From Clostridiaceae bacterium HFYG-1003 (lineage in GTDB: Bacteria > Bacillota > Clostridia > Clostridiales > Clostridiaceae), in NCBI GenBank assembly GCA_024579835.1, contig CP102060.1, positions 3,199,558 through 3,263,557 on the forward strand: a DNA stretch of 64,000 nucleotides, written 5' to 3'. Numbering within the stretch: the first letter of the stretch is position 1; each line of letters starts with the position of its first letter. Positions 1-64,000 of this stretch are shown piece after piece. The notes below the pieces were generated by a model, which saw only the letters and a list, made by a program, of their open reading frames with translations, was not told where the DNA came from and ran no database searches. A program made the position numbers and the translations under genes.

Positions 1-1
1 C

Positions 2-391
2 CCGAAGGGGACATCGCTTAATATTTTCAGTACCACCGGCACCTGGGCGAAAACCATCTATGACAGCACTTCGGGATACGCGGGCCTAAAGTACCTGGCA
101 CCAACAGCTCAGTCCAAAATGGGTGTTGTGAAAACCACTCTGAATTTAAGGTCCGCCCCGTCGTTGACAGCCACCATTTTAAGGACCATTCCGAGCTATA
201 CACCGATCCCGCTTTATGAAAAAAGCGGAACGTGGGTGAAGACGGTCTGGTCCGGAACAATCGGATGGGTCAGCCTGAATTACACCAAGCCCATTGACGG
301 CTTGCCCAGAATGAAAACCACTACGAATCTGCGTCTGAGAAGCGGTCCGTCTACCAGCTACCCGATTCTGAGAACAGTTCCTACCGTATAG
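2..391 (+). pseudogene. Truncated SH3-domain protein, 5' end outside window
   Basis: The reading frame is open from the window edge to a TAG at 389-391 and encodes bacterial SH3-type wall-binding repeats. It aligns without gaps to 11412-11801 of the intact SH3/deacetylase gene further on, and from about position 119 the DNA is almost identical. The intact copy continues into the end of its third SH3 repeat and a NodB deacetylase domain; here the frame stops after 'RTVPTV', so the catalytic half is missing. A decayed IS66 remnant begins about 40 bases downstream, which may explain the break. Family knowledge: such SH3 repeats bind peptidoglycan. Alone, this fragment could only be a wall-binding peptide and is more likely non-functional. 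Confidence 0.8.
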
Positions 392-429
392 AACCGCAAG
401 AAATCTGATGTTGAAAGCAGTGATTATAG

Positions 430-805
430 TCGGATTAATTAACGAACAAGCACCAAACCGCTTGACTGAAATCCAGTCAAATTGTTTGATGCTTGTTTTG
501 AGATGGTCACAACTGACATCGTCGGCTTGGGCCACTTGAATTTTCCTGACTCCAAGCGATTATAAGAAAGGCGGAACCCCTTGAAATCCCACTCGATGAT
601 CGTAATCTTATTGTGCTGCTTGTTAGAAAAAGACGAAACAGGCCCTCTCCATCAGATTCATTTCTAGAACCTCCTGAATTATAATCGTAAGCCCGGTTAC
701 CGATCTGCGAAAGTCTACCGACTCAGGAATCAGGTGGATTTTGGCATCGGGTTTATATCCACAGTAGTTGGACCAAGAAAACACTTCCACACTTAATGAT
801 CCCAT
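430..805 (-). pseudogene. IS66-family TnpB (Orf2) remnant, frameshifted
   Basis: Reading the minus strand in three frames gives the recognisable order of an IS66 accessory protein: 'DFRRSVTGL..IIQEVLEMN' then 'ACFVF', a frameshift near 627, then 'NKQHNKITIIEWDFKGF', 'YNRLESGKFKWPK', a second frameshift near 520, then 'SIKQFDWI'. These blocks match the family pattern (TD-x-RKS-x-DGL, CFVFCNK-x-RNK-x-K, GKFKWP). At least two frameshifts make it a fossil. No tnpA or tnpC partner and no terminal inverted repeats were recognised. An imperfect 23-bp inverted repeat at 445-497 lies in its 3' end. It directly follows the broken SH3 gene on the opposite strand. Confidence 0.75.
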
Positions 806-1378
806 TGTCTCAGGAGTATAGAGATGTTTCTATTTGGTATCAATTAACCGCTTACCTTAAAATCCAAAAAAAACCCCCGAAAATGAGCGAAAAATGATTG
901 GGATTACTCGACATCTACAAATTTATTGTTCTATATTTCGACCGAAAGAGGCTTGAATACTCAGGGTTAGCCTTATTCAGCAGTCTCTATGCAAATGCCT
1001 CTTAATAAAGTGGCATTTTTTTATGAACTCTATTGTAAACAGTAATATAAAGTGCATAATGAGATTAACGATTATTGGTATGATCGTCAAAAAATATACA
1101 AAAGTGGTAATTATTAATCTAATAAAGAACTGACTGGGCGTGCCCGTGAAATGGAAAGCAATTAGCCCTAATGGACATCCATCTTTGCCGGAAGAACTGC
1201 TTCCATATATTACGGAACAAGTCAATTAGAAGAAGTCATAGTTCTAAATAAAACCTGAATAAACGGCCTAGAACAAAATTAAAAGATCCTGGTAAAGGAG
1301 GCTTGGGACAAGTGGGGCCGATAATTGAATTGATACGGAGCAAGATCGATGGATACTTATGAAAGGGAGTGAAAAGTC
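806..1378. other. Intergenic, mostly no recognisable gene
   Basis: This stretch is AT-richer than its surroundings. The only structured element seen is the terminator-like hairpin near 993. At 1146-1230 a short plus-strand frame ('VKWKAISPNGHPSLPEE', stop at 1230) looks coding-like but has no start and no recognised family, so it may be another decayed fragment. No promoter could be assigned with confidence to the downstream ligase gene. Confidence 0.4.
993..1022 (+). terminator. Putative rho-independent terminator
   Basis: A 7-bp stem AAATGCC/GGCATTT with a 12-base loop is followed by an uninterrupted T run. The stem is short, and no intact gene lies immediately upstream on this strand. Confidence 0.45.
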
Positions 1379-3109
1379 ATGTCAATCAAACCAAGCAAAG
1401 AACGACCTTGGATGAAATACTATCCAAGCGCTTTAATCGACGGGCTATCTGATCCGGAGTGTACACTAAATGAATACCTCAGACAAAATTGTCCGGGAGA
1501 GGATGTTACAGCAATCCATTATTACGGGAACGATATTTCATGGAAAGAGCTGTTTTTTCAAGCCGAGTCAGTAGCCCGCGCCCTTCGTGCGATCGGATTT
1601 GGGGAAGGAGATACCATTCCGGTATTCTTGAAGGCCGTTCCAGAGTTCGTATATCTGCTTCTGGCGGCCGAAAGAATCGGCGCGTCGTTACTGTGCAGAG
1701 ACAACACAGTGGAAGAAAATGTTGACGCCGTGTGCAAGGCCAAAGCCACTGTGATTTTTGCCCATGACTTTCTTTCCCAACAGGAGTTCAATCAATTTCG
1801 CAGTGTGGCGGGAGTCGATTTGGCAATCCTGCTGCCACCGATCAAAAATATAAGTGAACGAGGTGTACCGGAGCATATACGCAGATATGTGGGCTTGCAG
1901 TATCAAGAGTATCCAGCCTACGGCCCACAGACGCTCACATGGGATTGCTTTTTGGAACAAGGTAAACAGTTTGAGGGTACGGTGGAGGCTTCAAGAAACA
2001 TCAATCGTCCCTTGTTTAAGGCTTATACCAGTGGAGCTACCGGCCCTTCAAAGCAGGTGATTCACTCTGCTCACAGCATTATTGGAAACATACATCAAAT
2101 GAATTTTTACGGTTCCAACGACAACTTCCGCCCCTCATGGCTCGTGACACATTTTCCGACCGCATTGGTTGCGGTGGTGGTTGCAATGATGCTGATGCCT
2201 TTGGCATCCAACAAATTGTTGATTTTAGATCCATTTTGCAGCGATGGTGACGTCGACTTGGAGATGATGAGGTATCGCCCAAATTGTTGGCCTTTGATCC
2301 CGATGTTCGTTGAGACTATCATGCGCAGCAGCCGTGTACCGGAAGACTACGACCTGTCGCATCTGCTTTCCGCAGGGGCCGGTTGTGAGGCACTTAACAA
2401 CAAACAGTTTAAAACTGTGCAAGCTTTTTTAAAAAAGCACAACTGCGGCATCAGATTTACCAGCGGATACGGTTCCAGCGAGTCCGGATCAAATATGACG
2501 CTGCCAATGACGCCCCACCCCATGGGTAACGGAAACGTGGGAATCCCTATGCCGCTGTCTGTGATGGGTATTTTTGAGCCCGGCACGACAAACGAACTTG
2601 GCTATAACCAGCCCGGCGAAATTTGCCTCTCCAGCCCAGCCAACATGCTTGGTTATGACAACCCAAAGGCAACAGAGTTGGCACTTCAAAAGCACGATGA
2701 CGGCCTTACATGGCTGCACACCGGCGACATTGGTTATATGAATGAAGACGGTGTTATCTTTGTGATGACCCGAGGAAAGTCACCACGCTATGACGGCGGC
2801 GATCTGGCATTGTTGCCAATGGAAAATGCCGTGGCGGATTTAGAAATTGATGGAATCAAGGACGAGTTTTATGTTATTGTTCCCGATGGCGAGCATCCGG
2901 GTTGTTTTTTACCGTATCTTTTTATCCAACTTGAGAAGGGGTATACGCTGGAACATGTGGCGCAGGAGATTAAAAGCAAATTAGACCACACGACGTGCCC
3001 TGTGGAAATCTTTGAAATAAAGGAGCGTCCATTCTTTCACTTTAAGACAAACCGCCTTGCCTTATCAAAGATGATCAGCGAGGGCGTGACGGATTTCTCA
3101 AATGTGTAA
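1379..3109 (+). CDS. Adenylate-forming enzyme (acyl-CoA synthetase-like)
   Basis: A 576-residue member of the AMP-binding superfamily, which activates a carboxylate as acyl-AMP and usually transfers it to CoA. The phosphate-binding loop 'TSGATGPSK' lies near residues 217-225, the A5-like motif 'YGSSESG' near 365, the A7/A8 region 'HTGDIGYMNEDG' near 450, and a C-terminal 'FHFKTNR' carries the likely A10 lysine. Length suits a single-domain ligase without carrier protein. ATG follows GAAAGGGAGTGA at good spacing. It sits 109 bp upstream of the giant surface protein on the same strand with no clear terminator between, so co-transcription is possible. The substrate cannot be read from the sequence; a fatty, aryl or bile acid are all possible. 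Confidence 0.85.
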   Translation: MSIKPSKERPWMKYYPSALIDGLSDPECTLNEYLRQNCPGEDVTAIHYYGNDISWKELFFQAESVARALRAIGFGEGDTIPVFLKAVPEFVYLLLAAERIGASLLCRDNTVEENVDAVCKAKATVIFAHDFLSQQEFNQFRSVAGVDLAILLPPIKNISERGVPEHIRRYVGLQYQEYPAYGPQTLTWDCFLEQGKQFEGTVEASRNINRPLFKAYTSGATGPSKQVIHSAHSIIGNIHQMNFYGSNDNFRPSWLVTHFPTALVAVVVAMMLMPLASNKLLILDPFCSDGDVDLEMMRYRPNCWPLIPMFVETIMRSSRVPEDYDLSHLLSAGAGCEALNNKQFKTVQAFLKKHNCGIRFTSGYGSSESGSNMTLPMTPHPMGNGNVGIPMPLSVMGIFEPGTTNELGYNQPGEICLSSPANMLGYDNPKATELALQKHDDGLTWLHTGDIGYMNEDGVIFVMTRGKSPRYDGGDLALLPMENAVADLEIDGIKDEFYVIVPDGEHPGCFLPYLFIQLEKGYTLEHVAQEIKSKLDHTTCPVEIFEIKERPFFHFKTNRLALSKMISEGVTDFSNV

Positions 3110-3218
3110 CTACATTTTAAAGAGCAATACCTGGTTAAAAGGAGAGTAGATAGATGTAGGAAAACGGATACACAGTCACAGCAATATTTTGGACAAAAAA
3201 ACAGGGAGGTTAATTGAC

Positions 3219-6200
3219 ATGAATTTTAAGAAATCAGTGTTTCGTTGCTTTGTATCGGTAATGCTGTTATTTTCCCTGATTTTTGGTCTCACGGTTCCTG
3301 CCTTTGCGACAGGTCTGGCGCCAGAAAAAAGTACACAATACATCCAGTATAACAGCGCAACCAAAGAGTTGATTGAAAAGACCATTTCGGAGCTGTCTGC
3401 CAAAGGCAAGGTTTATAAGCCAAAGACAGACAAGGCTTTGGGGCTAAAAGTGAAGCAGATTAGTGGTCTTTCGCTTGGAGCGGTCAAAACCTCTATCCTG
3501 TTTGATTTGTTTTCAAACTATGAGGACGGGCGGATTGACACAGCCAGGTTTGGGTTGGATGCAGTAACGATCGAAAAAGTTCTGAACATGACCCTAAAGG
3601 AATTTGCGCTGGACAGCGCGGTCGACATAGTGGAGATTAAAACCGATGATAATGGTATTGCCATCGGCATCGAATTCGAAATGCGCAGCTCTTTCAAGTC
3701 TGGTTTGGATGAGTTTTCCTCAGTCAGCAAGGGAGAGCCTGGAGCCGTGGACGACACCGCACCGACCGTGGACAACACCGTCCGCGACGGCAAGGGCGGA
3801 ACCGAAACGGCCGCAGTGACCGTGACGGAAACCGAGGTAAATGCCGCGTCTGGGTGGACGGCAGAATTCAACTGGAGTTACCGCTATGTGGGTGATCCGA
3901 CGAATCAGGTTGGCCTTGTGTTTCGTGGTGGCGAAATTCAGGCTGCGAGTACGGACGAGAACGGGTACTTCCTGACCAAGATTGAGTTCTACTTAGAGAG
4001 CATTACGCTCACCCCCCTGCAGCCCGACGGCAATCCGGTTCCAGATACGGAGCCGGTCATACTCCCTGCCTCTGAGGGGACAGTATCTACAGTGGGAAAT
4101 AAAACCACCATTACCTATCCAAACGGCCTGAAGGTGGAAGATCTTTTTGTGGATAACGCCTATTTAGGAGGCCTTCAGGCAGAACTAAATACGGAGCTCG
4201 AGAACAACGGAGGCGTCCCCAACGAAAAAGCCCTGCAATTGATAGATCAGCTTAATGCGTTGGGACCGTGCATTTTCAGCCATGTTCTGACGGCTTCTTT
4301 TACGGATCCGGCGAACTATCCTTCTTATGACGAAACGCTTGCCGATGTCTATAAGGAGACCATCAATGCAACGGAGCTGGCCGTTTATCAGTACTATGCC
4401 GAGCTGTGCGATTTTAACGGTGCGTTTCCGCAGCATTTCGGATCGGCCGCCAATTTCTGGACATCCAAGGATACCAGCTCCGGCGGCACACCAATTCTGG
4501 GTGCGCTCAAAACTCTATGCAATATGCAGCCGGACACCTTTGTTCCCTTCGGTGCCTATGACGCCGATCAAAACGGCGAATTGGACATGCAGACCGAGAT
4601 CGGCCTTGATTTTCTGATCTCGATGCTGACGCAGGCATTCATGGCCTATGAGCAGCAGCTCGGGCCTCTTTTGGACGCGAAAATTTACGACTGCGCACAA
4701 CAGATCAATGAAAACATGACAACGGAACAGAAAATGCTGGCGATTCATGACTGGCTGGCCAACAATGCGGAGTTTGACATAGGCATCATCACTGCCATGA
4801 AGGACGGCACCTCCGGGGGCTCCGACCCTTCTCAGATGACCGCTTTCGGCACGCTTTTGTACGAACCACTTGGCATAGAGGGCGCCATTTGCCTTGGTTA
4901 TGCCGCCACCTATTATCTGCTGCTGCAACAGGTAATGGGGCTTAAAACAGACGTAAACGACATCGTAATGGTGCGCTGGTGGGCCGATATTGCCGAAACC
5001 AGCGTTGCCGGCCCCGACTCCGGCTTTGGCCAGGGAAGGTTCAACGAGACCCACTACTTCAATGCGGTCAAGTTGGGGGAAGAGTGGTATTATATCGATG
5101 CCTGTTATGACGATATCTACTGCGAAGTAATGACGCAGTACCGGGTGGAGACAGACGGAAACATCTCCCATAACTATTTCCTGTTTGCCCCCACCAGCGC
5201 ACTGAACATGTTTGACGGCAACGTCGACTATGTTGACTCCGCCTATGACGGCGTGACTTTCCAGCGTCGTCTCGATCTCGACGATCAAGGCCAGGTACAG
5301 TACAAGAACATGTCCCCGGTCTACGAGACTGATACGGATGAGGCAGGTAATGAGCATGTGATCTGGTATCACTCGGACTATCCCGAAGCGGCGCAGGATG
5401 CGGACGATGCAACTAACGCCTATTTGGATTCATCAATTGAATGTAGCGAAACAGCTTATGATGACACGCAGTACGAGAAATCGTGGTTCACTGCCGCAAT
5501 GGGGGAGATTCACTGCGACGGCACGTATTATTACTATGTGGCAGGCGAGCTGAATTCCTACGCTGCGATGTCGGGCAACGATTTCGACAACGGGCAGGGC
5601 GGCGACTATGACATTGATGTTAATTTGGGAGAGATATTTAACAACGATGACCCTTCATTTGCGGACCGATTGGTTCGGCGCAAAATGACTGCTCCGGTCA
5701 ATGCCACACAGGACAGCGCAAACGAAAGCAACTGGGCGCGTCAAGTGGAGATTGAGTTCTCCATGAATGGCGGCGAACCGATGACGGCAGAGCGGGATGT
5801 ATTTGTGGATCCTTATACGGAGACCATTTTCCACTATGGGTTTGGCACTCTGGGACAACCTCGGCTGGACAGTGATAAGACGACCCCGATCCTTGGGGAG
5901 GATGGCAACTATATCAACGACAAAACCGAAGTGCCGTTGCTGGCGGAATATGCAGACATTGTCGCATATGATGCAGAATTTATGGAGATCTACCCCGATC
6001 TTGCCCACACCTCCGGTGTGTACGACGGGAAGTTGTACTTTAATGTTGCAAATCAGATTTATTCGCTTAGTATAGCGGATATTGCTGATTGGGATTATAC
6101 CATCGCTCTGCTCAAGGAGTACAACACGGTTTCCTACTTCTCCGATGGGTTGGACTTTGGAAATGAAAACGGCAGCAGATTTACCGGAAAGACTTTCCAT

Positions 6201-9200
6201 CTGACCTCAGACCAGGCTAAGGCCATCGGCACGATGACCGGCAAGCCCATTGCAGCCATCTCTCTGGAAGATCGGTGGGAGGTTACAGGGGAGGGTATTA
6301 TTCACCATCCGACCCTGACGGTCAGCATTGGCACAAACCTGTCTGAGTCCACAAAAGACAGCAACGAAAAAAGCTATCGCGTGGAAGCGGTGAACTACAA
6401 TCCGAATTACATCACAGGCTATAGCGATGAGGACGAAAACAGCAATGTAGAGTTTATGTGGTGTGCCAATCTCGTGGAAGACCTGCTGATGAGCAATATC
6501 GAAGCGGATCTTGCAGCCGGCGCTGATAGTGCCGTGGAGGTGACCGTTGCGCCCTTCTGTCTCACCGATGGATTCACTGAGAGGCGCGGATCGATTACCG
6601 GAGTCAGCATTCCTGGAACCCGAGTGGTGGATGAGGGCACCGCCCTGGGCCACGATTATGCATGGAATGATGCCCAAAGCCAGTATATCTGCAATCGTTG
6701 CGGCGCTGTGTCTGGAGAGACATCAGCCCAGCAGACAATCATCTATGACAGCAACACCGGTTCAGGGACGATGGCCGATACAACAGGCGATACCGGTGCG
6801 TCTGTTACGCTGAGTGAGAACACGTTCACCAAGGCAGGCTACACCTTCACCGGCTGGAACACCGCGGCAGACGGCAGCGGGACAGCCTATGCCGACAAGG
6901 CGTCCATCACGATGCCGGCCGGCGGACTGACACTGTATGCACAGTGGGACGCAGACCAGCAGACAATCATCTATGACAGCAACACCGGTTCAGGGACGAT
7001 GGCCGCCACACCAGGCGATACCGGTGCGTCTGTTACGCTGAGTGAGAACACGTTCACCAAGGCAGGCTACACCTTCACCGGCTGGAACACCGCGGCAGAC
7101 GGCAGCGGGACAGCCTATGCCGACAAGGCGTCCATCACGATGCCGGCCGGCGGACTGACACTGTATGCACAGTGGGACGCAGACCAGCAGACAATCATCT
7201 ATGACAGCAACACCGGTTCAGGGACGATGGCCGATACAACAGGCGATACCGATGCGTCTGTTACGCTGAGTGAGAACACGTTCACCAAGGCGGACTACAC
7301 CTTCACCGGCTGGAACACCGCGGCAGACGGCAGCGGGACAGGCTATGCCGACAAGGCGTCCATCACGATGCCGGCCGGCGGACTGACGCTGTATGCGCAG
7401 TGGGACGCCGACCAGCAGACAATCATCTATGACAGCAACGCCGGTTCAGGGACGATGGCCGATACAACAGGCGATACCGGTGCATCGGTTACGCTGAGAG
7501 AAAACACGTTCACCAAAGCGGGCTACACCTTCACCGGCTGGAACACCGCGGCAGACGGCAGCGGGACAGCCTATGCCGACAAGGCGTCCATCACGATGCC
7601 GGCCGGCGGACTGACACTGTATGCACAGTGGGACGCAGACCAGCAGACAATCATCTATGACAGCAACACCGGTTCAGGGACGATGGCCGATACAACAGGC
7701 GATACCGGTGCGTCTGTTACGCTGAGTGAGAACACGTTCACCAAGGCGGGCTACACCTTCACCGGCTGGAACACCGCGGCAGACGGCAGCGGGACAGCCT
7801 ATGCCGACAAGGCGTCCATCACGATGCCGGCCGGCGGACTGACGCTGTATGCGCAGTGGGACGCAGACCAGCAGACAATCATCTATGACAGCAACACCGG
7901 TTCAGGCACGATGGCCGATACAACAGGCGATACCGGTGCATCGGTTACGCTGAGAGAAAACACGTTCACCAAAGCGGGCTACACCTTCACCGGCTGGAAC
8001 ACCGCGGCAGACGGCAGCGGGACAGGCTATGCCGACAAGGCGTCCATCACGATGCCGACCGGCGGACTGACGCTGTATGCGCAGTGGACCGCAGCCCAGC
8101 AGACAATCACCTATGACAGCAACACCGGTTCAGGGACGATGGCCGATACAACAGGCGATACCGGTGCATCTGTTACGCTGAGAGAAAACACGTTCACCAA
8201 AGCGGGTTACACCTTTACCGGCTGGAACACCGCGGCTGACGGCAGCGGTACAGGCTATGCCGACAAGGCGTCCATCACGATGCCGACCGGCGGACTGACG
8301 CTGTATGCGCAGTGGGACGCAGACCAGCAGACAATCATCTATGACAGCAACACCGGTTCAGGGACGATGGCCGATACAACAGGCGATACCGGTGCATCGG
8401 TTACGCTGAGAGAAAACACGTTCACCAAAGCGGGCTACACCTTCACCGGCTGGAACACCGCGGCAGACGGCAGCGGGACAGGCTATGCCGACAAGGCGTC
8501 CATCACGATGCCGACCGGCGGACTGACGCTGTATGCGCAGTGGGACGCAGTCCAGCAGACAATCACCTATGAGGTGATAGCCGGTGCAAATCGATATGAT
8601 ACCGCAGCCTTGATCAGTAAGCAGCTGAATGATTCGGCGGATACTGTAATACTTACAACGGGAAAAGACTTTCCTGATGCACTTTCAGCAGGTCCTTTAG
8701 CTGTGCAGGTAAATGCTCCGATTCTACTATGTGAGGTCAATAAAATACCGACAGAAACCATGACCGAAATAAACAGATTAGGGGCCAGTAAAGTGATCAT
8801 CCTCGGAGGGCTGAAGGTTATTGCTTCATCAGTTGAAACCACTCTCCAAAATAAGGGCATCAGTGTGGAAAGAATCAGTGGAGACAACAGATTCCTTACT
8901 GCAATTGAAACTGCAAAAAAAGTAAGGGCCAGCTCAGGTCAATTGAAGAAAGCAATCCTGGTAAATGGTTATGATTTTGCGGATGCTCTATCCATAGGCA
9001 GTGACGCAGCCAAAGCAGGGATACCGATATTATTGACATCGCCTAAGTCATTATCACCCGAGACAAAACAGGCAATGGTTGAGTTTGGTATCAAAGAAAT
9101 CGAGATAATTGGCGGAGAACAGGCAGTCAGCAAGGCAGTCGAAGATGAATTGGCTGGTATGGGAATCAGCGTTAGTCGAATCAGCGGATCAAATAGATTT

Positions 9201-9470
9201 GCTACATCAGCTGCCGTAGCCGGAAAGTATTTCGCTGATTCTAAGAACGCGATCATATCAACCGGAAGAGGGTTTGCCGATGCACTGGCAGCAGTAGTGC
9301 TGGCAGTTAAACAGGATGCACCGATTCTGCTGGTTGAGAAAAACTCCCTGCCAACTGAAATTAGCAGCTACCTTGGCGGTTCAATCATTAATAATATTTC
9401 AATTGTCGGCGGAGAACTTGCGGTCAGCAGCGCAGTAAGAAATCAAATTCTTGATGTCCTACAAAATTGA
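3219..9470 (+). CDS. Giant secreted transglutaminase-like surface protein, InlB-type repeats, CWB2 anchor
   Basis: A 2083-residue exported protein. I chose the ATG at 3219 because AGGGAGGT lies 8 bases upstream and the product then opens with a classical signal peptide ending 'VPAFA'. The middle contains a transglutaminase/protease-like domain with a plausible triad: Cys558 in 'GAICLGYAA', His612 in 'THYFNAV', Asp627 in 'YYIDACYDD'. A Cys-x2-Cys knuckle ('YICNRCG') near 1157 precedes eight 76-residue Listeria-Bacteroides (Flg_new/InlB B) repeats, residues 1171-1778. The tail, about 1786-2083, has three CWB2 (PF04122) repeats typical of clostridial wall proteins ('GANRYDTA', 'SGDNRFLTA', 'SGSNRFATS'). 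Likely role, inferred: wall-attached adhesin or protein-modifying enzyme. Confidence 0.9.
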   Translation: MNFKKSVFRCFVSVMLLFSLIFGLTVPAFATGLAPEKSTQYIQYNSATKELIEKTISELSAKGKVYKPKTDKALGLKVKQISGLSLGAVKTSILFDLFSNYEDGRIDTARFGLDAVTIEKVLNMTLKEFALDSAVDIVEIKTDDNGIAIGIEFEMRSSFKSGLDEFSSVSKGEPGAVDDTAPTVDNTVRDGKGGTETAAVTVTETEVNAASGWTAEFNWSYRYVGDPTNQVGLVFRGGEIQAASTDENGYFLTKIEFYLESITLTPLQPDGNPVPDTEPVILPASEGTVSTVGNKTTITYPNGLKVEDLFVDNAYLGGLQAELNTELENNGGVPNEKALQLIDQLNALGPCIFSHVLTASFTDPANYPSYDETLADVYKETINATELAVYQYYAELCDFNGAFPQHFGSAANFWTSKDTSSGGTPILGALKTLCNMQPDTFVPFGAYDADQNGELDMQTEIGLDFLISMLTQAFMAYEQQLGPLLDAKIYDCAQQINENMTTEQKMLAIHDWLANNAEFDIGIITAMKDGTSGGSDPSQMTAFGTLLYEPLGIEGAICLGYAATYYLLLQQVMGLKTDVNDIVMVRWWADIAETSVAGPDSGFGQGRFNETHYFNAVKLGEEWYYIDACYDDIYCEVMTQYRVETDGNISHNYFLFAPTSALNMFDGNVDYVDSAYDGVTFQRRLDLDDQGQVQYKNMSPVYETDTDEAGNEHVIWYHSDYPEAAQDADDATNAYLDSSIECSETAYDDTQYEKSWFTAAMGEIHCDGTYYYYVAGELNSYAAMSGNDFDNGQGGDYDIDVNLGEIFNNDDPSFADRLVRRKMTAPVNATQDSANESNWARQVEIEFSMNGGEPMTAERDVFVDPYTETIFHYGFGTLGQPRLDSDKTTPILGEDGNYINDKTEVPLLAEYADIVAYDAEFMEIYPDLAHTSGVYDGKLYFNVANQIYSLSIADIADWDYTIALLKEYNTVSYFSDGLDFGNENGSRFTGKTFHLTSDQAKAIGTMTGKPIAAISLEDRWEVTGEGIIHHPTLTVSIGTNLSESTKDSNEKSYRVEAVNYNPNYITGYSDEDENSNVEFMWCANLVEDLLMSNIEADLAAGADSAVEVTVAPFCLTDGFTERRGSITGVSIPGTRVVDEGTALGHDYAWNDAQSQYICNRCGAVSGETSAQQTIIYDSNTGSGTMADTTGDTGASVTLSENTFTKAGYTFTGWNTAADGSGTAYADKASITMPAGGLTLYAQWDADQQTIIYDSNTGSGTMAATPGDTGASVTLSENTFTKAGYTFTGWNTAADGSGTAYADKASITMPAGGLTLYAQWDADQQTIIYDSNTGSGTMADTTGDTDASVTLSENTFTKADYTFTGWNTAADGSGTGYADKASITMPAGGLTLYAQWDADQQTIIYDSNAGSGTMADTTGDTGASVTLRENTFTKAGYTFTGWNTAADGSGTAYADKASITMPAGGLTLYAQWDADQQTIIYDSNTGSGTMADTTGDTGASVTLSENTFTKAGYTFTGWNTAADGSGTAYADKASITMPAGGLTLYAQWDADQQTIIYDSNTGSGTMADTTGDTGASVTLRENTFTKAGYTFTGWNTAADGSGTGYADKASITMPTGGLTLYAQWTAAQQTITYDSNTGSGTMADTTGDTGASVTLRENTFTKAGYTFTGWNTAADGSGTGYADKASITMPTGGLTLYAQWDADQQTIIYDSNTGSGTMADTTGDTGASVTLRENTFTKAGYTFTGWNTAADGSGTGYADKASITMPTGGLTLYAQWDAVQQTITYEVIAGANRYDTAALISKQLNDSADTVILTTGKDFPDALSAGPLAVQVNAPILLCEVNKIPTETMTEINRLGASKVIILGGLKVIASSVETTLQNKGISVERISGDNRFLTAIETAKKVRASSGQLKKAILVNGYDFADALSIGSDAAKAGIPILLTSPKSLSPETKQAMVEFGIKEIEIIGGEQAVSKAVEDELAGMGISVSRISGSNRFATSAAVAGKYFADSKNAIISTGRGFADALAAVVLAVKQDAPILLVEKNSLPTEISSYLGGSIINNISIVGGELAVSSAVRNQILDVLQN
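6733..8556 (+). repeat. Eight tandem 228-bp in-frame repeats
   Basis: The start of the unit (AGACAATCA) recurs at 6733, 6961, 7189, 7417, 7645, 7873, 8101 and 8329, an exact 228-bp period (76 codons). Units differ at only a few positions, for example Thr/Ala, Ser/Arg and Ala/Thr variants such as 'TLSEN' versus 'TLREN'. Such homogeneity implies recent duplication or ongoing gene conversion, and copy number may be misassembled or vary between strains. Confidence 0.97.
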
Positions 9471-9811
9471 ACAGTCACCACTAAGTTTTCTCATGTTACG
9501 CCCCTGGGAAGTTTCGATAACCAGATAGGGCAGGCGCTCAATGTCCTGCCCGCTGATTATCAAGCAGCAGTCTATATCAAAATCGGCGCGATTGGTGGAC
9601 CAAACGGTATTGGGCGTATCCGAAAACCGATATCACTTGTGATGGTACCTGGGTTTGCGATGATGCCACCGGCGGTTCGGACCGAGAGGCCAGTGAGATC
9701 GCGGCCTGCCTGATCCCGGTGACCTACAGTCCTCCGGCAGCAGGTGGCGGGGCATTACCCACAGCCGAGCTGGCAACCGATTCTTTGGATTGGGTCATTG
9801 CCAGGAGGTAA
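9471..9811 (+). pseudogene. Decayed C-terminal domain remnant of a secreted protein
   Basis: Immediately after the stop of the surface protein, and in the same frame, coding-like sequence continues ('PLGSFDNQIGQALNVLPADY', then 'AAVYIKIG'). One frameshift near 9588 leads to 'DWWTKRYWAYPKTDITCDG', then 'TWVCDDATGGSD', 'EASEIAACLIPVTYSPP', with a stop at 9809-9811. The 'W(W)TK-x-YW ... DGTW-x-CD-x-TTGG' pattern recalls a C-terminal domain of bacterial secreted proteins that I know only loosely. There is no start codon or ribosome-binding site. It may be an ancestral tail displaced when the CWB2 anchor was acquired. Confidence 0.5.
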
Positions 9812-9870
9812 AAGTACCCTTTGCATGTTTTGTTAATGAACCCAACCTGCCGGCGCAAAATGGTGTTTAA

Positions 9871-9915
9871 AAAATGATCCAGGTGGTTCATGATGAATTG
9901 CCTGGATCATTTTAC
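9871..9915 (+). terminator. Rho-independent terminator (bidirectional)
   Basis: A perfect stem AAAATGATCCAGG / CCTGGATCATTTT encloses a 17-base loop. The A and T tails allow function on either strand. It closes the surface-protein region. Confidence 0.7.
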
Positions 9916-9985
9916 ATGGGGATAGATGGAAAAGCACCCCTACAATTGATGAGTCCATTGTCTCATGGTAGGGAGGTTACTATAA

Positions 9986-10552
9986 GATGTCTTCTATAAT
10001 GCGCTTTCTGTCTATCTGGAGTGTTATTGGATAACCTTCGGAGATTATGCTCTGAAAGCCAATGGCCTGCGGGCACGCTTCTACCTCACGGGCTTCTTTA
10101 TCAAGACGGAACCTGAACTGGTTCGCCGCATGCTGGCCGAAGGCCATGAAGTGGGAAACCACTCCGACATTCATCCGGACAGCGTCGACCTGATGGAGCA
10201 ATCACCTCAGCTCGTTTATGATGACATGGTCGGCTGGGAAGAGCTGTATTATGACGCAACAGGTTCTTATCCTTCCACCTGGTTTTACCGGGCTCCCTCC
10301 GGGATTTATTCCGAACGTACCCTTGCACTGGCTCAGTGGATGGGATATAAGTCTGAATTCTGGGAAGTAGCGATGGATGACTGGAATCCGCAAAAACAGA
10401 TGACACCGGAAGCCACAATGCAGGTACTAAGGCGCGATACCAAACCCGGTTCCATCGTTCTCCTGCATTGCGTCTCATCTACCAACATCAAAATTCTGCA
10501 GGATTACATCGACTGGATCCACGCTCAGGGCTGGAGCATCGCAACTCCCTGA
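9986..10552 (+). pseudogene. 5'-truncated PdaA-like polysaccharide deacetylase
   Basis: An open frame from 9986 encodes the C-terminal part of a NodB-fold deacetylase: 'ARFYLTGFF', 'EGHEVGNHSDIHPDSVDL' (zinc-binding H-x3-H), 'YRAPSGIYSERT', 'SIVLLHCVSS'. The TFD-x-G motif holding the catalytic base and first metal ligand is absent; the preceding residues are unrelated. The only plausible start, ATG 9987 behind GGGAGG, is in another frame and stops after 15 codons at 10032-10034. It resembles, but is clearly diverged from, the intact gene at 11260, so it is an older paralogue rather than the missing half of the fragment at 2-391. Confidence 0.75.
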
Positions 10553-10567
10553 CCCTATTAAAAAATA

Positions 10568-10603
10568 CTGAAGCAGAGATCGATCTCTGCTTCAGCTTTT
10601 TTT
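10568..10603 (+). terminator. Rho-independent terminator
   Basis: A perfect 13-bp stem CTGAAGCAGAGAT / ATCTCTGCTTCAG around a CG centre is followed by C and seven T. It lies 15 bases after the stop of the deacetylase remnant, so that gene was once a genuine transcription unit. Confidence 0.92.
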
Positions 10604-11259
10604 GTGGGAAGCCACTACGTTTGATTGATTGACGACGAGTCGAAACACTTCATTGAATGAAATAATATGGGGTCAAAGTTGTAGTAGTAAAATCTGAAAT
10701 ATTCATGAATTCATCATCTGTCACGGAGATCCTACCCCAGATTTGGGTGTTTGAAATGTCAGGAGTGTCTGTCTATGCGCATCGTCAGGTGTGATACAGG
10801 ATTGTAATTAATACTCTCTGAAAAGTACTAAAATGAAATCATCAGAGAGAAAGATTATAATTAAGCTAAGAAGAGACTCATTTTGTACTCTGACAATCAC
10901 ATCGTTGATAACACTCAATATGAACAGATAACAACATCCCGGCTCTTGACCGGTGATTCCAACAGTTTGGGACAAACAATAATTTTTTAGACAAACAGTG
11001 CCTGACAGGCTTACATTACAGAACCATATGATGGCGATTCTACAAGATGAATAAGACCAGGGATCATATCTGGAGCTCATTACGAGCATTCTGAACTTCT
11101 GTCTCTGCGCAGCGCCGACCGGAAAAGATTATACTTTATAACGACTGCATTTCACTCCTTTCTTGCACTCCGCAAAAATAATAGTCTTTCAATCGAAAGT
11201 CTGATTGGCAGGATACGGCGATTGCCGTCCGGAGATTGATCTTCGGGGAGGTAGAATTG
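10604..11259. other. Intergenic, no gene recognised
   Basis: Neither strand shows a frame with a ribosome-binding site and recognisable protein sequence. A weak TATACT-like element lies near 11131 upstream of the deacetylase gene, but no matching -35 was found. It may be further decayed sequence. Confidence 0.35.
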
Positions 11260-12603
11260 ATGAAACGCTTTAAAACAGCCAGCGCCTGCCTGCTGCTGGT
11301 CAGTCTGAGCCTGATGCCGGTGCAGGCCCTGGCGGGACAGGTCATGAAGACGACGATTGATTTAAGGCTGAGGGAAGCTCCCACCACAGCGTCTGAGACA
11401 CTGGACATTATCCCGAAGGGGACATCGCTTGATATTTTCAGCACCACCGGCAACTGGGCGAAAACCAGCTATAACAGCAATTCCGGATACGCGGGTCTAA
11501 AATACCTGGCACCTACGGCTCAGTCCAGAATGGGTGTTGTGAAAACCACTCTGAATTTAAGGTCCGCCCCGTCGTTGACAGCCACCATTTTAAGGACCAT
11601 TCCGAGCTATACACCGATCCCGCTTTATGAAAAAAGCGGAACGTGGGTGAAGACGGTCTGGTCCGGAACAATCGGATGGGTCAGCCTGAATTACACCAAG
11701 CCCATTGACGGCCTGCCCAGAATGAAAACCACTACGAATCTGCGTCTGAGAAGCGGTCCGTCTACCAGTTACCCGATTCTGAAGACGGTTCCTTCAGGGA
11801 CCTCTATCCCGTTGCTGACAACCAGCAATGGCTGGGTAAAAACCTGGATCTTCGGAATGACGGGCTGGATGAGTCAAAGGTATCTGACTTCCGTCAAGTT
11901 CCCAATCCTGCGGCCTGACGTGCCGCCAGACTGGATCATTTACTATTTCAATGCGAAGATGGAGTGGTCCCATACGTACCCTCAGGATTATCATTACGGC
12001 TACCCGGAACTGGATTCCCACTACCGTTACAGTGACGGGAAGGTTCATCTGACCTTTGATGCCGGATTTGAAAATGGATTAACGGCAGGCTTTCTTGATG
12101 TACTGAAAGCCAAAAATGTCAAAGCCAGGTTTTATCTGACCGGAACCTACCTGAGAGATCATCCAACCCTGGTGAAACGAATGCTCAACGAGGGGCATCA
12201 GGTGGGAAATCACTCCTGGAGCCACCCGGATACAGTGGATCTGATGGCTGATTCCATAGCATTGGTCTACAATGATCTGATGCGGTGGGAGAACCAATAT
12301 AAAGCAGCGATTGGACAGTCACCGGCCCGCTGGTACTATCGTCCGCCTTCCGGGATTTTTTCGGAACGGACACTGGGACTGGTTCACTGGATGGGTTATA
12401 CCACGGAACTCTACCAGGTTGCTCTGCGGGACTGGGATCCGGAGAATCAGCTTTCCCCGGAAGTTACGCTGGAGTCGCTGCTGAATCAGACGAAGCAGGG
12501 TTCCATTGTACTGCTTCATGTCGTTTCCAGTTCAGACCTGGAAGTCCTGGGGAAATACATCGATACGATCCGGGCCAAGGGATGGAGCTTTGCGCTTCCT
12601 TAG
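11260..12603 (+). CDS. Secreted SH3-repeat / PdaA-type polysaccharide deacetylase
   Basis: A 447-residue exported enzyme. ATG 11260 follows GGGGAGG and gives a signal peptide ending 'VQALA'. Three bacterial SH3 repeats (about 28-85, 91-150, 155-215) are followed by a NodB domain (about 265-445): 'HLTFDAGFENG' (motif 1, with Ala replacing the usual second Asp as in PdaA-like 'TFDNGYENG'), 'GNHSWSHPD' (zinc His pair), 'YRPPSGIFSE', and 'SIVLLHVVSS'. The domain follows Bacillus PdaA closely, a peptidoglycan N-acetylmuramic acid de-N-acetylase making muramic delta-lactam in spore cortex. SH3 repeats are not part of PdaA, so a vegetative wall role is equally possible. The SH3 DNA is nearly identical to 2-391. 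Confidence 0.9.
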   Translation: MKRFKTASACLLLVSLSLMPVQALAGQVMKTTIDLRLREAPTTASETLDIIPKGTSLDIFSTTGNWAKTSYNSNSGYAGLKYLAPTAQSRMGVVKTTLNLRSAPSLTATILRTIPSYTPIPLYEKSGTWVKTVWSGTIGWVSLNYTKPIDGLPRMKTTTNLRLRSGPSTSYPILKTVPSGTSIPLLTTSNGWVKTWIFGMTGWMSQRYLTSVKFPILRPDVPPDWIIYYFNAKMEWSHTYPQDYHYGYPELDSHYRYSDGKVHLTFDAGFENGLTAGFLDVLKAKNVKARFYLTGTYLRDHPTLVKRMLNEGHQVGNHSWSHPDTVDLMADSIALVYNDLMRWENQYKAAIGQSPARWYYRPPSGIFSERTLGLVHWMGYTTELYQVALRDWDPENQLSPEVTLESLLNQTKQGSIVLLHVVSSSDLEVLGKYIDTIRAKGWSFALP

Positions 12604-12893
12604 GAACTGGATATGACCAAATGATGAACACAGGGAATAAACCCGAAAATGATTTAGCACAATTGAATTGCATAAGGTGCATTGTGCCTGAGTTTGACAA
12701 GAAATAGCAATGTGATGCTTATAATTTCAAAACTGAAAAAACCGTTAAAAAACTATTTACGAAAAAAAGTTAAAAAAACAGTTGATTTAGTAGCTGGGAT
12801 ACGTTATGATGTACTTAATCCAAAAGAAAAGCCTCTGATGGATAACAGATCAATACTTAACGAATTCAGTTATTCCTTGATATTTATTGTCAA

Positions 12894-13734
12894 GGAAACG
12901 AGAATCCACCAGATCAAGATCCGATCGAAAGTTTCGGAAGCCAACCAAACTCGTTAGGAACAAATCAAAAACTAGTCAATGATCCCAATCCTTCAACATT
13001 AGTTCGGATCAAACCTTACCAATGAAAGGGCCAAATCAAGAACAAGTTCACGATCCAATCCAAAACAAGTGTAACTGGTAAACCAAAACAATCAATACTC
13101 GGAACCAAATCAGTAAACCAAGTCAAGGACCAAATCAAAAACCAAGTCAAGATCCAAGATCCAGCTAAAGTTAGGGATGAAAACCCAAACCCAAGTAAGA
13201 TCCAACATTAAGACCAAGTTAATGATCCGATCCAAAACTATCGTTTCAGATGATGATCCGGAAACATTCTCACAACCATCGAAAAGTATCTGAATCCAAA
13301 AGAAGCCGATCCAACGGATGATGTTGCACCAGTGATTGATTTCAATAATATCTTCTATGATATTCACGCAAATTAAATCCTGAGGTAGCAAATCAAGCAA
13401 TCGAGGTGGTAGCCGATGCAGGAAGAACTGAAGGCATCTCCACCAAAAACATCAGCATAAAAGATCAAAATTTGACTTGTATATCTGGATAAGAATATGA
13501 TCGCAAGATCATCTCTTATATAACCAGCAGTCATCGAATCCAATGATTCATGATCTTGTATAACTACAATATGCTGGTGTGGATGGAGTTCCTGAAGTTA
13601 CAACGAAAATGGAGCCAGCCGCAGATCCGAAAGGGATCAACGGTTCATGCTACAGTGCGATAGGCACAAGCATAGTATGTACAAATCCGGAAGGGATTAG
13701 AACATTACCTGTACAAACCTGGAAGAGGTTATAA
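12894..13734 (+). pseudogene. Decayed gene with Asn/Pro/Gln/Asp-rich linker
   Basis: Reading across frames gives protein-like stretches broken by stops: a linker rich in Asn, Asp, Gln and Pro from 12894 ('NENPPDQDPIESFGSQPN', 'NDPNPSTL', 'GPNQEQVHDPIQN'), then 'PKEADPTDDVAPVIDF' (13296-13376), 'PEVANQAIEVVADAGRTEG' in another frame from 13379, and 'GVDGVPEVTTKMEPAADPKG' onward, ending at TAA 13732-13734. The DNA of 12960-13240 is a visibly degenerate run of AACCAAGTCAAGATCC-like units. Best read as the fossil of a secreted, wall-spanning protein. No family is recognised. A strong terminator follows at 13793. Confidence 0.55.
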
Positions 13735-13792
13735 CAAATCAGGCATCCATTTGAGTTAAGGGAACAACTAAATATTGTTTTCTAAGGATAAA

Positions 13793-13826
13793 GGCAGCAG
13801 ATGACGATCTGCTGTCTTTTCTTTGG
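13793..13826 (+). terminator. Rho-independent terminator
   Basis: Stem GGCAGCAGAT / ATCTGCTGTC (one G-T pair) with a GACG loop is followed by TTTTCTTT. It probably belonged to the decayed gene upstream. Confidence 0.8.
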
Positions 13827-13854
13827 GAATGACTTTTAGCCTGTGGTTTGAGTT

Positions 13855-13883
13855 TTGCATTATTGGAGATGAAATCATATTAT
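13855..13883 (+). promoter_or_regulatory. Possible sigma-A promoter of permease operon
   Basis: TTGCAT (13855) and TATTAT (13878) are separated by 17 bp. The -10 lies about 90 bases before the permease start. The match is moderate and other AT-rich hexamers lie nearby. Confidence 0.45.
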
Positions 13884-13970
13884 ATTGTTTTCATCCAGTT
13901 AACAGAGCGTAAAAACCTTTTTGATATGATTAGAAAAAATATGAGATATCAACAAGGATGGGTATAGATT

Positions 13971-15221
13971 ATGCAGAATTCAACCAATAAACTGAAACGT
14001 GATCTGGATCTGACCGGCGCAGTAGCTGTGGGGCTGGGCGCTGTGATCGGAGCCGGCATATTTGTGGTAACCGGGCTGGCTGCCGGACTGGCCGGACCGG
14101 CTTTTTTACTGGGCATGCTGATCGCGGGGTTCGCGGCGACATGCAATGGCCTGTCCTCGGCAAAACTGGCCAGTGTTTATCCGGCATCCGGCGGAACCTA
14201 TGAGTATGGATATCAGGTTTTGAATCCGGCAACCGGTTTTGCAGCCGGCTGGACATTTCTGTTATCCAAGCTGTCGGCCGGAGGTGTTGTCGCTCTCGGA
14301 TTTGGCAGTTATCTGAGTCAGCTGATTCCCGGGGTGAATCCTCAGGCGGCCGCACTCACTGCCATAGCGATCCTGACGCTGGCCAATCTGGCAGGTATCA
14401 AGAAGGTGGGGCGAATGAACCAGATCATCGTCAGTGTGACGATTCTGGGTTTACTCTACTTTATCATCTCGGGATTGGGCGCTTTCAAGCCGGAAAACCT
14501 GATTCCCTTTGCACCAAGCGGCTGGCGCAGTGTCCTGCAGTCGGCCGGTCTTCTGTTCTTTGCCTTTACCGGCTATGCCCGGATTACAACACTGGGCGGT
14601 GAAGTGCAGGAACCCAAAAAAACCATACCAAGGGCCGTGATAATCACTTTGATTGCTTCCGTTATTCTGTACAGTCTGGTAGGTCTGGCTGCAGTCGGAT
14701 CCGTTGGCAGCGCGGCACTTGCGGGCTCTTCGGCCCCGCTGGAGGCCGCAGCCAGACAGCTGGGCACCCCCGGAATCACGACCATCATCGGACTGGCGGC
14801 CTGTACCGCTATGCTGGGAGTTCTGCTCTCCCAGATTCTGGGCATTTCCCGGATGATGTACGCCATGTCTGAGCGCAGTGACCTGCCCCGGTTCTTCAGC
14901 CGGGTCAGTCCCACCGGAGTGCCAGCCCTGAGCATCGGTATCACCGCGGCCATTATCGCGATCCTGGTTATGATCGGTTCCATTCCCGTGATCGCCCGGA
15001 CGGCCACTTTTGCAATCCTGCTGTACTATACCCTGGCGAACCTGGCAGCCCTGCGCATGAAGGAAGGCAAGGGACTGTTCCCCGACTGGATTTCCTGGGC
15101 CGGGTTGATTGCCTGTCTGGTTATGGCCCTGACCACGGACTGGACCGTGATTGCTTCCGGACTGGGAATTCTTCTGGCTGGATTTCTTCTCCGATTTGTA
15201 GTACAAAAGGCCGGAAAATAG
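13971..15221 (+). CDS. APC-superfamily amino-acid permease
   Basis: A 416-residue integral membrane transporter with about twelve hydrophobic segments. The N-terminal 'GLGAVIGAGIFVVTG' is the hallmark first half-helix of APC transporters, whose glycine-rich unwound part binds the amino-acid backbone; 'SVYPASGGTYEYGYQ' follows in the helix 2-3 region. It lacks the extra C-terminal helices of the cationic amino-acid transporters. Substrate is not determinable. The ribosome-binding site is weak (AAGGATGGG). A PncA-type amidase gene follows after 39 bases on the same strand, so both may be co-transcribed. Confidence 0.88.
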   Translation: MQNSTNKLKRDLDLTGAVAVGLGAVIGAGIFVVTGLAAGLAGPAFLLGMLIAGFAATCNGLSSAKLASVYPASGGTYEYGYQVLNPATGFAAGWTFLLSKLSAGGVVALGFGSYLSQLIPGVNPQAAALTAIAILTLANLAGIKKVGRMNQIIVSVTILGLLYFIISGLGAFKPENLIPFAPSGWRSVLQSAGLLFFAFTGYARITTLGGEVQEPKKTIPRAVIITLIASVILYSLVGLAAVGSVGSAALAGSSAPLEAAARQLGTPGITTIIGLAACTAMLGVLLSQILGISRMMYAMSERSDLPRFFSRVSPTGVPALSIGITAAIIAILVMIGSIPVIARTATFAILLYYTLANLAALRMKEGKGLFPDWISWAGLIACLVMALTTDWTVIASGLGILLAGFLLRFVVQKAGK

Positions 15222-15260
15222 GATATCATGGAATGACAGAACTTGAATGGAGGTCAGCAC

Positions 15261-15812
15261 ATGAAGAAAGCACTGATCGTTGTCGACTATTCCTATGATT
15301 TTATCGCCACGGACGGAAAACTGACCTGCGGGGAGCCCGGACAGGCGATTGAGTCAGCTCTTGTCGAGCGGATTCGTCAGTTTGTGGAACAGGGAGACCT
15401 GGTCATCTTCACCATGGATGTTCATGAAGCCGATGACCCCTGCCATCCGGAGAGCCGGTTGTTTCCGCCCCACAATATTCGGGGAACGAAAGGCCGGGAG
15501 CTGTATGGACGGGTAAAGGATGTATATGAGCAATACCAGGGAAAGCCAAGCGTGCACTGGTTTGACAAAGTACGGTATTCCTCTTTCTACGGAACGCCGC
15601 TGGATGCCCTTTTGCGAAGTCATGGCGTCGATACCGTCGTCATCACCGGCGTCTGCACGGACATTTGTGTCCTGCACACAGCATTTGATGCCTATAACCT
15701 TAGTTACCGCATCGAGATCCCGCTTTCCTGTGTGGCCTCATTCAATCCGGCCGGACATCAGGCTGCCCTGGATCATTTTAAGAATTCACTGGGCGCAGAT
15801 CTTACTGAATAA
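15261..15812 (+). CDS. pncA: Nicotinamidase (isochorismatase-like hydrolase)
   Basis: A 183-residue cysteine hydrolase; ATG follows GGAGG at 15248. The family triad is visible: Asp in 'VDYSYDF', Lys in 'HWFDKVRYSSF', and nucleophilic Cys in 'TGVCTDICVLHTA'. The metal-site region 'DVHEADDPCHPESRLFPPH' and the block 'GKLTCGEPG' closely follow Bacillus YueJ/PncA, so conversion of nicotinamide to nicotinate for NAD salvage is the likely reaction. An APC permease precedes it; the substrate link, if any, is unknown. A different amide in the same family cannot be excluded. Confidence 0.88.
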   Translation: MKKALIVVDYSYDFIATDGKLTCGEPGQAIESALVERIRQFVEQGDLVIFTMDVHEADDPCHPESRLFPPHNIRGTKGRELYGRVKDVYEQYQGKPSVHWFDKVRYSSFYGTPLDALLRSHGVDTVVITGVCTDICVLHTAFDAYNLSYRIEIPLSCVASFNPAGHQAALDHFKNSLGADLTE

Positions 15813-15854
15813 AAATTATCTGAACAGGAATCAATCACCAGGAGGCGGTAAACG

Positions 15855-17072
15855 ATGGATCAAAAGAATAACAGTCAGTCCAGACAGACCGTCTTGCTGC
15901 TGGCCATCCTGCTGGTGATATCTGCGGTGCTGGGATATGGAACAAGAACCAGGCTGCCCGGATGGTTTGGCCAGGGCACCCCGCCGGTCACTATGACTCC
16001 GAAACCAGCCACACCAGCCATGGACTGGACGAAACTGGAGGATATCAAAAGCCACGTGATAAATATGTACAATGGCCCCATTGTTGAGAACACCCTGCTG
16101 GAAGGAGCCTTGAAAGGCATGGTCAATTCCCTTCAGGGCGGCGGCCAGTACTTCAATGCCCGGGAATTCGCGGAAATCCAGGCCAGGCCTTCCCTGATCC
16201 GGGGAACCGGGATCCACCTCGGGGTGGAGGACGGACGGCTGATTGTCCTCCGAGTGGATGAAGACAGTCAGGCGGAGAAGGCGGGAATTTATCCCGGTGA
16301 TATTCTCCTCAAGATCAATGAGCGGGTTTATACCGGGAATGAAATTGAGGCTGCTCGCAATTTAATGCTTCATAATGATCGTCGAACGGTTTCCCTGCAG
16401 CTGCTCCGGGAGGATCATCAGTACAACGTCCTGGTCGGACTTCGACTTCTGACTCCCCAGAAAGTACGATCCCTGGTAAAGGATGGCATCGGGATCCTGC
16501 GAATTCCTGAATTCAATGAACGAGTGGAACAGGAGCTGGATAAACGGTTTGAGGAGATGACCCGGGCAGGTGCTCAGGCGTTTGTTCTGGATCTGCGCGA
16601 CCTGCCGGCGGGCAAGATTACGGAGGCTGTGCGGCTGGCCGGAAAGTTTATTCCGCAGGGACAGGCCATTGTGACAATCAGGGATACCAGAGGCAACACA
16701 CGCCAGTTTACCTCGGACAGCGGGCTCCTGGCCGGAAAACCGGTGGTCGTCCTGATCAACAGCCGAAGCGAAGGTACTGCCGAATTTGTGGCGGGAGCTC
16801 TGCAAAAACAGGCGAATGCTCTCCTCGTCGGAGAAGCCACTCCCGGCGAAGGTCGAGTTTACTCATACATCAACCTGCCTCAAGGCGAGGGCATCAAACT
16901 GGTCACCGGCTACTACATCCTGCCCGATGGACAGGAGATTCAGGATCGCGGGATACGCCCCGATCTGAATATTCCAGGCAGTCCGCTTCATACCAACAAC
17001 CTGATTCAGCCGTTGGATCTGCAGATGGCGCGGGCACTGGAAGAGGCCGGAAACCGAATGAGCACTCCGTAA
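15855..17072 (+). CDS. S41 (CtpA-type) protease homologue lacking catalytic residues
   Basis: A 405-residue membrane-anchored protein: one N-terminal membrane segment (about 12-27), a PDZ domain (about 115-200) and an S41 peptidase fold (about 205-365). ATG follows AGGAGGCGG. Aligned without gaps to CtpA/Tsp ('SASASE' ... 'FGKGTVQ', Ser and Lys 25 residues apart), the nucleophile position is Gly307 ('SEGTAE'), the lysine is Glu332 ('PGEGRVY') and the supporting Gln is Tyr336. 'DLR-NPGG' is also degraded to 'DLRDLPAG'. The frame is intact and fold-defining residues are kept, so this is probably a non-proteolytic PDZ scaffold or peptide-binding protein rather than a decaying gene. It follows pncA by 42 bases. 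Confidence 0.88.
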   Translation: MDQKNNSQSRQTVLLLAILLVISAVLGYGTRTRLPGWFGQGTPPVTMTPKPATPAMDWTKLEDIKSHVINMYNGPIVENTLLEGALKGMVNSLQGGGQYFNAREFAEIQARPSLIRGTGIHLGVEDGRLIVLRVDEDSQAEKAGIYPGDILLKINERVYTGNEIEAARNLMLHNDRRTVSLQLLREDHQYNVLVGLRLLTPQKVRSLVKDGIGILRIPEFNERVEQELDKRFEEMTRAGAQAFVLDLRDLPAGKITEAVRLAGKFIPQGQAIVTIRDTRGNTRQFTSDSGLLAGKPVVVLINSRSEGTAEFVAGALQKQANALLVGEATPGEGRVYSYINLPQGEGIKLVTGYYILPDGQEIQDRGIRPDLNIPGSPLHTNNLIQPLDLQMARALEEAGNRMSTP

Positions 17073-17100
17073 TGAATCATGTCCGGAACATAAGTACAAG

Positions 17101-17168
17101 CCAGTTAGAGGGACAAACCAGTTGAGGGACCAAACAGTTCAAGGGACCAAACAGTTCAAGGGACCAAA
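17101..17168. repeat. Four tandem 17-bp repeats
   Basis: Four head-to-tail units of CAGTTCAAGGGACCAAA (17101, 17118, 17135, 17152). The last two are identical, the first two differ at a few bases. There are no spacers, so this is not CRISPR. It is located just after a stop codon. Confidence 0.9.
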
Positions 17169-17249
17169 CAGCTAGAAGAGGCTGCGGTCAGAGAAAACAT
17201 ACCCGACAGTAGAATTATTACGAATATGACGAACTGAATAGAAAAACAG

Positions 17250-17296
17250 CACCCCTGGCATAGGAGGAAATCCCATGCCAGGGGTGAACGTTTTTA
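17250..17296. terminator. Bidirectional rho-independent terminator
   Basis: A perfect 12-bp stem CACCCCTGGCAT / ATGCCAGGGGTG has GAAAAACAG on one side and AACGTTTTT on the other, so it can end transcription from both convergent genes. Confidence 0.88.
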
Positions 17297-17419
17297 AGGG
17301 AGCTGATGTCAGTGATTGCCCTACAGGCAAATGGTTCCGATATCCAGTCGAAGGGTGAGCCAAACCTAAGCATTGGCAAATGACCGGGATTCACGTCCCC
17401 GGAGTTTCCCCTGAGCGGA

Positions 17420-18709
17420 TTATCGGCGATTGAACGTTCGCAGAAGAAGATCTTCCAGTACGCCTTCATCCGCAAACGGGAGCAGTCCCTGAATCAGGAA
17501 GCTGCTGGCTGCGGGGCGCGATTTCAGCAGCAGATGAATCGTCTCAGAATCAAGGAAGGGAGCGAGTCCAAGAATGACATCCTCCGGGAGGGACTGGCCG
17601 GCCTGATCAGACTGCTTGATGATTCGATGCAGACCATCCCCGTCCAGGAAAGGTGCCAGCGCGATCAGGTGATCCGGTGAGATTTTCCCGGTTCGGACCA
17701 GTTCGATGGCCAGCAGTTCCAACGCGTCTGACTCGATAAAGGGGGAGGTGGAGAGCAGCAGGTCTCCCGTTACCGGGAGTTCCTTCTCAACGGCCAGGCG
17801 GATCAGTCCACCCAAATGTTCGCCGTCCAGGAAGGGCGCGATCGTACTGAGCAGCTGCGGCTCAAAGGTCTGATCCTGGCTGATGATCTGACGCAGCACC
17901 CGCTCCAGGGCATCCGAACTGAGGAAAGGTGCCATGGCGGCGATATCCTCAAACCGGAAGGACTGATCCTGGTTTTGCTCTTCATGAGTCGGTTCTTCTT
18001 GATCAGAGTCATTTTCGAACTGGGCTTTGGAGACCAGAGGAAGGATGGCTTCCGGATCAGCGGCCTTAGTTTCTATTGCGGAATGAAGCGTTTCAGGCAA
18101 CCGATCCGATGCCGCCACTGCTTCGACTGCCTGGACTGGTTCGATTGACTGGATCGGCTTGATTGACATGATCGGTTCGATTTTTTGGATCGGTTCGATT
18201 TTTTGGATCGGTTCGATCGCCTGAGGAGGCTCGACCGCCTGTGGTGGTTCAATCACCGGCGGTTGTGGTGCCATCGGAGCAGACTGCCTCTGGCAGGGCT
18301 CAGCGGGAGGATTTCCTATTTGGTCCAGCAGCCGTTCTTCAAGATCCTTCGGTTTCATATAGGGAGCCGATTCGACCAGTTCGGCGATGCTGTGCGGTGT
18401 CTCCGTTCCGGAGGCTACTTTGACAATCCGGGCATCCTTATCGTTCCCCATCAGTTCGTCCAGAGAGATGTCAAACAGGGCAGACAGGTCCTTTAAGCGA
18501 AGCACATCAGGAATGGAAAGGCCCCGCTCCCAGTTGGATACGGCCTGGTAGGTTACACCCATCTGATCCGCCAGATCCTGCTGGGTCATATTCCGTTGTT
18601 TTCGATGACTGGAGATTCTTTTTCCGATTTGTTCCATTTCAAACATTAATTCGTTCTCCTTATTCAGATCCTGAGACGGTTTGTCCCGGAACCAGTTGAA
18701 TGGTTTCAT
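17420..18709 (-). CDS. XRE-family regulator with APFL-repeat tail
   Basis: A 429-residue protein. Residues about 27-88 are a Cro/C1-type helix-turn-helix ('MTQQDLADQMGVTYQAVSNW', then 'LFDISLDELMGND'). Residues about 150-200 form a proline-rich linker of repeated 'IEPIQK'/'VEPPQ' units; the matching DNA near 18160-18230 is itself repetitive. The last 170 residues contain about six imperfect 25-35-residue helical repeats built on 'APFLDG--L--LI' ('MAPFLSSDAL', 'IAPFLDGEHL', 'TSPFIESDAL', 'LAPFLDGDGL', 'LAPFLDSETI', 'LLPFADEGVL'). I know no named domain for these. ATG 18709 is preceded by GAGGA; Met22 behind AAGGAG is an alternative start. Target genes are unknown. Confidence 0.85.
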   Translation of the reverse strand: MKPFNWFRDKPSQDLNKENELMFEMEQIGKRISSHRKQRNMTQQDLADQMGVTYQAVSNWERGLSIPDVLRLKDLSALFDISLDELMGNDKDARIVKVASGTETPHSIAELVESAPYMKPKDLEERLLDQIGNPPAEPCQRQSAPMAPQPPVIEPPQAVEPPQAIEPIQKIEPIQKIEPIMSIKPIQSIEPVQAVEAVAASDRLPETLHSAIETKAADPEAILPLVSKAQFENDSDQEEPTHEEQNQDQSFRFEDIAAMAPFLSSDALERVLRQIISQDQTFEPQLLSTIAPFLDGEHLGGLIRLAVEKELPVTGDLLLSTSPFIESDALELLAIELVRTGKISPDHLIALAPFLDGDGLHRIIKQSDQAGQSLPEDVILGLAPFLDSETIHLLLKSRPAASSFLIQGLLPFADEGVLEDLLLRTFNRR

Positions 18710-18964
18710 AATATGGTTTCCTCGTTTGGATTGATTCAGAGCTCCTGGTTCTATTCTATCGAGGCGGGTTCACTTCGTCTATCAAGTGCTCCTTGATGAG
18801 TTGAAAATTGAGTCAGGCGGATGGATCCATCCTCTCAAGCACTGCTTTAGTTGAGTCTGGAAACAGCCGCCTGTCCCGGATGCCAAGATTTGCGCGTAAG
18901 AATGACAGATGAAATCTTTTCCTTGGGCAGGGAGAGTGTGATATGCTGAACTGGGTGATGCTGC

Positions 18965-19879
18965 ATGAAAAATCTTAATTTAAAACAACTCCGAGTCTTT
19001 CTGACGGTAGCCGAAATGGGCAGTTTCACAGGCGCAGCCATGAAGCTGTTTCTGTCTCAGTCTACCGTCAGCAGTCATATCCAGGCCTTGGAAGAAGACC
19101 TTTGCGTGGTCCTGTTTCTGCGGGAAGCCAAGAAACAGATCCGCCTGACCAAAGAAGGCAATCGACTGATTCCCTATGCCAGGGAGATTATCAGCCGCTG
19201 CGATGCTCTGGAGCACAGCCTGTCAGGTTATGTGGAAAAAGAGCTGGTGATCGGGGCTTCCACCGTACCGGCCCAAAGTTTTGTTCCCCGGTATGTCTCT
19301 GAATTTCTGAAGAAGCATCCTGGTACATCTGTTTCAATTCACACCGGCGACAGCGAGGAAATTTTGAATCTCCTGATGAACCATGAAATCCAGCTTGGAT
19401 TTGTCGGAACCCATTACAACCGTCAGTCTCTGACCTATGAGGCCGTGGGGGAGGATCATCTGGTGCTTGTGACCCCCAATCTGCCGGAATTCTTCCAGAT
19501 GAAGGAAAGAGGCGTGTATGGCAGGGAACTGCTGGATCAGCCGCTGATTCTCCGGGAAACCGGTTCGGGTACTCAAGCGATGGTTGATTTTTACCTCAAC
19601 CGGCTGGAAGGTCGAAAGAAACCGCTGGCGCCGGTGGTGCGAACCTCAGACCCGGGCTGTATTAAGGAACTGGTTCGTCTGGGGACCGGGGTGGCCCTGA
19701 TGTCCGCCCGGACGGTTCAGGATGCCGTCAAGACTGGGCAGGTGATCCAGTTCGAACTGGAAGAGATACCGGTGGTGCGACGGTTCTATATGATCCATCG
19801 TAAAAAAGGCGGATTGAGTGAACTTGGCCAGTCGTTTCTGGAGCTGGTCCGAGCGGAGCCGTTTCAATCCTACTCATAA
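18965..19879 (+). CDS. LysR-family regulator, sulfur/selenium-module type
   Basis: A 304-residue LysR-type transcription factor: winged helix-turn-helix at about 5-65 ('MGSFTGAAMKLFLSQSTVSS') and a periplasmic-binding-fold effector domain ('LVIGASTVPAQSFVP', 'LILRETGSGTQ', 'LVRLGTGVALMSARTV'). The pattern of the effector domain resembles LysR regulators annotated as selenium-metabolism-associated in Clostridia; this is from memory and unverified. It lies directly upstream, same strand, of the activator/cysteine desulfurase/DCCP/DUF3343 genes and is the obvious candidate regulator, although an inverted repeat and a new promoter separate them. The Shine-Dalgarno sequence is poor. Confidence 0.85.
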   Translation: MKNLNLKQLRVFLTVAEMGSFTGAAMKLFLSQSTVSSHIQALEEDLCVVLFLREAKKQIRLTKEGNRLIPYAREIISRCDALEHSLSGYVEKELVIGASTVPAQSFVPRYVSEFLKKHPGTSVSIHTGDSEEILNLLMNHEIQLGFVGTHYNRQSLTYEAVGEDHLVLVTPNLPEFFQMKERGVYGRELLDQPLILRETGSGTQAMVDFYLNRLEGRKKPLAPVVRTSDPGCIKELVRLGTGVALMSARTVQDAVKTGQVIQFELEEIPVVRRFYMIHRKKGGLSELGQSFLELVRAEPFQSYS

Positions 19880-19894
19880 GATAATAATAGGAAC

Positions 19895-19939
19895 CATAAG
19901 CGGTTTGTTATCGGTTATATCGATAACAAACCGCTTATG
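19895..19939 (+). terminator. Long perfect inverted repeat, probable terminator
   Basis: A perfect 19-bp stem CATAAGCGGTTTGTTATCG / CGATAACAAACCGCTTATG with a 7-base loop lies 15 bases after the LysR stop. The following sequence (ATTTAATC) is only weakly T-rich, so termination is plausible but not textbook. An operator role ahead of the next promoter is the alternative. Confidence 0.55.
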
Positions 19940-19954
19940 ATTTAATCTAACTAT

Positions 19955-19983
19955 TTGTAGCAAATTTAACAGCAATCTATAAT
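19955..19983 (+). promoter_or_regulatory. Sigma-A-type promoter of Fe-S/sulfur module
   Basis: TTGTAG (19955) and a consensus TATAAT (19978) are 17 bp apart. The predicted start is near 19990, about 50 bases before the activator gene. Confidence 0.7.
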
Positions 19984-20038
19984 CATGGTAGGAAACAAAC
20001 GATAATCAGAAGATTGCTTCTGTAAAAAGAGGATTCAT

Positions 20039-20827
20039 ATGAGTTATTTTATCGGAATTGACATCGGATCTACCAGTGCCAAGACCATTGTAATGGATCA
20101 GGATCGCAAGGTAGTACACCATCTGCTTCAGCCAACCGGCTGGAGCAGTGCTGATACAGCCCGGTCCATCGGGGACAGTTTGAAATCCCAGGGAGTGGAT
20201 CCCTGGGAAGATCTTTGTGTAGCAACCGGCTACGGTCGGATTTCAGTTCCCTATGCCGACCGGCGCATCACTGAAATCAGCTGTCACGGGAGGGGAGCCT
20301 GCCATATACATGACACGCAGAACCTTACGGTCATTGATATCGGCGGCCAGGATACGAAGATTATCCGGGTCGACGAGGGAGTGGTCAGCGATTTCAACAT
20401 GAATGACAAGTGCTCGGCCGGCACCGGCCGGTTTCTGGAAGTCATGGCCAATACCCTCGGAGTCACCCTGGATGAGCTGTTTCAATTGGCTCAGTCCGGC
20501 GGAGGCACCTCCATCAGTTCCATGTGCACTGTATTCGCCGAGTCTGAAGTGATCAGCCTGATCGGACGGGGCGAGGCCAAGGAAAATATTGCCTTTGGAA
20601 TTGTCGATTCCATTGTTCGAAAAGTGGCGTCGCAGGCAGCCCGGTATATGAGTCAACCGGGGATTGTCTGCCTCACCGGCGGTCTATGTGACGCGGAATA
20701 TGTCCGCCAGTCACTCTCAGCGCTGCTGAAGGTGCCCGTACAGTCTGTGCCGCTGGGTCGATACGCCGGTGCCATCGGAGCAGCCCTTTACGCCTGCACC
20801 GAGGGTTCCCGGGAGGTGTCCCGGTGA
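20039..20827 (+). CDS. HgdC/BcrA-type Fe-S activator ATPase
   Basis: A 262-residue ASKHA-fold ATPase of the BadF/BadG/BcrA/HgdC family. Members are homodimers holding one [4Fe-4S] cluster that use ATP hydrolysis to push low-potential electrons onto 2-hydroxyacyl-CoA dehydratases or double-cubane proteins. The nucleotide loop 'GIDIGSTSAKT' is at 6-16, 'IGGQDTK' at 101-107, and the cluster cysteines are Cys125 ('NDKCSAGTGRFLE') and Cys163 ('SSMCTVFAESEV'). Start ATG follows AGAGGA. Its stop overlaps the next start (GTGA), so translation is probably coupled. Given its neighbours the partner is the double-cubane-type protein two genes on, not a CoA dehydratase with alpha and beta subunits. Confidence 0.92.
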   Translation: MSYFIGIDIGSTSAKTIVMDQDRKVVHHLLQPTGWSSADTARSIGDSLKSQGVDPWEDLCVATGYGRISVPYADRRITEISCHGRGACHIHDTQNLTVIDIGGQDTKIIRVDEGVVSDFNMNDKCSAGTGRFLEVMANTLGVTLDELFQLAQSGGGTSISSMCTVFAESEVISLIGRGEAKENIAFGIVDSIVRKVASQAARYMSQPGIVCLTGGLCDAEYVRQSLSALLKVPVQSVPLGRYAGAIGAALYACTEGSREVSR

Positions 20828-21972
20828 TCTATCTGGATAATGCAGCGACGACCCTTCAGAAACCGCCCGGTGTGATCGATGCCGTGATTCAGGCAATGAC
20901 CTCTATGGGAAATGCTTCCCGGGGGACTCACGCATCCTCTCTGGAAGCCAGTCGGATCGTCTATCAGGCCAGGGTTCGCCTGGCCCGGTTGTTTGGCTGT
21001 GCCCGGGCCGATCATGTGGTCTTTACTGCGAATTCTACTCAGGCGCTCAACACTGTAATCACGGGTCTGATACGCCCCGGTGACCATGTCATTACCACGG
21101 ACCTTGAGCATAATTCAGTGCTCCGTCCGCTCTATCGCCTGAAGCGCGAAGCGGCGGTCAAATTAAGCTTTGTGCGGTCTGATACCAAAGGCCGGCTGTA
21201 CATGGATGACTTCCGTCGGCTGATTCGTCCTTCGACCAGTGCCATTATATCAACGCATGCTTCGAATTTGACCGGGAACCTCGTGGATCTCGTGACGATC
21301 GGAGCGATTGCCCAAGAGGCCGGAATTCCATTTGTTGTCGATGCCTCACAGACCGCCGGAATTTTTCCTGTCCATATGCAGGAGATGGGGATCGACGCGC
21401 TTTGCTTTACCGGTCATAAGGGACTGATGGGACCACAGGGCACCGGCGGACTCTGTTTCAGGGAAGGACTGAAGCTTCGACCGCTCCTGGTCGGAGGAAC
21501 CGGGGTGAATTCCTATGAGGAAAGCCAGCCCGATTCCATGCCGGCCCGGCTTGAAGCCGGTACCCTGAACACTCACGGAATTGCTGGACTGGCCGCAGGG
21601 GTGGACTTTATAGAAACCACCGGTCAGAGTGTGATTCGCGAACACGAACAGAGGCTGATGCGTCAGTTTGTCGCCGGACTAAAGGATATTCCAGGCGTTC
21701 GAATCTATGGCGATTTTTCAGACCGGGAACGGGCCGCCATAGTCGCTTTAAATCTGGCAGATCTCGATTCTGGGGAAGTGTCCGATGAACTGGCCCAGCG
21801 CTATGAGATCGCCACCAGGCCAGGCGCTCACTGCGCACCCCGGCTGCACCGCGCGCTGGGAACCGATCGCACCGGCGCGGTTCGATTCAGTTTTTCCTGG
21901 TACAATACCGAAACCGAGGTCCGGAGGGCCCTGGAAGCCTTGAAAGAAATTTCGGAATCGATGCGCAATTGA
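20824..21972 (+). CDS. Class V aminotransferase, cysteine desulfurase family
   Basis: A 382-residue PLP enzyme with a GTG start overlapping the preceding stop by 4 bases. 'YLDNAATT' opens the protein, the PLP lysine is in 'FTGHKGLMGPQG' (about 200), and the persulfide-forming cysteine is Cys337 in 'RPGAHCAPRLHRALGT'. The short loop around that cysteine and the overall pattern suit the TIGR01977-type desulfurases of anaerobes, distinct from NifS/IscS. It would release sulfur (or selenium) from cysteine (or selenocysteine). Placement inside this operon suggests that it supplies sulfur for the double-cubane cluster or feeds the DUF3343 carrier. A 218-base gap follows before the next gene. Confidence 0.9.
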   Translation: MIYLDNAATTLQKPPGVIDAVIQAMTSMGNASRGTHASSLEASRIVYQARVRLARLFGCARADHVVFTANSTQALNTVITGLIRPGDHVITTDLEHNSVLRPLYRLKREAAVKLSFVRSDTKGRLYMDDFRRLIRPSTSAIISTHASNLTGNLVDLVTIGAIAQEAGIPFVVDASQTAGIFPVHMQEMGIDALCFTGHKGLMGPQGTGGLCFREGLKLRPLLVGGTGVNSYEESQPDSMPARLEAGTLNTHGIAGLAAGVDFIETTGQSVIREHEQRLMRQFVAGLKDIPGVRIYGDFSDRERAAIVALNLADLDSGEVSDELAQRYEIATRPGAHCAPRLHRALGTDRTGAVRFSFSWYNTETEVRRALEALKEISESMRN

Positions 21973-22190
21973 CCGGTCAGTGATAAGGAAAGCCTTGAAA
22001 AAAGTGAACTGGACCAGGAAAATTTCAGCAATGATATTTTCGACAATAGAGAAATTCCACACAAGAGAATTTCATCAACAAGAATTTGATCAAAGCATAC
22101 CGGTTGGAGCAATGAAGGGGAATTCAGGGCCAGCGGCAGGTAAAAAATAATAAAAGCGGATCGATGATCTTCGATCGATGGAGGAACAGT

Positions 22191-23465
22191 ATGTCAGATT
22201 ACGTACAGATGTGGCGGGAACTGGGAATGGACCTGGAGAATCATGATACTTTGTGCCAGGTGCTGCCGATGGCAGTCGGAGATGTTTTCCTGACTCAGGA
22301 AAATCGGCCGAAAGCAATGGATTTCTGGGATTTGGTGATCTCACAGGTCCATGGCATCCGTCCAGCCGAACTGGTAGAAGCTCAGAAAAACGGTCAGAAA
22401 GTCTTCGGCACCTTCTGTGTCTTTGTCCCGGATGAAGTGATTGTGGCAGCCAATGGCATTGTCACCGGTCTTTGCGGCGGTTCCCAGTTCTGGGTTCCGG
22501 ACGGGGAGGCGGTTCTGCCCAAGAGTACCTGCTCCTTAATAAAAGCTTCCGTCGGCGCGCGTCTCGGAAAAACCTGCCCCTTCTTCCAAATTGCCGATAT
22601 GTACGTTGGAGAAACGACCTGTGACGGCAAGAAAAAAGCCTACGAAATTCTCGGGAAGGAAGTTCCTATGCATGTCATGGATGTTCCTCAGATGAAGCGG
22701 GAAGAAGATATTCTGAAGTGGAAGCAGGAGATTGCTCATTTTGCCGGCACGGTGGAAGAAGTCACAGGGAATCCAGTTACACCCGAAAAGCTCAGTGAGG
22801 CAATCCGTCTGCTCAATCAGAAAAGACGGGCTCTGGCCAGAGTTTATGATGCCAGAAAATCCGAAGTGGTGCCGATCTCCGGCCGGGATGCCCTGTTGAT
22901 GACCCAGATCTCGTTCTTTGATGATCCGGAGCGCTGCGCCAAGATGTGCAACCGGCTGGCCGACGAACTGGAAGAGCGGATCCGGGATGGTGTTTCCGTA
23001 GTCCCTCAGGGGACCAAGCGGATCCTGGTCACCGGAACGCCTTTGGCAGTCCCGAACTGGAAACTGCATAACATTATCGAAACCAGCGGAGCGGTGGTGG
23101 TGTGTGAAGAAATGTGCACCGGAACCCGCTACTTTGAACACCTGGTGGATGAAAAACCGAACAGCCTGGACGGACAGTATGACGCACTGGCCCGGCGCTA
23201 CATGAAAAACAACTGTGCCTGCTTTACCCCCAATCAGGGCCGGATCGAAGACATTCTGCGCCTGGCCCGGGAATACAAAGCGGATGGCGTCATTGACTGC
23301 AATCTGAAATTCTGCGGACTGTACGACATTGAAAAATTCAATGTGACGAAAGCCCTGAAAGAAGCCGGAATTCCTATACTCAATCTGGAAACGGACTATA
23401 CCGACACCGATGCGGAACAGCTGCGCACACGGATCGGAGCCTTTGTTGAAATGCTCCATGGCTAA
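22191..23465 (+). CDS. Double-cubane cluster protein / HgdB-like dehydratase subunit
   Basis: A 424-residue protein of the 2-hydroxyglutaryl-CoA dehydratase D-component superfamily (PF06050). I chose ATG 22191 because GGAGG lies 8 bases upstream; an in-frame ATG at 22164 lacks one. It is a single-subunit type, as in double-cubane proteins (DCCP, [Fe8S9] cluster) that reduce small molecules when paired with an HgdC-like ATPase. Candidate ligands include the cysteines in 'GLCGGSQFW', 'STCSLIK', 'KTCPFFQIADM', 'VGETTCDGKKK', 'EEMCTGTRYFE', 'NNCACFTPN' and 'DCNLKFCGLYD'. There is no CoA-dehydratase partner gene. Physiological substrate unknown. Confidence 0.88.
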   Translation: MSDYVQMWRELGMDLENHDTLCQVLPMAVGDVFLTQENRPKAMDFWDLVISQVHGIRPAELVEAQKNGQKVFGTFCVFVPDEVIVAANGIVTGLCGGSQFWVPDGEAVLPKSTCSLIKASVGARLGKTCPFFQIADMYVGETTCDGKKKAYEILGKEVPMHVMDVPQMKREEDILKWKQEIAHFAGTVEEVTGNPVTPEKLSEAIRLLNQKRRALARVYDARKSEVVPISGRDALLMTQISFFDDPERCAKMCNRLADELEERIRDGVSVVPQGTKRILVTGTPLAVPNWKLHNIIETSGAVVVCEEMCTGTRYFEHLVDEKPNSLDGQYDALARRYMKNNCACFTPNQGRIEDILRLAREYKADGVIDCNLKFCGLYDIEKFNVTKALKEAGIPILNLETDYTDTDAEQLRTRIGAFVEMLHG

Positions 23466-23727
23466 AGACCTGGTGTACTATATATTATTTGAAAACTATG
23501 ATCAAGGCATGGCATTGCATGATCTGCTGGATCAGAGCGGGATCGATCATCGGATCGCTTCAACGCCTCGGCAGGTCAAGGGCAGCAAACCCTGCGGCAT
23601 GTCCATCCTGGTCTTTCCTGAAGCTCTTGAGTCGGTTCGAAAGACCATCCGGGAGCATCAGGCCCTCTATTTGGATATCGTTCCTCTGGAGAATCAATTG
23701 AAATCCAGACGGGATGTATATTGCTAG
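23458..23727 (+). CDS. DUF3343 small protein, putative S/Se carrier
   Basis: An 89-residue protein whose ATG overlaps the end of the double-cubane gene by 8 bases, implying coupled translation. The single conserved cysteine region 'STPRQVKGSKPCGMSI' matches the DUF3343 (PF11823) pattern 'TPR...SCG', annotated as putative Se/S carrier. The final residue is also cysteine. With a cysteine desulfurase two genes upstream, accepting a persulfide on the Cys of 'PCG' is a reasonable inference, not shown. The short length and coupling suggest an accessory to the double-cubane protein. Confidence 0.82.
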   Translation: MAKDLVYYILFENYDQGMALHDLLDQSGIDHRIASTPRQVKGSKPCGMSILVFPEALESVRKTIREHQALYLDIVPLENQLKSRRDVYC

Positions 23728-23742
23728 TTGATTCCCTTTTCG

Positions 23743-23779
23743 CCGGAGTGTGGGTTAGACATTCCGGTCTCTTTTTTTA
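23743..23779 (+). terminator. Rho-independent terminator
   Basis: Stem CCGGAGTGT / ACATTCCGG with one G-T pair and loop GGGTTAG, followed by TCTC and seven T. It ends the Fe-S/sulfur operon. Confidence 0.85.
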
Positions 23780-23959
23780 TGCGGATTGAATACTGCCGGT
23801 ACCAGGAACAGGTTCAGCCGGGTTAAGTCACATTCGGTCTGATCTTAATCCTCCGGAAATGGAAGCGGATCTTCGGACCGGACTCGCTGCTTTCGAATCA
23901 GGGTTCATGATTTGTTAACCGGATGGTGGCAGGGCCTGTAGGCCCATCCATTTGGTTTG

Positions 23960-23968
23960 ATGCTATAA
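23960..23968 (+). promoter_or_regulatory. Extended -10 promoter abutting FNR-type gene
   Basis: TGCTATAAT fits an extended -10 (TGnTATAAT). Transcription would begin around 23975, at or within a base of the ATG at 23976, so the mRNA could be leaderless. No good -35 hexamer is present at 17 bp. Confidence 0.65.
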
Positions 23969-23975
23969 TTAGGCC

Positions 23976-24689
23976 ATGAGAAGCGAAATGAAACCCCAGG
24001 CAGAAGCACAGGAGTGCCAGACCTGCCACCACGAGGATGTCTGTGTGAGCCATGTGCCCGCATTTATGAAGTTGTCCCGGGCGGAGATCGATGCCATCGC
24101 CCGTCTGGTTGAGCATCGCGACTATCCGAATCAGGAAATCATATTTCGAGAAGGCGATCCGACGGACCGTCTTATTATCCTGCACCGGGGCAAGGTCAAA
24201 CTGATCCGCTACGGTCAGGAGGGTGAGGAAATTGTTCTGGATATAATGACTCCGGGAGATATCCATGGCGGCGATGAGCTGTTCTCCACCCAGCGGCAGA
24301 AGGAAACGGCAGTGACCATGAGTCCGGTTGGAATCTGTTTAATCTCCTATGAGCGCATCAAGGAGCTCATAATGGAACAGCCCCGGATCGGAATCAAGAT
24401 CATGGAGTACCTGTCGCTGAAACTGGATCAGAGCCATGCGCTCCTGGAAATTATTTCGACCCGGGACACCATGAAAAAGCTGGTAATGTTCCTGCTGGAG
24501 CGCCGGCAGCGCACGGGTTCGGATCAGCTGGAACTGACCCAGTCCGATATCGGAAACTCCATCCATCTGACCAAGGAAACGGTGAATCGGAAATTGAGCG
24601 AACTGGCTGAATCAGGCCTCATCACGAAGGGCCATGGCTGGATTCAGCTGAAAAATATCGAAGGGCTGGAAGAACTCCTTCAAAGTTGA
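23976..24689 (+). CDS. FNR-type [4Fe-4S] oxygen-sensing regulator (Crp/Fnr family)
   Basis: A 237-residue Crp/Fnr protein: cyclic-nucleotide-like beta roll (about 30-140), dimer helix and winged helix-turn-helix ('LTQSDIGNSIHLTKETVNRK', about 188-207). Cys14, Cys17 and Cys23 ('CQTCHHEDVC', spacing C-x2-C-x5-C) plus Cys121 ('PVGICLISYE') match the four cluster ligands of E. coli FNR (Cys20, 23, 29, 122) in spacing and context. The recognition helix reads E-T-V-N-R where E. coli has E-T-I-S-R, so a TTGAT-type half-site is expected. The start sits immediately after a strong -10 with no ribosome-binding site; Met5 (23988) is the alternative start. A matching DNA site overlaps its own stop codon, upstream of the flavodiiron gene. 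Confidence 0.9.
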   Translation: MRSEMKPQAEAQECQTCHHEDVCVSHVPAFMKLSRAEIDAIARLVEHRDYPNQEIIFREGDPTDRLIILHRGKVKLIRYGQEGEEIVLDIMTPGDIHGGDELFSTQRQKETAVTMSPVGICLISYERIKELIMEQPRIGIKIMEYLSLKLDQSHALLEIISTRDTMKKLVMFLLERRQRTGSDQLELTQSDIGNSIHLTKETVNRKLSELAESGLITKGHGWIQLKNIEGLEELLQS

Positions 24690-24727
24690 TTTGAATCATA
24701 TTCTTGAGGTCATTGCCTCGCTATACT
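24686..24727 (+). promoter_or_regulatory. FNR box plus -10 of flavodiiron gene (class II layout)
   Basis: TTGAT-TTGA-ATCAT (24686-24699) matches the FNR consensus TTGAT-N4-ATCAA at nine of ten positions. TATACT at 24722-24727 is a good -10 and there is no recognisable -35. With +1 taken as 24734, the box is centred at -41.5, the standard position of an FNR-activated class II promoter. The box overlaps the TGA stop of the regulator gene. The resulting leader is about 200 bases and contains a small hairpin GGTGA/TCACC near 24796. Confidence 0.75.
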
Positions 24728-24935
24728 GAAAGCATAAGACGGAGGAAACAAACCATTGATCAGACCAGGCGGGCTATCCACTGAATCAAGACAGGGGTGA
24801 ACAATCTCACCGGATCCTGCATGCCAGCACTGATTTCCTCGTTTCAAGGGCCATTGTGACCCTCGAACTTGTCTTCACTCACACCGCGAAGAAAAAAACA
24901 GTACTTATCGCCACAAAGGAAAGGAGTATGAATTA

Positions 24936-26120
24936 ATGAAAAGAACGGTCAAGAACAACGTCTCATGGATCGGAAAAATCGACTGGGAACTGGATACCTT
25001 CCACGGGGATGACTATAGCGTCAACCATGGTTCCAGCCAGAATGCCTACCTGATTGAGGAAGAAAAAACAGTTTTGATCGACACGGTCTGGACCCCGCAT
25101 TCGACGGAATTCCTCGACAACCTCAAGAAAGAGGTGGATCTGGCCAAGATTGACTACATCATCGTCAATCACGGGGAAGTCGATCACTCCGGTGTTCTGC
25201 CCCAGCTCATGAAAGAAATTCCCAATACTCCCATTTACTGCACCGCCAATGCCGTAAAATCTCTGGTGGGACAGTACCACCATCCGGAGTGGAACTTCAA
25301 TGTGGTGAAAACCGGGGACAGCCTGGACATCGGCAACGGCAAGCAGCTGGTATTCGTAGAAATGCGCATGCTGCACTGGCCTGATTCCATGGCAACCTAT
25401 ATGACCGGCGACAATATCCTGTTCTCCAATGATGCCTTCGGCCAGCACTTTGCCTGCGACGAGCTCTTCAATGACAAGGCGGACCAGTGTTTGCTCTGGG
25501 AAGAGGCTATCAAGTACTATGCCAACATCCTGTCGCCCTTCTCGCCCCTGGTCAAGAAAAAGATCACAGAAGTGGTCGGACTCAACCTGCCCATCGACAT
25601 CATCGCTCCGAGCCACGGCGTAATCTGGCGGGAAAATCCGCTGCAGATCATTGAGGCTTATGCCAAGTGGAGTGATGACTATCAGGAGGATCAGATCACG
25701 GTGATCTATGATACGATGTGGGACGGCACCAAGAAGATTGCTCACCGCATCGCGCAGGAGCTGAGCGAGATGGCGCCGACCACCAAGATCAAGGTCTACA
25801 GCATCTCGACCACCGACAAGAATGACATCATGACGGAAGTCTTCAAATCCAAAGCCATCGCGGTGGGATCTCCCACCGTGGGACAGGATATCCTCTCCTC
25901 TGTCGGCGGCTGGCTGCACTTCCTGAAGGAACTGAAGATGACCGGCAAGAAAGCCGCGGTGTTTGGCTGTTATGGCTGGAGCGGTGAAGGCAATAAGGTG
26001 CTCCGGGAAATGCTTGAAAAAGCCGGTTTCCCCGTAACCGATGTTGAAATCAAGTGCAACTGGAATCCCACCGAGGAAGTTCTCGCTCAGGCGAAGGCGG
26101 TTGCCCAGTCGCTGCTGTAG
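24936..26120 (+). CDS. fprA: Flavodiiron protein (O2/NO reductase)
   Basis: A 394-residue cytosolic A-type flavodiiron protein: metallo-beta-lactamase-like di-iron domain (about 1-250) followed by a flavodoxin domain with FMN (about 255-394). Di-iron ligands His79, Glu81, Asp83 and His84 are in 'NHGEVDHSG'; further ligands lie in 'MLHWPDSM', 'SNDAFGQHF' and 'APSHGVIW'. The FMN phosphate loop is near 'YDTMWDGTKK'. ATG follows GGAAAGGAG. Clostridial homologues reduce O2 to water and/or NO to N2O for protection. There is no rubredoxin fusion or adjacent rubredoxin gene, so the electron donor is encoded elsewhere. The upstream FNR box suggests oxygen-responsive control. Confidence 0.95.
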   Translation: MKRTVKNNVSWIGKIDWELDTFHGDDYSVNHGSSQNAYLIEEEKTVLIDTVWTPHSTEFLDNLKKEVDLAKIDYIIVNHGEVDHSGVLPQLMKEIPNTPIYCTANAVKSLVGQYHHPEWNFNVVKTGDSLDIGNGKQLVFVEMRMLHWPDSMATYMTGDNILFSNDAFGQHFACDELFNDKADQCLLWEEAIKYYANILSPFSPLVKKKITEVVGLNLPIDIIAPSHGVIWRENPLQIIEAYAKWSDDYQEDQITVIYDTMWDGTKKIAHRIAQELSEMAPTTKIKVYSISTTDKNDIMTEVFKSKAIAVGSPTVGQDILSSVGGWLHFLKELKMTGKKAAVFGCYGWSGEGNKVLREMLEKAGFPVTDVEIKCNWNPTEEVLAQAKAVAQSLL

Positions 26121-26179
26121 AAATTTAAACCAACCGGGTGTAGAATTACTCCGGATCATAAATAAGACCCCATCCAGCG

Positions 26180-26213
26180 AACCAGCCCTGGCGTTAAGCC
26201 AGGGCTGGTTTAT
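26180..26213. terminator. Bidirectional rho-independent terminator
   Basis: A perfect 13-bp stem AACCAGCCCTGGC / GCCAGGGCTGGTT with loop GTTAA sits between the convergent flavodiiron and LysR genes. The T tail on the plus strand is short (TTATT). Confidence 0.8.
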
Positions 26214-26241
26214 TGCATGAGGTCGAAGCAGGTTCGAGGAA

Positions 26242-27165
26242 TCATTTCGGATCGGGGAACGCTGTGGCCGAATTCTCGGTCAGAGACTCTCGGATGAACT
26301 TCAGGAACAAGTCGGAAGCCAGAGTAAGTCTGCGGTCCCGGCGGTGAATATAGTAAATGTTGCGGCACAGCGGAATCGACTGAGTCAGATTCACCCTGCA
26401 CAGTAGACCAAGATCCAGTTCCTGCCGGACGGCGCTTTCGGACAGGATGGATATCCCCATGCGATTGTACAGACTTTGCTTGATGGCTTCAATGGAGCCG
26501 ACGGAGAACAGGCGCTTGGAATCGAATCTGAACTTTCCGGCTTGTTCCAGATACGGAATCAGGGAGGTATGGGGATTGGAGATCAGAAATGTTTCTTCCG
26601 CCAGCTCGTTCAGGTTGATGGAAGGCCGGTGCGTGAAGCGATGATCCGGCGGAACAACGATCAGGAGAGGATCCTCCAGGATGGACTCACAGACCAGCTC
26701 CGGCGGAGCCTCGAATTCCGGTTTTGAAATAAAGCCCATGGGGTAGGTTCCGTCCAGCACCTGGTCAATCACATTTTTAGTGTACTGGACGTTGTTCACA
26801 ATGGTGATGAAGGGATATTTCTGCTGAAACTTCAGCAGAAGGCTGGGCAGAATGTAAGTTCCGGGCGTACTGGAAGAGGTGATGGCAAAATGCGACTCCT
26901 CCATCAGTTTCGACTGAAGCAGATGCGTTCGGGCGTTGGCAAAGCTGTTCTGAATCTGCTGAGCGTAGGGCAGCAGGAGCTGGCCTTCTTTGGTCAGCTC
27001 GGCCCGTTTCTTGTTGCGGGTGAACAGCGCGCACTCGAAATACTCCTCGAGGCGCTGGATCCGCATGGATACGGCAGCCTGCGTGCAGAACAGCTGTTCG
27101 GCGGTTCGGGTAAAACTTTGGGTCTGTGCCAGAAGAAGAAAGGTTTGAATGGAATCCAGATTCAT
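26242..27165 (-). CDS. LysR-family transcriptional regulator
   Basis: A 307-residue LysR regulator. I chose the start at 27165 ('MNLDSIQTFLLL') because AAGGAG lies 7 bases upstream; a longer frame adds 43 residues unlike the family. Helix-turn-helix at about 18-37 ('FTRTAEQLFCTQAAVSMRIQ'), then the effector domain ('ITSSSTPGTYILPSL', 'FISKPEFEAP', 'SIEAIKQSLYNRMGISIL'). It is divergent from the DASS transporter operon across a 361-bp gap, the usual arrangement for a LysR regulator and its target, so it probably senses the transporter's substrate. Confidence 0.9.
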   Translation of the reverse strand: MNLDSIQTFLLLAQTQSFTRTAEQLFCTQAAVSMRIQRLEEYFECALFTRNKKRAELTKEGQLLLPYAQQIQNSFANARTHLLQSKLMEESHFAITSSSTPGTYILPSLLLKFQQKYPFITIVNNVQYTKNVIDQVLDGTYPMGFISKPEFEAPPELVCESILEDPLLIVVPPDHRFTHRPSINLNELAEETFLISNPHTSLIPYLEQAGKFRFDSKRLFSVGSIEAIKQSLYNRMGISILSESAVRQELDLGLLCRVNLTQSIPLCRNIYYIHRRDRRLTLASDLFLKFIRESLTENSATAFPDPK

Positions 27166-27526
27166 AGCAGCTCCTTGCATCGGTGGGGAAAGGCAGTGGT
27201 GGAAAGGAATCAGTCCGATCGGAAACCTCCTCATTCGGCGCTGACCTGGCGGATTATCATAAACATTTTTTATTGTAGTATAAAACATATGCATATAAAA
27301 ACCAAGGCATCAATTAGAAAAAAAATCGAGGAGCTAACTTAATAAGATTTATTTATGAAATCGGTTCTTCTTCAGTCTGCTATCACTTTTGCTGATGATT
27401 ATGATAAAATGTCGTGATTGTTCATTGTTCTGCTTTTTTATTATCATTAGGATTGTCCTGGGATCACAGGACTGAACAGCCAGCTTTGACAACCCGGGCA
27501 TTAAAGCTGGACATCGTTGGAATGGA
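27166..27526. other. Divergent regulatory region, LysR / DASS operon
   Basis: This AT-rich region must hold both divergent promoters. A TATACT reads on the minus strand near 27275 and a short palindrome ATATGCATAT lies near 27288, consistent with LysR control, but no complete promoter could be assigned. No gene was recognised. Confidence 0.4.
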
Positions 27527-29014
27527 ATGGAAGGGGATATGGAAATGGAATCACCAGTAAAAGTGACCAAGCAGAAAAGTCCGTTTGAGCAAAAAATGAA
27601 GTTCTTCGGTCTGCCGCTGGCCTTTATCATCTTTGCACTGATTTATTTGATGCCGACACCCGAAGGATTGTCCTACGCCGGTAAAATGGCGATGGGAATT
27701 TTTCTTTCCGCACTGACACTCTGGATCACAGAGAGTCTGCCGAATTATGCAGTATCGCTGCTCGTGATCGTTGCTCTGCCTCTGTCAGGAGCCTGGAGTG
27801 AAGAACAGGCCATGAGCGTTCTGGGATATGAAGTGATCTGGCTGACCTTTGCCGCCTTCATTATCGCGTCCGGCATGGAAAAAAGCGGCCTGGCCAAGCG
27901 CATGGCACTCTCGCTGCTGGTTAAGTTCGGCAAGACAGCCAACAGCATTATGGCGCTGCTGATTGCCACGAACTTCCTGATCGCTTTTATCGTGCCCTCC
28001 ACCACAGCGCGGGCGGCCATGATGTTCCCCATCGTATTGCTGGTGGTGGAAGCCTTTGAGCTGAGTATCCAGGACCCGAAGAATAATTTTGGCAAGTCGC
28101 TGGCTCTGCATGGCATTCAGGCGAACAATCTGTCCACGGCGGCGATCGTGACCGCAACCTCATCTCAGATTCTGGCCATCAGCTTCATCAAGGATCTGAC
28201 CGGTCATGAAGTTTCGTGGCTGGAGTGGTTCATGGCATCCGCACCGGTTACCATTGCCACCCTGGTTGCCATGTTCTTCATCGGAAAAGTTCTGTTTCCT
28301 TTGCCCAAGACCGAAAAAAACAAAAAGATTGACATCTCCCGGCTGCGTGAGGAAAAAGACAAGCTGGGCAAGATGTCGCTGGACGAGAAAAAGGCCCTGG
28401 TCATTTTCCTGGGAACGCTTTCCCTCTGGGCGCTGGACAGCCTGCAGCTGAAGTTCTTTGGCTTCCGGCTCAGCCTGGTCATGGTCGCGCTCCTGTCGGC
28501 CGCCATGTTCTTCATGCCCTATATTGGCATCCTGAAGTGGAAGGAAGCCAAGATTTCCTGGAATCTTCTGATCTTTGCCTGCGGCGCTTATGCCGGCGGC
28601 GTCGCGCTGGATGAAACCGGTCTGGCGGCCTGGGGCCTGAATAAGATCTTCTCCCGCATCGGGATTGAAAACATGAGCTTTATCGTGCTGTTTGCCGTCG
28701 TAACCTTTATCGCCAGCTTCAGCCACTTCCTGTTTACCTCCAAGACGGTACGAACCATTATCCTGATCCCGACCATCATCGGAATCGCCAAGGCCACTGG
28801 CTATGATCCGGTTGCGCTGGCTCTGCCGGCTGCCTTCTGCATCGCCGATACCATTACTCTGCCGCCGCATTCCAAGGTCAACCTGATCTACTACGGAACC
28901 GGATTCTTTACAGTGCTGGAGCAGCTCACCTACGGAGTTCTGGTGCTGCTGGTGAAGTGGGGTCTCATGGTGGTTGCCGCGCTGACCTGGTTCAAGATTC
29001 TTGGGATCGCATAG
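27527..29014 (+). CDS. DASS/SLC13-family anion:sodium symporter
   Basis: A 495-residue integral membrane transporter of the divalent anion:sodium symporter family, with about eleven membrane segments and the two re-entrant substrate loops ('VPSTTARAAMMFPIVL' near 160 and 'LPPHSKVNLIYYG' near 450). Family substrates include dicarboxylates, citrate, sulfate and related anions. Several starts are possible: ATG 27527, 27539 or 27545; the last has AAGGGG at the best spacing, so the true protein may begin at 'MESPVKV'. First gene of a three-gene operon with a tail-anchored secreted protein and a phosphoglycerate mutase. That context hints at a three-carbon phosphorylated or carboxylic acid, which is inference only. 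Confidence 0.9.
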   Translation: MEGDMEMESPVKVTKQKSPFEQKMKFFGLPLAFIIFALIYLMPTPEGLSYAGKMAMGIFLSALTLWITESLPNYAVSLLVIVALPLSGAWSEEQAMSVLGYEVIWLTFAAFIIASGMEKSGLAKRMALSLLVKFGKTANSIMALLIATNFLIAFIVPSTTARAAMMFPIVLLVVEAFELSIQDPKNNFGKSLALHGIQANNLSTAAIVTATSSQILAISFIKDLTGHEVSWLEWFMASAPVTIATLVAMFFIGKVLFPLPKTEKNKKIDISRLREEKDKLGKMSLDEKKALVIFLGTLSLWALDSLQLKFFGFRLSLVMVALLSAAMFFMPYIGILKWKEAKISWNLLIFACGAYAGGVALDETGLAAWGLNKIFSRIGIENMSFIVLFAVVTFIASFSHFLFTSKTVRTIILIPTIIGIAKATGYDPVALALPAAFCIADTITLPPHSKVNLIYYGTGFFTVLEQLTYGVLVLLVKWGLMVVAALTWFKILGIA

Positions 29015-29027
29015 GAGGAAACGGAAC

Positions 29028-29747
29028 ATGAAAAAACTCAGAATTTTTGCCGTCCTGCTGCTGACCTTCAGCATGCTTTGGACTCCGGTGCTGGCCGAAG
29101 GCTTATCCGGGATTACCCGGATTGAAGATCAGGTTGTACCGCAGGGAGATCACGCCGTATTGAATCAGAGCGTCACGGCAACGACCAATGAACTGGGACA
29201 GATCGTCTTCCCGTTCAACAAGAAAGCGGAGCTGATCCAGGTGACCGCGACGACCGGAACCATCCTCAGCATGCCTGAAAAAACGGAGCTGGGTGACTTA
29301 AGCTACTATACCATGAGCTTCCAGGAGAAAGAGACCGAGGTTTCAGTTGTTGCATCCTTCCGGCTGGAGGGCCAGTACGTTGGCGAAGAGGCGGATTTAG
29401 GGGAAACTCTGCCAAACGATGTGATTGAAGTCGGCTATAAATTCCGCAATACCACTCCGGTGGACATTGCCGCCTACCAGCTCAAGATGGGCGTGCCTGC
29501 TGAACGGGAACTCCTGAATATCGTTGATTTCAGCGATAAGAAACCCTTCTCCATCGAAACGACGGATGGTCAGGTGTTCGGCGGATTTGACTTTGCCGAA
29601 GTCAAATCCGGAAAAGAAGTCAAGTTTGCCATGAACCTCTTCCGTCGCAATCCGATCCACGGAACGGTCATCGTCGTCCTGGGACTGGTGCTGTCTGCTG
29701 CGTTCATGTGGAAGAACCGCGATCTGCTTCAGAAGCAAGCGGCTTAA
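29028..29747 (+). CDS. Secreted protein with C-terminal membrane anchor, unknown function
   Basis: A 239-residue protein. ATG 29028 follows GGAGG, 13 bases after the transporter stop. It has a signal peptide (ending about 'TPVLAEG'), an extracytoplasmic beta-rich region of about 180 residues without cysteines, and one C-terminal membrane helix ('HGTVIVVLGLVLSAAFMW') followed by a short charged tail. No family was recognised. Tight spacing on both sides makes it part of the transporter-mutase operon; a substrate-capture or transporter-accessory role is conceivable but unproven. Confidence 0.85.
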   Translation: MKKLRIFAVLLLTFSMLWTPVLAEGLSGITRIEDQVVPQGDHAVLNQSVTATTNELGQIVFPFNKKAELIQVTATTGTILSMPEKTELGDLSYYTMSFQEKETEVSVVASFRLEGQYVGEEADLGETLPNDVIEVGYKFRNTTPVDIAAYQLKMGVPAERELLNIVDFSDKKPFSIETTDGQVFGGFDFAEVKSGKEVKFAMNLFRRNPIHGTVIVVLGLVLSAAFMWKNRDLLQKQAA

Positions 29748-29766
29748 CCATAGAAAGGAATCAACT

Positions 29767-31017
29767 ATGAGAAAGAAACAAGGACTGCTGATCATTGCGG
29801 ATGGGCTGGGTGACCGTCCCATTGCGCGATTGAATCATAAAACTCCGCTGGAAGCGGCTCTGACACCGAATCTGGACCAGCTGGCCGCGATGGGCATGAC
29901 GGGCAATGTCTACCCCATCGCGCCAGGCAAGCCGGTTGGCACCGATGTCGGGCATCTTCATATCTTTGGGTATGACAGTGCCGTGACCTATTCCGGTCGG
30001 GGACCGCTGGAGGCGTTCAGCGGCGGCCTGGACCTGATGGACGGCGACGTGGCGTTTCGGGGGAATTTCGCCACCATCGACGAGGCTGGAATTGTTATTG
30101 ACCGGCGCGCCGGCCGGATCAGAACCGGTACCGCCTCTCTGGCGGACGCTTTGACCGGCATGGTTCTGAGTGATGGAACGACAGTCCTGGTCAAGGAACT
30201 GACCGAGCACCGGGTAGCCGTTGTGCTGCGCGGCCGCGGATTGTCCGACCGGGTCAGCGATGCGGATCCGGGGACGGCTCATGAAGGGGAGCTTCTGCCC
30301 CGGCCGCAGGGAACGGATGGAAGCGCCGAAGCCGCCAGAACGGCTGAGCTGCTTTGGGAATTTCTCACCCGGGCTACACCGGTACTCAATGATCATCCGG
30401 TCAACCAGGCCAGACTGGTCCAGGGATTGCTACCGGCCAATGTCATCCTGACCCGGGGCAGCGGTCAGAAAATGGCGTTCCAGACCCTGAAAGAACGCAA
30501 TGGGATCAGAGGAGCCTGCATCGGAGGGGATTTAACGGTGCTTGGCATCGCCGGCATTGTAGGAATGAGCGTGTTTACCGACGACTCGTTCACCGGCAGC
30601 TTTGATACCAATTTAAAGGGAAAGTCAGACTGGGCGATTGAGCTTGTCCATCAGGGATATGACTGGGTTGTCGTTCATATCAAAGCCACCGATCTGGCCG
30701 GCCATGACAATGCGCCGGAGAAAAAGATCGGGATGATCGAAGCGATTGACGCGATGATGGGGGATCTGATGCGGGCCGTTGATCTGGAGCAATGCCTGAT
30801 CTCCTTCACTGCCGATCATTCAACTCCCTGCGAAGTGCGGGATCACTCCGGTGACGGGGTTCCGACCATTATTGCCGGAACGGGTTGCCGCCGCGACGGA
30901 ATCAGTTCCTGTTCCGAGAAAGACTTTGTCAGAGGCAGCCTCTCCGGGCTGACCGCCAATGACATATTCAACCTCCAGATGGATTTAATGGGATTCTCCC
31001 GCAAGATTGGCTCCTAG
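29767..31017 (+). CDS. apgM: Archaeal-type cofactor-independent phosphoglycerate mutase
   Basis: A 416-residue member of the alkaline phosphatase superfamily, ApgM type (2,3-BPG-independent mutase, interconverting 3- and 2-phosphoglycerate). Metal/phosphate-binding motifs: 'IIADGLGDRP' at the N terminus, 'TPNLDQLAAMGMTG', 'VGTDVGHLHIFGYD', and C-terminal 'HIKATDLAGHDN' and 'TADHSTPCEVRDHSGDGVP'. Start follows GAAAGGA. It lies 19 bases after the membrane-anchored protein. Bacterial glycolysis normally uses GpmA or GpmI, so a copy in a LysR/DASS operon may serve a peripheral pathway such as glycerate or phosphonate metabolism. Confidence 0.9.
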   Translation: MRKKQGLLIIADGLGDRPIARLNHKTPLEAALTPNLDQLAAMGMTGNVYPIAPGKPVGTDVGHLHIFGYDSAVTYSGRGPLEAFSGGLDLMDGDVAFRGNFATIDEAGIVIDRRAGRIRTGTASLADALTGMVLSDGTTVLVKELTEHRVAVVLRGRGLSDRVSDADPGTAHEGELLPRPQGTDGSAEAARTAELLWEFLTRATPVLNDHPVNQARLVQGLLPANVILTRGSGQKMAFQTLKERNGIRGACIGGDLTVLGIAGIVGMSVFTDDSFTGSFDTNLKGKSDWAIELVHQGYDWVVVHIKATDLAGHDNAPEKKIGMIEAIDAMMGDLMRAVDLEQCLISFTADHSTPCEVRDHSGDGVPTIIAGTGCRRDGISSCSEKDFVRGSLSGLTANDIFNLQMDLMGFSRKIGS

Positions 31018-31116
31018 GAGCTGAGCGACCCAAAAGGGCTCACGTTTCAAGACGGATCCGATGACAAGACGAATCCGACGACAAGACGAATCCGACAATG
31101 CGGATCTGACCACAAG

Positions 31117-31154
31117 CAAAGAGCAGAGCAGCCTGGGGGCTGCTCTGCTCTTTG
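31117..31154 (+). terminator. Long hairpin, probable terminator
   Basis: A perfect 17-bp stem CAAAGAGCAGAGCAGCC / GGCTGCTCTGCTCTTTG with loop TGGG. No T run follows. It lies between the convergent apgM and DUF4173 genes. Just upstream (31063-31098) GACAAGACGAATCCGAC occurs twice in tandem. Confidence 0.6.
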
Positions 31155-31328
31155 TGTAGGATCGACTGTTTCGGCGGGCAGCCTTCAGCTGTCCCTCTCA
31201 GGATTTGAGCTTTCCAAGGCTGATTTTTTGTAGTTTTATGAGAGACCAGCCACATGCACAGAGCATGGGAAGTTCACCAGGTTCTCCATTTCAGAAATGG
31301 TTGCATTTTGGATTATGTGGGGCGAACA

Positions 31329-32870
31329 TTAAGGTCTGATTCGAAGTTCACTCAGCGTTCTGGCCAGAGGGTGCAGCAGGAGATACTCATCATTCAGGTC
31401 ATGGTAGATCTTGCCGGTGTACTTATTTTTCAGCTCGATGATTCGGGGGTCGCTGGACTGATCAAACTGGAAGGCGGCTTTCATGGGGCCGTAGGCATCC
31501 GCTGTCAGTTCCGACAGGTAGGCGATATCAAGCCGTCCCCGGTTCTGGTAAATTGACTGAGCTTTGACTGCGATCAGACCGTCCAGGTTCAGCAGGTTCA
31601 GTACCATATAGAGACTCAGCGCCAGCAGAGTCAATGATTTCAGCAGACTGCGGTTTTTGCCGGCCAGATGCAATCCCACCAGGATGAGACCAAGGGCAAA
31701 GAAGATTAGTGCGAACTTGACGAACAGCCTCAGATGAGTGTAGCCAAATTCGGACTCATACAGCCCCATCTTGTAAAAACTGGAGATAATCATGTTGGCC
31801 GTGAAGAGCATCATCAGGAGAAAACCGGATTTCATCCAGCGATTCGTCAGGGGAGAGTCATTGGTAAAGCTGTACAGCACCCACAGCAAGAGCAGGTTGA
31901 TGGCCAGTACCAGAAGCAGACTGAAGAAGCCGGATCGGGCGTACTGGGAAATGCTCTGATTCATTGCGCTTAACGCTGTTTTGGGGAAGTACAGAGTACG
32001 GAACTGCGTCAGAGTAAACAGGGCGTACAGAGTATTGACCGACCAGAGAACCACCAGTGAAATCGTCGAAGAGTGTTTGGAATCCGTGCTGATTACCATC
32101 GGTGGATGGTCTCTGGTCAGCAGGAGAGTGATGATCACCCCAAGAAAATAGACCAGGGCCATAAGAGTGCCAACGATCCGGCTCGCCGCCTGGCTCAGTT
32201 GGAAACCGGACAGGAAGTTCTGCCAGAAACTCCCGAGGGAACGGGCGAATTCGGCATCCGCCCGGGTCAGCAGACTGAGCAGGAAGAGAATCAGGGGCAA
32301 GGTGATGAGCAATCCAATCACAACGTCCTGAGCAGTCTTTCGGCAGGTGGCTTTGACGGGCTTGTGCCCCGGGCTTCTCAAAAAACCAGGCAGGTAGTAC
32401 AAGCTGCGCAAAGGGCCGGTCAGAAGGACGTCCAGAGCGGTCAGGAATGGCCTAGGTGTCATGTTCGGATGGCTTCGCAATGCCAGAACGAGGCTGAATA
32501 CAGCCAGAAGCGGCAGTCCGATAAAATTGATCACGGACAGCGGGACCGAAGCATACAGAGCGGCATGGGCGGAACCGGCCAGAACCGCCCCCAGGGCAAA
32601 GGCCACGGTGATGTCCCGGTACCGGAGGTAATCCTTGAAGAACCAGAAGCCAACCAGGACGAAAAACGGCCAGAACAAAGCCTGGTAGAAGCCTCGGGGA
32701 GTCGCCAGATAATGATTGGCGAAGAACCAGGCCATCGGGATGCCAAATAACGTCAGAAGGCGTCGTCGCATCGGATGAATCGTTTGAATCAATTCTTTGC
32801 TGCCGGCAAGGCGGGATTGGAATTCTCCCTGGGACAGCGGCAATGCATCTGGAATAATTGGTTGTTCCAT
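31329..32870 (-). CDS. DUF4173-family multi-pass membrane protein
   Basis: A 513-residue integral membrane protein with about twelve hydrophobic segments. I chose the start at 32870 ('MEQPIIPD') because GGAGGT lies 5 bases upstream; the open frame continues 44 codons further but without family-like sequence. Recognisable DUF4173 (DUF4153-related) signatures: 'TRADAEFA', 'YARSGFFSLLLVLAINL' and 'MGLYESEFGYTHLRL'. Function unknown. It is divergent from a DUF2975 membrane protein and a small HTH regulator, a combination I have seen repeatedly in Firmicutes and which probably works as a unit. Confidence 0.85.
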   Translation of the reverse strand: MEQPIIPDALPLSQGEFQSRLAGSKELIQTIHPMRRRLLTLFGIPMAWFFANHYLATPRGFYQALFWPFFVLVGFWFFKDYLRYRDITVAFALGAVLAGSAHAALYASVPLSVINFIGLPLLAVFSLVLALRSHPNMTPRPFLTALDVLLTGPLRSLYYLPGFLRSPGHKPVKATCRKTAQDVVIGLLITLPLILFLLSLLTRADAEFARSLGSFWQNFLSGFQLSQAASRIVGTLMALVYFLGVIITLLLTRDHPPMVISTDSKHSSTISLVVLWSVNTLYALFTLTQFRTLYFPKTALSAMNQSISQYARSGFFSLLLVLAINLLLLWVLYSFTNDSPLTNRWMKSGFLLMMLFTANMIISSFYKMGLYESEFGYTHLRLFVKFALIFFALGLILVGLHLAGKNRSLLKSLTLLALSLYMVLNLLNLDGLIAVKAQSIYQNRGRLDIAYLSELTADAYGPMKAAFQFDQSSDPRIIELKNKYTGKIYHDLNDEYLLLHPLARTLSELRIRP

Positions 32871-33202
32871 ATTAGACCTCCAATATTGGAAAGATAGAAT
32901 AAGGGCGAAAAGCGGGTGGGAAAAGAACGGTTTGCGATCCCCGGTGAGACCGCTGGGGGATACCCGAGTCCACCGGATTACTCTGAAATACACCGGAATC
33001 ATTTTGGAAATGACTGTAAAAAGGGTTTGCCGCAGAATATATCAAATGAACAACCAGCCTGCTGCTGTACGAGACATGTATGACCTGGCACAGATCACTT
33101 CAAAAGTCACATGCATGTCAGGACTGGATGGATCCCCTTTGATTTATATGCAGGCCACTACTGCGCATACCGCCTTTCATATTGAATCATAAGATGATTT
33201 TA
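32871..33202. other. Divergent intergenic region
   Basis: This 332-base gap lies between the DUF4173 and DUF2975 genes. Apart from the DUF4173 ribosome-binding site at its left end, no gene, repeat or clear minus-strand promoter was seen. Confidence 0.5.
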
Positions 33203-33240
33203 TTGAATATCGATAAAAAGAGTGTTACAATCAGGTAACA
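33203..33240 (+). promoter_or_regulatory. Promoter with overlapping inverted repeat, DUF2975-HTH operon
   Basis: TTGAAT (33203) and TACAAT (33226) are 17 bp apart. The inverted repeat GTTAC-AATCAG-GTAAC (33225-33240) covers the -10 and the predicted start, a natural place for autorepression by the HTH protein of the operon. Confidence 0.7.
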
Positions 33241-33263
33241 AGTCAAGAATTTGAGGTGTTATC

Positions 33264-33743
33264 TTGAAGAAAGAAACCTGGTTTCTGAAACTGGCGGTTA
33301 TTCTGATCGGTTTTCCGGTTCTGGTCCTGGCAATCGCCCTTTATCCCATCGTGATCCGGGAAGCAGCCCAAGGAAGTTCGGCAATGGCCGGAGTGCTTTA
33401 TGCCATACTGATGGTCATATATCTGACGGCAATTCCCTTCTATCTGGCACTGGCTCAGGCCCTGAAGCTGCTCAGCCTCATTGATGCCGGGCAGGCGTTT
33501 TCTGAGTTAGCGGTCCAGGCGATCCGGCGCATCAAGCGCTATGCCGGGATGATTGCCGGACTCTACGTGCTCGGACTTCCTCTATTTTATATTGCAGGTG
33601 AAGTGGATGATGCGCCGGGCATTATTCTGATCGGACTGTTTCTGGTCGTGGCTCCGGCGGTGGTTGCGGTGTTTGCCGCCGTGCTGGAAAAACTGCTCAG
33701 TCAGGCCATTGAGCTGAAAACCGACCAGGACCTGACGGTATGA
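33264..33743 (+). CDS. DUF2975-family membrane protein
   Basis: A 159-residue protein starting at TTG behind GAGGTG, with four predicted membrane helices (about 8-30, 45-70, 95-118, 125-148). Composition and the central amphipathic segment 'ALKLLSLIDAGQAFSELAV' fit DUF2975 (YoaS-like) proteins. The HTH gene follows after 10 bases. Members are usually encoded next to a small YozG-like regulator; molecular function is unknown. Confidence 0.82.
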   Translation: MKKETWFLKLAVILIGFPVLVLAIALYPIVIREAAQGSSAMAGVLYAILMVIYLTAIPFYLALAQALKLLSLIDAGQAFSELAVQAIRRIKRYAGMIAGLYVLGLPLFYIAGEVDDAPGIILIGLFLVVAPAVVAVFAAVLEKLLSQAIELKTDQDLTV

Positions 33744-33753
33744 GGAGGGTATT

Positions 33754-33981
33754 ATGGCAATAATAATCAACTTAGATGTCATGCTGGCCCGTCGCAAAAT
33801 GAGCGTAACCGAACTGTCTGAGCGGGTGGGCATTACCATGGCTAATATTTCCATCCTGAAGAACGGAAAGGCAAAGGCGATTCGCTTTTCAACCCTGGAG
33901 GAAATCTGCAAGGCGCTGGACTGTCAGCCGGGCGATATCCTGGAGTACCGCCCGGATCAGGTTCGCTCAGCCGGTGAGTAA
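33754..33981 (+). CDS. Small XRE/YozG-like HTH regulator
   Basis: A 75-residue single-domain Cro/C1-type DNA-binding protein: 'MLARRKMSVTELSERVGIT', 'NISILKNGKAKAIRFSTL' and 'ICKALDCQPGDILEY' cover the five helices. ATG follows GGAGGGT. It is translated with the DUF2975 gene. It probably represses its own promoter and perhaps the divergent DUF4173 gene, inferred from gene order and the inverted repeat over the promoter. Confidence 0.9.
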   Translation: MAIIINLDVMLARRKMSVTELSERVGITMANISILKNGKAKAIRFSTLEEICKALDCQPGDILEYRPDQVRSAGE

Positions 33982-34174
33982 AGGCCGTCTGAACCGGAAC
34001 TGCACTTATTCTGCAATGATCAAGCCATCGGTGAGTCCATGAATAACAGGAATGATCAAGCTGCCGGATCGAAGGGTTCCCCGGTTGTAAGGCCAATGAT
34101 GTCAGAACGCTGCTGCGGACAGAAACGCGGCCTGGAGGAGGCACCATTAAATTAGAAAGCCATAATAGGATATG

Positions 34175-34220
34175 ATTGGATCCCTGACTACTCTGGAGAT
34201 GCAGGGATCCGATCTTTTTT
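34175..34220 (+). terminator. Rho-independent terminator
   Basis: Stem ATTGGATCCCTG / CAGGGATCCGAT (one G-T pair) with a 15-base loop, followed by CTTTTTTATTTATTT. It ends the DUF2975-HTH operon. Confidence 0.87.
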
Positions 34221-34540
34221 ATTTATTTAGGATGCTCAGTTAGAAATCCTCCGGAGGGGGAGCCAAGGGCTGACTTAATAATAGGAAGGAGCTGACGAAT
34301 CGATCGATGCGAAGAAGTGGCTGAGACAAGCGTGAAACACATTGGGGATATGACGGGGCTGACCGAAGGGAAACTCAGGGATAATTTATCATGTCAAGAA
34401 TTTCCAGGCCTCATTTGGGCTAACTTTTGAAAAGTTGTTGTTTTTTATTAGGACTTGCTTTAGAATTAGAAAGCTTGATGATTTAGAATGCGGGAGTATG
34501 GCCTTTTCAAGATATTTTTTTTCGGGTCGAAGAAAAAGTA
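34221..34540. other. Intergenic, no gene; weak second terminator
   Basis: No coding frame was recognised. A short hairpin AACTT-TTGAA-AAGTT followed by GTTG and a T run (34422-34446) could be a minor terminator insulating the ribosomal operon. Confidence 0.4.
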
Positions 34541-34570
34541 TTGATGAGAGCGGTGCTTCTGTAGTATAAT
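34541..34570 (+). promoter_or_regulatory. Sigma-A promoter of the S10 operon
   Basis: TTGATG (34541) and TATAAT (34565) are separated by 18 bp. Predicted start near 34577 gives a leader of about 200 bases before rpsJ. Confidence 0.75.
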
Positions 34571-34591
34571 AATTAAGTTGCGAAACAGTAG

Positions 34592-34703
34592 CGATGACTC
34601 AGGAGGTGGCTGGACTTCCAGGGAATTCCTGATGAGCAAGCCTCGGCCTCAAGCCGAGACGTCGGAGTCATCGGCTGTTCGGCGTGCGCATTTTTTCGAT
34701 GAC
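34592..34703 (+). promoter_or_regulatory. Structured S10-operon leader RNA (three-way junction candidate)
   Basis: A perfect 9-bp closing stem CGATGACTC (34592-34600) / GAGTCATCG (34665-34673) encloses two hairpins: CTGG-ACTT-CCAG near 34610-34621 and CTCGGC-CTCAA-GCCGAG (34642-34658). The 3' strand can alternatively pair through GTCATCG (34667-34673) with CGATGAC (34697-34703), with a T6 run at 34691-34696 between. The two pairings exclude each other. No matching named r-protein leader is known to me for this position; regulation by an operon protein (L4 or another) would be inference. Confidence 0.5.
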
Positions 34704-34775
34704 ACACCCGGGACAGTTTACGGTGATACCGCTGTTGTGCGTGGAAGTAATACGTACCAGAAAAGGAGGAAAAAC

Positions 34776-35084
34776 ATGGCAACTCAGAAAATCAGAATCA
34801 GACTCAAAGCCTTCGATCACTCTTTATTGGATCAGAGCGCAGAGAGAATCGTGGACAGCGCTAAGAATTCAGGCGCGAAGGTCGTAGGACCCGTTCCGCT
34901 GCCGACCGACAAGGAGATCGTTACGATCCTTCGGGCAGTCCACAAGTACAAAGATTCCAGAGAACAGTTCGAAATCCGGACTCACAAGAGATTGATCGAC
35001 ATCATCAACCCGACCCCAAAGACTGTCGATGCCCTTATGAGACTTGATTTGCCTGCTGGCGTCGATATCGAAATCAAGCTTTAA
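34776..35084 (+). CDS. rpsJ: Ribosomal protein S10 (NusE)
   Basis: 102 residues, the standard bacterial length, opening '[15 protein letters not shown]'. ATG follows AAAAGGAGG; the longer open frame upstream is only the leader. A 30S head protein that also acts as NusE in antitermination. It is the first gene of the S10 operon here; the str genes (rpsL, rpsG, fusA, tuf) that often precede it in Clostridia are not upstream. Confidence 0.98.
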
Positions 35085-35166
35085 TGGTTCTAGGTAATCC
35101 CTAAAAATCATTATGACCGCAAAGGAAGCCTTTGCGATCCGCTAATATTTACAGGAGGTATATGTA

Positions 35167-35796
35167 ATGAAGAAAGCAATCATGGGAAAGAAAATCGGGA
35201 TGACCCAGATTTTCGATGAACAAGGCAGAATGATCCCTGTTACCGTCGTTGAAGCACTGCCAAACGTCGTTGTACAGATCAAAACAGAGGAAAAAGAAGG
35301 CTACAATGCAATCCAGGTTGGATTCGGCGAGATCAGAGAATCTCTCGTCAACAAACCGAGAAAGGGTACATTCGCTAAGGCAGGTGTAACTCCCAAACGG
35401 TTCCTGAAGGAATTCCGGCTGGAAGATATTTCCTCATACAATCTAAAAGATGAAATCAAAGTAGATGTGTTCGCAGAAGGCGAAAAGATTGACGTTTCCG
35501 GTATTTCCAAAGGAAAGGGATTCCAGGGCGTTATCAAGAGATGGAACTTCAGCCGCGGTCCTGAGACCCACGGATCCAAGTTCCACCGTGCACCTGGTTC
35601 CCAGGGAGCATCCTCCGATCCTTCCAGAACCTTCAAAAATAGAAAAATGCCCGGTCACATGGGTAATGTCAAAAGAACCGTGCTCAATCTTGAGATCGTC
35701 AAGGTTATGCCGGAACGCAACGTGATTTTGATCAAGGGCGGAATCCCAGGTCCCAACAAGGGAACCGTTGTGATCAGAAACAGCGTAAAAGCTTAG
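35167..35796 (+). CDS. rplC: Ribosomal protein L3
   Basis: 209 residues. The L3 signature appears as '[18 protein letters not shown]' and the peptidyl-transferase-proximal loop as '[13 protein letters not shown]', containing the glutamine that is methylated in E. coli. ATG behind AGGAGG. It lies 82 bases after rpsJ, a slightly long spacer with no terminator seen. Confidence 0.98.
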
Positions 35797-35812
35797 GAAG
35801 GAGGACTAAAAA

Positions 35813-36433
35813 ATGCCGAAAGTTGGATTATATAACATTGAAGGCAGCCAGGTTGGCGATGTGGAACTGAACGCGTCAGTGTTCGATTTCCCGGTCAACG
35901 AAGCTGCAATGCATCAGGTCATCTTGGCTCTCCTTGCTAACAAGAGACAGGGAACCCAGTCAGCCAAGACCAGAGCGGAAGTTTCCGGAGGCGGAATCAA
36001 GCCGTGGCGTCAGAAGGGAACTGGCCGGGCTCGTCAGGGTTCCACCCGTTCACCGCAGTGGGCACATGGTGGTATCGTCTTCGCTCCGAAGCCGAGAAGC
36101 TACCGAATGGCCATTCCGAAGTCAATGAAGAGAGTTGCCATGAAATCTGCTTTATCCTCAAAGGTTAAAGAAGAGAACGTTCTGGTTATTGACTCCCTGA
36201 AAATGGAAGCTCCCAAGACCAGAACTATGGCTGAACTGCTCAAGAAGCTGTCCGTGAAGAAAGCCCTCATCGTTACCGGTGATGTGGAAATGAACGCGTA
36301 CAAGAGCGCCAGAAACATTGAAGGGATCACCATGGTCCCCTGCAACAACATCAATGTTTATGACATCGTAAAATATGAAAAGCTCATCCTGACTCAGGAT
36401 GCAGTCAAGAAAATTGAGGAGGTGTACGCATAA
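35813..36433 (+). CDS. rplD: Ribosomal protein L4
   Basis: 206 residues. The extended exit-tunnel loop is intact ('[18 protein letters not shown]'), which is where macrolide-resistance changes occur; nothing unusual is visible. In gamma-proteobacteria L4 represses its own operon through the leader; whether that applies here is unknown. Its stop overlaps the rplW start by one base. Confidence 0.98.
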
Positions 36434-36735
36434 TGGCATTGAAGCTGACAAGCTGGGATATCATCAGAAAACCGGTCATCACTGAAAAATCAATGGCTGG
36501 TATGGAAGCAAGAAAGTACACATTCTTAGTTCATGTCGATGCAGACAAAACCATGATTAAGAACGCAGTCGAAGAGGCATTTGGCGTAACCGTCGAATCC
36601 GTGAAGACTCAGAACCGCCTTGGCAAGGACAAGCGGGTCGGCGTTCACATGGGCAAGCGTCCCGACACCAAGAAGGCTGTCGTAACTCTGACACAGGACT
36701 CCAAGTCCATCGAGTTCTTCGAAAACATGAACTAA
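36433..36735 (+). CDS. rplW: Ribosomal protein L23
   Basis: 100 residues, '[13 protein letters not shown]' at the N terminus is diagnostic. L23 lines the tunnel exit and docks trigger factor and SRP. Translationally coupled to rplD (TAATG overlap). Followed by an unusually long 145-base gap for this operon. Confidence 0.98.
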
Positions 36736-36880
36736 TTACTCTGGCAACAGAGTAAGTCAGGCCGCAATGGACTGACTTTCAGACCTGGAATCAGGCTGAA
36801 CCAAAGCCTACCCAGGCTGAAGGGGATTTTATCCCACTATTGGCAAGTGAGCCAGATAATAATCACAGGAGGAAACAACA
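36736..36880 (+). other. Structured spacer between rplW and rplB
   Basis: 145 bases without a reading frame, while most other gaps in the operon are below 40. It contains the perfect hairpin TTACTCT-GGCAAC-AGAGTAA (36737-36756) and a weaker AGTCA/TGACT pairing just after. No T run, so it is not a terminator. Confidence 0.5.
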
Positions 36881-37714
36881 ATGGCAATCAGAGGTTTTAA
36901 ACCGACGACACCTTCCAGAAGACAAATGACCATGAGCACCTTTGAGGAGATCACGACCGACAAGCCTGAAAAATCGCTTCTTGTCACCAAGAAGAAACAG
37001 GCCGGACGTAATGCCCATGGAAAGATCACTGTCAGACACAGAGGTGGCGGACACAAGCAGAAATACAGAATCATCGACTTTAAGAGAGACAAGGACGGCA
37101 TTCCGGGAAAGGTCGCAACCATCGAGTACGATCCGAACCGCTCCGCATACATCTCACTCATCGTCTATGCTGATGGAGAGAAAAGATACATCATCACCCC
37201 GGTCGGACTCAAAGTCGGCGACAAGGTTGAATCCGGCGTGAAGGCTGACATTAAGCCAGGCAACGCGCTTCCGATGAAGAACATCCCGGTCGGTACTGTC
37301 ATCCACAACATTGAGCTGCAGAGAGGCAAAGGGGCCCAGATGGTCCGTTCCGCCGGTGCATCCGCTCAGCTGATGGCTAAGGAAGGCGACTACGCCACCT
37401 TGAGACTTCCTTCCGGCGAAATGAGATACGTCCGGATCGAGTGCAAGGCTACGATCGGAACCGTCTCCAATACCACTCACGAAATTGAGAACTATGGTAA
37501 TGCAGGACGCGTCAGACACCTTGGCATCCGTCCCACCGTCAGAGGTTCCGTCATGAACCCCGTGGATCACCCCCATGGTGGTGGAGAAGGAAAGACTCCG
37601 ATCGGCCGTCCCGGCCCGCTTACTCCCTGGGGTAAACCGGCACTGGGTCTTAGAACAAGAAAGCACAAAAAATACTCTGACAGACTTATCGTCAAGAGAA
37701 GGAATGAGAAGTAA
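36881..37714 (+). CDS. rplB: Ribosomal protein L2
   Basis: 277 residues. The C-terminal signature '[12 protein letters not shown]' contains the conserved histidine near the peptidyl-transferase centre. ATG follows CAGGAGG. Normal length and composition. Confidence 0.98.
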
Positions 37715-37761
37715 TCCTTCGGGATTGCTTTTCACCTTGAATTCTCGAAGGGAGGAAGAAC

Positions 37762-38040
37762 TTGAGCAGATCAATTAAGAAGGGACCTTTCGTACACGAA
37801 GGTCTTATGAAGAAAATAGAAGAAATGAATGCTAAGGGAGAAAAGAAGGTACTCAAGACCTGGTCCAGGTCATCAACCATCTTCCCCGAAATGATCGGTC
37901 ACACCATCGCTGTCCATGACGGCAGAAAACACATCCCGGTTTACATCTCCGAGGATATGGTGGGACATAAGCTGGGCGAATTCGCGTTCACCCGCACTTA
38001 CAGAGGCCATGCCTCTGAGAAAAAGTCCAAAATGAGATAG
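37762..38040 (+). CDS. rpsS: Ribosomal protein S19
   Basis: 92 residues from a TTG start behind GGGAGG ('[15 protein letters not shown]'). The family signature is in '[13 protein letters not shown]'. S19 contacts the A-site finger of 23S rRNA and S13. Confidence 0.98.
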
Positions 38041-38056
38041 GAAGGAGGAGTACTAA

Positions 38057-38653
38057 ATGTTTGATGAATTGAACGTAAATGAAACGGTAGAAACGACAGA
38101 GGCTCCTTCCACCGAAGTGGTTAACGAAGCACCGAAGTCCAAAAAGTCCGTTGAAAAGGACGAGCGCCGCAGCGCCGGCCGCGCCAAGGCAAAAGCCAAG
38201 CGTGAAGACCGCCGCGTCCGCCTCGCTGAAAAAACGGCTGTGAAGAAGGAAAAGCTTCATCTGACCAAGGAAGAAAAAGCAGAAAGAAGAGCAGCGAAAG
38301 CCGCCGCCATGGAAAAAGTAACTGCCAAAGCAGTTGCCAAATATGTTCGCATGAGCCCCATGAAGGTCAACATCGTGCTGGACCTCATCCGCGGCAAGAA
38401 TGTCAACGAAGCCCTGGCTATTCTGCAGTACACTCCCAAAGACGCCGCTGTTGTAGTCGGCAAAGTCCTTAAGAGTGCAGCAGCCAATGCTGAAAACAAT
38501 CTGGAACTGGACCGCGACGCCCTTTATGTTACCGAGTGCCACGTTGGACCTGGTCCTATCATTAAGAGATTCCAGCCCCATGCACAGGGTCGGGCCTTCT
38601 CCATTTTCAAGAGAACCAGCCACATCACCGTGGTCGTCGCAGAAAGAGCATAA
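38057..38653 (+). CDS. rplV: Ribosomal protein L22 with long N-terminal extension
   Basis: 198 residues instead of about 110. The L22 core starts near residue 88 ('[20 protein letters not shown]') and keeps the tunnel hairpin and 'RTSHITVVV' end. The first 85 residues are an acidic stretch ('[18 protein letters not shown]') followed by a Lys/Arg/Ala-rich, probably helical segment. The extended start is well supported: AGGAGG lies 16 bases after rpsS, and the internal Met85 has no ribosome-binding site. Such extensions occur in some bacterial L22 proteins; purpose unknown. Confidence 0.96.
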
Positions 38654-38668
38654 GGAGGTAAAAAGCTA

Positions 38669-39340
38669 GTGGGACAGAAAGTTAATCCAAACGGATTCAG
38701 AGTCGGCGTCATCAGAGACTGGAATTCCAGATGGTACGCTGATAAGAAAAACTTCGCCGACAACCTCGTCGAAGACAATAAAGTCAGAGAATTTGTTAAG
38801 AAGAAGCTCTACACAGCCGGTATCTCCAAGATCGAGATCGAGCGGGCTGCCAAGAGATTAAAGCTGAACATCTATACCGCCAAGCCGGGCATCGTCATCG
38901 GAAAGGGTGGTTCAGGGATTGATCAGCTGAAAAAAGAGATCAGTGCGCTGACTCCTGATAAGAATGTAGTTTTAAACATCGTCGAAGTGAAGAATGTCGA
39001 TGCCAATGCTCAGCTGATGGCTGAAAACATCGCCGCTCAGCTGGAAAAGCGTATTTCCTTCCGCCGCGCCATGAAGCAGACCATCCAGAGAGGCATGAGA
39101 GCTTATGGAGTCAAGGGTGTTAAAACCATGTGCGGAGGCCGTCTGGGCGGAGCAGAAATTGCCCGGTCCGAGGCTTACCATGAAGGAACCATTCCGCTGC
39201 AGACTCTGAGAGCTGACATTGATTACGGATTCGCCGAGGCTGATACGATCTACGGAAAGATCGGTGTCAAGGTCTGGGTGTACAAGGGCGAGATCCTTCC
39301 TGTTAAAAAGAACCAGGAAGACAAGAGCCAGAGAAACTAG
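38669..39340 (+). CDS. rpsC: Ribosomal protein S3
   Basis: 223 residues, GTG start behind AAGGAGG. The type II KH domain shows the GxxG loop in '[14 protein letters not shown]'. The C-terminal half has '[20 protein letters not shown]', the S3 signature at the mRNA entry helicase site. Confidence 0.98.
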
Positions 39341-39365
39341 GATCTTTTGAAAGGAGGAACGACAC

Positions 39366-39800
39366 ATGTTAATGCCTAAGAGAGTGAAACACAGAAAGCA
39401 GCAGAAGGGCAATATGCGAGGAAAAGCAACCCGAGGCAATTTTATTGCCTACGGCGAGTTTGGTCTTCAGGCTATGGAACCCGGCTGGATCACATCCAAC
39501 CAGATCGAAGCTGCCCGTGTTGCCATAAATCGTTATATTAAAAGAGGTGGAAAGCAGTGGATCAAAATATTCCCTGATAAGCCCATCACCGAAAAACCGG
39601 CTGAAACCCGTATGGGATCCGGTAAGGGCTCAGTTGAATATTGGGTTGCCGTCGTGAAGCCGGGCCGCGTTCTGTTTGAACTGGCCGGAGTCGACGAGGA
39701 TCGTGCCCGCGAGGCCATGAGACTTGCATCCCACAAACTGCCGATCTCCACAAAATTTGTTACAAGAAAAGATTTTGAAGAAATGGGTGGTGAAGAGTAA
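39366..39800 (+). CDS. rplP: Ribosomal protein L16
   Basis: 144 residues. Signatures '[17 protein letters not shown]' and '[20 protein letters not shown]' are intact. AGGAGG precedes the ATG. Overlaps rpmC by one base (TAATG). Confidence 0.98.
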
Positions 39801-40015
39801 TGAGGACCAGAGAACTTAACGAAATCAGAAAGAATTCTTCTGAAGATTTAGAAGCCAGACTGACTGATCTGAAGAAAGAGCTCTTCAACCTCCGGTTCCA
39901 GCTTTCCACCGGTCAGCTCGAGAATCCGATCAGAATCAAAGAAGTCAAGAAATCCATCGCTCAGATCAAAACTGTTCTGAGAGAACAGGAAATTGGCTCC
40001 GTTGTAGAGCAGTAG
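39800..40015 (+). CDS. rpmC: Ribosomal protein L29
   Basis: 71 residues, two-helix hairpin protein with the family core '[19 protein letters not shown]' and '[13 protein letters not shown]'. Coupled to rplP. Confidence 0.97.
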
Positions 40016-40039
40016 ACTTTGAAAGGAGGTCATTAAAAC

Positions 40040-40342
40040 ATGGAAGAAGTTAAAAATGAAACCGTAGCGACCGAAGTAATGGAATCTGCGGGCAGAAAAA
40101 ATAGAAAAACTCTCATCGGCCGCGTTGTCTCCAACAAGATGGACAAGACCATTGTCGTAGCCATCGAAACCAAGGTCAGACATCCGCTGTATGGAAAAAC
40201 CGTTAATCGGACCACTAAGTACAAGGCCCATGATGAAAAGAACGAAGCTCAGATTAACGACAGAGTTTTAATCATGGAAACAAGACCTTTGTCAAAGGAC
40301 AAACACTTTAGACTGGTCGAAATCATAGAGAAGGCCAAGTAA
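40040..40342 (+). CDS. rpsQ: Ribosomal protein S17
   Basis: 100 residues; the usual length is about 85. The OB-fold core begins at '[20 protein letters not shown]', so some 16 acidic N-terminal residues ('[15 protein letters not shown]') are extra, echoing the acidic extension of L22 in the same operon. The signature '[18 protein letters not shown]' is intact. Confidence 0.97.
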
Positions 40343-40363
40343 GGCTTTGGAAGGAGGTCAGAA

Positions 40364-40732
40364 ATGATTCAGCAACAGACACTTTTAAAGGTCGCTGATA
40401 ATTCAGGTGCGAAAGAAATTATGTGCATCCGGGTTATGGGCGGATCCAGAAGAAGGTATGGAAATATAGGAGACACCATCGTCGCTTCCGTAAAGTCCGC
40501 AACACCAGGCGGAGTTGTTAAGAAGGGTGATGTAGTGAAAGCGGTCATCGTACGTTCCGTCAAGGGAGTCCGCAGAGTGGACGGTACCTACATCCGGTTC
40601 GATGAAAACGCAGCCGTAATCATCAAAGATGACAAGAACCCGAAAGGTACCCGTATTTTCGGGCCTGTAGCCAGAGAGTTGAGAGACAAGGACTTCCAGA
40701 AGATCCTTTCCCTGGCTCCAGAAGTAATATAA
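40364..40732 (+). CDS. rplN: Ribosomal protein L14
   Basis: 122 residues, beginning '[19 protein letters not shown]', with the basic loop '[19 protein letters not shown]' matching the L14 pattern. Contacts 16S rRNA at bridge B8. Start follows GGAGG. Confidence 0.98.
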
Positions 40733-40745
40733 GGAGTGAGAGACA

Positions 40746-41060
40746 ATGAAAATGCATGTTAGAAAAAATGACAAAGTTGTCGTGATCTCCGGTAACGACA
40801 AGGGCGTAAAGAGTGAGATCCTGGAAGCGCATCCGAAGAAGGGCACGGTTCTGGTGAAAGATGTCAACATCGTCACCAAGCACCTGAAGGCTTCCAAGAA
40901 TGCCATGAAATCCGAGATCGTAAAGATGGAAGCGCCCATCAATTCCAGCAAGGTCATGCTGTGGTGCGAAACCTGTAAAAAAGGCGTACGTCCCAGCTAC
41001 CGCTTCCGGGAAGACGGTGCCAAGGTACGGTACTGCAAAGCCTGCGACAGCGAACTTTAA
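40746..41060 (+). CDS. rplX: Ribosomal protein L24, zinc-ribbon form
   Basis: 104 residues: KOW motif at the N terminus ('KNDKVVVISGNDKGVKSEI') and a C-terminal Cys4 ribbon ('LWCETCKKG' ... 'RYCKACDSEL') that many L24 proteins lack. L24 initiates 50S assembly at the 5' end of 23S rRNA. Confidence 0.97.
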   Translation: MKMHVRKNDKVVVISGNDKGVKSEILEAHPKKGTVLVKDVNIVTKHLKASKNAMKSEIVKMEAPINSSKVMLWCETCKKGVRPSYRFREDGAKVRYCKACDSEL

Positions 41061-41074
41061 ACAGGAGGTAACAT

Positions 41075-41617
41075 ATGCCAAGATTACAGGATAAATACAA
41101 CAATGAAGTTGTAGCAGCCATGATGGAAAAGTTTGGATACAAGAACGTCATGGAAGTGCCAAAGCTCGAAAAGATCGTGATCAACATGGGCGTTGGCGAA
41201 GCTAAGGAAAACTCCAAAGTTCTGGAATCCGCCGTATCGGACCTCCAGATCATCTCCGGACAGAAGCCGGTCATTACCCGTGCGAAGAAATCCGTTGCCA
41301 ACTTCAAATTAAGAGAGAACATGGCCATCGGAGCCAAGGTCACCTTAAGAAAAGCGAACATGTACGAATTCGCTGACAAACTCATCAACATCGCTCTTCC
41401 CCGTGTCCGTGACTTCCACGGAATTTCAGACAAGAGCTTTGACGGAAGAGGCAACTACTCGCTGGGTATTAAAGAACAGCTCATTTTCCCGGAAATCGAA
41501 TACGATAAGATCGATAAAGTCCGGGGAATGGACATTGTGTTCGTAACCACAGCAAAAACCGATGAGGAAGCCAGAGAACTGTTAAGATTCCTCGGCATGC
41601 CCTTCGCACAGAACTAG
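41075..41617 (+). CDS. rplE: Ribosomal protein L5
   Basis: 180 residues. The L5 signature is visible in '[13 protein letters not shown]', and '[18 protein letters not shown]' follows. Binds 5S rRNA in the central protuberance. CAGGAGG precedes the ATG. Confidence 0.98.
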
Positions 41618-41630
41618 GAGGTAAATAGAT

Positions 41631-41816
41631 TTGGCACGTAAAGCTATGATCGAAAAATGGAAGAGAGAACCGAAATTCTCATCCCGGGCTTACACAAGAT
41701 GCAGAATCTGTGGAAGACCTCACTCAGTATTGAAAAAATATGGTGTATGCCGTATATGCTTCAGAGAACTTGCGTATAAGGGCGAAATCCCAGGCGTGCG
41801 CAAGGCCAGCTGGTAA
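41631..41816 (+). CDS. rpsZ: Ribosomal protein S14, zinc-binding type
   Basis: 61 residues from a TTG start. The zinc site is complete: '[20 protein letters not shown]' gives C-x2-C-x12-C followed by I-C within the next residues. This is the short C+ form; no C- paralogue is seen in the window. Confidence 0.97.
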
Positions 41817-41841
41817 TTTTAGGAAAGGAGGCATATAAGAT

Positions 41842-42237
41842 ATGATGACAGATCCGATTGCGGACCTTTTAACAAGAATCAGGAACGCAAATGATGCAAG
41901 GCATGAATCAGTGGAAGTACCGTCTTCCAAGGTCAAGAAAGCCGTTGTGGAGATCCTTCTGCAGGAAGGCTATATCAAGAGTGTAGAAGAGTACAACGTG
42001 GGAATCATTCCCATGATGAAGCTCACTTTGAAGTATGGCGAAGGCAAGGAGAAGGTAATTAAGGGACTCAAGAGAATCTCGAAGCCCGGATTAAGAGTAT
42101 ATTGCAAGTCAGGTGAAGTTCCGAAGGTTCTGAATGGCCTGGGCACTGCCGTGATCTCAACCTCCAAGGGGATGGTCGCGGATAAGGAAGCCCGTAATTT
42201 AGGACTCGGCGGCGAAGTAATCTGCTACATCTGGTAG
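41842..42237 (+). CDS. rpsH: Ribosomal protein S8
   Basis: 131 residues with '[17 protein letters not shown]' at the N terminus and the signature '[13 protein letters not shown]' near the C terminus. Binds helix 21 of 16S rRNA; in E. coli also represses the spc operon. Confidence 0.98.
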
Positions 42238-42265
42238 AAGTTACAGCTAAGGAGGAAACTATAGT

Positions 42266-42808
42266 ATGTCAAGAGTAGGCAAAGCGCCGATAGCAATTCC
42301 CAATGGTGTAACTTTCACAGTGTCAGACGACAATGTCGTCACTGTCAAGGGACCAAAAGGACAGCTTGAAAAAGCGTTTAACAATAGAATGAATATCGAG
42401 AAGAATGAGAACAACGAGATCGTTGTAACCAGACCTTCCGATTTGAAGGAAGACCGTGCCCTGCATGGCCTGACCAGAGCTCTCATCAACAACATGGTTG
42501 TCGGTGTTACCGCTGGTTACCAGAAGAACCTTGAACTCAACGGCGTCGGTTACAGAGCCAGTGTTCAGGGAAACAAGCTGGTCATGAACCTGGGTTACTC
42601 CCATCCGGTTGAAATCGTCGCCCTGGAAGGGGTTACCTTTGAAACACCGGCTCCGACCAAAGTCATTGTCAAGGGAATTGACAAGGAAAAGGTCGGCGAC
42701 ATGGCGGCGGATATCCGTAAATGGAGAAAGCCGGAACCGTACCTTGGAAAGGGTATTAAGTTCGAAGGCGAACAGATCCGTCGTAAAGTCGGAAAGACTG
42801 GTAAGTAA
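42266..42808 (+). CDS. rplF: Ribosomal protein L6
   Basis: 180 residues; two repeated alpha/beta domains, opening '[15 protein letters not shown]' and ending with the signature region '[15 protein letters not shown]'. AGGAGG precedes the start. Confidence 0.98.
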
Positions 42809-42822
42809 AGGAGTGAATCGCG

Positions 42823-43182
42823 ATGTTTAAGAAGGAAAACAAAACCGCTTCCAGAGAAAGACGTCACGTAAGAGTGAGAAGAAAAGTCACAGGCACTTCC
42901 GAGCGTCCCAGACTTTCTGTCTACCGGAGCGAAAAGAATATTTATGCTCAGATCATCGATGATACAAAGGGTGTTACCCTGGTTGCCGCCTCAAGCCTGG
43001 ATAAGGAATTTGAAGGAACTGGCTGGAACATCGAAGCTGCCAAGAAAGTCGGCGAAGCAGTAGCGAAGAAGGCCAAGAATGCCGGAATCGACAAAGTTGT
43101 ATTCGACCGCGGCGGCTACATCTACCATGGACGAGTCCAAGCCCTTGCGGATGCCGCAAGAGAAGCAGGACTTGAATTCTAG
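42823..43182 (+). CDS. rplR: Ribosomal protein L18
   Basis: 119 residues; '[20 protein letters not shown]' and '[20 protein letters not shown]' are typical. 5S rRNA-binding partner of L5. The ribosome-binding site is AAAGGAGTG. Confidence 0.98.
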
Positions 43183-43198
43183 AAGGAGGTAACATCAA

Positions 43199-43696
43199 TT
43201 GAGAATTGATCCAAGCACACTGGACCTGAAAGAAAAAGTCGTTAAAATCGGCCGAGTAACGAAGGTTGTCAAGGGTGGACGTAATTTCAGATTCAGCGCA
43301 CTCGTTGTCGTTGGAGATGAAAACGGACATGTTGGTGTCGGAACTGGCAAGTCCATTGAAATTCCGGAAGCCATCAGAAAAGGAATCGAAGACGCCAAGA
43401 AGAACCTCATTGAGGTCGCATTGGACGGAACGACAGTACCTCACTCCATCGACGGTATATTCGGAACCGGACGCGTTCTGATCATGCCCGCCAAGGAAGG
43501 TACCGGAGTTATCGCCGGAGGACCTGCCAGAGCAGTCCTTGAACTTGCCGGACTGAAAGACGTTCGCGCCAAGTCCCTGGGATCCAACAACCCCAGAAAC
43601 ATGGTTCGCGCTACGCTGAACGGCCTGTCTGAACTGCGTTCCGCAGATAAGATCGCCAAGCTTCGCGGCAAGACCGCTGACGAGATCCGGGGATAG
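43199..43696 (+). CDS. rpsE: Ribosomal protein S5
   Basis: 165 residues from a TTG start behind GAAGGAGG. The double-stranded-RNA-binding-like N-terminal domain carries '[20 protein letters not shown]'; the loop linked to spectinomycin sensitivity appears normal. Protein ends 'KTADEIRG'. Confidence 0.98.
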
Positions 43697-43706
43697 GAGG
43701 AGAACA

Positions 43707-43874
43707 ATGAAGATTACACTGACCAAGAGTCTGATCGGAAGAAAGAAATCTCACATTGCGACCGCCAAGGCCCTGGGCTTGTCCAAAATCGGCAAGACGG
43801 TTGAAAAAGAGAGCAATGATGCCATCAACGGCATGATCAAGGAGATCTCTTATCTCCTGAAGGTAGAAGAATAA
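43707..43874 (+). CDS. rpmD: Ribosomal protein L30
   Basis: A 55-residue protein with an ATG at 43707 behind GGAGG and TAA at 43872. Sequence '[20 protein letters not shown]' and '[19 protein letters not shown]' is unmistakably L30, placed as usual between S5 and L15. Confidence 0.96.
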
Positions 43875-43900
43875 TTTTTTAGTCAAGGAGGTGTAACACG

Positions 43901-44341
43901 ATGAAATTACATGAGCTCAAATCCCCGGAAGGATCCAGAAAAGCCCCCAAGCGGCTTGGACGCGGAACCGGATCAGGCCTTGGAAGAAACTCCGGTAAAG
44001 GAGAAAAAGGTCAGAATTCCAGAACCGGCGGCGGTGTAAGACCCGGCTTCGAAGGCGGACAGATGCCTCTGTTCCGGCGGTTGCCCAAGAGAGGCTTCAC
44101 CAATCCTTTCAGCAAGGAATACAATGCCATCAATTTAGATCGTTTGAACATATTTGAAAATGGAACTGAAGTGACCGAACAGCTGCTTTTAGAGAAAGGC
44201 GTGATCTCCAAAAAGCTTGACGGCGTTAAGATTTTAGGAAACGGAACTATCGAAAAAGCATTAACTGTAAAGGTAAGTAAGTTCTCTAAGTCTGCTTCTG
44301 AAAAGATTGAAGCTGCTGGAGGAAAAGCGGAGGTTCTATAA
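43901..44341 (+). CDS. rplO: Ribosomal protein L15
   Basis: 146 residues. The glycine-rich N-terminal extension ('[20 protein letters not shown]') threads into 23S rRNA. AAGGAGG precedes the ATG. Overlaps secY by one base. Confidence 0.98.
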
Positions 44342-45618
44342 TGTTTGAGATTTTTACCAATGCCTGGAAAACAAAAGAACTGCGGAAAAAAATGTTATTT
44401 ATGCTTCTCATCGTCTTTGTTTTCCGCCTTGGAAATCACATCACAGTACCTTACGTTGATCCACGGGATTTAGCCAACCTGACCAATCAGGGCAACCTGC
44501 TCGGTCTGTACAACCTGATTTCAGGCGGTGCACTGGGACGCTTCAGTCTGTTCGCACTGGGCGTCATTCCCTACATCAATGCCTCAATTATCATGCAGCT
44601 TCTGACCGTCGCCATTCCGCCCCTGGAAAACCTCCAGAAGGAAGGCGAAGAAGGCCGGAAGAAAATCCAGAACTGGACCCGGTATGCAGCCCTTGCAATC
44701 TCAGCCCTGATGGCCTACGGAACCTATGTTCTGGTCGCCAACACCGGCGCGGTCAGCAACCGCAGCGCATCCGCCGTTATTCTGATTATCCTGACCCTCG
44801 TGGCCGGAACATTCTTCCTCATGTGGCTGGGCGATCAGATCACCTCGTATGGAATCGGAAACGGTATCTCGGTTCTGATCTTCATCAATATCATTTCCAG
44901 ACTGCCGCAGACGCTGCAGCAGATGGCACTGACTGCTTCCGGCAATCCCATGAACGCGATCCTGGTCACTTTGCTGCTCCTGGCGCTGTTCATCGGTGTA
45001 GTCTACTTCTCCCTGGGAGAACGCCGGATTCCCGTACAGTATGCCGGTCGGATGGTTAATGGCCGGGCGACCAAAGCCCAGACCCAGCACCTCCCCATCG
45101 GCGTCGCTTCGTCAGCCGTTCTTGGAATCATCTTCGCCATGTCCATGATGGAGTTCCCGGCAACACTGTATCAGCTGTTCACGAACAACAAGATCCTGGA
45201 AACCATGACGATCTCCAAAGCCTGGTTCAACCCGTTCAACCGGGAAACCTGGATGTACATCCTCGTTTACGCTATTCTTGTCGTCTTCTTCTGCGTATTC
45301 TATACCCAGATCACCATGAAGCCGGAAGAAATGGCGGAGAACATGCAAAAGTCCGGCGGTTATGTCAATGGCATCAAACCGGGCAAGGCAACTGAGAACT
45401 ATCTGGATGGCGTGTTCAACCGTGTGGCGTTCTACGCCGGGTTGTTTGCGGCTGTCATTGCGATCTTCCCGTTACTGATCGGCAAACTGGATTCGAGCTA
45501 TCAGCAGATGAATTTCGGTGGAACCGTTCTGTTCATTGTGATCGGGGTGGCCCTGGATACCATCAGACAGCTGGAATCACAGCTGATGACAAGGCATTAT
45601 AAAGGCTTCCTGAAATAG
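44341..45618 (+). CDS. secY: Protein translocase subunit SecY
   Basis: 425 residues, ten membrane helices, forming the Sec channel in the cytoplasmic membrane. The plug/helix 2 region includes 'GALGRFSLFALGVIPYINAS', and the cytosolic loops that bind SecA and ribosomes follow ('GERRIPVQYAGRM', 'KPEEMAENMQKSGGYV'). Start overlaps the rplO stop, giving coupled translation. Ends in 'LMTRHYKGFLK', as usual. Confidence 0.98.
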   Translation: MFEIFTNAWKTKELRKKMLFMLLIVFVFRLGNHITVPYVDPRDLANLTNQGNLLGLYNLISGGALGRFSLFALGVIPYINASIIMQLLTVAIPPLENLQKEGEEGRKKIQNWTRYAALAISALMAYGTYVLVANTGAVSNRSASAVILIILTLVAGTFFLMWLGDQITSYGIGNGISVLIFINIISRLPQTLQQMALTASGNPMNAILVTLLLLALFIGVVYFSLGERRIPVQYAGRMVNGRATKAQTQHLPIGVASSAVLGIIFAMSMMEFPATLYQLFTNNKILETMTISKAWFNPFNRETWMYILVYAILVVFFCVFYTQITMKPEEMAENMQKSGGYVNGIKPGKATENYLDGVFNRVAFYAGLFAAVIAIFPLLIGKLDSSYQQMNFGGTVLFIVIGVALDTIRQLESQLMTRHYKGFLK

Positions 45619-45627
45619 GAGCGTAGC

Positions 45628-46299
45628 ATGAAAATTGTTCTTTTAGGCGCACCGGGAGCAGGAAAAGGGACTCAGGCTCAAAGTATCAGCAAGTATTTCA
45701 ACATTCCGCATATTTCCACCGGTGATATTTTCAGAAAAAATATTTCAGAGGGAACCAAGCTCGGCAAAACTGCCAAGCGATACATGGATGCCGGTCAGCT
45801 GGTCCCGGATCAACTGACGCTGGACCTCATTGAGGACCGGCTCAATCAGGAAGACTGCCACCGCGGCTATCTCCTGGACGGCTATCCCAGAACGGTTGTG
45901 CAGGCTGATTTCCTTGAGGAAATGCTAAGGAGAAAACACGATCAGCTGGATTGTGCCTTACTGATCGCAGTCCCTCGTGAAGCGATCCTCGACCGGATCA
46001 CCGGCCGACGGATCTGTCCCTCCTGTGGGGCGTCCTACCACTTGAAGCATAATCCGCCCTTGAAGAAAGACACGTGTGACATCTGCGGACACCAGGTGAT
46101 TCAGCGTTTGGATGACAAGGCGGAAACAGTGGAAGAGCGGTTGGATGTGTACGACGAGCAAACCAAACCCCTCATCAGTTTCTATGATGAGCGCTGCATC
46201 TTGAAATCCGTTGACGGCACCAGGGCCATCAATCAGATTTTTAATGACATTGTGAAAGTACTGAGTGAGGTCAGACTCCATGATCATACTCAAGAATAA
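45628..46299 (+). CDS. adk: Adenylate kinase, zinc-lid type
   Basis: 223 residues. P-loop 'GAPGAGKGTQ', AMP-binding 'STGDIFRKN' and 'DGYPRT', and a long LID with a Cys4 zinc site ('ICPSCGASYH' ... 'CDICGH') as in Gram-positive enzymes. It catalyses 2 ADP = ATP + AMP. The C terminus overlaps map by 20 bases. Confidence 0.98.
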   Translation: MKIVLLGAPGAGKGTQAQSISKYFNIPHISTGDIFRKNISEGTKLGKTAKRYMDAGQLVPDQLTLDLIEDRLNQEDCHRGYLLDGYPRTVVQADFLEEMLRRKHDQLDCALLIAVPREAILDRITGRRICPSCGASYHLKHNPPLKKDTCDICGHQVIQRLDDKAETVEERLDVYDEQTKPLISFYDERCILKSVDGTRAINQIFNDIVKVLSEVRLHDHTQE

Positions 46300-47032
46300 C
46301 AACGAGATCCAAAAGATGAAGGTCGCAGGCCGGATTGTGGAAGAAGCGCTCCGACTGATGGAAGCGAACATCCGCCCCGGCATCTCCACGGCACATCTGG
46401 ATCGGATTGCAGAAGAATTTATAACTAAGCAAGGGGCGGTACCGTCCTTCAAGGGGTACGGCGGTTTTCCCGGTTCCATCTGTGCATCGGTCAATGATGT
46501 GGTTATCCACGGGATTCCCTCGAAAGAGGTCATTCTGAAGGACGGCGACATCATCTCGGTGGACATGGGAGCGATGATTGACCGTTACCACGGGGACGCC
46601 GCCAGGACCTTCGCCGTGGGTGAAGTCAGCCAGACTGCCAAAGACCTGATCCGGATCACAGAAGAGTCCTTTTTCAAGGGAGTCGAGATGTTCCGGGAAG
46701 GCGGCCGGCTGGGCGATATCTCCCACGCCATCGGATCCTATCTCACCATGGCCGGCTACGGCGTGGTGAGGGATTTCGTAGGTCACGGCATCGGACGAAA
46801 CCTTCATGAGCAGCCCAATGTCCCCAACTATGGGAAACCAGGAGCGGGAGTGGTGCTGCGGGAAGGAATGGTTCTTGCCATCGAGCCCATGGTTAATGTG
46901 GGCAGTTATGAAGTGAAAGTACTCAAGGACCAATGGACAGTGAAAACGGTCGATGGCAGCCTGTCTGCCCATTATGAAAATACCGTGGCACTGACGTCTG
47001 ACGGTCCGCAGCTGTTGACATTAACGATTTAA
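46280..47032 (+). CDS. map: Methionine aminopeptidase, type I
   Basis: 250 residues. I chose ATG 46280 ('MIILKNNNEIQKMK') because GAGGT lies 8 bases upstream; it is inside the end of adk. The dinuclear metal site is complete: Asp in 'VDMGAMIDRYHGDAARTF' (two), His in 'GHGIGRNLHE', Glu in 'LAIEPMVN' and Glu in 'HYENTVAL'. It removes initiator methionine from nascent proteins. Confidence 0.97.
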   Translation: MIILKNNNEIQKMKVAGRIVEEALRLMEANIRPGISTAHLDRIAEEFITKQGAVPSFKGYGGFPGSICASVNDVVIHGIPSKEVILKDGDIISVDMGAMIDRYHGDAARTFAVGEVSQTAKDLIRITEESFFKGVEMFREGGRLGDISHAIGSYLTMAGYGVVRDFVGHGIGRNLHEQPNVPNYGKPGAGVVLREGMVLAIEPMVNVGSYEVKVLKDQWTVKTVDGSLSAHYENTVALTSDGPQLLTLTI

Positions 47033-47106
47033 CGCACGTTGATCGTGCTGCTTAGTTATAAATTCCCTCACGGATTTATGACTATTGGTAATCAGGAGAT
47101 TGATCC

Positions 47107-47370
47107 ATGGAAGAATTACTGGGACGCGAAGTCCTGTCTGTCAAAGGACGCGACCGCGGCAAGCACTACGTGGTGGTGGAGATCATCGATGCCTATTTTG
47201 TCCGGGTGGCGGATGGAGAACAGAAAACCGTCAGCTCACCGAAACGGAAAAACAAAAAACACATCGTCTGCACCGAAAACCTGAATCCCATCCCCATGGA
47301 TTGGACGGAAACAAAACAAGGCGATGACCGGATCAAGCAATTTTTAACGAATCGCAAAAAGGAGGTTTGA
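47107..47370 (+). CDS. KOW-domain RNA-binding protein
   Basis: 87 residues. The N-terminal 'LLGREVLSVKGRDRGKHYVV' is an L14e/KOW-like fold; the C-terminal half is basic ('SSPKRKNKKHIV', 'FLTNRKKEV'). ATG follows CAGGAGA. Position between map and infA is conserved in many Clostridia and suggests a ribosome- or rRNA-associated role; no specific function is known to me. Confidence 0.9.
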   Translation: MEELLGREVLSVKGRDRGKHYVVVEIIDAYFVRVADGEQKTVSSPKRKNKKHIVCTENLNPIPMDWTETKQGDDRIKQFLTNRKKEV

Positions 47371-47376
47371 TTACCT

Positions 47377-47595
47377 ATGTCAAAAGACGATGTAATTGAA
47401 ATGCAGGGAGAGGTATTAGAGGCTCTACCCAACGCCAATTTCCAGGTTAAGCTGGAGAGCGGCCACTGCATTACAGCACACATTTCAGGAAAACTCAGAA
47501 TGAACTATATTAAGATCCTGCCGGGCGACCGCGTGACGGTAGAACTGTCACCCTACGATCTGACCAAGGGCAGAATCACCTGGAGATCCAAATAA
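47377..47595 (+). CDS. infA: Translation initiation factor IF-1
   Basis: 72 residues, single OB fold: '[20 protein letters not shown]', '[19 protein letters not shown]' and '[11 protein letters not shown]' are invariant IF-1 features. It occupies the ribosomal A site during initiation. AGGAGG precedes the start, 6 bases after the KOW gene. Confidence 0.98.
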
Positions 47596-47605
47596 GGAGG
47601 TTTGA

Positions 47606-47722
<117 letters not shown>

Positions 47723-47756
47723 TTGATCAATTTAAACACGGAGGTGTAATAGGAAT

Positions 47757-48125
47757 ATGGCGAGAATCGCTGGTATCGATCTACCGAAGGAAAAACGGGT
47801 AGAAATCGGATTAACATATATTTATGGAATCGGAATTTCCACAGCCAGAAGAATCCTGGCTGAAACAGGCGTAAACCCGGACATCCGGGTGAAGAACCTG
47901 TCAGAAGAAGAAGAAAACTTGCTGCGTGACTATGTCAACAAGAACGTGAAGGTGGAAGGCGACCTCAGAAGAGAAATCGCTCTGAACATCAAGCGTCTGT
48001 CCGAAATCGGATGCTACAGAGGCATGCGTCACAGAAAGGGTCTGCCGGTCCGCGGCCAGAGAACCAAAACCAACGCGAGAACCAGAAAAGGCAAGAAAAA
48101 GACCATCGCGAATAAGAAGAAGTAG
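47757..48125 (+). CDS. rpsM: Ribosomal protein S13
   Basis: 122 residues with '[20 protein letters not shown]' and the C-terminal '[20 protein letters not shown]'. Forms the subunit bridges at the head. GGAGG is 8 bases upstream. Confidence 0.98.
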
Positions 48126-48137
48126 GGAGGCAGGAAA

Positions 48138-48536
48138 ATGGCACAAGCTAAGAATGTCAAGAAGACAAGAAAAAGAAAAGAACGCAAGAATGTCGAACGC
48201 GGCCAGGCCCATATCCAGTCGACCTTCAATAACTCCATCGTTACGATCACTGACGCGGCTGGCAATGCCCTGTCCTGGTCCAGCGCCGGAGCACTTGGAT
48301 TCAAGGGTTCCAAAAAGAGCACTCCCTTTGCAGCTCAGCTGGCTGCAGAGACCGCTGCCAAGGCAGCCATGGAGCATGGCCTGAGAACCATCGAAGTCTT
48401 CGTCAAGGGACCTGGTTCAGGCAGAGAAGCTGCGATTCGTTCCCTCCAGGCAGCCGGACTCGAAGTGACCATGATCAAGGATGTCACTCCGCTCCCGCAC
48501 AATGGATGCAGACCCCCCAAGAGAAGGAGAATGTAG
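48138..48536 (+). CDS. rpsK: Ribosomal protein S11
   Basis: 132 residues; '[20 protein letters not shown]' and '[18 protein letters not shown]' are diagnostic. Normally followed by rpsD, which is absent here. Confidence 0.98.
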
Positions 48537-48647
48537 TCCTGAGGGATACATTCACCCCGCCCGAGCGATCGGGCGGCACATGGTACGTGAATAGATCAGT
48601 TGCCCTCACGTATAGTTGCCAAAATCATCAAGGAGGGTTTTAAATCA
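48537..48647 (+). other. rpsK-rpoA spacer with GNRA hairpin; rpsD absent
   Basis: 111 bases where rpsD usually lies. Contains a perfect 8-bp stem CCGCCCGA / TCGGGCGG closed by the tetraloop GCGA (48557-48576), with no T run, so an RNA structure or processing site rather than a terminator. The rpoA ribosome-binding site AAGGAGGG is at its 3' end. Confidence 0.6.
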
Positions 48648-49595
48648 ATGCTGGAAATCGAAAAGCCAAAAATAACGGTCGTTGAGACCAATGAAGACGG
48701 GACCTATGGAAAAATCGTGGTGGAACCCTTATTGCAGGGTTACGGCATCACCCTGGGCAATGCCCTGAGAAGAATTCTTCTCTCCTCGCTGCCCGGTGTA
48801 GCCCCCAACTCCGTCAAGATTGACGGGGTACTCCATGAATTTTCCACCGTTCCCGGTGTGAAGGAAGATGTCACTGAACTCGTACTTAACATCAAGAACC
48901 TTGCCATCAAAATGCAGGGCGACGGACCGAAGAGCATCTACATTGATGCAGTGGGTCCCTGTGAAGTAACAGGCGCTGATATCAAGACCGACGGTGACGT
49001 CGAGATCGTCAACCAGGACTTCCACATCGCGACATTGGACGACAACGCAAAGCTCTATATCGAGATCGCCATTGACCGCGGTCGCGGATATGTGTCTCAG
49101 ATGAACAACAAGTCTGAGGAACACTCACTCCAGACGATTCCAGTCGACTCCATCTACACGCCGGTTAAGCGTGTAAACTTCACGGTGAACAACACCCGGG
49201 TCGGCCAGGTCATGAACTATGATGAACTCACGCTGGAGCTTTGGACCAATGGCACCATCAAAATCGAAGAAGCGATCAGCCTGTCTGCGAAGATCCTGAT
49301 CGAGCACTTCAAACTCTTCATGACGTTAGTGGACAACAACAATGACATGGAGATCATGATCGAAAAAGAGGAAGACAAGAAGGAAAAAGTTCTGGAGATG
49401 ACCATCGAAGAACTGGATCTTTCGGTTCGGTCCTATAACTGCCTCAAGCGGGCAGGCATCAACACGGTTCAGGAACTTACTCACAAATCCATGGAAGACA
49501 TGATGAAAGTCCGGAATTTGGGTAAAAAATCCCTGGAAGAAGTTGAAAGAAAATTAAAAGACCTCGGTTTAGGTCTGAAAACGAGCGACGAGTAG
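48648..49595 (+). CDS. rpoA: RNA polymerase alpha subunit
   Basis: 315 residues from ATG 48648. The N-terminal assembly domain includes '[20 protein letters not shown]' (dimer contact) and '[12 protein letters not shown]'-like elements; after a linker near 230 the C-terminal domain has the two helix-hairpin-helix units ('[20 protein letters not shown]', '[18 protein letters not shown]') that contact UP elements and activators such as FNR. The upstream frame to 48600 is leader sequence. Confidence 0.98.
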
Positions 49596-49606
49596 GAGGA
49601 TAGAAA

Positions 49607-49948
49607 ATGGCTATTGAAAGAAAACTTGGCAGAAGTACTGACCAGAGAAGAGCCATGCTGAGAAGCCTTGTAACAAACTTCCTGAAGCATGGTGTCATTC
49701 AGACAACCTATACAAGAGCCAAGGAAACCCAGTCCATTGCTGAAAAAATGATCACTCTCGGCAAGAGAGGCGATCTTCATGCAAGAAGACAGGCTCTGGC
49801 CTTTATCACGGAGGAAGCGGTGGTTGCCGAATTATTCGACACAATCGCACCGAAGTACGCAGAACGCGAAGGCGGATACACAAGAATCTACAAAGTGGGA
49901 CCAAGACGGGGCGATGCAGCGGAAGTTGCCATCCTGGAACTGGTTTAA
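49607..49948 (+). CDS. rplQ: Ribosomal protein L17
   Basis: 113 residues; '[20 protein letters not shown]' is the family signature. Last gene of the operon, followed by a strong terminator. Confidence 0.98.
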
Positions 49949-49960
49949 TCCCCAATATGA

Positions 49961-49985
49961 AAAAGCCGGCTCACAGCCGGCTTTT
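49961..49985 (+). terminator. Terminator of the S10-spc-alpha operon
   Basis: Stem AAAAGCCGGC / GCCGGCTTTT with a 5-base loop, 12 bases after the rplQ stop. The A/T flanks also allow use by the convergent small membrane-protein gene. Confidence 0.92.
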
Positions 49986-50063
49986 GTCATAGAATGAATT
50001 AATTTCCAAAGACTGGAGAGGGTTATTCTCCAGCAATCGCAGGAAGCAGGTGCTGACCACAGA

Positions 50064-50486
50064 TCAGCGCTGCGTCTGTTCCTGAGCTTCCGGTTCATCC
50101 TGCTGCAGCAGGGACGTCGTTCCGTGCCGGCGCAGGATGTTTCGGCTGGGCTGATCCTTCATGGTCATTACCAGCACGCCGGTGACCACGGTCATGATCA
50201 GTGACAGATAAAAACCGGGCGCCAGTCGGTTCATATTCCGGGCAGACGCGTAGAAAAGCTCCGCCAGAAACAGCAGGACAAACAGTCCTGAGGTCATGGA
50301 ATACTGTCCAAGGACCAGCAGAATAACTGCCAGCAGAGACAGTGCCAATATCAGGAACCGATACTGCTGTACAAAGTCAAGGCCCGTCAGATCGGTCTGG
50401 GTTCGATAATCCAGCCAGGTCAGGAAGAACGATCCGAAGAACAGGATCGTCGACAGGGCGATCAGAATCGACTTTTTTTTCGTCAT
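50064..50486 (-). CDS. Small four-helix membrane protein, unknown
   Basis: 140 residues with four predicted membrane helices (about 6-24, 45-62, 65-80, 90-108) and a polar, Gln/Glu-rich C-terminal tail. Start at 50486 follows AAGGGG. No family recognised. Convergent with rplQ and divergent from the ECF transporter genes. Confidence 0.75.
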   Translation of the reverse strand: MTKKKSILIALSTILFFGSFFLTWLDYRTQTDLTGLDFVQQYRFLILALSLLAVILLVLGQYSMTSGLFVLLFLAELFYASARNMNRLAPGFYLSLIMTVVTGVLVMTMKDQPSRNILRRHGTTSLLQQDEPEAQEQTQR

Positions 50487-50698
50487 GGAATCATCCCCTT
50501 TCTTTCATCATAATCCTCCGCCGGAGGGATTTCAACCCAATGACAGGATGCGCCGCCGCTCTGTGACGGCAGGGAAGAGTCCGGAAGGCAAGGCAGCCTG
50601 GATCCGGGAGAAAGGATGCCGGACACTTATTCAGGATCCTCCATCAGTCCGGACGGGGAATCTGTACTGGTAAATCTCGAGGAAGACAAGCCCTTACA
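50487..50698. other. Intergenic upstream of ECF operon
   Basis: No gene recognised. A short self-complementary CCTCCG/CGGAGG lies near 50515. The ECF promoter lies just downstream. Confidence 0.5.
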
Positions 50699-50727
50699 TT
50701 GAGAACTCGTTCCCCTTCATATATAAT
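50699..50727 (+). promoter_or_regulatory. Sigma-A promoter of the ECF-truA operon
   Basis: TTGAGA (50699) and TATAAT (50722) are 17 bp apart; predicted start near 50734, about 80 bases before ecfA1. Confidence 0.85.
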
Positions 50728-50811
50728 TTAGAAGTACAATTATGCTCAATTTTAAAAGTCTGGCTGTCATTGTGCGGCCAGCAAAAATTTAACGTCAGGA
50801 TGGGCCATGCT

Positions 50812-51714
50812 ATGGACGAAAAAACGGGATTGCCCGGCGATCCAATGATCAGAACGGAACATCTTTATCATTATTATCACCAATACGATGAAGATGGAAA
50901 TCAGACTGCGCTCCCCGAGAGCGAAATTCAATATTCCATCAAGGATATCACGCTGACGGTTCCCAAGGGCCAGTTTCTATGCATCCTGGGTCACAACGGA
51001 TCCGGCAAGTCGACGCTGGCCAAGCATTTTAACGCGCTGCTGCTGCCGGTTCGCGGCGGGATCTGGGTCGATTCCATCGACGCCACCAACCCCGCCAATA
51101 CCTGGGAAGTGCGTTCCCGGGCCGGCATGGTATTCCAGAACCCGGACAACCAGATGGTAGCCACCATTGTGGAGGAGGACGTAGCCTTCGGCTGCGAGAA
51201 CCTGGGGATTCCGCCCCAGGAGATCCGCCAGCGGGTGGAGAAGGCACTGAAGGAAGTCGGGATGTACGAATTCCGCAAGCATGCACCGCACCTGCTGTCC
51301 GGCGGCCAGAAGCAGCGCATTGCCATCGCCGGAATCCTTGCCATGCGGCCTAAGTGCATTATCTTTGATGAGCCGACGGCTATGCTGGACCCTTCCGGCC
51401 GCAAGGAAGTCATGGAAACAGTGCGCGAACTCAACCGGGATTACGGCATTACCGTCATTCATATTACCCATTATATGGAAGAAGCCGTCCAGGCTGACCG
51501 CATCGTGGTCATCGAGGAAGGCAGCATCATGATGGATGATACTCCGGTCAATGTCTTTTCACGGGTTCAGGAAATTAAAGCAATCGGGCTGGATGTGCCC
51601 CAGGTCACGGAAGTCGCCTATCTGCTTCAGACAGCCGGCATCCCGATCGATACGCACATTCTGACCATCGATGAAATGGTTGGTATATTATGTCAATTAA
51701 AGCAGAACATGTAA
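50812..51714 (+). CDS. ecfA1: ECF transporter ATPase EcfA1
   Basis: 300 residues. Walker A 'GHNGSGKST', Q-loop '[20 protein letters not shown]', signature '[11 protein letters not shown]', Walker B '[12 protein letters not shown]' and switch His in '[11 protein letters not shown]' are all present. It energises vitamin or metal uptake by ECF modules. Start is ambiguous: ATG 50800, 50812 or 50845; AGGA lies ahead of 50812. Overlaps ecfA2 by 25 bases. Confidence 0.95.
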
Positions 51715-52556
51715 CATTTGAATACTCACCCGGAACGCCCTTTGCCAAAAAGGCGCTGGATGACATCAGTCTGGAAATCCCGGAAGGAAAGTTTGTGGCT
51801 CTCATCGGCCATACCGGTTCGGGAAAATCCACGCTGATCCAGCACTTCAACGGGCTGATTCAGCCAACCTCAGGCCGGATTCTGGTCGATGGGGTGGACA
51901 TCCATGCCGAGAACGTCAAGAAATCGGACATTCGCAAAAAGGTGGGACTGGTGTTCCAGTATCCGGAGTATCAGTTGTTTGAAGAAACCGTCGAGAAGGA
52001 CGTGGCCTTCGGTCCGGGCAATCTTAATTTAACCGAAGACGAGATCGCCGGCCGAGTCCGCCGGGCCATTGAGCTGGTGGGCCTGGATTTTGAGGAATAC
52101 CGGCATAAAAGTCCCTTTGAGCTCTCCGGAGGTCAGAAACGCCGCGTTGCCATAGCCGGTGTGGTGGCCATGGAGCCCCGCGTCCTCATCCTGGATGAGC
52201 CGACTGCCGGACTCGATCCCCGCGGCCGGGAGGAGATTCTGTCCCAGCTGAAGCGGCTGCATGAGAATTACGGCATGACGACGATCCTGGTATCGCATTC
52301 CATGGAGGATGTGGCCGATCTGGCGGACCTGGTCCTGGTGATGTATGAGGGCAAGGTCGTCATGGCGGATGTACCCAAAGTCATTTTCTCCCAGGCGGAC
52401 CGGCTGGAAGCCATGGGCCTGGCGTCGCCTCAGGTGACCTATCTGATGCGCCGGCTGAAGGAACACGGCTTTGACGTGCCTTCCGACATCATCCATGTCC
52501 GGGAGGCGGCCGAAGCAATTGCGGCAGCTCTGGGAAAAGGCGGTGAGTGCAAATGA
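51690..52556 (+). CDS. ecfA2: ECF transporter ATPase EcfA2
   Basis: 288 residues. Walker A 'GHTGSGKST', Q-loop '[20 protein letters not shown]', signature '[11 protein letters not shown]', Walker B '[12 protein letters not shown]', switch '[14 protein letters not shown]'. It forms the asymmetric ATPase pair with EcfA1. Its ATG is inside the end of ecfA1 and has only a weak ribosome-binding site, so expression probably depends on coupling. Confidence 0.96.
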
Positions 52557-53371
52557 TCAAGAATATTACCCTGGGTCAGTATATTCCCAGTGATTCGGTG
52601 ATCCACCGGCTGGATCCCCGAACCAAGATTCTGGCAACCCTGGTGTTCATCACCTCCCTGTTCCTGGTCCGGACCTATACGGCCTATGCAGTGGTCTTTG
52701 GTTTTATCCTGCTGATTACCTACCTGGCCAAAGTCAGATTCCAGTTCCTGTACAAGGGGCTCAAGGGCGTCTTCATGCTGATTCTGCTCACGGCACTGCT
52801 CAACCTGTTCCTGACGGGGGGCAGCGGCGATCCCATTCTGCAGCTGGGCTTCCTCCGGGTTTACCGGGAAGGTCTCCGGCTGGCTCTGTTCATGAGTCTG
52901 CGCCTGGTGCTTCTGATTATGGGCACTTCACTCCTGACGCTGACCACGTCGCCGATTGAGCTGACCGACGGCATTGAAAAATTGCTGAACCCGTTCCGCC
53001 GCTTCGGGATGCCCGCCCATGAGCTGGCCATGATGATGTCCATCGCGCTGCGCTTCATTCCCACTCTGATGGATGAAACGGATAAGATCATGAAAGCTCA
53101 GATGGCCCGCGGAGCCGACTTTGATTCAAAAAACCTGGTCAAGAAAGCCAAGAGTCTGATTCCGCTGCTGGTGCCCCTTTTCATATCGTCCTTCCGTCGG
53201 GCCGAGGACCTTGCCATGGCCATGGAAGCCCGCTGCTACCGGGGTGGGGAAGGCCGGACCCGCATGAAGGAACTGGCTTACCGAAAGCGTGATTTCCTGG
53301 CTTACGGAGCCCTGGCACTCTACCTGCTGCTGGTTGTTGTGACCGGCCTGCCGCACCTTGGTCTGTGGTAG
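52553..53371 (+). CDS. ecfT: ECF transporter membrane subunit EcfT
   Basis: 272 residues with about five to six membrane helices. The two coupling helices carry the EcfT signatures '[10 protein letters not shown]' and '[12 protein letters not shown]', which dock into EcfA1/A2. ATGA overlap with ecfA2. No S-component gene is nearby, indicating a shared (group II) module. Confidence 0.95.
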
Positions 53372-53378
53372 CACCGAG

Positions 53379-54167
53379 ATGACCCGGGATTTGATCAACA
53401 TCGCGCTGGTCCTGGAATTTGAAGGGACCGGATTCAACGGCTGGCAGGCTCAGGATTTCGGCCGGACGGTGCAGAATGAGATGGAACGTGCGATCCTTGC
53501 CGTCACCGGCGAGACGGTCCGGGTCACCGGCTGTTCCCGCACCGATGCCGGCGTCCACGCCAGCTGCTATGTCATGAACTTTCGAACCGCATCCGCGATC
53601 CCTCCCGACCGGATCAAGTTCCCGCTGAACAACGTTCTGCCGGCGGACATCCGGATCCGGGAAAGTTTTGCCGTGCCGCCGGAATTTCATGCCCGAAAGC
53701 ATGCCCGAGCCAAAACCTACTGCTACCGGTTCATTAATTCTGACACCGATCTGGCAGTCGGCCGCCAGTACGTTGCCCAGGAAAAAGGGGAGCTCGACTT
53801 CGCGGCCATTGGCCAGACCCTGGAGCTTTTCCGCGGCACCCACGATTTTCGGGCCTTCCGATCCACCGGATCCTCCGTCCAGTCCACTACCCGCACGATT
53901 TATGACATCCGCCTGGACCGGCAGGACCGCGTGTTTACCCTGACGGTGTCAGGCGACGGATTTCTGTACAACATGGTCCGGATTATCGCCGGCACCCTGT
54001 TCTATGTCGGACACGGAACCCGCACCTTGGAAGAGGTGAGGGAGGCCTTAATACACGGGGACCGTCTCAAAGCCGGACGGGTGGCTCCGGCCCGGGGCCT
54101 GATGCTGGAAGGCGTTGCCTATGACCCGCAGGATATTGGACGGGATGGAAATTTTCATGGATCTTAA
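53379..54167 (+). CDS. truA: tRNA pseudouridine(38-40) synthase
   Basis: 262 residues. The catalytic aspartate is in 'GCSRTDAGVHA', and 'YNMVRIIAGTLFYVG' is the conserved C-terminal motif. Start ATG 53379 is 7 bases after the ecfT stop; the in-frame TTG at 53358 would lie within ecfT. Placement after ecfT is the usual Firmicute order. Confidence 0.95.
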   Translation: MTRDLINIALVLEFEGTGFNGWQAQDFGRTVQNEMERAILAVTGETVRVTGCSRTDAGVHASCYVMNFRTASAIPPDRIKFPLNNVLPADIRIRESFAVPPEFHARKHARAKTYCYRFINSDTDLAVGRQYVAQEKGELDFAAIGQTLELFRGTHDFRAFRSTGSSVQSTTRTIYDIRLDRQDRVFTLTVSGDGFLYNMVRIIAGTLFYVGHGTRTLEEVREALIHGDRLKAGRVAPARGLMLEGVAYDPQDIGRDGNFHGS

Positions 54168-54945
54168 GGCGATGCTGGATTACTTTTTTCGCGGAAACTG
54201 GGAAGATTACCGGTTTCCGCTGTTTACCCCAGTCCACTTTCTGCTGATGGGACTGACTCTGGCCGGAATCTGGATGATCCGGAACTGGCGGGAACCCTTG
54301 AAGCGGGATCCTCGTCAAAGACTCCGCCGGTTCCTCATCGGCGGGCTGCTGCTGGAGCAGGTAACCCAGTATGGCTGGTACGCGCTGGCCGGGACCTTTA
54401 CACTGGGTGACGGACTGCCCCTTTATATCTGCCGCACAGCCATTCTGGCCATTCTGCTGGCACTTCTGACCAGACAGTCCTGGGCCAGACACCTGGCGGT
54501 CTACTGGGGAACCTTCGGGGGTGTCCTGGCCTTAGTCTTCCCGGTGGTTTATCCGATGCATTTTCCCCACGTTACCAGCTTTACCTATTTTGGCGGCCAC
54601 ATTTTGATGGTCTGGGCCGTGGCTTATCTCCTGGCGGTGGAGGAAATCCGCCTGACCAGGCAGGGACTGATCTTCAGTCTGTTCTTCACCAATGCCTTCA
54701 ATTTGTTTGTCCTCTGGCTCAATCCAAGGATCCAGGGAAATTACAGCTATTTTGAGTTTCCCCCGATGTTTTCCGAACAGCTGAGCCAGCTGCCGCGGCC
54801 GGTCTATCTTGGGGCCGTTTTTCTAATTTACAATCTCCTGATTCTCCTGATTCATCGCGTATTCAGACCCACAGCCAGTCCCGGACAGAATCCGGACAAC
54901 GACCGCGCGGCCATCACCGCAGCAACCCATCAGAACAAGGAGTGA
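54157..54945 (+). CDS. YwaF/TIGR02206-family membrane protein
   Basis: About 262 residues with six to seven membrane helices. 'FTPVHFLLMGLTLAG', 'QYGWYALAGTFTLGDGLPLY' followed by an 'ICR' motif, and 'YWGTFGGVLALVFPVV' match the TP0381/YwaF family of unknown function. Starts at 54157 or 54145; the first has GGATGGA at better spacing. The start overlaps the end of truA, so it belongs to the ECF-truA transcription unit. Confidence 0.82.
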   Translation: MDLKAMLDYFFRGNWEDYRFPLFTPVHFLLMGLTLAGIWMIRNWREPLKRDPRQRLRRFLIGGLLLEQVTQYGWYALAGTFTLGDGLPLYICRTAILAILLALLTRQSWARHLAVYWGTFGGVLALVFPVVYPMHFPHVTSFTYFGGHILMVWAVAYLLAVEEIRLTRQGLIFSLFFTNAFNLFVLWLNPRIQGNYSYFEFPPMFSEQLSQLPRPVYLGAVFLIYNLLILLIHRVFRPTASPGQNPDNDRAAITAATHQNKE

Positions 54946-55015
54946 ATCCATTGAAACAAATGAATAAATCTTCCCATCCTCAGACAGCATGGGACAACCA
55001 CGGGAGGCACGTCAT

Positions 55016-55684
55016 ATGCTGATGCAGCTGCCGCGGCCCACGGCCAAACTGGCCGTTCGGTTCCTCTTTTATGTCATCGGCCTGTTTATCCTGGCTCTGG
55101 GCGTCGCTTTTTCCGTCAATTCCCGACTGGGTGTATCCCCGGTCAGCTCGCTGCCCTATGTCGCCAGCCTGATCACCGGCCTGAATCTCGGACTTATGGT
55201 TATGGCCAGCTACCTGATCTACATCGCGCTTCAGATGATACTCCTGGGCAAAAAATTCCGCTGGATCGATCTGACGCAGCTCCTGTTTTCCGTCCTGTTC
55301 GGCTACTTTGTGGATTTTACAAAAGTACTGCTGGGGGATTTCCGAATTCCGACTTACCCCGGACAGCTCCTGATGCTGGGCATCAGCATGCTCCTGATCA
55401 GTATCGGCGTCGTTCTCTATGTCAATGTCAACCTCATCAACATGCCCATGGAGGCTTTGACCGTGGCCGTACGCGACCGACTGTTCCCCAAACGGACCTT
55501 TTCCGATGTGAAAATCATGCTGGATACCACTGTGGTGACCACAGCGATTCTGCTGTCCTTTCTATTCCTGAAAAATGTGTCGGGGGTGCGCGAAGGAACC
55601 GTGCTCTCAGCGCTGCTGGTTGGACGCATCATGAAGGTGATTCATCCGATCATTGTACCCCGTCTGAGAAAAATTTGTTTCTAG
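55016..55684 (+). CDS. YczE/YitT-like membrane protein
   Basis: 222 residues, five predicted membrane helices. I chose ATG 55016 behind GGGAGG. 'LGVAFSVNSRLGVSPVSSLP' and 'NVNLINMPMEALTVAVRDR' fit the YczE/YyaS family of membrane proteins of unknown function. It is separated by 70 bases from the YwaF-like gene and followed by the rplM promoter without an obvious terminator. Confidence 0.8.
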   Translation: MLMQLPRPTAKLAVRFLFYVIGLFILALGVAFSVNSRLGVSPVSSLPYVASLITGLNLGLMVMASYLIYIALQMILLGKKFRWIDLTQLLFSVLFGYFVDFTKVLLGDFRIPTYPGQLLMLGISMLLISIGVVLYVNVNLINMPMEALTVAVRDRLFPKRTFSDVKIMLDTTVVTTAILLSFLFLKNVSGVREGTVLSALLVGRIMKVIHPIIVPRLRKICF

Positions 55685-55706
55685 GTCGAAAAAGTGCATT
55701 ATTCGT

Positions 55707-55735
55707 TTGACACACGCCGATGCGTGTAATATAAT
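55707..55735 (+). promoter_or_regulatory. Consensus sigma-A promoter of rplM-rpsI with palindromic spacer
   Basis: Perfect TTGACA (55707) and TATAAT (55730) with 17 bp between them. The spacer is almost filled by an inverted repeat ACACGC-CGAT-GCGTGT (55712-55727), an ideal place for a repressor. Predicted start near 55742. Confidence 0.95.
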
Positions 55736-55761
55736 ACTAATGTTTGTTATATGAAAAAGTA

Positions 55762-55791
55762 AGGATTCACTAGCCCCGAATCCTATTTTTT
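55762..55791 (+). terminator. Attenuator-like hairpin in rplM leader
   Basis: Stem AGGATTC / GAATCCT with a 9-base loop followed by A and six T, located 20 bases after the predicted start and 30 bases before rplM. It would stop transcription before the gene unless prevented, as in r-protein leader attenuation. I cannot confirm membership in the known L13 leader family. Confidence 0.65.
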
Positions 55792-55821
55792 ACAGCGGAC
55801 AGTAAAACGGGAGGTTTAAAG

Positions 55822-56256
55822 ATGAAATCATATTTAGCGAAAGCTGGAGAAATTGAAAGAAAATGGTATGTCGTCGATGCTGCCGGAAAGCCTCTTGGTA
55901 GAGTGGCTAGTCAGGTTGCATCAATCTTGAGAGGAAAGAATAAACCTGAGTTCACTACCAATGTAGACACAGGTGATTTTGTAATAATCATCAATGCAGA
56001 GAAGGTCGTTCTGACCGGCAAGAAGCTGGATCAGAAGATGCTGCGTCATCATTCCCTGTATCCGGGCGGACTGAAGGAAACTCCTTACCGTGTGGTAATG
56101 GAAAAGAAGCCTGAATTCGCAATGACTGAAGCTGTCAGAAGAATGCTGCCCAAGGGTGTCCTTGGCCGTCAGATGGCAACAAAGCTGAAGGTATACAGAG
56201 GATCCGAACATCCTCACGCTGCACAGAATCCAGAAGTTCTGGAACTGAAGTACTAA
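55822..56256 (+). CDS. rplM: Ribosomal protein L13
   Basis: 144 residues; '[19 protein letters not shown]' and '[20 protein letters not shown]' are typical. GGGAGG precedes the ATG. First gene of the two-gene L13-S9 operon. Confidence 0.98.
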
Positions 56257-56273
56257 GGGGAGGAAATCAGTAA

Positions 56274-56666
56274 ATGGCAAAAGTTCAATACATGGCCACA
56301 GGAAGAAGAAAGAAATCCGTTGCGAGAGTAAGACTTGTTCCCGGTGAAGGCAAAGTCATCATCAACAAGAGAGAATTCGAAAACTATTTCCCGATGGAAA
56401 CCACCCGTCTGATCGTTAATCAGCCGCTGGAACTCGTTGGAATGAAAGCCACATTTGATGTCCTGGTTAACGTCCACGGCGGCGGAACCACCGGACAGGC
56501 CGGAGCAATCCGCCACGGAATTTCCCGCGCCCTGGTCAAATCCGATGAGAACCTCAAACCGGAATTGAAGAGAGCAGGATTCCTGACCCGAGATTCCAGA
56601 ATGAAGGAAAGAAAGAAGTACGGCTTGAAGAAAGCTCGTAAGTCTCCTCAGTTCTCCAAGAGATAA
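56274..56666 (+). CDS. rpsI: Ribosomal protein S9
   Basis: 130 residues with the signature '[19 protein letters not shown]' and the conserved C-terminal '[12 protein letters not shown]' tail that touches P-site tRNA. Confidence 0.98.
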
Positions 56667-56690
56667 GGATCTCACCACCAATCGAATATC

Positions 56691-56738
56691 AAAAGGATGT
56701 TTTCAAACTTGCATTGCATTGGAAACATCCTTTTTTTC
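56691..56738 (+). terminator. Terminator of rplM-rpsI
   Basis: Stem AAAAGGATGTTT / AAACATCCTTTT with a 20-base loop and an extended T run. Confidence 0.93.
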
Positions 56739-56959
56739 TCTATTACGAGTCCTTTCCGACTTCAGATCATAAACGCCCATGGTCATCCCTGCCAGGGATC
56801 GGAGGCAGGTTTGGCAGCAGGGCTGGCTTTGCTTATCCAGGACTGCATTTGCGCATACAGGAACTATTCGGAGGATCCCCGGAATGAACCATCGCATTCG
56901 CGCGAGAAATCATCATCCTTTATAATGAGTTTAGAACGATTAACAAGGAGGGGCAGAGG

Positions 56960-57841
56960 ATGAATCAAATGACGGAATCGGATCCGATTCGCCTGATCAA
57001 AGGCTATCAGGCAGATCCGGAACAAAGAGCGTCCTTTAACCGGCTGGCGACTTCTGTCTTTGGACTGGATTTTGAAGACTGGTATCAACTGGGGTGCTGG
57101 AATGAGAAGTATATCCCGTATTCGATTTTTCGACAGGGTGAGGTCATTGCCAATGTCTCGGTCAGCCCCATGGTGTTCTTGGACGACAACCGGCCGGCTC
57201 GGCTGCTGCAGCTGGGAACCGTGATGACACGGGTGTCCGAGCGTGGAAAAGGCTGGATCCGGCTTCTCCTGGATGAGGTTCGCCGGGATTTTGGCGGTCA
57301 GACAGACGGGTGGTTTCTTTATGCCAATGACTCGGTGGTCGGCCTTTATCCTAAATTTGGCTTTCGTCCCCATACCGAGCAGGAGTTTTACAAGGCTGTG
57401 ATCAATCAAGGCACTGCCCGCGTCCGCAGCCTGCCGCTGCAAAGTGATGCAGACCGGGCCCGGCTGGTGGAAGCGATTCGTGCCAGCGCGATTCAGCACC
57501 GCATGTGGCTTCAGGATCCGGTACCCCTGCTGCTGTTCTACCTGACGAAGTTCATGCCGGAATCGGTGTATTATCTGGAGGAGCAGAACTCCTGGATGAT
57601 TGCTGAGATCCAGGAGGATACCTTGATTCTGCATGAGGTATTTGGGCCGGATCCTGTCAACCTGCATCAGGTGATCCAGGGATTCGGCGGCGGCATCCGG
57701 GAAGCGGTGATTGTGTTTGCTCCGCTGGATCCGAAGGGGTTTTCGGTCCGGCCATTGATCCAGGACGATACCACCTGCTTTGTCCAGGGGGCATGGTTTG
57801 AGCATCCCGTTGGCCGAATTCCCGGCCTGGCCCGGACCTGA
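56960..57841 (+). CDS. GNAT-family N-acetyltransferase
   Basis: 293 residues. The acetyl-CoA-binding region is visible as 'LGTVMTRVSERGKGWIRLLL' (R-x-x-G-x-G/A-like loop) and 'LYANDSVVGLYPKFGFRP' (motif B); a second, divergent domain follows (about 155-290). The two-domain layout resembles Eis-type acetyltransferases but it is shorter. Substrate unknown. ATG follows AAGGAGG; a TATAAT lies at 56921. Confidence 0.82.
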   Translation: MNQMTESDPIRLIKGYQADPEQRASFNRLATSVFGLDFEDWYQLGCWNEKYIPYSIFRQGEVIANVSVSPMVFLDDNRPARLLQLGTVMTRVSERGKGWIRLLLDEVRRDFGGQTDGWFLYANDSVVGLYPKFGFRPHTEQEFYKAVINQGTARVRSLPLQSDADRARLVEAIRASAIQHRMWLQDPVPLLLFYLTKFMPESVYYLEEQNSWMIAEIQEDTLILHEVFGPDPVNLHQVIQGFGGGIREAVIVFAPLDPKGFSVRPLIQDDTTCFVQGAWFEHPVGRIPGLART

Positions 57842-57885
57842 AGACACAGGCGGATCCGATCGGGACACAGGGACCGACGGACCGT

Positions 57886-57915
57886 TTGGTAACTACGGAA
57901 AAAGGCTGGTATAAT
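57886..57915 (+). promoter_or_regulatory. Extended -10 promoter of trkA-trkH
   Basis: TTGGTA (57886) and TGGTATAAT (-10 at 57910) with an 18-bp spacer; predicted start near 57922, 19 bases before trkA. Confidence 0.7.
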
Positions 57916-57940
57916 GGCTATACCGCATGAGGAGGTACGT

Positions 57941-59302
57941 ATGAGAATTGTAATCGGAGGCGGGGGGAAAGTTGGTACGTTCCTGTGTCAGGAACTGTCC
58001 AAGGCCAACCATGACGTCTTTTTAATAGAAATGAAAGAACAGATCCTTCAGGATATCATTGACATGAACGACATCACCGGAATTGTGGGGAATGCGGCGG
58101 ACTATGAAACGCTGATGGAAGCGGAGATCCATCGGGCGGACATGTTCATTGCCGTAACCAGCTCCGATGAGGTCAACATGATCGCGGCGATCCTGGCCAA
58201 GCATCTGGGAGCTCACCATACCACGGTCCGTGTCCGCAATCCCATCTATACCAACAAGAACAACATGCTCAATCAGGGACTGGGGCTGGATGTGCTGATT
58301 AATCCGGACTATGAGGCCGCCTTCCACATTGCGGGGCTGATCCGGAATTCCCATGCCCTGAATATCGAAAGTTTTTCCAATAACCGGGTCAGTCTGATTG
58401 AACTGCACATCGATCCGGGCAGCAAACTGCACAATATGCCCCTGGTAGAGTTCCGGCAGCGGTTTGGAGCTATTCTGGTTACGGTCATCGAGCGCAATGG
58501 CGAGGTGATCATTCCGGACGGCACCACCAGACTTCAGACCGGCGACAACTTCTTTATCGTCGGGGAGCGCAGTGCCATCAGCAACTTCTACACGCTGGTC
58601 GGCCGCTCTGAGAAGACCATCCGCAGCGTCCTGATTCTGGGAGGCGGCCATATTTCGTTCTATCTGGCCAAGCTCCTGGAATCCAGCGGCAAGGAAATCA
58701 CCATCCTCGAGGTGGACCCAGCCCGGGCAGAAGAGCTGTCGGAACAGCTTCCCTTCGCCCGGATTCTGCAGGGTGACGGTTCCGATCAGGATTTTCTGGA
58801 AGAAGCCCGGATTTCATCCTATGACTGCATGGTCACTCTTACCGGAATTGACGAGGAGAACATCATTGCCTCGCTGTTCGGCCTCCACAAAGGCGTGCAG
58901 AAGATCATCACGAAGGTCAACCGCACCAACATCCTGAAGCTCCTCCAGAACCAGGGCATTGACGCGGTGGTCACCCCCAAGTTCCTGGTGGCCAACCGGA
59001 TTCTGAAAAAAGTTCGCTCGGTGGAATCATCCCGGTCATCCAATGTCGATGACATCTATCGGATTGCCGGCAACAACGCCGAAGCTCTGATGTTCACCAT
59101 CAACAAGGAAAGCCGAGCACTGAACGTCCCGCTGCGCAAACTGAAAATCCGCAAAGACGCCATCATTGCCTGCATCCTGCGCGGCAGCCAGATCATCTAT
59201 CCGGATGGCAATACGACGATTCAGTCCAGCGATCAGGTGCTGGTGGTCACAACCAGCAAGCTGTTTGACGATATCGACGATATTCTGGAGGGCAAGGCAT
59301 GA
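57941..59302 (+). CDS. trkA: Potassium-uptake regulator TrkA, two RCK domains
   Basis: 453 residues from ATG 57941 behind GGAGG. Two tandem RCK units, each with a Rossmann NAD-binding motif ('IVIGGGGKVGTFLCQEL' at the N terminus; 'VLILGGGHISFYLAKLLE' near 231) followed by TrkA-C domains. A cytosolic ring that gates the TrkH channel according to nucleotide. ATGA overlap with trkH. Confidence 0.96.
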   Translation: MRIVIGGGGKVGTFLCQELSKANHDVFLIEMKEQILQDIIDMNDITGIVGNAADYETLMEAEIHRADMFIAVTSSDEVNMIAAILAKHLGAHHTTVRVRNPIYTNKNNMLNQGLGLDVLINPDYEAAFHIAGLIRNSHALNIESFSNNRVSLIELHIDPGSKLHNMPLVEFRQRFGAILVTVIERNGEVIIPDGTTRLQTGDNFFIVGERSAISNFYTLVGRSEKTIRSVLILGGGHISFYLAKLLESSGKEITILEVDPARAEELSEQLPFARILQGDGSDQDFLEEARISSYDCMVTLTGIDEENIIASLFGLHKGVQKIITKVNRTNILKLLQNQGIDAVVTPKFLVANRILKKVRSVESSRSSNVDDIYRIAGNNAEALMFTINKESRALNVPLRKLKIRKDAIIACILRGSQIIYPDGNTTIQSSDQVLVVTTSKLFDDIDDILEGKA

Positions 59303-60747
59303 ACTATGGAATTGTAGGCTGGGCCATCGGGCGGGTTTTATGGGTTGAAGCCAGTTTGATGATCTTTCCGGTGGCCGTGGCTCTGATCTACGGCGAAGCG
59401 CCGATTAACGCCTGGTCATTCCTGATTACCATGGTGCTGCTTGTCATTTGCGGCGCGCTGCTGGGACGCAAGAAGCCGGTGATCGACAAGCTCTATACCA
59501 AGGAGGGTCTCGTCATTACCGGTTTGTCCTGGGTGGTGCTGTCTTTTTTCGGTGCTCTGCCCTTTTTTATCTCGGGCCAGATTCCGTCATTGGTCAATGC
59601 CTTGTTTGAAACAGCCTCGGGCTTTACCACCACCGGAGCCAGTATTCTGACTGACGTGGAGGCGCTGACACATTCCATGCTGTTCTGGCGCAGCTTCACC
59701 CATCTGATCGGCGGCATGGGAATCCTGGTGTTCACCATGGCCATCCTGCCCAGAATGGGAGACGATACCGTCCATATCATGAAGGCGGAAGTGCCTGGGC
59801 CGGTATTTGGCAAAATCGTCTCCAAAACCGGCAGCACCGCCCGGATTCTCTATATCGTCTACCTGGGGATGTGGGCGTTGACGGTACTGTTTCTGATGCT
59901 GGGCGGCATGCCACTGTTTGATTCCATGCTGCACGGCTTTGGCGCCGCCGGCACCGGCGGGTTTGGCATCCGCAATGGTTCAGTGCTGCCCTATAACAGC
60001 GCTTATATCGAAATGGTTCTGGGCATCGCCATGATATTGTTCGGTGTGAATTTTAACCTTTATTTCTTCCTGTTGTTCGGCAACTGGAAGACTGTGTACA
60101 AGAATGAGGAGCTGCGCTGGTACCTGGCCATCATTGCCGGGGCGATTGTCTTCATTTCCTATAATCTGAAAGACCTTTACGGACCACTGACCGAACGCCT
60201 GCGCCATGTCTTCTTTACGGTATCTTCCATCATTACAACAACTGGGTTCACTACAGTGGATTACGCGACCTGGCCCATGCAGACCCATATCATCCTGTTG
60301 CTGCTGATGTTTGTAGGCGCCATGGCCGGATCCACCGCCGGCGGTCTGAAGGTATCCCGAATCGGGATTCTGGCCAAGAATGCTCTGTCCGAACTGCGCC
60401 GGGTGCGGGAGCCCAAGCGGACCCTGGTGGTCCGGTACGAGAACCGGGCGGTCATGAAAAGCGTGACGGACAGCGTCCTGAAATATCTCGTGATTTACTG
60501 CATTGTCTTTTGGGGACTGGTGCTGCTGGTATCACCGGATGTGCCGAATTTCGTTTCAAGCTTTTCCGCTGTGGCCGCGACCTTCAACAACATCGGCCCG
60601 GGATTGGGCATGGTCGGACCGATTTACAGCTACAACGATTTTTCGGATTTCTCCAAAGTGGTTCTTACCATCGGCATGATCGCCGGCCGCCTGGAAATCT
60701 ATCCGATCCTGCTGCTGTTCATGAAGCACACCTGGAAGCGGTACTGA
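59299..60747 (+). CDS. trkH: Potassium transporter TrkH
   Basis: 482 residues with four repeated membrane-pore-membrane units. Selectivity-filter-like glycines are in 'ASGFTTTGAS', 'FGAAGTGGFGIRNGS', 'SSIITTTGFTTVDYATW' and 'ATFNNIGPGLGMVG'. 'FTHLIGGMGILVFTMAI' is a TrkH hallmark. Forms the membrane pore with TrkA. Confidence 0.96.
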   Translation: MNYGIVGWAIGRVLWVEASLMIFPVAVALIYGEAPINAWSFLITMVLLVICGALLGRKKPVIDKLYTKEGLVITGLSWVVLSFFGALPFFISGQIPSLVNALFETASGFTTTGASILTDVEALTHSMLFWRSFTHLIGGMGILVFTMAILPRMGDDTVHIMKAEVPGPVFGKIVSKTGSTARILYIVYLGMWALTVLFLMLGGMPLFDSMLHGFGAAGTGGFGIRNGSVLPYNSAYIEMVLGIAMILFGVNFNLYFFLLFGNWKTVYKNEELRWYLAIIAGAIVFISYNLKDLYGPLTERLRHVFFTVSSIITTTGFTTVDYATWPMQTHIILLLLMFVGAMAGSTAGGLKVSRIGILAKNALSELRRVREPKRTLVVRYENRAVMKSVTDSVLKYLVIYCIVFWGLVLLVSPDVPNFVSSFSAVAATFNNIGPGLGMVGPIYSYNDFSDFSKVVLTIGMIAGRLEIYPILLLFMKHTWKRY

Positions 60748-60856
60748 TACTCACTTCGGTCCGGTCCGCTGCCCTTCGGGATTTGTCCCTGCCGATGCGG
60801 ACTTGGGGCATCCCTTTCGAACCTGCCAGATAGAGAGCTCCTGAGTTCGTTATAAG

Positions 60857-60886
60857 AGAGACATCCTTTACCGGGTGTCTCTTTTT
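60857..60886 (+). terminator. Terminator of trkA-trkH
   Basis: Stem AGAGACATCC / GGGTGTCTCT (one G-T pair), loop TTTACC, then TTTTT. Confidence 0.9.
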
Positions 60887-60956
60887 CATCAAATAAGACT
60901 TTTCTATAAAACTTCTCTTAACGTTTTCCGGTTTGACACTATTTTGAGATAATCGT

Positions 60957-60965
60957 TGCTATAAT
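60957..60965 (+). promoter_or_regulatory. Extended -10 promoter
   Basis: TGCTATAAT is an extended -10. A TTGACA lies at 60933, but the spacing of 21 bp is too long for a standard pair. The start would be near 60972. Confidence 0.6.
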
Positions 60966-61070
60966 TATATAAAATATAACGATAGGAATAATATCAACGA
61001 AAATCGACTTCGCCTGACCGGATCCCCTCAGGGATCCAGCTCATCAAATAAGAACTGGAGGACGATGGAT

Positions 61071-62132
61071 ATGAATGAAACGCTCAAGCAGCCAATGAAG
61101 CAAACCGATGGAGCGAAACTCTCCCTGTTCATGCCGACACATCTCTCCGATCCTGAAAATCGTCAGGACCCCATCGTATTCAAGAATCTATTACGAGACG
61201 CCGAGGAAAAACTGAAGGAGTTCCCGGAAGGAACCCTGGTCCGGGTTATGGATGAATTAAACCAGCTCCAGAAGGACATCATGTTCTGGAACCGTACCAA
61301 GGGAGGCATTGGCATTCTCGCCTCAGAGGCCGAAACTCGGATTCATCATCTCACCTATCCTGTTCCGGCTTCGATCAAGATCGGCCATGAATTCCATGTC
61401 CTGCCCCTGTTAAGATATCAGGAAGGCGAACCGGAAGCATTCCTGGCTGATATCAGCCGAAACCGGCTGAGGCTCTATTACTTTGACGGACATACTGTAA
61501 AGGCGGTTCGTCCGGCGGGTCTGGAACAGGACTTTTATGACCTGTTTGACGACTTCGATCCGGATTCAGACGGAGGCTCCGGCAACTTCAACGGACTGGT
61601 CGGATCCTATCACGGCGGCTGGTCCAAAGCTGAAGAAGAGCGCAAGGACCGGGAAAAGTATTTCCGGTATCTGGATAACGCGTTTACCCGTCTGTACAAA
61701 GATCAGCCCATGCCCGTAATTTTGTCCGGAACAACGGAAAATCTTTCTGCCTTCCGGGAAATCGCCAAAGGCGACTTCTACGCGGAGGCAGCCATCGATA
61801 AACCGCTCGACTCTCTGAATGCCCATCAGATCCGGGATACCGTCACCAAAATCATGGAGGACCGGCGCAAGGCAAAATATCAGAAGACCACCGACATGGC
61901 CTCCGTGGCGCTGAGTGACAACCGGGCCGAGACGGATCTGGCTAAAATCCGCAAGCTGGCTCAGGAAGGGCGCGTCGCCGAATTCCTGGTCAATGAGCAG
62001 TACATCAGCGAGGATTCGCAGGAGTTGGACAGCCTCATCAATGATCTGACTGCGACCGGCGCGAAAATCAAGCCAATGGCTTACGAGGACGATTCCCGGC
62101 CGGAGCCGTACCTGGCGATCCTGCGCTATTGA
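61071..62132 (+). CDS. baeRF3-type protein (bacterial archaeo-eukaryotic release-factor-like)
   Basis: 353 residues. The opening 'LSLFMPTHLSDPENRQDPIV' then 'FKNLLRDAEEKL', 'DIMFWNRTKGGIGILASEAE', 'FHVLPLLRYQ' and 'RNRLRLYYFDGHTVKAV' follow the pattern of bacterial proteins homologous to the middle domain of eRF1/Pelota (baeRF family 3). These were predicted from comparative genomics to act in ribosome-linked stress; no enzyme activity is established to my knowledge. I prefer ATG 61071 (GGAGG 9 bases upstream) over 61065 (3 bases). It stands alone with its own promoter and terminator. Confidence 0.75.
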   Translation: MNETLKQPMKQTDGAKLSLFMPTHLSDPENRQDPIVFKNLLRDAEEKLKEFPEGTLVRVMDELNQLQKDIMFWNRTKGGIGILASEAETRIHHLTYPVPASIKIGHEFHVLPLLRYQEGEPEAFLADISRNRLRLYYFDGHTVKAVRPAGLEQDFYDLFDDFDPDSDGGSGNFNGLVGSYHGGWSKAEEERKDREKYFRYLDNAFTRLYKDQPMPVILSGTTENLSAFREIAKGDFYAEAAIDKPLDSLNAHQIRDTVTKIMEDRRKAKYQKTTDMASVALSDNRAETDLAKIRKLAQEGRVAEFLVNEQYISEDSQELDSLINDLTATGAKIKPMAYEDDSRPEPYLAILRY

Positions 62133-62213
62133 TCAGAATCCCGGAAAGAACCGGCATGACGACACTTCAATAATTTCTCCTGTTCACCCCCTTGTATGAA
62201 CCACCCTCCGATC

Positions 62214-62256
62214 ACTCCCCGGCGGACGCATTGCGATGCTTCCGCCGGGGAGTTTC
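62214..62256 (+). terminator. Rho-independent terminator
   Basis: Perfect 13-bp stem ACTCCCCGGCGGA / TCCGCCGGGGAGT with a structured loop; the T tail is short (TTT). Confidence 0.82.
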
Positions 62257-62386
62257 ATGTCAGAGGTGAACAGTCCGGATGGTTGGAGTATCGGAGCACT
62301 TCACCTCACCGGCCGGATTCCTGAAGAGCGACAGACAGGGAGTCCCTGTGGTAAAATCAGGCTAGCCAGTCTATGGGAGGATTGTC

Positions 62387-63877
62387 ATGAAATTGAGTTT
62401 GGAGCTGCTGAACCTGTTTGGCAGCGTCGCCTTATTTTTATTTGGAGTAAAACTTTTAGGGGAGGGACTGGAAAGCGTCGCTCGGGGAAAACTGCGGGAA
62501 CTGATCGGACGCCTGACGCAGAACCCGATGGGAGCTTTTGCTGTGGGTCTGTTTCTGACCCTGGTGCTGCAGTTTTCTTCCGCCACCGTGATTCTGGCCA
62601 TGGGACTGGTCAATTCGGGGATCATTACCCTGGCACAGGCCGCCGGGATCGTTCTGGGGGCGAACTTAGCCACCCCGCTGAAAAATCATATACTGGTCTT
62701 TGATACCAGCTTTTTCATGCCGGTCTTTTTTCTGATCGGGGCGTATCTGTACATATTTGCCAAAGAAAAGAAGAAGCGGGATCTGGCACTGATCTTTCTT
62801 GGACTGGGCATCGTGCTTGCCGGCCTGAGATTTCTGGAGCTTTCCATATCCGTTCCGGAATTTGCCCACGATCTGGAAGGCATTACAGCCTCTTTGGGAG
62901 ATAACTGGTTTTTTGCGCTGCTCCTGGGGATCGGCCTCACAGTGCTGCTCCAGTCTTCCTCTGCTACGCTGGCGATTCTGATCATGCTGGCAGCCAATGG
63001 TTCGATCAGTCTGTCCGCCTCTTTCCCTATTATTCTCGGGGCGAATCTGGGAACGACTTCCACCGCGCTGCTCTCTTCCATTGGCGCTCAGCGCGACGGA
63101 AAGCGCGTAGCCCTGCTCCATTTTCTGTTCAATCTCACCGGTGTGCTGGTGCTGCTTCCGCTGAGCGGAGTTCTCATTGAGCTTTCTGGCCGCTTTTCCA
63201 ATGGCAGCCAGCCCCTGCAGATCGCCAATCTGCATCTGCTCTTTAATTTAGCCATGGTTTTGGTGGTATCCCCCCTGATCCGTCCGCTGATCCGGCTGAC
63301 GGATATCCTGCCGGGACGCCGGCAGGATGTGGAGGTAACGACTTCGCCGCTGCTGGACAGCCGGATGATTACCTCACCGACCATTGCGGAGGAGCAGGTG
63401 ATTCAGCAAACGCTGCGCATGGCCGACTATGCCCGGAAAAATATCCGGATGGCGGTGGATGCGTTCCTGCAGAAGGATGATCGGGACTTTGAGGAAATTC
63501 AGGGCAACGAAGATTACATCAACTACCTGGAGATTCAGATCACCAGCTTTCTGGTCAAGCTATCCGCGGCCGAACCCACCGAATCCGGCCAGGAAATCGT
63601 CAATCTGTATCAGTATGTGATTGAAGCGATCAATGTGGCGATTGACTCCTTCCGCTACGGCGACAAAAACCTGGCTTCAACCATCTATGATCTGGAACGT
63701 CAGATCGGCCGGCTCGAAGGGACCTATCGCGATCAGCACATCATTCGGCTCAATCGGGGCATATGCACGACCACTTCCGGCATCCTGTTCCTTGACGTGA
63801 TTTCTCATCTGAAGCGGGTGGGGAACCACTGCGTCAATATATGCGAAGTCACCTTGAAAAGCCGGCACCTGCCTTAG
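62387..63877 (+). CDS. Na/Pi cotransporter family protein with PhoU-like tail
   Basis: 496 residues. The N-terminal ~320 residues have two inverted repeats of the Na/Pi-cotransporter II family with the QSS-type motifs 'LVLQFSSATVILAMGL' and 'VLLQSSSATLAILIML', each followed by 'GANLATP'/'GANLGTTSTA'. The cytosolic C-terminal ~170 residues are helical and PhoU-like ('NYLEIQITSFLVKLS', 'SHLKRVGNHCVNICE'). Probably sodium-driven phosphate transport, direction unknown. ATG follows GGGAGG. Confidence 0.92.
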   Translation: MKLSLELLNLFGSVALFLFGVKLLGEGLESVARGKLRELIGRLTQNPMGAFAVGLFLTLVLQFSSATVILAMGLVNSGIITLAQAAGIVLGANLATPLKNHILVFDTSFFMPVFFLIGAYLYIFAKEKKKRDLALIFLGLGIVLAGLRFLELSISVPEFAHDLEGITASLGDNWFFALLLGIGLTVLLQSSSATLAILIMLAANGSISLSASFPIILGANLGTTSTALLSSIGAQRDGKRVALLHFLFNLTGVLVLLPLSGVLIELSGRFSNGSQPLQIANLHLLFNLAMVLVVSPLIRPLIRLTDILPGRRQDVEVTTSPLLDSRMITSPTIAEEQVIQQTLRMADYARKNIRMAVDAFLQKDDRDFEEIQGNEDYINYLEIQITSFLVKLSAAEPTESGQEIVNLYQYVIEAINVAIDSFRYGDKNLASTIYDLERQIGRLEGTYRDQHIIRLNRGICTTTSGILFLDVISHLKRVGNHCVNICEVTLKSRHLP

Positions 63878-63952
63878 AGTGGAACCGTCCCGACGGCTGC
63901 CGGTTTTGAAACTCAAAGGAATCATCAAACTAATATCAGTACCAAGAAAACC

Positions 63953-63991
63953 AGCCCCCCGTTCTTCCAGGTATCCGGAAGTACGGGGGGC
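63953..63991 (+). terminator. Hairpin, probable terminator at window end
   Basis: Stem AGCCCCCCGT / ACGGGGGGCT with inner CTTCC/GGAAG pairing. No T run is visible before the window ends. Confidence 0.6.
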
Positions 63992-64000
63992 TGACTGTCA

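Follow-up and report, generated by a model that had tools for sequence, protein, structure and literature searches.

A putative class II FNR-type promoter links a four-cysteine regulator to a flavodiiron gene and to a probable O2/NO-defence and Fe-S-repair regulon in Clostridia

The control of O2 and NO scavenging in strict anaerobes is partly understood, and the published cases that we found involve the repressors OseR and Rex, sigma-B, and HcpR. We analysed a 64,000-nucleotide stretch of DNA from Clostridiaceae bacterium HFYG-1003 (CP102060.1), hereafter the window, in which the gene of an FNR-type regulator is followed on the same strand by that of a flavodiiron protein, in a host whose strict anaerobiosis we infer from its family. 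A four-cysteine FNR in control of flavodiiron and RIC genes in various clostridial genera would be a testable element, comprising box, start site and regulator. It raises the question of whether a cluster that O2 and NO destroy is used to arm the cell in advance, or whether the sensing logic is reversed.

A sequence-only reading of the window had placed an FNR box at exactly -41.5 of the flavodiiron promoter, over the fnr stop codon, with TATACT at 24722 and no -35 element, and our analysis reproduced this to the base. By direct reading, positions 24686-24699 (+ strand) are TTGATTTGAATCAT, which matches 9 of the 10 bases of TTGAT-N4-ATCAA, the consensus of E. coli FNR, and which contains the fnr stop TGA (24687-24689); a conserved AT (24700-24701) follows directly. 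The -10 element TATACT lies at 24722-24727 (+), 22 nt after the box, and the slot for a -35 element at 17-nt spacing (24699-24704) is TATTCT, with only two of six matches to TTGACA. The box centre, 24692.5, falls at -41.5 relative to A24734 (+), the predicted transcription start, which is supported by a C-A initiator at 24733-24734 that is common to the sites of relatives. An FNR-like box centred near -41.5 of the predicted start, together with a -10 element and no good -35, is the arrangement of a class II promoter, at which E. coli FNR can dispense with the -35. PMC3688515 places the site at -41.5 ± 4 in 19 of the 23 E. coli promoters that FNR activates directly and whose start is known. The predicted 5' leader of about 200 nt (24734-24935, +) has no Rfam match and no unusual fold (z-score -0.17), and a known structured RNA was rejected for it on these grounds.

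The upstream gene (23976-24689, + strand) encodes a 237-aa protein with a cNMP-binding fold and a Crp-type HTH, as found by ORF and domain searches. Three cysteines lie near the N-terminus (C14, C17 and C23) and a distal fourth at C121, which is the four-cysteine pattern of FNR. Their N-terminal spacing (3 and 6 residues) is the same as in E. coli FNR, although the aligner left the third E. coli cysteine unaligned. The recognition helix, K-E-T-V-N-R (residues 200-205, codons at 24573-24590, +), is of the form E-x-x-N-R and thus keeps the E and R of the E. coli E-x-x-S-R helix with N in place of S. The description of this gene in the sequence-only reading, as an FNR with all four cluster cysteines and an E-x-x-N-R helix, therefore held. 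The best match of the regulator was NF008365, a curated model of E. coli-type Fnr, at 75 bits, far below the cut-off of 228, so that we regard it as FNR-type and not as a member of the E. coli Fnr subfamily. Among solved structures, the closest to it in sequence are Crp/Fnr-family proteins that carry no cluster annotation (3i54, E 6.5e-20), and chains named 'FNR type regulator' rank behind them (e.g. 5cvr, E 2.2e-16). A FastTree phylogeny, from which L182, L186 and L038 were left out, placed the regulator beside E. coli FNR with a support of 0.90 on long branches, a placement to which we give no weight. As far as sequence can tell, the protein most likely carries an N-terminal [4Fe-4S] cluster.

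The start of fnr can also be read at ATG 23988. An apparent extended -10 promoter, TGCTATAAT, occupies 23961-23969, with a predicted transcription start at or next to ATG 23976, and translation may accordingly be leaderless or begin at ATG 23988. No strong matrix site was found upstream of fnr in the matrix scan of the window described below. Further upstream, 18965-23727 holds a gene cluster with a LysR regulator of the selenium-metabolism type, an acyl-CoA dehydratase activase, a double-cubane-cluster reductase, a cysteine-desulfurase-family protein (its second-best model is selenocysteine lyase SclA, under cut-off) and a 105-aa protein without NCBIfam match.

The downstream gene (24936-26120, + strand) encodes a 394-aa flavodiiron protein of the two-domain type, as the earlier reading had supposed. 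It matches NF008887 (E 1.1e-183, 610.7 bits, under the model cut-off of 635) and contains the ODP (PF19583), metallo-lactamase (PF00753) and flavodoxin (PF00258) domains that define class A. The motif NHGEVDHSG at residue 78 is of the H-x-E-x-D-H type, and we take it and three further flavodiiron motifs to be the diiron ligand sites. A second LysR regulator (26242-27294, - strand) faces the flavodiiron gene from downstream; its best model is again the selenium-metabolism-associated family, under cut-off.

Taken alone, the box is weak and not striking. With up to one mismatch, TTGAT-N4-ATCAA occurs seven times in the window, compared with 3.25 ± 1.88 times in shuffled sequences, and 7 of 100 shuffles reached seven matches. 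The box could thus be a product of chance or of coding constraint, with the flavodiiron gene driven by another promoter or by read-through from fnr; the commonness of one-mismatch boxes (the thirteen-mer TTGATNNNNATCA has 78 copies in the 3.43-Mb genome), the overlap with the stop codon and the long leader all speak for this. A consensus scan of 23700-25000, however, found no sigma-70-type promoter on the + strand (two were on the - strand). The extended motif TGATTNNAATCAYA was rarer, with three occurrences in 3.43 Mb of the window's own genome (G000), two in G002 and none in G001; the reversed pattern had none in each of the three, as an imperfect control that contains other short words.

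Footprinting in a relative with the same gene pair had been named beforehand as a test that could refute the site. Our sample of the genus comprised three genomes (G000, G001 and G002), and G002 is the only other one with the pair, which is thus the sole eligible genome; its regulator is 72% identical at the amino acid level over the 134 residues present on the contig, its recognition helix is likewise KETVNR, and its flavodiiron protein is 88% identical. The box, the 22-nt spacing and the -10 were all kept there, the intergenic gap reading TTGATTAAAATCAT, 22 nt, TATACT. Between the window and G002, TTGATT and AATCATAT are identical at 14 of 14 bases, the whole box at 12 of 14 and the -10 at 6 of 6, compared with 8 of 20 in the spacer between box and -10. 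The third positions of conserved codons have diverged to saturation (13 of 46 and 28 of 104 identical). Neither the ATCATAT half nor the -10 is part of the coding frame, and both were kept at this divergence, which argues against the chance reading and led us to reject stop-codon constraint as the sole cause of the conservation. The other flavodiiron loci of the genus in G001 (L039) and G000 (L040) hold no one-mismatch box, and that of G002 (L041) has a single one, over 1 kb before the gene.

G002 also carries a second box, TTGATGGGAATCAT (L038, 480-493), about 31 bases after the predicted flavodiiron start. It is a possible repressing or roadblock site and has no counterpart in the window.

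G000 has seven HTH_Crp_2 matches (E up to 1e-4), four of them above the curated cut-off and the neighbouring regulator included, which opens the possibility that another Crp/Fnr-family protein of the genome binds the site. Two full-length paralogues, of the six others, could be aligned, and their helices are RPSLQR and RSSLSR, with neither the FNR-type E nor the cysteines; G001 has an RPSLQR paralogue yet shows no fnr match and no extended motif. We rejected a paralogue as the binder on the evidence of the two aligned proteins, and consider binding by any other family member highly improbable.

The comparison was then widened to the family and order. Crp/Fnr relatives were found in 34 of 58 genomes searched, and the 28 loci returned from outside the genus (L009-L036) were analysed. 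The window regulator is distant from this clostridial set (26-34% identity by tblastn over these in-order loci; 30% to L020). In eight of them (L009, L010, L014, L018, L020, L021, L022 and L023), the regulator gene is directly followed by a box with at most two mismatches and, after exactly 22 nt, by a -10, and the 14 box bases of the window are unchanged in L014. A flavodiiron gene lies within about 1.5 kb of the regulator in six (L013, partial; L014, L021, L025, L028 and L029); the same arrangement precedes the flavodiiron genes of L025 and L029, and a weaker version is found by reading in L028 (GTGACTTGAATCAT, 22 nt, TAGAAT). The exact core with 22 nt and a -10 is present in 12 of the 28.

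We extended the analysis to the best 80 of 546 matches to a regulator alignment, drawn from Clostridium, other Clostridia, Bacillaceae and Paenibacillaceae; many of these loci belong to related species, and they include the DNA of at least 7 of the 28 above, so that the counts are not independent. Among 294 box-strand matches of TTGAT-N4-ATCAA with at most one mismatch in these best 80 loci, a -10 follows at 22 nt 52 times, and other spacings average 9.15 (sd 3.70, maximum 18). No 22-nt peak appeared in the same loci for three scrambled palindromes (9, 2 and 4; means 6.9, 4.2 and 4.3). For the exact core TGATN4ATCA, the 22-nt arrangement occurs in 51 of the best 80 loci, against 0-14 at ten other spacings. 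Counts of loci with two mismatches allowed did not discriminate (66 of 80 at 22 nt, 33-58 at eight control spacings). In L091, from C. zeae, the regulator gene, a box and a flavodiiron gene follow one another.

The peak is shared by neighbouring motifs. In the same best 80 loci, TGTGA-N6-TCACA peaks equally at the class II distance (53 against 4.5), GTAAC-N4-GTTAC does so less strongly (19 against 2.4) and TTGAC-N4-GTCAA only slightly (4 against 1.0), which indicates that the motif of the relatives is a TTGAT/GTGAT mixture. 'FNR box' is accordingly only one reading of it, and motifs close to it may serve related regulators at this same place in the promoter. A site is present in the locus for 43 of the 55 regulators among the best 80 that have all four cysteines, and for 8 of the 25 without the full motif. 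The helices of the 80 are RETISR (67), RETVSR (6), RETMSR (5), RETLSR (1) and PETISR (1), all of which differ from the KETVNR of the window.

For a quantitative comparison, a matrix was built from 74 distinct sites, none of them from the genus of the window (80 before identical 42-mers were collapsed); it was applied to the window and to selected loci, and whole genomes were covered by the pattern searches. The 74 sites share features outside the palindrome: T after TGAT in 70, A before ATCA in 68, A two bases after ATCA (the 15th base) in 73, C before the start in 46 and A at the start in 59. The window site matches all these free positions, including CA at 24733-24734. With this matrix, 24686 came out on top in the window at 30.7 bits, with 0.5 for the runner-up, and the G002 site likewise led on its piece of contig, at 22.7 bits against -1.7. 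When the matrix was limited to positions that had not been used in selection, the window site had P of about 1e-5 under the base composition of the window and 5e-5 under an AT-rich clostridial composition, under which the G002 site had 0.0025. The weak L067 site (15.8 bits) precedes an ORF that is presumably CitG-like.

Once conservation, position and matrix score are combined, the site lies far beyond chance. The 22-nt spacing peak, the matrix rank, the conservation in G002 and the exact-core locus counts led us to reject a chance box, which we regard as improbable in the extreme. Direct class II activation of the flavodiiron gene by the neighbouring regulator, whatever the signal, is by contrast highly probable on this evidence.

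Regulator and flavodiiron gene had been proposed to form a two-gene circuit. The class II part of that proposal stood, with the box position, the predicted start at 24734 and the lack of a -35 in its favour, and the closed circuit did not. A second site in G000 (L157, C1:2748639-2748680) has the same 14-mer, 22 nt and TAGAAT, scores nearly as high (28.9 bits) and precedes a 97-aa protein and a heavy-metal P-type ATPase. The 97-aa protein has RIC as its best family, although its 47.8 bits fall short of the cut-off of 204.7, and no homologue of it was found in G001 or G002. The relatives have a wider regulon as well. Among the 67 ORFs that could be assigned to the 74 sites (for seven sites, no ORF of 60 aa began within 350 nt), Pfam identified 15 flavodiiron ODP and 15 ScdA_N (RIC/YtfE) proteins; hemerythrin domains occur in 21, RIC included, and there are four DUF438 proteins, four with FAD/NAD oxidoreductase domains, two aldehyde dehydrogenases and two Crp/Fnr regulators (39 families matched, of which 25 were listed). 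In L018, a hemerythrin gene is followed by Hcp. The second strong site and this wider set argue that the regulator serves a set of O2/NO-defence and Fe-S-repair genes and not one gene.

Other matches in the genus were less informative. The extended motif also occurs at G002:C292 and at G000:918678, where it has no -10 and falls within coding sequence or on its border. G000:1971779 fits a loose class II pattern. Such patterns are not specific in that genome: allowing one mismatch gave 26 matches (6 with the pattern reversed), and the extended form with two mismatches gave 39 (9 reversed).

Flavodiiron genes of the window type are common in the family (matches with E up to 1e-60 in 111 of 194 genomes). 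The 28 such loci returned from other genera (56-73% identical) have the exact core upstream in two, L212 and L214, where it is again found, by reading, 22 nt before TATTAT; one of the 28, L221, has a Crp/Fnr relative in the fetched stretch, a distant one (26%). At the other loci linked to a regulator, the flavodiiron protein is only 32-37% identical to that of the window, from which we infer that the link between regulator and flavodiiron gene was made in at least two flavodiiron lineages.

Our preferred explanation is that a dimer of the regulator, with its probable N-terminal [4Fe-4S] cluster, would bind TTGATTTGAATCAT at -41.5 and contact RNA polymerase in place of the missing -35, so that the flavodiiron gene would be transcribed from A24734. 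The intact cluster, present in anoxia, would be the active state, and the cell would be armed in advance; if the cluster behaves like that of E. coli FNR, the gene would be on in anoxia, and loss of the cluster to O2 or NO would lower its expression. The regulator also resembles a clostridial set whose core targets would be O2/NO-removing and Fe-S-repair proteins. We put the probability of this whole explanation at about 0.6. Several points count against it: this exact gene pair is repeated in one genome only, most window-type flavodiiron genes of other genera have no box, the regulator is distant from the clostridial set and differs in its helix, its closest solved structures carry no cluster annotation, the motif of the relatives shades into TGTGA-N6-TCACA, some regulators without the full cysteine motif still have a site, and C. 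difficile fdp genes behave in the opposite way. Both O2 and NO, moreover, inactivate E. coli FNR, which fits poorly with the induction of a defence gene.

In a rival reading with the same regulator and site, O2 or NO would itself be the activating signal, such that a nitrosylated, converted or lost cluster switches the regulator on and the flavodiiron and RIC genes are stress-induced. The regulon of the relatives is a classical nitrosative and Fe-S-repair set (flavodiiron 15, RIC 15 and DUF438 4 of 67), to which the hemerythrin with Hcp in L018 adds. The cysteine pattern of the regulator, however, C-x2-C-x5-C with a fourth cysteine, is that of the O2-labile E. coli FNR, in which loss of the cluster abolishes DNA binding. 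HcpR-type NO regulators do fill this niche in other anaerobes (PMC1274295, PMC12915319, PMC5701242). On balance we consider NO or O2 as the activating signal rather unlikely.

A different sign of control is conceivable, in which the regulator, its cluster intact, keeps the flavodiiron promoter shut in anoxia until NO or O2 damages the cluster. This sign suits a defence gene and matches the anoxic repression of C. difficile fdp by OseR (PMC11481553), and the model for D. desulfuricans HcpR2, which represses ylbA-hcp until NO damages its Fe-S cluster, is similar (PMC5701242). Repression is nevertheless improbable here, because the site occupies the class II position from which FNR activates those 19 of 23 E. 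coli promoters (PMC3688515), without a -35 and with a single fixed spacing across the relatives.

Activation from a class II site is thus the preferred reading, and as a mechanism it is already known. E. coli FNR has the same C-x2-C-x5-C with a distal cysteine, a helix with E and R, and a box centred at -41.5 (for the position, PMC3688515). It differs in its targets, which there belong to anaerobic respiration and here are O2/NO-removing and Fe-S-repair genes, in the S of its helix, where the window regulator has N, and in the asymmetric extended motif found here, with A at the 15th base in 73 of 74 sites; moreover, the host of the window comes from a family of anaerobes.

HcpR1 and HcpR2 are, like the regulator studied here, Crp/Fnr-family regulators that adjoin NO-defence genes in Clostridia and other anaerobes. 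In the D. desulfuricans HcpR2 model, the site lies behind hcpR2 and NO damages an Fe-S cluster, and the HcpR1 site of the same organism is TGTGA-N6-TCACA (PMC5701242). HcpR1, HcpR2 and DNR are stated to be without the FNR-type cysteine motif, and HcpR sites are given as TTGACnnnnGTCAA or GTAACnnnnGTTAC (PMC1274295). The core target of HcpR is hcp, whereas here it would be flavodiiron and RIC genes. We rejected membership of HcpR under the definition of PMC1274295, as the regulator has the FNR-type cysteines and its half site is TTGAT, not TTGAC or GTAAC.

Control of flavodiiron genes by O2, redox state or NO is also found in C. difficile (OseR, Rex and sigma-B) and in the E. coli NorR-norVW system, in which NorR is a sigma-54-dependent activator (PMC1274295); the window differs from both in its FNR-type class II activator site. 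In C. difficile, OseR and Rex repress fdp genes in anoxia and O2 induces them, a behaviour with which pre-arming here would contrast (PMC11481553), and 'fnr' has no occurrence in the main text of that article as available. The combination of regulator and targets in this clostridial regulon was not found in the openly licensed literature searched, and an FNR-type target set of this kind in anaerobes is apparently undescribed.

More tentatively, we propose that a four-cysteine FNR-type family in Clostridia has turned from anaerobic respiration to the dedicated control of O2/NO defence and Fe-S repair, that it acts at an asymmetric element of class II, TTGATTTNAATCAYAT, with 22 nt between box and -10 and a start at CA, and that it has captured at least two separate flavodiiron lineages. 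As O2 and NO should destroy the cluster, either the shield is permanently up in anoxia or the logic of the cluster is inverted and its damaged form activates; the reversed logic would suit the stress-type target list. In the Bacillaceae and Paenibacillaceae relatives L092-L101, L104, L107, L110, L111, L113 and L118, the N-terminal cysteine arrangement is altered and the fourth cysteine is kept, perhaps reflecting a different type of cluster.
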